Shown here in pieces: positions 1 to 10,536 of a stretch of 10,536 nucleotides of DNA (position 1 is its first letter; each line of letters begins with the position of its first letter). This DNA is from Acidobacteriota bacterium (GTDB taxonomy: Bacteria; Acidobacteriota; UBA6911). The notes under the pieces are model-generated. The model did not search any database. It had not been told where the DNA came from and saw only the letters and a list, made by a program, of their open reading frames with translations. The DNA lies in assembly GCA_017860075.1 (NCBI GenBank), contig JAFNAH010000043.1, positions 1 through 10,536 on the forward strand, written 5' to 3'. The position numbers were made by a program, and so were the translations under genes.

Positions 1-818
1 TAGTAACGTTCTACGACTGTATCCGTGCGCCCCACGAGCGACACGCCGTAGTGCCTGCATATCTCGTCTTCGATCACGGTCGGCCCCGGGAAGACGCCGA
101 TGCCCGCCTGCCCGAAGATCTTCATCAGTGCGCTGTCCTGGAACTCGCCGGTGATCAGAGGCCGGATCGAAAGCTCGTCAAACCAATGCTGGAGTGATCG
201 CCGGAGCGAGGTGTGCTCGAACGGCGCAAGAAGCGGTGCCCTGTCGAGTGACAGCGGGAAGCCGTGCCTGAGTCGCGCAGCCGTCTTCCTGCCCGCGAAG
301 AATGAGATCCCGCAGGAGCCGAGCAGGTGGTGGTAGGCCCGCACATGAAAAGCCGGGCTTACAGGTGCGTCGCTCAACACCAGGTCCAGTTCATGGGCCG
401 AAAGGCGGGCCATGAGGTGATCCGGGCGGTCCTCGTGGCACACGATTTCGACCTGTTCAGGCATGTTCAGCGCAGGCTGAAGCAGGCGAAAGGCGATGAG
501 CTTGGGGAGCTGGTCGGCGATGCCGACGTTGAAACGCATCGGTTTCCCGACCGGCCGGCCCTCGAGAGCATCGGACAGCTCGCGGCCGAGAGCGAAGATC
601 TCATCCGCGTACCGATAGACCATCCGGCCGACATCGGTGAGCACCAGGTTCCGACCCGCGCGCGAGAAGAGCCTGTCACCGATCGAACGCTCGAGTGCAC
701 GAATCTGGGCTGTGACCGTCGGCTGTGCGAGCCGGAGCCGCGCCGCTGCGCGTGTCACCGACCCCTCCTTGGCCACAGTCCAGAAATAGAGAAGATGGTG
801 GTAGTTCATCCAGTTCAT
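1..818 (-). CDS. nhaR: NhaR-like LysR-family transcriptional regulator, partial (C-terminus off the left edge)
   Basis: I translated the minus strand from the ATG at 818 and found an open frame to the window edge: 272 residues are visible, against about 300 in E. coli NhaR, so roughly 30 C-terminal residues are missing. Residues 1-62 form the LysR winged helix-turn-helix (MNYHHLLYFWTVAKEGS, then AARLRLAQPTVTAQIRALE). The effector domain follows from about 94 (MRFNVGIADQLPKL) with LDLVLSDAPV at 144-153 and GEFQDSALMKIFG at 224-236. The opening, the VYRYADEIF stretch (67-75) and the EFQDSALMK stretch resemble NhaR rather than a generic LysR protein. NhaR activates the Na+/H+ antiporter gene nhaA in E. 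coli in response to Na+. Here no nhaA is visible; the regulator is divergent from a site-2 protease/terC pair, its likely target by position. A second in-frame ATG lies at 809, and neither start has a clear ribosome binding site. The subfamily call is from remembered similarity; LysR membership is certain. Confidence 0.88.
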   Translation of the reverse strand, partial: MNWMNYHHLLYFWTVAKEGSVTRAAARLRLAQPTVTAQIRALERSIGDRLFSRAGRNLVLTDVGRMVYRYADEIFALGRELSDALEGRPVGKPMRFNVGIADQLPKLIAFRLLQPALNMPEQVEIVCHEDRPDHLMARLSAHELDLVLSDAPVSPAFHVRAYHHLLGSCGISFFAGRKTAARLRHGFPLSLDRAPLLAPFEHTSLRRSLQHWFDELSIRPLITGEFQDSALMKIFGQAGIGVFPGPTVIEDEICRHYGVSLVGRTDTVVERY

Positions 819-830
819 GGGACGACATTA

Positions 831-879
831 CCATAGACATTATCAATATGTGATTGCCATTTTATCTATTTGTCTATAG
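831..879. promoter_or_regulatory. Candidate operator in the divergent nhaR / site-2 protease intergenic region
   Basis: The 133-bp gap between the divergent genes is conspicuously AT-rich in a GC-rich window. It holds an inverted repeat, ATAGACA (833-839) and TGTCTAT (871-877). Each arm extends to nine bases (831-839 and 871-879) with one mismatch, around a 31-nt spacer. Inside lies a second dyad, ATCA-N5-TGAT (842-854), which fits the LysR-box pattern T-N11-A (T841, A853). Divergent placement with autoregulation is typical of LysR regulators. That the neighbouring regulator binds here is an inference; the arms are short and could arise by chance in AT-rich sequence. Confidence 0.4.
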
Positions 880-898
880 ATCCATCGATTCTTACAAT
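870..898 (+). promoter_or_regulatory. Candidate sigma-70-type promoter for the site-2 protease/terC operon
   Basis: TTGTCT (870-875, four of six to the -35 consensus) is separated by exactly 17 nt from TACAAT (893-898, five of six to the -10 consensus). Initiation would fall near 905 and give a leader of about 47 nt before the ATG at 952. The -35 overlaps the right arm of the inverted repeat at 871-879, a position where a bound regulator could touch RNA polymerase. This is pattern matching only. Confidence 0.45.
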
Positions 899-951
899 AT
901 TGGCCTGTTCGGACGCATTCGGAGATTGAAGGACACAGGGGAGCTAGAGAT

Positions 952-2073
952 ATGAAGTGGGCATGGAAACTGGGACGCTATGCAGGGATCGATGTGTATA
1001 TTCACGCTACGTTCCTTCTCCTCATCGGATGGATCGTTCTCAGCCACCTGGCGGGCGGACGCGGTCCTGATGCAGCTGTCGAAGGTGTGGTCTTCACGCT
1101 CTTGCTGTTCGCCTGCGTTCTGCTGCATGAGTACGGCCACGCACTGATGGCTGGAAGATTCGGGATCCGGACCAGGGACATCACCCTCCTTCCCATCGGG
1201 GGGGTGGCCCGCCTGGAGCGCATGCCGGAGGACCCGAAACAGGAGCTGTGGGTGGCGCTCGCCGGACCAGCCGTGAACGTGGTCATTTCGCTCGCCCTAT
1301 TCGGCTGGCTGGTAGTGCGCAACGCGTGGGAGCCGCTGGAGAGCCTCAGCGTCGCCGGAGGCTCAATGATCGAACGGCTGTTCGTGGCGAATGTGTTCCT
1401 GGTGGTTTTCAACCTGATACCTGCCTTCCCGATGGACGGCGGCCGGGTCCTGCGCGCACTTCTCGCTTCGCGCGTGGAATACACTCGGGCAACGCGGATC
1501 GCAGCAGGGGTTGGCCAGGGAATCGCGCTGATGTTCGGGCTGATCGGGCTCTTTGCCAACCCGTTCCTGCTCTTCATCGCACTCTTCGTGTGGATCGGTG
1601 CCGCGCAGGAGGCAGGCGCAACCCAGATGAAGAGTTCTCTGGCCGGAATACCCGTGCGCAGGGCGATGATCACCGACTTCCGGGCCGTTGCTCCTGACGA
1701 TCGGCTGCAGCATGCGGTCGAGCTGGTTCTGCGAGGTTCTCAGCAGGACTTTCCCGTGGTCGAGGACGGCCGGGTAGCAGGAGTACTGACCCGGGCCGAC
1801 CTGCTGGCGGCACTGGCAAAGCATACGGAAGACGAACCGGTCGCATCGGTCATGCGCCGGGAGTTCCAGGCAGCCGATGCGGATGATATGCTCGAGCTGG
1901 TTCTGGCGCGCCTGCAGGAATGTGAGTGCCACACGCTGCCCGTCCTGCACAACGGAGCGCTCGTGGGACTCATCACCGCAGACAACCTGGGAGAATTTCT
2001 CATGGTGCAGGCCGCCGTTTCCCGGCGGCCTGCGGGCACCGGCCCGGGGTTTCTGAGAAGACAGGCTGCTTGA
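952..2073 (+). CDS. Site-2 protease family (M50) intramembrane metalloprotease with two CBS domains
   Basis: This 373-residue polytopic membrane protease should cut substrate helices within the membrane. The zinc site is HEYGH at residues 59-63, in LLHEYGHALMAGRFG, and the third ligand is the Asp of NLIPAFPMDGGR (D162). Hydrophobic segments lie at about 17-32, 45-60, 101-122, 142-158 and 184-216. After the last one come two CBS domains: about 236-290 (RRAMITDFRAV, DFPVVEDGRVAGVLTRADL) and about 297-352 (VASVMRREFQA, HTLPVLHNGALVGLITADNL). The M50 core plus paired CBS modules matches the SpoIVFB-like subfamily, where CBS domains bind adenine nucleotides and gate activity. The start is ATG 952, preceded by AGGGGAG at 937-943. 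The stop overlaps the ribosome binding site of terC, which begins 7 bp on, so the two are probably co-transcribed. The substrate is unknown; no anti-sigma factor gene is visible nearby. Confidence 0.93.
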   Translation: MKWAWKLGRYAGIDVYIHATFLLLIGWIVLSHLAGGRGPDAAVEGVVFTLLLFACVLLHEYGHALMAGRFGIRTRDITLLPIGGVARLERMPEDPKQELWVALAGPAVNVVISLALFGWLVVRNAWEPLESLSVAGGSMIERLFVANVFLVVFNLIPAFPMDGGRVLRALLASRVEYTRATRIAAGVGQGIALMFGLIGLFANPFLLFIALFVWIGAAQEAGATQMKSSLAGIPVRRAMITDFRAVAPDDRLQHAVELVLRGSQQDFPVVEDGRVAGVLTRADLLAALAKHTEDEPVASVMRREFQAADADDMLELVLARLQECECHTLPVLHNGALVGLITADNLGEFLMVQAAVSRRPAGTGPGFLRRQAA

Positions 2074-2080
2074 GGTCCCC

Positions 2081-3075
2081 ATGGATATCGCACTTTTCCC
2101 GATGGCGGATTACTGGTGGTTCTACCTGACCTTTACCCTGTTCGTCCTGCTGATGCTGGCGCTCGATCTGGGTGTGTTCCACCGGAAGGCGCACGTAGTC
2201 TCCTTCCGGGAGGCGACCACGTGGAGCGTGGTCTGGATCTCGCTCGCGCTGGCATTCAACTATTTCCTCTACCGGTACGCTCTCTGGAAGTTTCCCCGGG
2301 ATCCCCGGCTGATCGGTGTCTCAGGCTTCGAACCCGAGGCGGCGGCGCAGCAGATCGGGCTCGAGTTCCTCACGGGTTACCTGGTCGAGAAGTCGCTGTC
2401 GGTCGACAACATTTTTATATTTGTCCTGGTCTTCAGCTATTTCGCCATTCCTCAGAAGTACCAGCACCGGGTGCTGTTCTTCGGCATCCTGGGCGCGCTG
2501 CTTTTCCGGTCGGTCTCGGCGTTTTCCTGATCGCCACGGGGATCAAGATGCTGTTCGCACCGGAGAGAGGGCTCGAACCCGACAAGAATCCCCTGATCCG
2601 GCTTTTCCGGCGCTTCGTGCCGGTGGCCCCCGAACTCGACGGCCAGAGGTTCTTCACACGAGTGGGCGGAGTAGTCCACGCAACCCCTCTGTTCATCGCC
2701 CTGCTCTTCGTGGAGGCCACCGATATCATCTTCGCCGTGGACTCAGTGCCTGCGATATTCGCGCTGACGCGCGAGCCTCTGATCGTATTCACTTCGAACG
2801 TGTTCGCGATCCTGGGGCTGCGGGCGCTTTATTTCATGCTGGCCGGCGCAATCCACAAGTTCCACATGCTGAAGTACGGGCTCGCACTGGTGCTGATCTT
2901 CGTGGGGCTGAAGATGGCGTGGCTGAACGAAGCGTTCGGCGGGAAGTTCCCGGTCGGATGGTCCTTGGGAATCATCGGCGGACTGATCGCTGCGAGCGTC
3001 GCTCTCTCGCTGCTGTTCCCCAAGCCTCCGGCGGCATCACAGGCCGGCGCATCCGGGGTCGATGCGGGCGGGTGA
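2081..3075 (+). pseudogene. terC: TerC/Alx-family integral membrane protein, frame broken by an apparent deletion of about 55 bp
   Basis: The first frame (2081-2530, 149 residues) carries the TerC N-terminal half: membrane helices, LALDLGVFHRK (27-36) and the signature EKSLSVDNIFIFVLVFSYF (103-121). It then reads RSVSAFS and a stop at 2528-2530. The second half continues one frame back from about 2515 (LGVFLIATGIKMLFAPE) to the stop at 3075, with ATPLFIALLFVEATDIIFAVDSVP and SNVFAILGLRALYF. Against remembered E. coli Alx, FRSV matches LRTI and LGVFLIATGIKM matches FGAFLLFTGVKM. The roughly 18 Alx residues between them, most of one membrane helix, are absent. Loss of 54+1 nt explains both the gap and the frame change. 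TerC proteins are linked to Mn2+ efflux, tellurite resistance, alkaline response and metalation of secreted enzymes. The start is ATG 2081 with GAGGT at 2072-2076. A real pseudogene or an assembly/sequencing error are both possible; the second half shows no further decay. Confidence 0.85.
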
Positions 3076-3102
3076 TGCACGGGCTCCGATTTTTGAGTGG
3101 CG

Positions 3103-3120
3103 CCGGTCTTTTAGACCGGA
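3103..3120. repeat. Palindrome P1 (hairpin), 3' of terC
   Basis: CCGGTCT (3103-3109), loop TTT, AGACCGG (3113-3119): a perfect 7-bp stem 28 nt past the terC stop, between convergent genes. It shares its arm with the longer palindromes at 3143-3167 and 8621-8641. There is no T-tract after the stem, so a classic intrinsic terminator is not supported. Confidence 0.7.
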
Positions 3121-3142
3121 CCGGTTGCAATCGCCGCGAATC

Positions 3143-3167
3143 GGGTCCGGTCTGACAGACCGGACCC
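3143..3167. repeat. Palindrome P2, perfect 12-bp-arm inverted repeat (REP-like)
   Basis: GGGTCCGGTCTG (3143-3154), a single central A, then CAGACCGGACCC (3156-3167): 12 perfectly complementary base pairs around one base (in practice a slightly larger loop). The inner 21 nt recur exactly, in reverse complement, at 8621-8641. Location between convergent terC and the ATP-grasp gene, recurrence in another intergenic gap and absence from genes fit a REP-like dispersed palindrome. It could also block transcription from both sides or protect mRNA ends. Confidence 0.85.
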
Positions 3168-3169
3168 AC

Positions 3170-3180
3170 TTTAGACCGGA
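3170..3180. repeat. Palindrome half-site P3
   Basis: TTTAGACCGGA (3170-3180) is identical to the right half of P1 (3110-3120), but no complementary left half sits next to it. It could pair with the left arm of P1 or P2, so the 3103-3180 region can form alternative hairpins. It looks like a degenerate or partial copy of the same repeat family. Confidence 0.5.
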
Positions 3181-3209
3181 ATTAACAGCGGCAGTCGCGA
3201 TGTCCGCGC

Positions 3210-4262
3210 TCAACGCGCGCGCTTGAGGGCCAGATTCACAATCTCTTTCAGAGTCTGCGAAAAGGAGAGTCCGTTGACCTCCGCCGACTCCATGAAAGAG
3301 ACCCCTTCTGTCAGGTTGGGATTGGGATTCACTTCCAGGACGTGCGGCTCGCCTTCCTCATCGAGGCGGATGTCCACACGGGCATAGTCCCGGCAGCAGG
3401 TCGCCGAGTATGCCCGCAACGCCAGGTCGCGAACCCGCTCCTGTATCCTGTCCGGGATCCGGGCGGGGCAAAAGGTATGCACCCTGTGGTAGGCGAGGCT
3501 GAGAGGGCTCCACTTCACATCGTATGTGATCACCGGCGGGTGGCTGGAGGGAAGTTCAGAAAAATCGAACTCAACAATCGGAAGCGCTTCCGGAGGATCG
3601 TTTCCCAGAATCGAAACGTGCAGTTCCACGCCGCTGAGGAACTCCTCGACAAGCACGGGGGGCGCGAAGCCTTCAATCACGCTCTCGATCTGGGTCACGA
3701 GACCCTGGTAATCGCGAACCACGGACTTCTCAGTCACGCCGTAGCTGGCATCCTGGCGTGCCGGTTTCACGATCAGGGGATAGCGCAGGCCGTGACGGCG
3801 GGCAACGCGGGCGGAATGCTGCACCAGGTAGCGGGGCGTCGCGACGCCGTTCTGCAGCAGGATCTGCTTGGTCACGCCCTTGCGCCGGCAGAGCCCGAGC
3901 GTGAACGGCGGAGCGCCGGTGAACGGTACGCCGTGCAGTTCAAAAAAGCCGGCAACCGCTTCTTCGAGCCTGGGATCGTCGCGCCAGTGCTCGACCAGGT
4001 TGAAGACCGCGTCCGGGGGATTGACCTTGAGAAGCCGGTTCAGCTTCTGGAGATCGTCCCGGATGTTGACCGCACGGGCGCTGAAACCCTCGGTTTTCAG
4101 GCCCTCGACGATGGCTTCGTACTCCTCGGCATCGGTGGCGACGTGAATGTCGTACTTGGGCGTGAAGCCCAGAGACGACCGGTCGATGTTGCGCAGCGCC
4201 GCGTACTCGTCGCTGCCGGTGTGGTTGTAGAGTACGAGCACTGATTCTTTCTGACGTTTCAT
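3210..4262 (-). CDS. D-alanine-D-alanine ligase-like ATP-grasp enzyme
   Basis: This 350-residue protein should form a peptide-type bond between a carboxylate and an amine through an acyl-phosphate, using ATP. An N-terminal domain holds NPPDAVFNLVEHWRDDPRLE (81-100) and HGVPFTGAP (110-118), the counterparts of FNLxEG and LxIPYTG in Ddl. The ATP-grasp fold follows: K132 after GLCRRKG, YPLIVKPARQDASYGV (161-176), the hinge VLVEEFLSGVELHVSILG (203-220), YARVDIRLDEEGEP (293-306) and the metal-binding LEVNPNPNL (309-317). It is longer and more divergent than house-keeping Ddl (about 300-320 residues), and no mur/fts genes surround it, so a cell-wall role is not the obvious reading. It is divergent from a C39-like cysteine peptidase across 134 bp, suggesting a linked job in making or processing a small peptide or a tag. 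The ATG at 4262 has no clear Shine-Dalgarno sequence. The family is secure; the substrate is unknown. Confidence 0.9.
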   Translation of the reverse strand: MKRQKESVLVLYNHTGSDEYAALRNIDRSSLGFTPKYDIHVATDAEEYEAIVEGLKTEGFSARAVNIRDDLQKLNRLLKVNPPDAVFNLVEHWRDDPRLEEAVAGFFELHGVPFTGAPPFTLGLCRRKGVTKQILLQNGVATPRYLVQHSARVARRHGLRYPLIVKPARQDASYGVTEKSVVRDYQGLVTQIESVIEGFAPPVLVEEFLSGVELHVSILGNDPPEALPIVEFDFSELPSSHPPVITYDVKWSPLSLAYHRVHTFCPARIPDRIQERVRDLALRAYSATCCRDYARVDIRLDEEGEPHVLEVNPNPNLTEGVSFMESAEVNGLSFSQTLKEIVNLALKRAR

Positions 4263-4396
4263 TTTCGTGAACCGCTGTGTAGAATAGCAGAAAATCGCGT
4301 CATTCAGGAGATGAGCCGCTCGGCGGCCAAACCTGGTCGCGGGAGTGAGCTTTCCGGACGGCAGGTCACTGCTTGCCGGGCAGGGTCGACAGTTCG

Positions 4397-5275
4397 ATGG
4401 GTTTTAACACACAACCAAATCTCTGGCAGTGCGGTCCTTACGCACTCATGCACGCCCTGATTTCGCTCGGCGTGCTCGTCAACGAGAAGGAGATCTCGCG
4501 GCTCGCGGGCACGGATGCTTCGGGCACCGACGAATTCCAGCTTGCGAGAGCGGCGAAGGAATTCAATTGCAGGTTTCGCACGATGCGCTATTCGGACCCT
4601 GACCGGGCCCGGCGCGCGCTTGTGCGACAACTCCGCCGCGGGATACCCTGCCTCCTGTGTATTCACCAGTGGCGGCACTGGGTTGCCGTGGTGAAGGAAG
4701 AGCGGGGCCGGTTCATCCTGCTCGACAGCGAGCAGAGGGCGGTCCTGACAATCGTCTCCTCCGAGGAGCTCAGCCGCCTCTGGGTCTACAAACAGAGAGA
4801 GGACGAGCGCACAAACGGCGACGGCACTCTGTATGACCTGCACCCGCTGGTGCCGCGCTTCCGCGTGCGCTTGCGCGGCCGATTCTCGATCAGCCGTGCC
4901 CGCTTCCTCCGCAGGCCGGAGAACAGAGAGCTGGCGCGCCGGTGGGAGGAATACCTCGAAGATCTCCTGGTCCTGTGCCGGCCGGCCACGCGGCCCGACG
5001 CGGATGTCATTTCACTCGGGGAATTCCTCCGCCGGCATGGGGGGATGATTGTCGACCAGGTCACATTCTGGCACGGCGCGATTGCCCGCGCGCAGGCTCA
5101 GAAGGTTCTGCGGAACATGCGCTTCGTCGCGGCGACGCATGGCCTGGTCATCCCCGCCGGCGACGTCGAGCGCGTGATCGCAGGCCTGACGGCCATCCTG
5201 ACCCTCTGGGCAGGAGGCAAATACGGCGTCAGCCCCTTCTACGAGGCGCGCAGGCCCAGCCGCAAGTCAAAGTAG
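4397..5275 (+). CDS. C39-like (papain-fold) cysteine peptidase with an unassigned C-terminal region
   Basis: The protein has 292 residues from ATG 4397. The N-terminal half looks like a C39/papain-like peptidase: NLWQCGPYALMHALISLG (8-25) supplies the oxyanion Gln11 and nucleophile Cys12, WRHWVAVV (92-99) the His (H94), and FILLDSEQ (106-113) the third residue (D110). IPCLLCIH (83-90) is the strand that normally precedes the His loop. There is no signal peptide, ABC transporter domain or membrane segment, so it is not a bacteriocin exporter and probably acts in the cytoplasm. Residues from about 145 on (LYDLHPLVPRFRVRLRGRF, then an Arg-rich helical stretch and a last segment to GGKYGVSPFYEARR) match nothing I recognise. 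A TTG at 4373 (after AGGT at 4363-4366) would add eight residues; ATG 4397, with AGGG at 4382-4385, is preferred because it starts just before the catalytic segment. It is divergent from the ATP-grasp gene, and htrA follows on the same strand 93 bp later. Amidase or transglutaminase-like chemistry is an alternative. Confidence 0.75.
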   Translation: MGFNTQPNLWQCGPYALMHALISLGVLVNEKEISRLAGTDASGTDEFQLARAAKEFNCRFRTMRYSDPDRARRALVRQLRRGIPCLLCIHQWRHWVAVVKEERGRFILLDSEQRAVLTIVSSEELSRLWVYKQREDERTNGDGTLYDLHPLVPRFRVRLRGRFSISRARFLRRPENRELARRWEEYLEDLLVLCRPATRPDADVISLGEFLRRHGGMIVDQVTFWHGAIARAQAQKVLRNMRFVAATHGLVIPAGDVERVIAGLTAILTLWAGGKYGVSPFYEARRPSRKSK

Positions 5276-5368
5276 TCAGCCTGCATCCCGGCATCAGCAT
5301 CGCTCCGGTATAGTCCACAGGGGCGGCGTCAATTGCCAATGACATGTATGAGGGTGGATAATAGCCGG

Positions 5369-6796
5369 ATGATGAGAAATCGATACTTCGTTCTATGCGC
5401 GGTTTTGTCGGTTACTGCTGCTTCCTTCGTCTCGCCCTCAGCCCGGGGACAGGCGGATCCTTCCCCGCAGGAAGGGGCCTCTCTCACCAGGCTCAGCGCC
5501 TCTTTCCAGGGCCTGGCTGCCAGAGTGAGTCCCGCCGTCGTTCGGATAATGACTTCGGGGTATGGCCCGGTCGAGGGCAGCGGTTCAGGAGCGTTCACTT
5601 CTCAAAGAGGCACCGGTTCGGGAGTGATCCTGGACCGCGACGGCGTCATTATAACGAACGCGCACGTATTGGAGGGCGCGAGCAGGATTCGCATAGTGCT
5701 CACCACCCCGTCCTCTACCGAAAGCCCCGGAGCCCCCGGTCATGCGACTCGCAGCAGGGCTGTGCCCGCCAAGGTGGTCGGCATTGATTCGGCGACAGAC
5801 CTCGCGCTTCTGAAGATTGATGAAACCAACCTGCCTACGCTGGAATTCGGCGACTCGGACCTGGTCAGGCAGGGTCAGTTGGCGCTCGCTTTCGGCAGCC
5901 CGCTCGGCCTGGACAATTCGGTCACCTTGGGCGTGGTCAGTTCGCCGACGCGACAATTGGATCCCGACGAACCCATGGTGTACATACAGACGGATGCGCC
6001 GATCAATCCCGGCAACAGCGGCGGACCGTTGGTGGATGTCCAGGGGAAGCTGATCGGCATCAATACATTCATCCTTTCGCAGTCCGGCGGAAATGAAGGC
6101 ATCGGGTTCGCCGCCCCCAGCAACATTGTGAGAAACGTCTACGAGCAGCTAAAGAAGGACGGGCACGTCCATCGCGTCTACCTCGGCGTCCAGCTCCAGA
6201 CGGTGAACCCCACACTGGCTGCAGGGTTGCACTTGCCGCAGGACTGGGGCGTGATGCTGTCGGATGTCACTCCGGGCGGACCTGCCGACAAGGCGGGGCT
6301 GCGGATCGCGGACATCGTGTTGAAGATCGGCGGAAAGCCGATCGAAAACGTCCGTGAATTCAGTGCTGCCCTCTATCAACACGCGATTGATGAAGTGGTG
6401 GACGTCGAGGCTATCAGGGACAACAGGAAGATCGTAATCCCGGTGAAGCTCGTCAAGCGAACGGACGATCCGAACCGGTTCCTGGAGTTTGTCAACCAGG
6501 AAAAGAATCTGATCCGCGAGTGGGGCATCTTCGTGCTTCCGGTGGATCAAAACTTCGTCGACATGCTCCCGACCCTGCGTAAACCGGCCGGTGCCGTTGT
6601 TGCAGCCCGGATCGCGGGCCCCAGCGCCGTCACAGACTTCACGGCCGGAGATCTCATTTGCGAGCTGAACGGTCAGCCCGTCGAGGATGTCGTCGCGCTG
6701 AAGGCATCCATTGCCAAACTCAACTCCGACGATCCGGTCGTGGTGCAAATTCAGCGCCAGGGCCAGCTCATGTTCGTCGCGTTCGAAATGCCCTGA
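5369..6796 (+). CDS. HtrA/Deg-type trypsin-like serine protease with two PDZ domains, exported
   Basis: From ATG 5369 this is a 475-residue protease acting in the periplasm or at the envelope, where Deg proteins degrade or refold damaged proteins. The N-terminus MMRNRYFVLCAVLSV, ending near SARGQA (about 24-29), is a plausible Sec signal peptide. The catalytic triad is visible: His99 in GVIITNAHVLEGA, Asp144 in SATDLALLKID and Ser217 in PINPGNSGGPLVD. PDZ1 spans about 271-364 (VYLGVQLQTVNP, PGGPADKAGLRIADIVLKIGG) and PDZ2 about 385-475 (GAVVAARIAGPSA, FTAGDLICELNGQPVEDV). The length and domain order are those of ordinary two-PDZ Deg proteases. The start is uncertain: the same frame offers TTG 5333, ATG 5339 and ATG 5348. 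I chose 5369 for the compact signal peptide and the AGGGTGG at 5350-5356, though 12 nt is a long spacing. It may be co-transcribed with the peptidase upstream. It meets the isomerase gene tail to tail with a 10-bp gap. Whether it is DegP, DegQ or DegS-like cannot be settled here. Confidence 0.93.
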   Translation: MMRNRYFVLCAVLSVTAASFVSPSARGQADPSPQEGASLTRLSASFQGLAARVSPAVVRIMTSGYGPVEGSGSGAFTSQRGTGSGVILDRDGVIITNAHVLEGASRIRIVLTTPSSTESPGAPGHATRSRAVPAKVVGIDSATDLALLKIDETNLPTLEFGDSDLVRQGQLALAFGSPLGLDNSVTLGVVSSPTRQLDPDEPMVYIQTDAPINPGNSGGPLVDVQGKLIGINTFILSQSGGNEGIGFAAPSNIVRNVYEQLKKDGHVHRVYLGVQLQTVNPTLAAGLHLPQDWGVMLSDVTPGGPADKAGLRIADIVLKIGGKPIENVREFSAALYQHAIDEVVDVEAIRDNRKIVIPVKLVKRTDDPNRFLEFVNQEKNLIREWGIFVLPVDQNFVDMLPTLRKPAGAVVAARIAGPSAVTDFTAGDLICELNGQPVEDVVALKASIAKLNSDDPVVVQIQRQGQLMFVAFEMP

Positions 6797-6806
6797 GGAA
6801 GCCGGG

Positions 6807-7772
6807 CTAGGCCCACCACATCGCGCCTTTCGGTTCGGATGCAACCACCTGCTTGAGGAAGGCGACAGCCTTGTTGAACCCCTCCTCGACGGACAGCAGG
6901 CTGTCCTCGTGTTCGATGCTCAGCACGTAGTCGTACCCCACCATGCGTAATGCACTGATGATGTCTTTCCACGTGTCGTAGCTGTGGCCGTATCCAACCG
7001 TCCGGAAGATCCACGAACGGTTCAGCTCGTTGCCGTAATGCTTCGTGTCGAGGACGCCGTTCACGCGCGTGTTGGCCTGGTCGACACGGGTGTCCTTGGC
7101 GTGGAAGTGATAGATAGCTCCCTTCAGGGCTTTGATGGCTGCGGCCGGATCGATGCCCTGCCAGAAGAGATGGCTGGGATCGAAGTTCGCACCGATCGAG
7201 TCGCCCACCGCATCCCGCAACTTGAGGAGAGTCTCGGGGCTGTAGACGCAGAAGCCCGGGTGCATCTCCAGGCAGATCTTGTCGACGCCGTGGTCCCGGG
7301 CGAAAGCCGCTTCCTCTTTCCAGTATGGAATGAGCTTCATGTTCCACTGGTAATCAAGGACCTTCAGGAAGTCGTCCGGCCACGGGCAGGTCACCCAGTT
7401 GGGGTGCGCGGAGCCGTCCGAATCGCCCGGGCAGCCCGAAAACCCGATGACGCGCGTGATACCTAATCTTTCAGCAAGCAGCACTGTGCTCCTGAATGCC
7501 CGGATGTATGCCGCAGCTGTCGCCGGGTTCGGGTGCACGGGATTCCCGTGACAGCTGAGGGCGCTGATAAAAAGACCGCGACTTTCGATCGCCGACTTGA
7601 AGGCTTCCAGTTTGCGGGCATCGCCGAGGAGCTCGTCCGGATTGCAGTGCGCCGTGCCCGGATAGCCGCCTGCTCCGATCTCAACCGCGTCGAGCCCCGC
7701 TGCTTTGACCTTGTCCAGGGCAGCCTCCAGGGGCAGCCCGCCGAAGAGAACAGTAAGAACGCCCAATTTCAT
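6807..7772 (-). CDS. Sugar phosphate isomerase/epimerase (xylose-isomerase-like TIM barrel)
   Basis: This 321-residue protein of the AP-endonuclease-2/xylose-isomerase-like family includes IolE/IolI, tagatose and allulose epimerases and related lyases. It opens with the family pattern MKLGVLTVLFGGLPLEAALDKV, then LDAVEIGAGGYPG (27-39). The four expected metal ligands are visible: Glu169 in KICLEMHPG, Asp198 in ANFDPSHLFW, His224 in YHFHAKD and Glu287 in VLSIEHED. The Arg/Lys-containing loop FHAKDTRVD (223-231) is a usual substrate-binding segment. The start is secure: ATG 7772 is preceded on its strand by GGAGGT (7784-7779), 6 nt away. There is no signal peptide, so it is cytoplasmic. It faces htrA tail to tail and is divergent from the unknown gene at 8003. 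The Gfo/Idh oxidoreductase 1.5 kb to the right, on the same strand, is a frequent partner of this family in inositol and sugar catabolism. The exact substrate cannot be read from the sequence. Confidence 0.9.
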   Translation of the reverse strand: MKLGVLTVLFGGLPLEAALDKVKAAGLDAVEIGAGGYPGTAHCNPDELLGDARKLEAFKSAIESRGLFISALSCHGNPVHPNPATAAAYIRAFRSTVLLAERLGITRVIGFSGCPGDSDGSAHPNWVTCPWPDDFLKVLDYQWNMKLIPYWKEEAAFARDHGVDKICLEMHPGFCVYSPETLLKLRDAVGDSIGANFDPSHLFWQGIDPAAAIKALKGAIYHFHAKDTRVDQANTRVNGVLDTKHYGNELNRSWIFRTVGYGHSYDTWKDIISALRMVGYDYVLSIEHEDSLLSVEEGFNKAVAFLKQVVASEPKGAMWWA

Positions 7773-7938
7773 GACAGCACCTCCGGCATCCGCTCGAACT
7801 GACCATTGACGGACGCACTGGATTCAGTAGCACACAAGGCGCGCCGGTCACAAGCGAAATACCCCGAACTCACGCGCGCGTGCATGATCTTTTCTTGGAT
7901 CAAACAGGGGGGTGGCCGGTTAGTAGAGGGTGTGACCC

Positions 7939-7964
7939 GCCCCGGGCGTTGGCGCGCTCGGGGC
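7939..7964 (+). other. Strong hairpin in the leader of the unknown gene at 8003
   Basis: GCCCCGGGCG (7939-7948) pairs with CGCTCGGGGC (7955-7964) over ten base pairs including one G-U, with a 6-nt loop. The stem ends 26 nt before the ribosome binding site at 7991. No T-run follows, so an intrinsic terminator is unlikely. An mRNA structure affecting translation or stability, or an operator, is possible. The rest of the 230-bp gap 7773-8002 shows a lone TTGACG (7806-7811) without a good -10 partner and nothing else I can support. Confidence 0.4.
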
Positions 7965-8002
7965 AACCGACTAAAACGACACCAGCCAATAGAGGAGCCA
8001 AA

Positions 8003-8614
8003 ATGCCCATAGCAGGTTCGAAGGAGCGAACGAGTGAAGAGCGCCAGCGTCACATCAGGGAACTGCAGGAGAGGCTGCAACGCATTTCCGGAGGTCCTTT
8101 GTCGATGGGCTTCTCGGAGGATTGCCCGGAGGAAATCCGTGAACGCTTTCTTGAATCGGTGGTGGCTTTTGAGGAGGCCGAGCCGGTAGCCCTGTTCGAC
8201 GAACTGGTCAGGATGGGACTGCAGTTGCCCGCCCCGGAGGAGATGGATGATGTGCAGCTCAACGAGAAGCTGTGGGAAATCATCCGGCGCATGTCGTTGC
8301 TGGGATCCTACTTGCATAACACCGACCATCTCAGCGACCGTGAACTGTACAGCCGGTTGTGGTCGGAAACGCTCAGGGAACCGTCCGTCCTGATGCCGCA
8401 GAATCAGAACTACGCCGAACACATCGACATCATAGGCAGCGGAAGCGAGGAAGACATACAGCTCTATCTGAAATACTATGCCGACGAGGAGGCGCGCCAG
8501 CACTGGGCGGAGGAATTCCCGGGGGATGCTGTGCCTCCCCACGAGCCTCCGCCATTCGATCGCGACCGGCTCCTGCCGCAGGCCCCGAACGAGAAGCCTC
8601 AACCTGTGAGCTGA
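8003..8614 (+). CDS. Conserved-looking hypothetical protein, acidic, 203 residues
   Basis: I do not recognise a named family. The start is ATG 8003, preceded by AGAGGAG (7991-7997) with 5-nt spacing; the frame is open upstream to 7880, but that extension has no ribosome binding site and an un-protein-like composition. The protein is acidic and mostly helical: a charged N-terminal helix (about 10-27), a core with FEEAEPVALFDELVRMG (about 56-72) and EEMDDVQLNEKLWEIIRRM (about 79-97), then LHNTDHLSDRELYSRLW and IDIIGSGSEEDIQLYLKYY (about 147-165). The tail (PPHEPPPFDRDRLLPQAP) is rich in Pro, Asp and Arg. There is no signal peptide, membrane segment, Cys cluster or catalytic motif I can name. 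A cytoplasmic, soluble protein is likely. It is divergent from the isomerase gene, has a hairpin in its leader, and is followed 7 nt past its stop by palindrome P4. The real strand is this one: the long minus-strand frame opposite lacks a ribosome binding site and looks like a shadow. Confidence 0.75.
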   Translation: MPIAGSKERTSEERQRHIRELQERLQRISGGPLSMGFSEDCPEEIRERFLESVVAFEEAEPVALFDELVRMGLQLPAPEEMDDVQLNEKLWEIIRRMSLLGSYLHNTDHLSDRELYSRLWSETLREPSVLMPQNQNYAEHIDIIGSGSEEDIQLYLKYYADEEARQHWAEEFPGDAVPPHEPPPFDRDRLLPQAPNEKPQPVS

Positions 8615-8620
8615 AAGTAG

Positions 8621-8641
8621 GTCCGGTCTGTCAGACCGGAC
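8621..8641. repeat. Palindrome P4 (REP-like), inverted copy of the P2 core
   Basis: GTCCGGTCTG (8621-8630), central T, CAGACCGGAC (8632-8641): a perfect 10-bp inverted repeat starting 7 nt after the stop of the unknown gene. Its reverse complement is identical to the inner 21 nt of P2 at 3145-3165, 5.5 kb away, so the two are copies of one element in opposite orientation. It also forms the left border of the repeat-flanked cassette ending near 9186. Confidence 0.85.
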
Positions 8642-8691
8642 TCGAAGTCTCTACATTTCGAACGCCTCGGGTAGCACTACACCTGGTCGCG

Positions 8692-8733
8692 GGATCGGGA
8701 TCGCTATCGGGGTCGAAATCGGATCCGGTGTCG
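8692..8733 (+). repeat. Left flank of the four-helix-bundle cassette: degenerate 6-nt-period repeat (TCGNNN)
   Basis: The triplet TCG recurs at exactly 6-nt steps: 8695, 8701, 8707, 8713, 8719 and 8731, with CCG at the one missing position, 8725. The units read like GGATCG, GGATCG, CTATCG, GGGTCG, AAATCG, GATCCG, GTGTCG. It ends 10 nt before the start codon of the gene at 8744. The complementary motif with the same period follows that gene at 9129-9167, in inverted orientation. Confidence 0.7.
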
Positions 8734-8743
8734 AAGAAGACGT

Positions 8744-9097
8744 ATGACCTTTGGGCACGGGCAGTTGGATGTCTACCGAGCCTCCATTGAGTATGCAGGC
8801 TGGGCCTTTCGGCTATGTGAACGGCTGACGGCACATCGAAACGCCAAAGATCAGCTTCTTCGGGCTTCACAAGCCGTTCCTTTAAACATCGCTGAAGGGA
8901 ATGGCAAGGTTACATCGGCTGAGCGGAGACGCTTCTTCGAGATCGCAAGCGGATCGGCACTTGAATGCGGAGCCGTGCAGGATGTACTGGAAGTGTGCGG
9001 GGCTCTTTCGCCGGCAGAGAGCGCTGATGCGAAGAGACTCCTTGACCGAATCGTTGCCATGCTGACAAGGCTCGGGCAACGCGGCTATTCGCTTTGA
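8744..9097 (+). CDS. Four-helix-bundle protein (S23 / 23S rRNA intervening-sequence protein family)
   Basis: This 117-residue protein belongs to the family described as S23, IVP or TIGR02436, which is structurally related to the Avd accessory proteins of diversity-generating retroelements. The family is a small all-helical bundle, and several members are encoded within intervening sequences of 23S rRNA genes; no enzymatic activity is established. Visible here: an N-terminal LDVYRASIEYAGWAF helix (8-22), the family signature QLLRASQAVPLNIAEGNGK (37-55), a third helix ERRRFFEIASGSALECGAVQ (60-79) and a C-terminal helix AKRLLDRIVAMLTRL (95-109). Length and motif order are standard and the gene looks intact. 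The start is ATG 8744, with only a weak purine-rich GAAGAAGA (8733-8740) before it. No rRNA sequence surrounds it, so this is a free-standing copy. It is tightly bracketed by inverted 6-nt-period repeats and palindrome pieces, as if the whole 8.62-9.19 kb unit moves or is maintained together. Confidence 0.85.
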   Translation: MTFGHGQLDVYRASIEYAGWAFRLCERLTAHRNAKDQLLRASQAVPLNIAEGNGKVTSAERRRFFEIASGSALECGAVQDVLEVCGALSPAESADAKRLLDRIVAMLTRLGQRGYSL

Positions 9098-9128
9098 GAG
9101 CATCGAGTTTGTTCGGGAGTGACCAAAC

Positions 9129-9170
9129 CGAAAACGATTGCGACCCCGATGCCGATTCCGACAGCGATCG
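9129..9170 (-). repeat. Right flank of the four-helix-bundle cassette: degenerate 6-nt-period repeat (CGANNN), inverted to the left flank
   Basis: CGA recurs at 9129, 9135, 9141, 9147, 9153, 9159 and 9165, seven consecutive 6-nt steps without a miss, starting 32 nt after the gene's stop. CGA is the complement of the TCG in the left flank, so the two arrays are inverted relative to each other. The reverse complement of this array (GATCGCTGTCGGAATCGG) aligns with the left flank (GATCGCTATCGGGGTCGA), differing at only a few positions. A piece of the palindrome arm, GGTCTGACA, follows at 9178-9186. Confidence 0.7.
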
Positions 9171-9237
9171 CCCTACAGGTCTGACAAGCTCATGCCGGCG
9201 AGCCCGCCAATCCTGATTCGCCTGGCAACACTGCCCG

Positions 9238-10536
9238 CTACACAGCCGGGAGCGTCCACGGGGCGCGATAGGCGCGCGTCACATACGCAGCCGCCGCGGG
9301 GTCGTTTACTATCGTCTCGCTGTCGGAGTCCCAGCAGATCTGCCGTCCCAACCGGAACGCGATGTTTCCCAGGTGGCAGGCAATCATCGAGTAGTGCCCG
9401 ATCTCGACGTCGGACCGCGGCAACTGGCGGGAACGCATGCAGTCCAGGAAGTTGTTCACGTGCGCCGCGTGAGACTCGTCGTTGACCACGTTCTGCCGCG
9501 GAAAGGCGGGCAGCTTGTATTGAGATTTGCCGTTGGCTTTCACGACTTCGGGATCGACCTCCCAGCCGCCCCGGTCGACGACGAGCGTGCCGTTGTTTCC
9601 GATAAACTCGACCCCGTGATCGCGCGCCTCCGGCCCGCGGTCGATGGCAGTGGCATGTTCCCAAAGCATCGTGAAACCGGGGTACGACCAGAGAGCCTGC
9701 TGGGTGTCCGGTGTCTCCTCCGCGTCGTCAGGGAAACCGAACTTCCCGCCCACAGACACTGCGCAGCTCGGGGCCTTGACTCCCATCCCCCAGTTGGCAA
9801 TGTCGATCATGTGCGCTCCCCAGTCCGTCATGAGCCCGCCGGAGTAGTCCCAGTACCAGCGGAAATTGAAATGGAACCTGTTCTTGTTGAAGGGGCGCTT
9901 CGGGGCGGGGCCGAGCCACATGTCATAGTCCACGCCGGCAGGCGGATCGCCGTCGGGAACCTTGGGGATGTTCCCCATCCATCCCTGGTAGGCCCATGCG
10001 CGCACCAGGCGAATCTTTCCCAGTTTGCCGCTCTGGACATATTCCACGGCTTCCGCGTAGTGGGGGGCGCTGCGCTGCTGGGTGCCCATCTGCACAACCC
10101 GGTTGTGCTTTCGCGCCGCGGTGACCATCGCCCTGCCTTCACCGATGCTTATGGAGAGCGGCTTCTCCACGTAGACGTCTTTCCCTGCCTGGCAGGCGAG
10201 AATCGTGGGCAGCGCGTGCCAATGATCGGGCGTGCCGACGATGACAGCATCGATATCTTTGCGGTCAAGGACCGGGCGGAAGTCGCGCGTGATCAAATCC
10301 GGGTTCTGCCCGTGCTGCTTCGTCACCCAGGCGCGAGTCGATGCGGTCTGGCTGTCGTCCACGTCGCACAGCGCGACACACTCGACATTCCCGTTCTTGA
10401 GAAAATCGCGCAAGTCTGCCTGCCCCATTCCCCCGCAGCCGATCAGGCCGACGCGGATGCGATCGTTGCTGCCGGAGACCCTGGTCGCCGATGCTGCACT
10501 CTGCGCCGCCAGCCTTTCGGGGCGGAGGACTGAAAG
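9238..10536 (-). CDS. Gfo/Idh/MocA family oxidoreductase, partial (N-terminus off the right edge)
   Basis: A NAD(P)-dependent dehydrogenase of the glucose-fructose oxidoreductase/inositol dehydrogenase family; 432 residues are visible and the frame is still open at the window edge. The Rossmann start is RIRVGLIGCGGMGQADL (about 26-42), with the dinucleotide loop GCGGMG at 33-38 and the acidic strand end ALCDVDD. The catalytic-lysine motif is DVYVEKPLS (120-128; Lys125), and TDWGAHMIDIANWG (about 237-250) carries the usual Asp/His of the C-terminal domain. The run AAQSAASATRVSGSNDR before the Rossmann fold resembles the tail of the twin-arginine-type leaders of exported members in Acidobacteriota, Planctomycetota and Verrucomicrobiota, so the missing N-terminus may hold an RR motif. 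An internal ATG at 10428 falls inside the dinucleotide loop and cannot be the start. The stop (TAG) is at 9238-9240. It probably oxidises a sugar, inositol or glycoside hydroxyl; the substrate is not readable. The isomerase at 6807-7772, same strand, is a plausible pathway partner. Confidence 0.93.
   Translation of the reverse strand, partial: LSVLRPERLAAQSAASATRVSGSNDRIRVGLIGCGGMGQADLRDFLKNGNVECVALCDVDDSQTASTRAWVTKQHGQNPDLITRDFRPVLDRKDIDAVIVGTPDHWHALPTILACQAGKDVYVEKPLSISIGEGRAMVTAARKHNRVVQMGTQQRSAPHYAEAVEYVQSGKLGKIRLVRAWAYQGWMGNIPKVPDGDPPAGVDYDMWLGPAPKRPFNKNRFHFNFRWYWDYSGGLMTDWGAHMIDIANWGMGVKAPSCAVSVGGKFGFPDDAEETPDTQQALWSYPGFTMLWEHATAIDRGPEARDHGVEFIGNNGTLVVDRGGWEVDPEVVKANGKSQYKLPAFPRQNVVNDESHAAHVNNFLDCMRSRQLPRSDVEIGHYSMIACHLGNIAFRLGRQICWDSDSETIVNDPAAAAYVTRAYRAPWTLPAV

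Follow-up and report, generated by a model that had tools for sequence, protein, structure and literature searches.

A small IVP gene between inverted, six-nucleotide-phased TCG arrays: a candidate mobile mini-cassette with gene-less hairpin relatives

Introduction

ERIC sequences (IRU) are imperfect palindromes of about 125 bp that occur in many intergenic copies without a transposase. REPINs, as presented in the excerpted part of PMC3116915, are inverted doublets with a spacer that are predicted to form hairpins, are dispersed extragenically and are tied to a gene. In Coxiella, the excerpt of PMC4990558 describes an intervening sequence (IVS) in which an S23 ORF lies in the loop of terminal inverted repeats that form a nearly perfect stem of 28 bp. 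This IVS, which is excised by RNase III and is called a selfish element, has short tandem heptamers before the start codon, and the same excerpt introduces the S23/IVP proteins as being without known function (PMC4990558). The Avd protein of diversity-generating retroelements (DGR) resembles PF05635 (excerpt of PMC10053308), and the TAACTGA heptamer arrays of the Beggiatoaceae are located just upstream of start codons and have a patchy, possibly horizontal distribution (excerpt of PMC4679880). IVP genes in phased arrays were not found described in titles and abstract beginnings of open-licence PMC articles, among the matches listed.

Here we analyze an IVP/S23 gene that lies between two inverted arrays of a trimer repeated every 6 nt in a 10,536-nt stretch of DNA from an Acidobacteriota bacterium. 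The whole stretch is referred to as the window, and the draft genome from which it comes as the host genome (G000).

Results

An earlier note, made from the letters of the window alone, had described TCG recurring every 6 nt on the left with one miss and CGA on the right with none, flanks that are mutually inverted with few mismatches, and a single 117-residue S23/IVP-type gene between the arrays. Each of these observations was confirmed (Table 1). The TCG units start at positions 8695, 8701, 8707, 8713, 8719, and 8731, with a miss at 8725 (CCG), and a repeat search of the window aligned the arms at 8695-8729 and 9127-9161 over 35 nt with 80% complementarity. Of 300 sequences generated from the window with a first-order Markov model, none (0/300) had a TCG or CGA run scoring at least 5. 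The stop codon of the gene lies 5' of the right array, which is in another frame, and the protein has no acidic tail. On the minus strand, the right arm matches a gene-less hairpin of the same genome (G000:C58:1513-1545) at 97% over 33 nt.

Table 1. Coordinates of the cassette features in the window.
Feature	Position	Strand	Remarks
Left arm, TCGNNN array	8695..8733	+	6/7 units match; predicted to pair with the right arm in the RNA
IVP/S23 gene, intact, 117 aa	8744..9097	+	PF05635 9e-19; TIGR02436 1.2e-17
Spacer, stop codon to right arm	9098..9128	+	The ORF of most relatives that have a downstream array continues here as an (Asp-X)n tail
Right arm, CGANNN array	9129..9167	-	7/7 units; the minus strand is a TCGNNN array

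The window ORF scored 68.1 bits against PF05635 and 64.1 bits against TIGR02436, for which the curated cut-offs are 33.8 and 24 bits, respectively, and it is the single PF05635 match in the host genome. The window protein was combined with three relatives in a profile, which matched a single sequence of solved structure, XCC0516 (2gsc), at 4.2e-14. The protein is 79% identical to that of locus L189 (pS 0.79 and pN 0.11 for this pair). Comparison of the window gene with seven relatives gave pS values of 0.76-0.91 and pN values of 0.11-0.16, and because pN is far below pS the IVP domain is under purifying selection. Searches with PADLOC and PHROGs gave no match, plasmid and phage sequences contained no match, and of 71 stretches of viral contigs that fit a peptide pattern none encoded a relative (0/71). 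Rfam gave no family at gathering score in the window, where there is no rRNA, and no match on ten related loci. Elsewhere in the window (2081-3075), a TerC-like membrane protein, named by reading, appears to be split near 2520 into two ORFs in different frames, by a frameshift or an assembly error.

The earlier note had also placed outer arms around the unit. The two 9-nt sequences, TGTCAGACC at 8629-8637 and GGTCTGACA at 9178-9186, are present as it had written them, but the left one lies within a complete palindrome. This palindrome, P4 (GGTCCGGTCTGNCAGACCGGAC, at 3144-3166 and 8620-8642 of the window), belongs to a separate REP-like family. P4 was rejected as an element end, as it is an independent repeat family with 36 genome sites at up to 2 mismatches. 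The only contigs with array loci that also hold P4 are C58, C295 (the window), and C516, and in C58 and C516 P4 lies at least 0.7 kb from the array. Neither P4 nor the half arm at 9178-9186 gave any sign of belonging to the cassette.

To relatives of the gene, collected with four seeds that were all array-flanked, we applied a scan of the flanks for all 64 trimers at period 6 within 300 bp, with segments 1-2.3 kb away as controls. The best 80 of 389 relatives from the genome collection were taken; 2 pairs of loci appear to be duplicates (L226 = L117 and L196 = L063), and 6/80 genes contain internal stops. Arrays were found upstream in 74 of these 80 relatives, downstream in 68, on both sides in 64, and with the same trimer inverted in 58, and in 15/408 control segments. 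Considering only the nearest TCG/CGA arrays of the 80, TCG was upstream and CGA downstream in 45, the reverse was found in 6, arrays were one-sided or of the same sense in 25, and there were none in 4.

More distant members of the family differ in this respect. Phased runs scoring at least 5 were absent from all 30 top PF05635 loci in relatives (L002-L031). We then scored 35 IVP genes from the relatives of the host and the window, which passed filters from 53 loci, with the profile of the relatives. Arrays accompanied 7/7 genes with at least 97 bits (TCG/CGA in 4, GAC/GTC in 2 that are near-identical, and ACG/CGT in 1), a group that includes the window and 2 loci also used in the profile. In 6 of the 7 the arrays reached the threshold on both sides, and the seventh (L063) has a three-unit downstream array. 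Among the remaining 28 genes, all below 60 bits, paired arrays were found in 0/28, and one gene has a weak upstream CCG run. The expectation that other genes of the family would be flanked in the same way thus holds for most of the subclade examined and, with respect to paired arrays, fails for the 28/28 more distant genes, so that the flanks are the mark of a subclade.

In a tree of 45/80 relatives and the 35 other IVP genes, array-flanked genes fall on one side of a branch with 100/100 support and TCG-type genes on one side of a branch with 97/96 support; the alignment has few columns for its rows, and the long branches of which the tree warns include those of ACG-type and GAC-type genes. 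Phyla are mixed among the array-flanked genes, and the tree as a whole carries twelve phylum names, most of the records being metagenome bins. Among the genes examined, the arrays are restricted to one IVP subclade. The motif, TCG, GAC, or ACG, is alike on both sides of a gene, and the two branches make it probable that the trimer underwent two or more changes, every one of them affecting both arms.

The arrays are not confined to the gene. Six TCGNNN units in a row gave 55+43 exact matches in the 3.06-Mb draft host genome, and the reversed pattern gave 0+0. Of 46 further array loci in this genome, 36 are TCG-to-CGA arm pairs with loops of 5-66 nt, which leave no room for a gene, and the rest have one recognizable arm or overlapping arms. 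The arrays are, hence, the arms of dispersed hairpins. The earlier note had counted a wide occurrence of arrays without the gene against the cassette; such arrays are common, and they show that gene-less hairpins exist. A second hairpin family of the host has GACNNN and GTCNNN arms, and its loops are alike by eye. Several hairpins (G000 L049, L084, L109, L114, and others) form a recently amplified subfamily with extended ends around CAGTAACTCATGCGC and TTCTATTTTCGGAACAG and are partly in tandem.

Chance or low-complexity sequence beside an ordinary gene has practically no probability left as an explanation of these arrays. Nothing was found in its favor, and it is refuted by their absence from the 300 Markov copies, by the 55+43 matches in the host genome vs 0+0 for the reversed pattern, and by the presence of arrays on both sides of 64/80 relatives vs 15/408 controls.

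Array hits were obtained in every genome of the relatives searched (39 genomes, for which 40/80 loci were taken), with 2 to 1339 hits per genome; the reversed control was nonzero in 12 of the 39 genomes and equaled or neared the count in 2 of them (G108 and G114). In Desulfatitalea alkaliphila (G135), 18/19 array sites lack an IVP gene and one has it, and the resident hairpins use another arm vocabulary than the cassette. Several of these resident hairpins (L316, L324, L325, L329, and L331) have common outer ends like GCGGTTATGCACAAAGCCCAAG, located outside the arrays. In the single-contig genome G026, all 7 pattern hits are at the cassette. One or more array hits were present in 41 of 100 whole genomes, a set made up of the host and genomes searched as its relatives. 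Within the family of the host, the window-type gene is present in 3/6 array-rich genomes and in 0/9 array-poor ones. The array-rich drafts G006, G007, and G013 have no detected window-type gene, with one weak match at 1e-4 in G013, and in G065 and G077, which are also array-rich, the distant IVP genes are without arrays. In a genome of the host's own genus (G001), ten PF05635 genes were found alongside only a single array hit, and the window protein has no match there.

We next consider what is constrained in the arms. The flanks had a median inverted-repeat score of 22.4; exchanging one flank for that of another locus gave 12.9, and the direct orientation gave 11.6. The score was at least 25 in 30/79 loci vs 5 and 11, respectively, that of L210 being an artefact of N runs. 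Shuffling the order of the units within one arm had no significant cost in 51 cassettes (27/51 beat the shuffles; mean z -0.20, s.e. 0.16) and a weak effect in the G000 hairpins (19/27, and 8/8 in one recent subfamily). Because this shuffling costs nothing significant, the constraint is on phase and motif. Arms swapped among the G000 hairpins paired better than the true ones (the energy did not exceed that of the true pairs in 4997/5000 permutations, n=27; 4975/5000 with all 35 hairpins, and 4919/5000 with the elements oriented). Swaps among the 51 cassettes of different genomes resulted in worse pairing (0/5000); the arms of a cassette pair better than arms across genomes because each cassette shares a unit vocabulary. 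Covariation between the arms found no support in the swap and unit-order shuffle tests, and the compensatory changes between left and right arrays that the earlier note had looked to were absent as far as tested. Its proposal of selection on spacing or pairing therefore survives for phase and motif and not for precise pairing: phase and motif are conserved, and ordered arm pairing is not.

These results bear on a reading in which the cassette acts at the RNA level like a 23S rRNA intervening sequence, its arms pairing, RNase III cutting the stem, and the coding RNA being released. The plan matches that of the Coxiella IVS, where the excerpted report places the S23 ORF in the loop of a stem (PMC4990558). 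As the earlier note had supposed, the window RNA is predicted to fold with the arms paired and the gene in the loop (z -3.0, with 1/100 shuffles equally good), and the hairpins folded (six TCG-type and one GAC-type of the host, and one of G135) gave z values of -2.7 to -7.9 vs shuffles in 8/8 cases. However, there is no rRNA in the window, there is no ordered arm pairing beyond the shared units, and the predicted stems are interrupted every few bases, in contrast to the nearly perfect 28-bp stem given for Coxiella in the excerpt. We consider this reading unlikely.

In many relatives the downstream array is also part of the coding sequence. It lies inside the IVP ORF in 49/65 loci having one (the window is not among these 65), always in the frame that encodes Asp-X or Glu-X (49/49), and in the other 16/65 translation ends before the array is reached. 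A tail of at least 4 alternating acidic residues is present in 53/80 relatives, and the median net charge is +3 for the domain and -7 for the tails. X codons end in C in 252/284 cases in the tails and in 2139/6298 (34%) in the domains. Because this is far above the domain rate, there is a constraint on the tail at the DNA level too, and selection on the protein alone is insufficient to explain the array. At the other side of the gene, the end of the upstream array is at a median of 13 nt from the gene start (range 4-173).

One could propose from the tail that the downstream array is simply a selected (Asp-X)n extension and the upstream array its inverted duplicate, and the 53/80 relatives with alternating acidic residues and the frame constant in 49/49 fit this proposal. 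It is already weakened by the C-ending X codons (252/284, against 34% in the domain). Moreover, the gene-less hairpins and the upstream arrays lie outside the protein, and the window and 16/65 relatives with a downstream array stop before it, which makes this explanation very improbable.

Several pairs of loci indicate that gene and arrays travel together. The alignment of L250 (Verrucomicrobia) with L254 (Deltaproteobacteria) extends from -42 to +94 relative to the gene and no further, with 91.8% DNA identity; this package is of approximately 480 bp and the flanks beyond it are unrelated. Similarly, L216 and L230 have 87% DNA identity from -36 to +68. No recurrent neighbor gene was found, the biggest cluster of neighboring ORFs (at least 100 aa) spanning 4/80 loci, and no linked transposase was found at the cassettes. 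The cassette of Thiosymbion (L235) has an ORF read as folP on one side and glmM, named by its E. coli match, on the other; in the E. coli record these two genes overlap by 8 bp. What spreads horizontally is an array-gene-array module, accompanied by gene-less hairpins of like make.

At L069 (1325-2020, G012:C15), a hairpin, an IVP gene, a hairpin, and an IVP 3' fragment with ACG/CGT arms are in tandem, and in two G012 loci a gene or fragment lies between two hairpins. At approximately 3440-3560 of L232, the IVP cassette directly adjoins sequence that, as read, resembles the C-terminal end of integron-type integrases, and L240, of the same genome, has a similar neighbor.

The GAC-type siblings have both terminal repeats and direct repeats. 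One of these siblings is present in G004 in several similar copies, some truncated. Six insertions of elements with ends ATARGCGYTAACTTAA are bordered by 12-13-bp direct repeats, most of which are palindromes of the form GGG-N6-CCC. Four of these insertions lie on single contigs and two were read from facing contig ends; the repeats are exact in three and have 1-2 differences in the other three. Three of the six are the G004 element with a gene or broken gene, two are in G000 with arms and no gene seen, and in the sixth (L170) neither arrays nor gene were seen. The L170 element (1502-2122, G013:C171) is of 620 bp and has GAC-type terminal repeats. At the locus orthologous to G004:C48, where the gene copy is broken by an internal deletion, 83 nt separate the matching blocks in G006 and 744 in G004, in intergenic sequence otherwise too divergent for a base-precise junction. 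Among the displayed loci of 22 pattern matches in 4 genomes, no autonomous IS was found behind the GAC-type terminal repeats.

Outer terminal repeats are not general in TCG-type cassettes, for which an inverted-repeat score of at least 10 was obtained in 3/45 vs 1.1% of swapped pairs, and neither the window copy nor the TCG-type cassettes as a group gave evidence of a target duplication. Comparison with 40 relatives gave no empty site for the window, its two flanks matching at separate places and never together; of the empty sites sought after the earlier note, one orthologous element-free locus was thus obtained, for a GAC-type sibling. The earlier idea of a possible mobile cassette is nonetheless supported by the array-gene-array package in many phyla, and by the direct repeats and this one element-free site in the GAC-type siblings.

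The same data can be read with the hairpins as residents of REP/ERIC type, into which IVP genes of the subclade insert or recombine as targets, the protein having no dealings with the motif. This agrees with the excess of gene-less hairpins over the cassette (36 pairs vs 1 in the host, and 18/19 array sites in G135), with the array-rich genomes in which no window-type gene was detected, and with the resemblance of the window right arm to resident hairpins. Against it, all 7 pattern hits of the single-contig genome G026 are at the cassette, a cassette has passed from one phylum to another with its arms included, downstream arms that overlap the gene are in one frame with it in every case (49/49), and distant IVP genes in the array-rich G065 and G077 are without arrays. 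We regard resident hairpins as a serious alternative with a modest chance of being correct.

Discussion

We propose, with a probability of roughly 55%, that window positions 8695-9167 are a copy of a mobile mini-cassette with inverted 6-nt-phased TCG arrays, and that the protein recognizes the arrays. The IVP protein, a four-helix bundle that is slightly basic and for whose family a pentameric crystal structure exists, would recognize the phased motif on folded RNA or on DNA, possibly on its own mRNA. With the upstream array ending so close to the gene (median 13 nt), the protein could also regulate its own gene by binding there. The acidic tail written by the downstream arm may tune the nucleic-acid binding of the protein, and the window copy is a form with the tail absent and the domain intact. 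Both the cassette and its gene-less relatives would be moved by enzymes supplied in trans. The proposal is weakened by the array-rich G006, G007, and G013, in which no window-type gene was detected, by G135, where the units of the cassette differ from those of the resident hairpins, by the failure to find target duplications, terminal repeats, or an empty site for the window copy or, as a general feature, for TCG-type cassettes, by the lack of a linked transposase, and by the choice of array-flanked seeds for collecting the relatives.

In a broader view, which we put forward tentatively, these cassettes could be a class of minimal mobile elements distributed over about twelve phyla. In this class a four-helix-bundle protein with no recognized catalytic function would serve phased-trimer hairpins, with joint shifts of the trimer on both arms, an acidic tail written by an arm, and gene-less swarms carried in trans, and the rRNA IVS would be a specialized branch. 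A phased motif that accompanies a gene across phyla, and whose sequence differs jointly on the two sides, is a direct candidate for the target of the IVP protein. The rRNA intervening sequences, the free-standing IVP genes of the subclade, and many unexplained intergenic hairpins become candidates for a common origin. A single small protein and a short array would suffice to address the question in vitro.

Among known systems, the 23S rRNA IVS of Coxiella and Leptospira, as excerpted, resembles the cassette in having an S23-type ORF in the loop between pairing terminal inverted repeats, but the cassette lies outside rRNA, its arms are 6-nt-phased, gene-less hairpins are dispersed, and the array encodes an acidic tail in most relatives. 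Avd and its DGR differ, since no reverse transcriptase was found in the eight window proteins scanned and no neighbor is recurrent in the 80 relatives. The TAACTGA arrays are likewise short, phased, and just before start codons in the excerpted report; they are, however, direct heptamers and not inverted 6-nt repeats, and that excerpt describes no attached IVP gene. MITE and ERIC elements differ from the phased arrays and the gene-bearing form seen here, where terminal repeats and 12-13-bp direct repeats are found only in the GAC-type siblings. The REPIN/RAYT system shares with this locus the dispersed inverted hairpin doublets, of which there are 36 arm pairs in G000; it differs in that the gene here encodes a four-helix bundle (PF05635) instead of a Y1 tyrosine transposase, and in that the arms are phased trimers with variable spacers.
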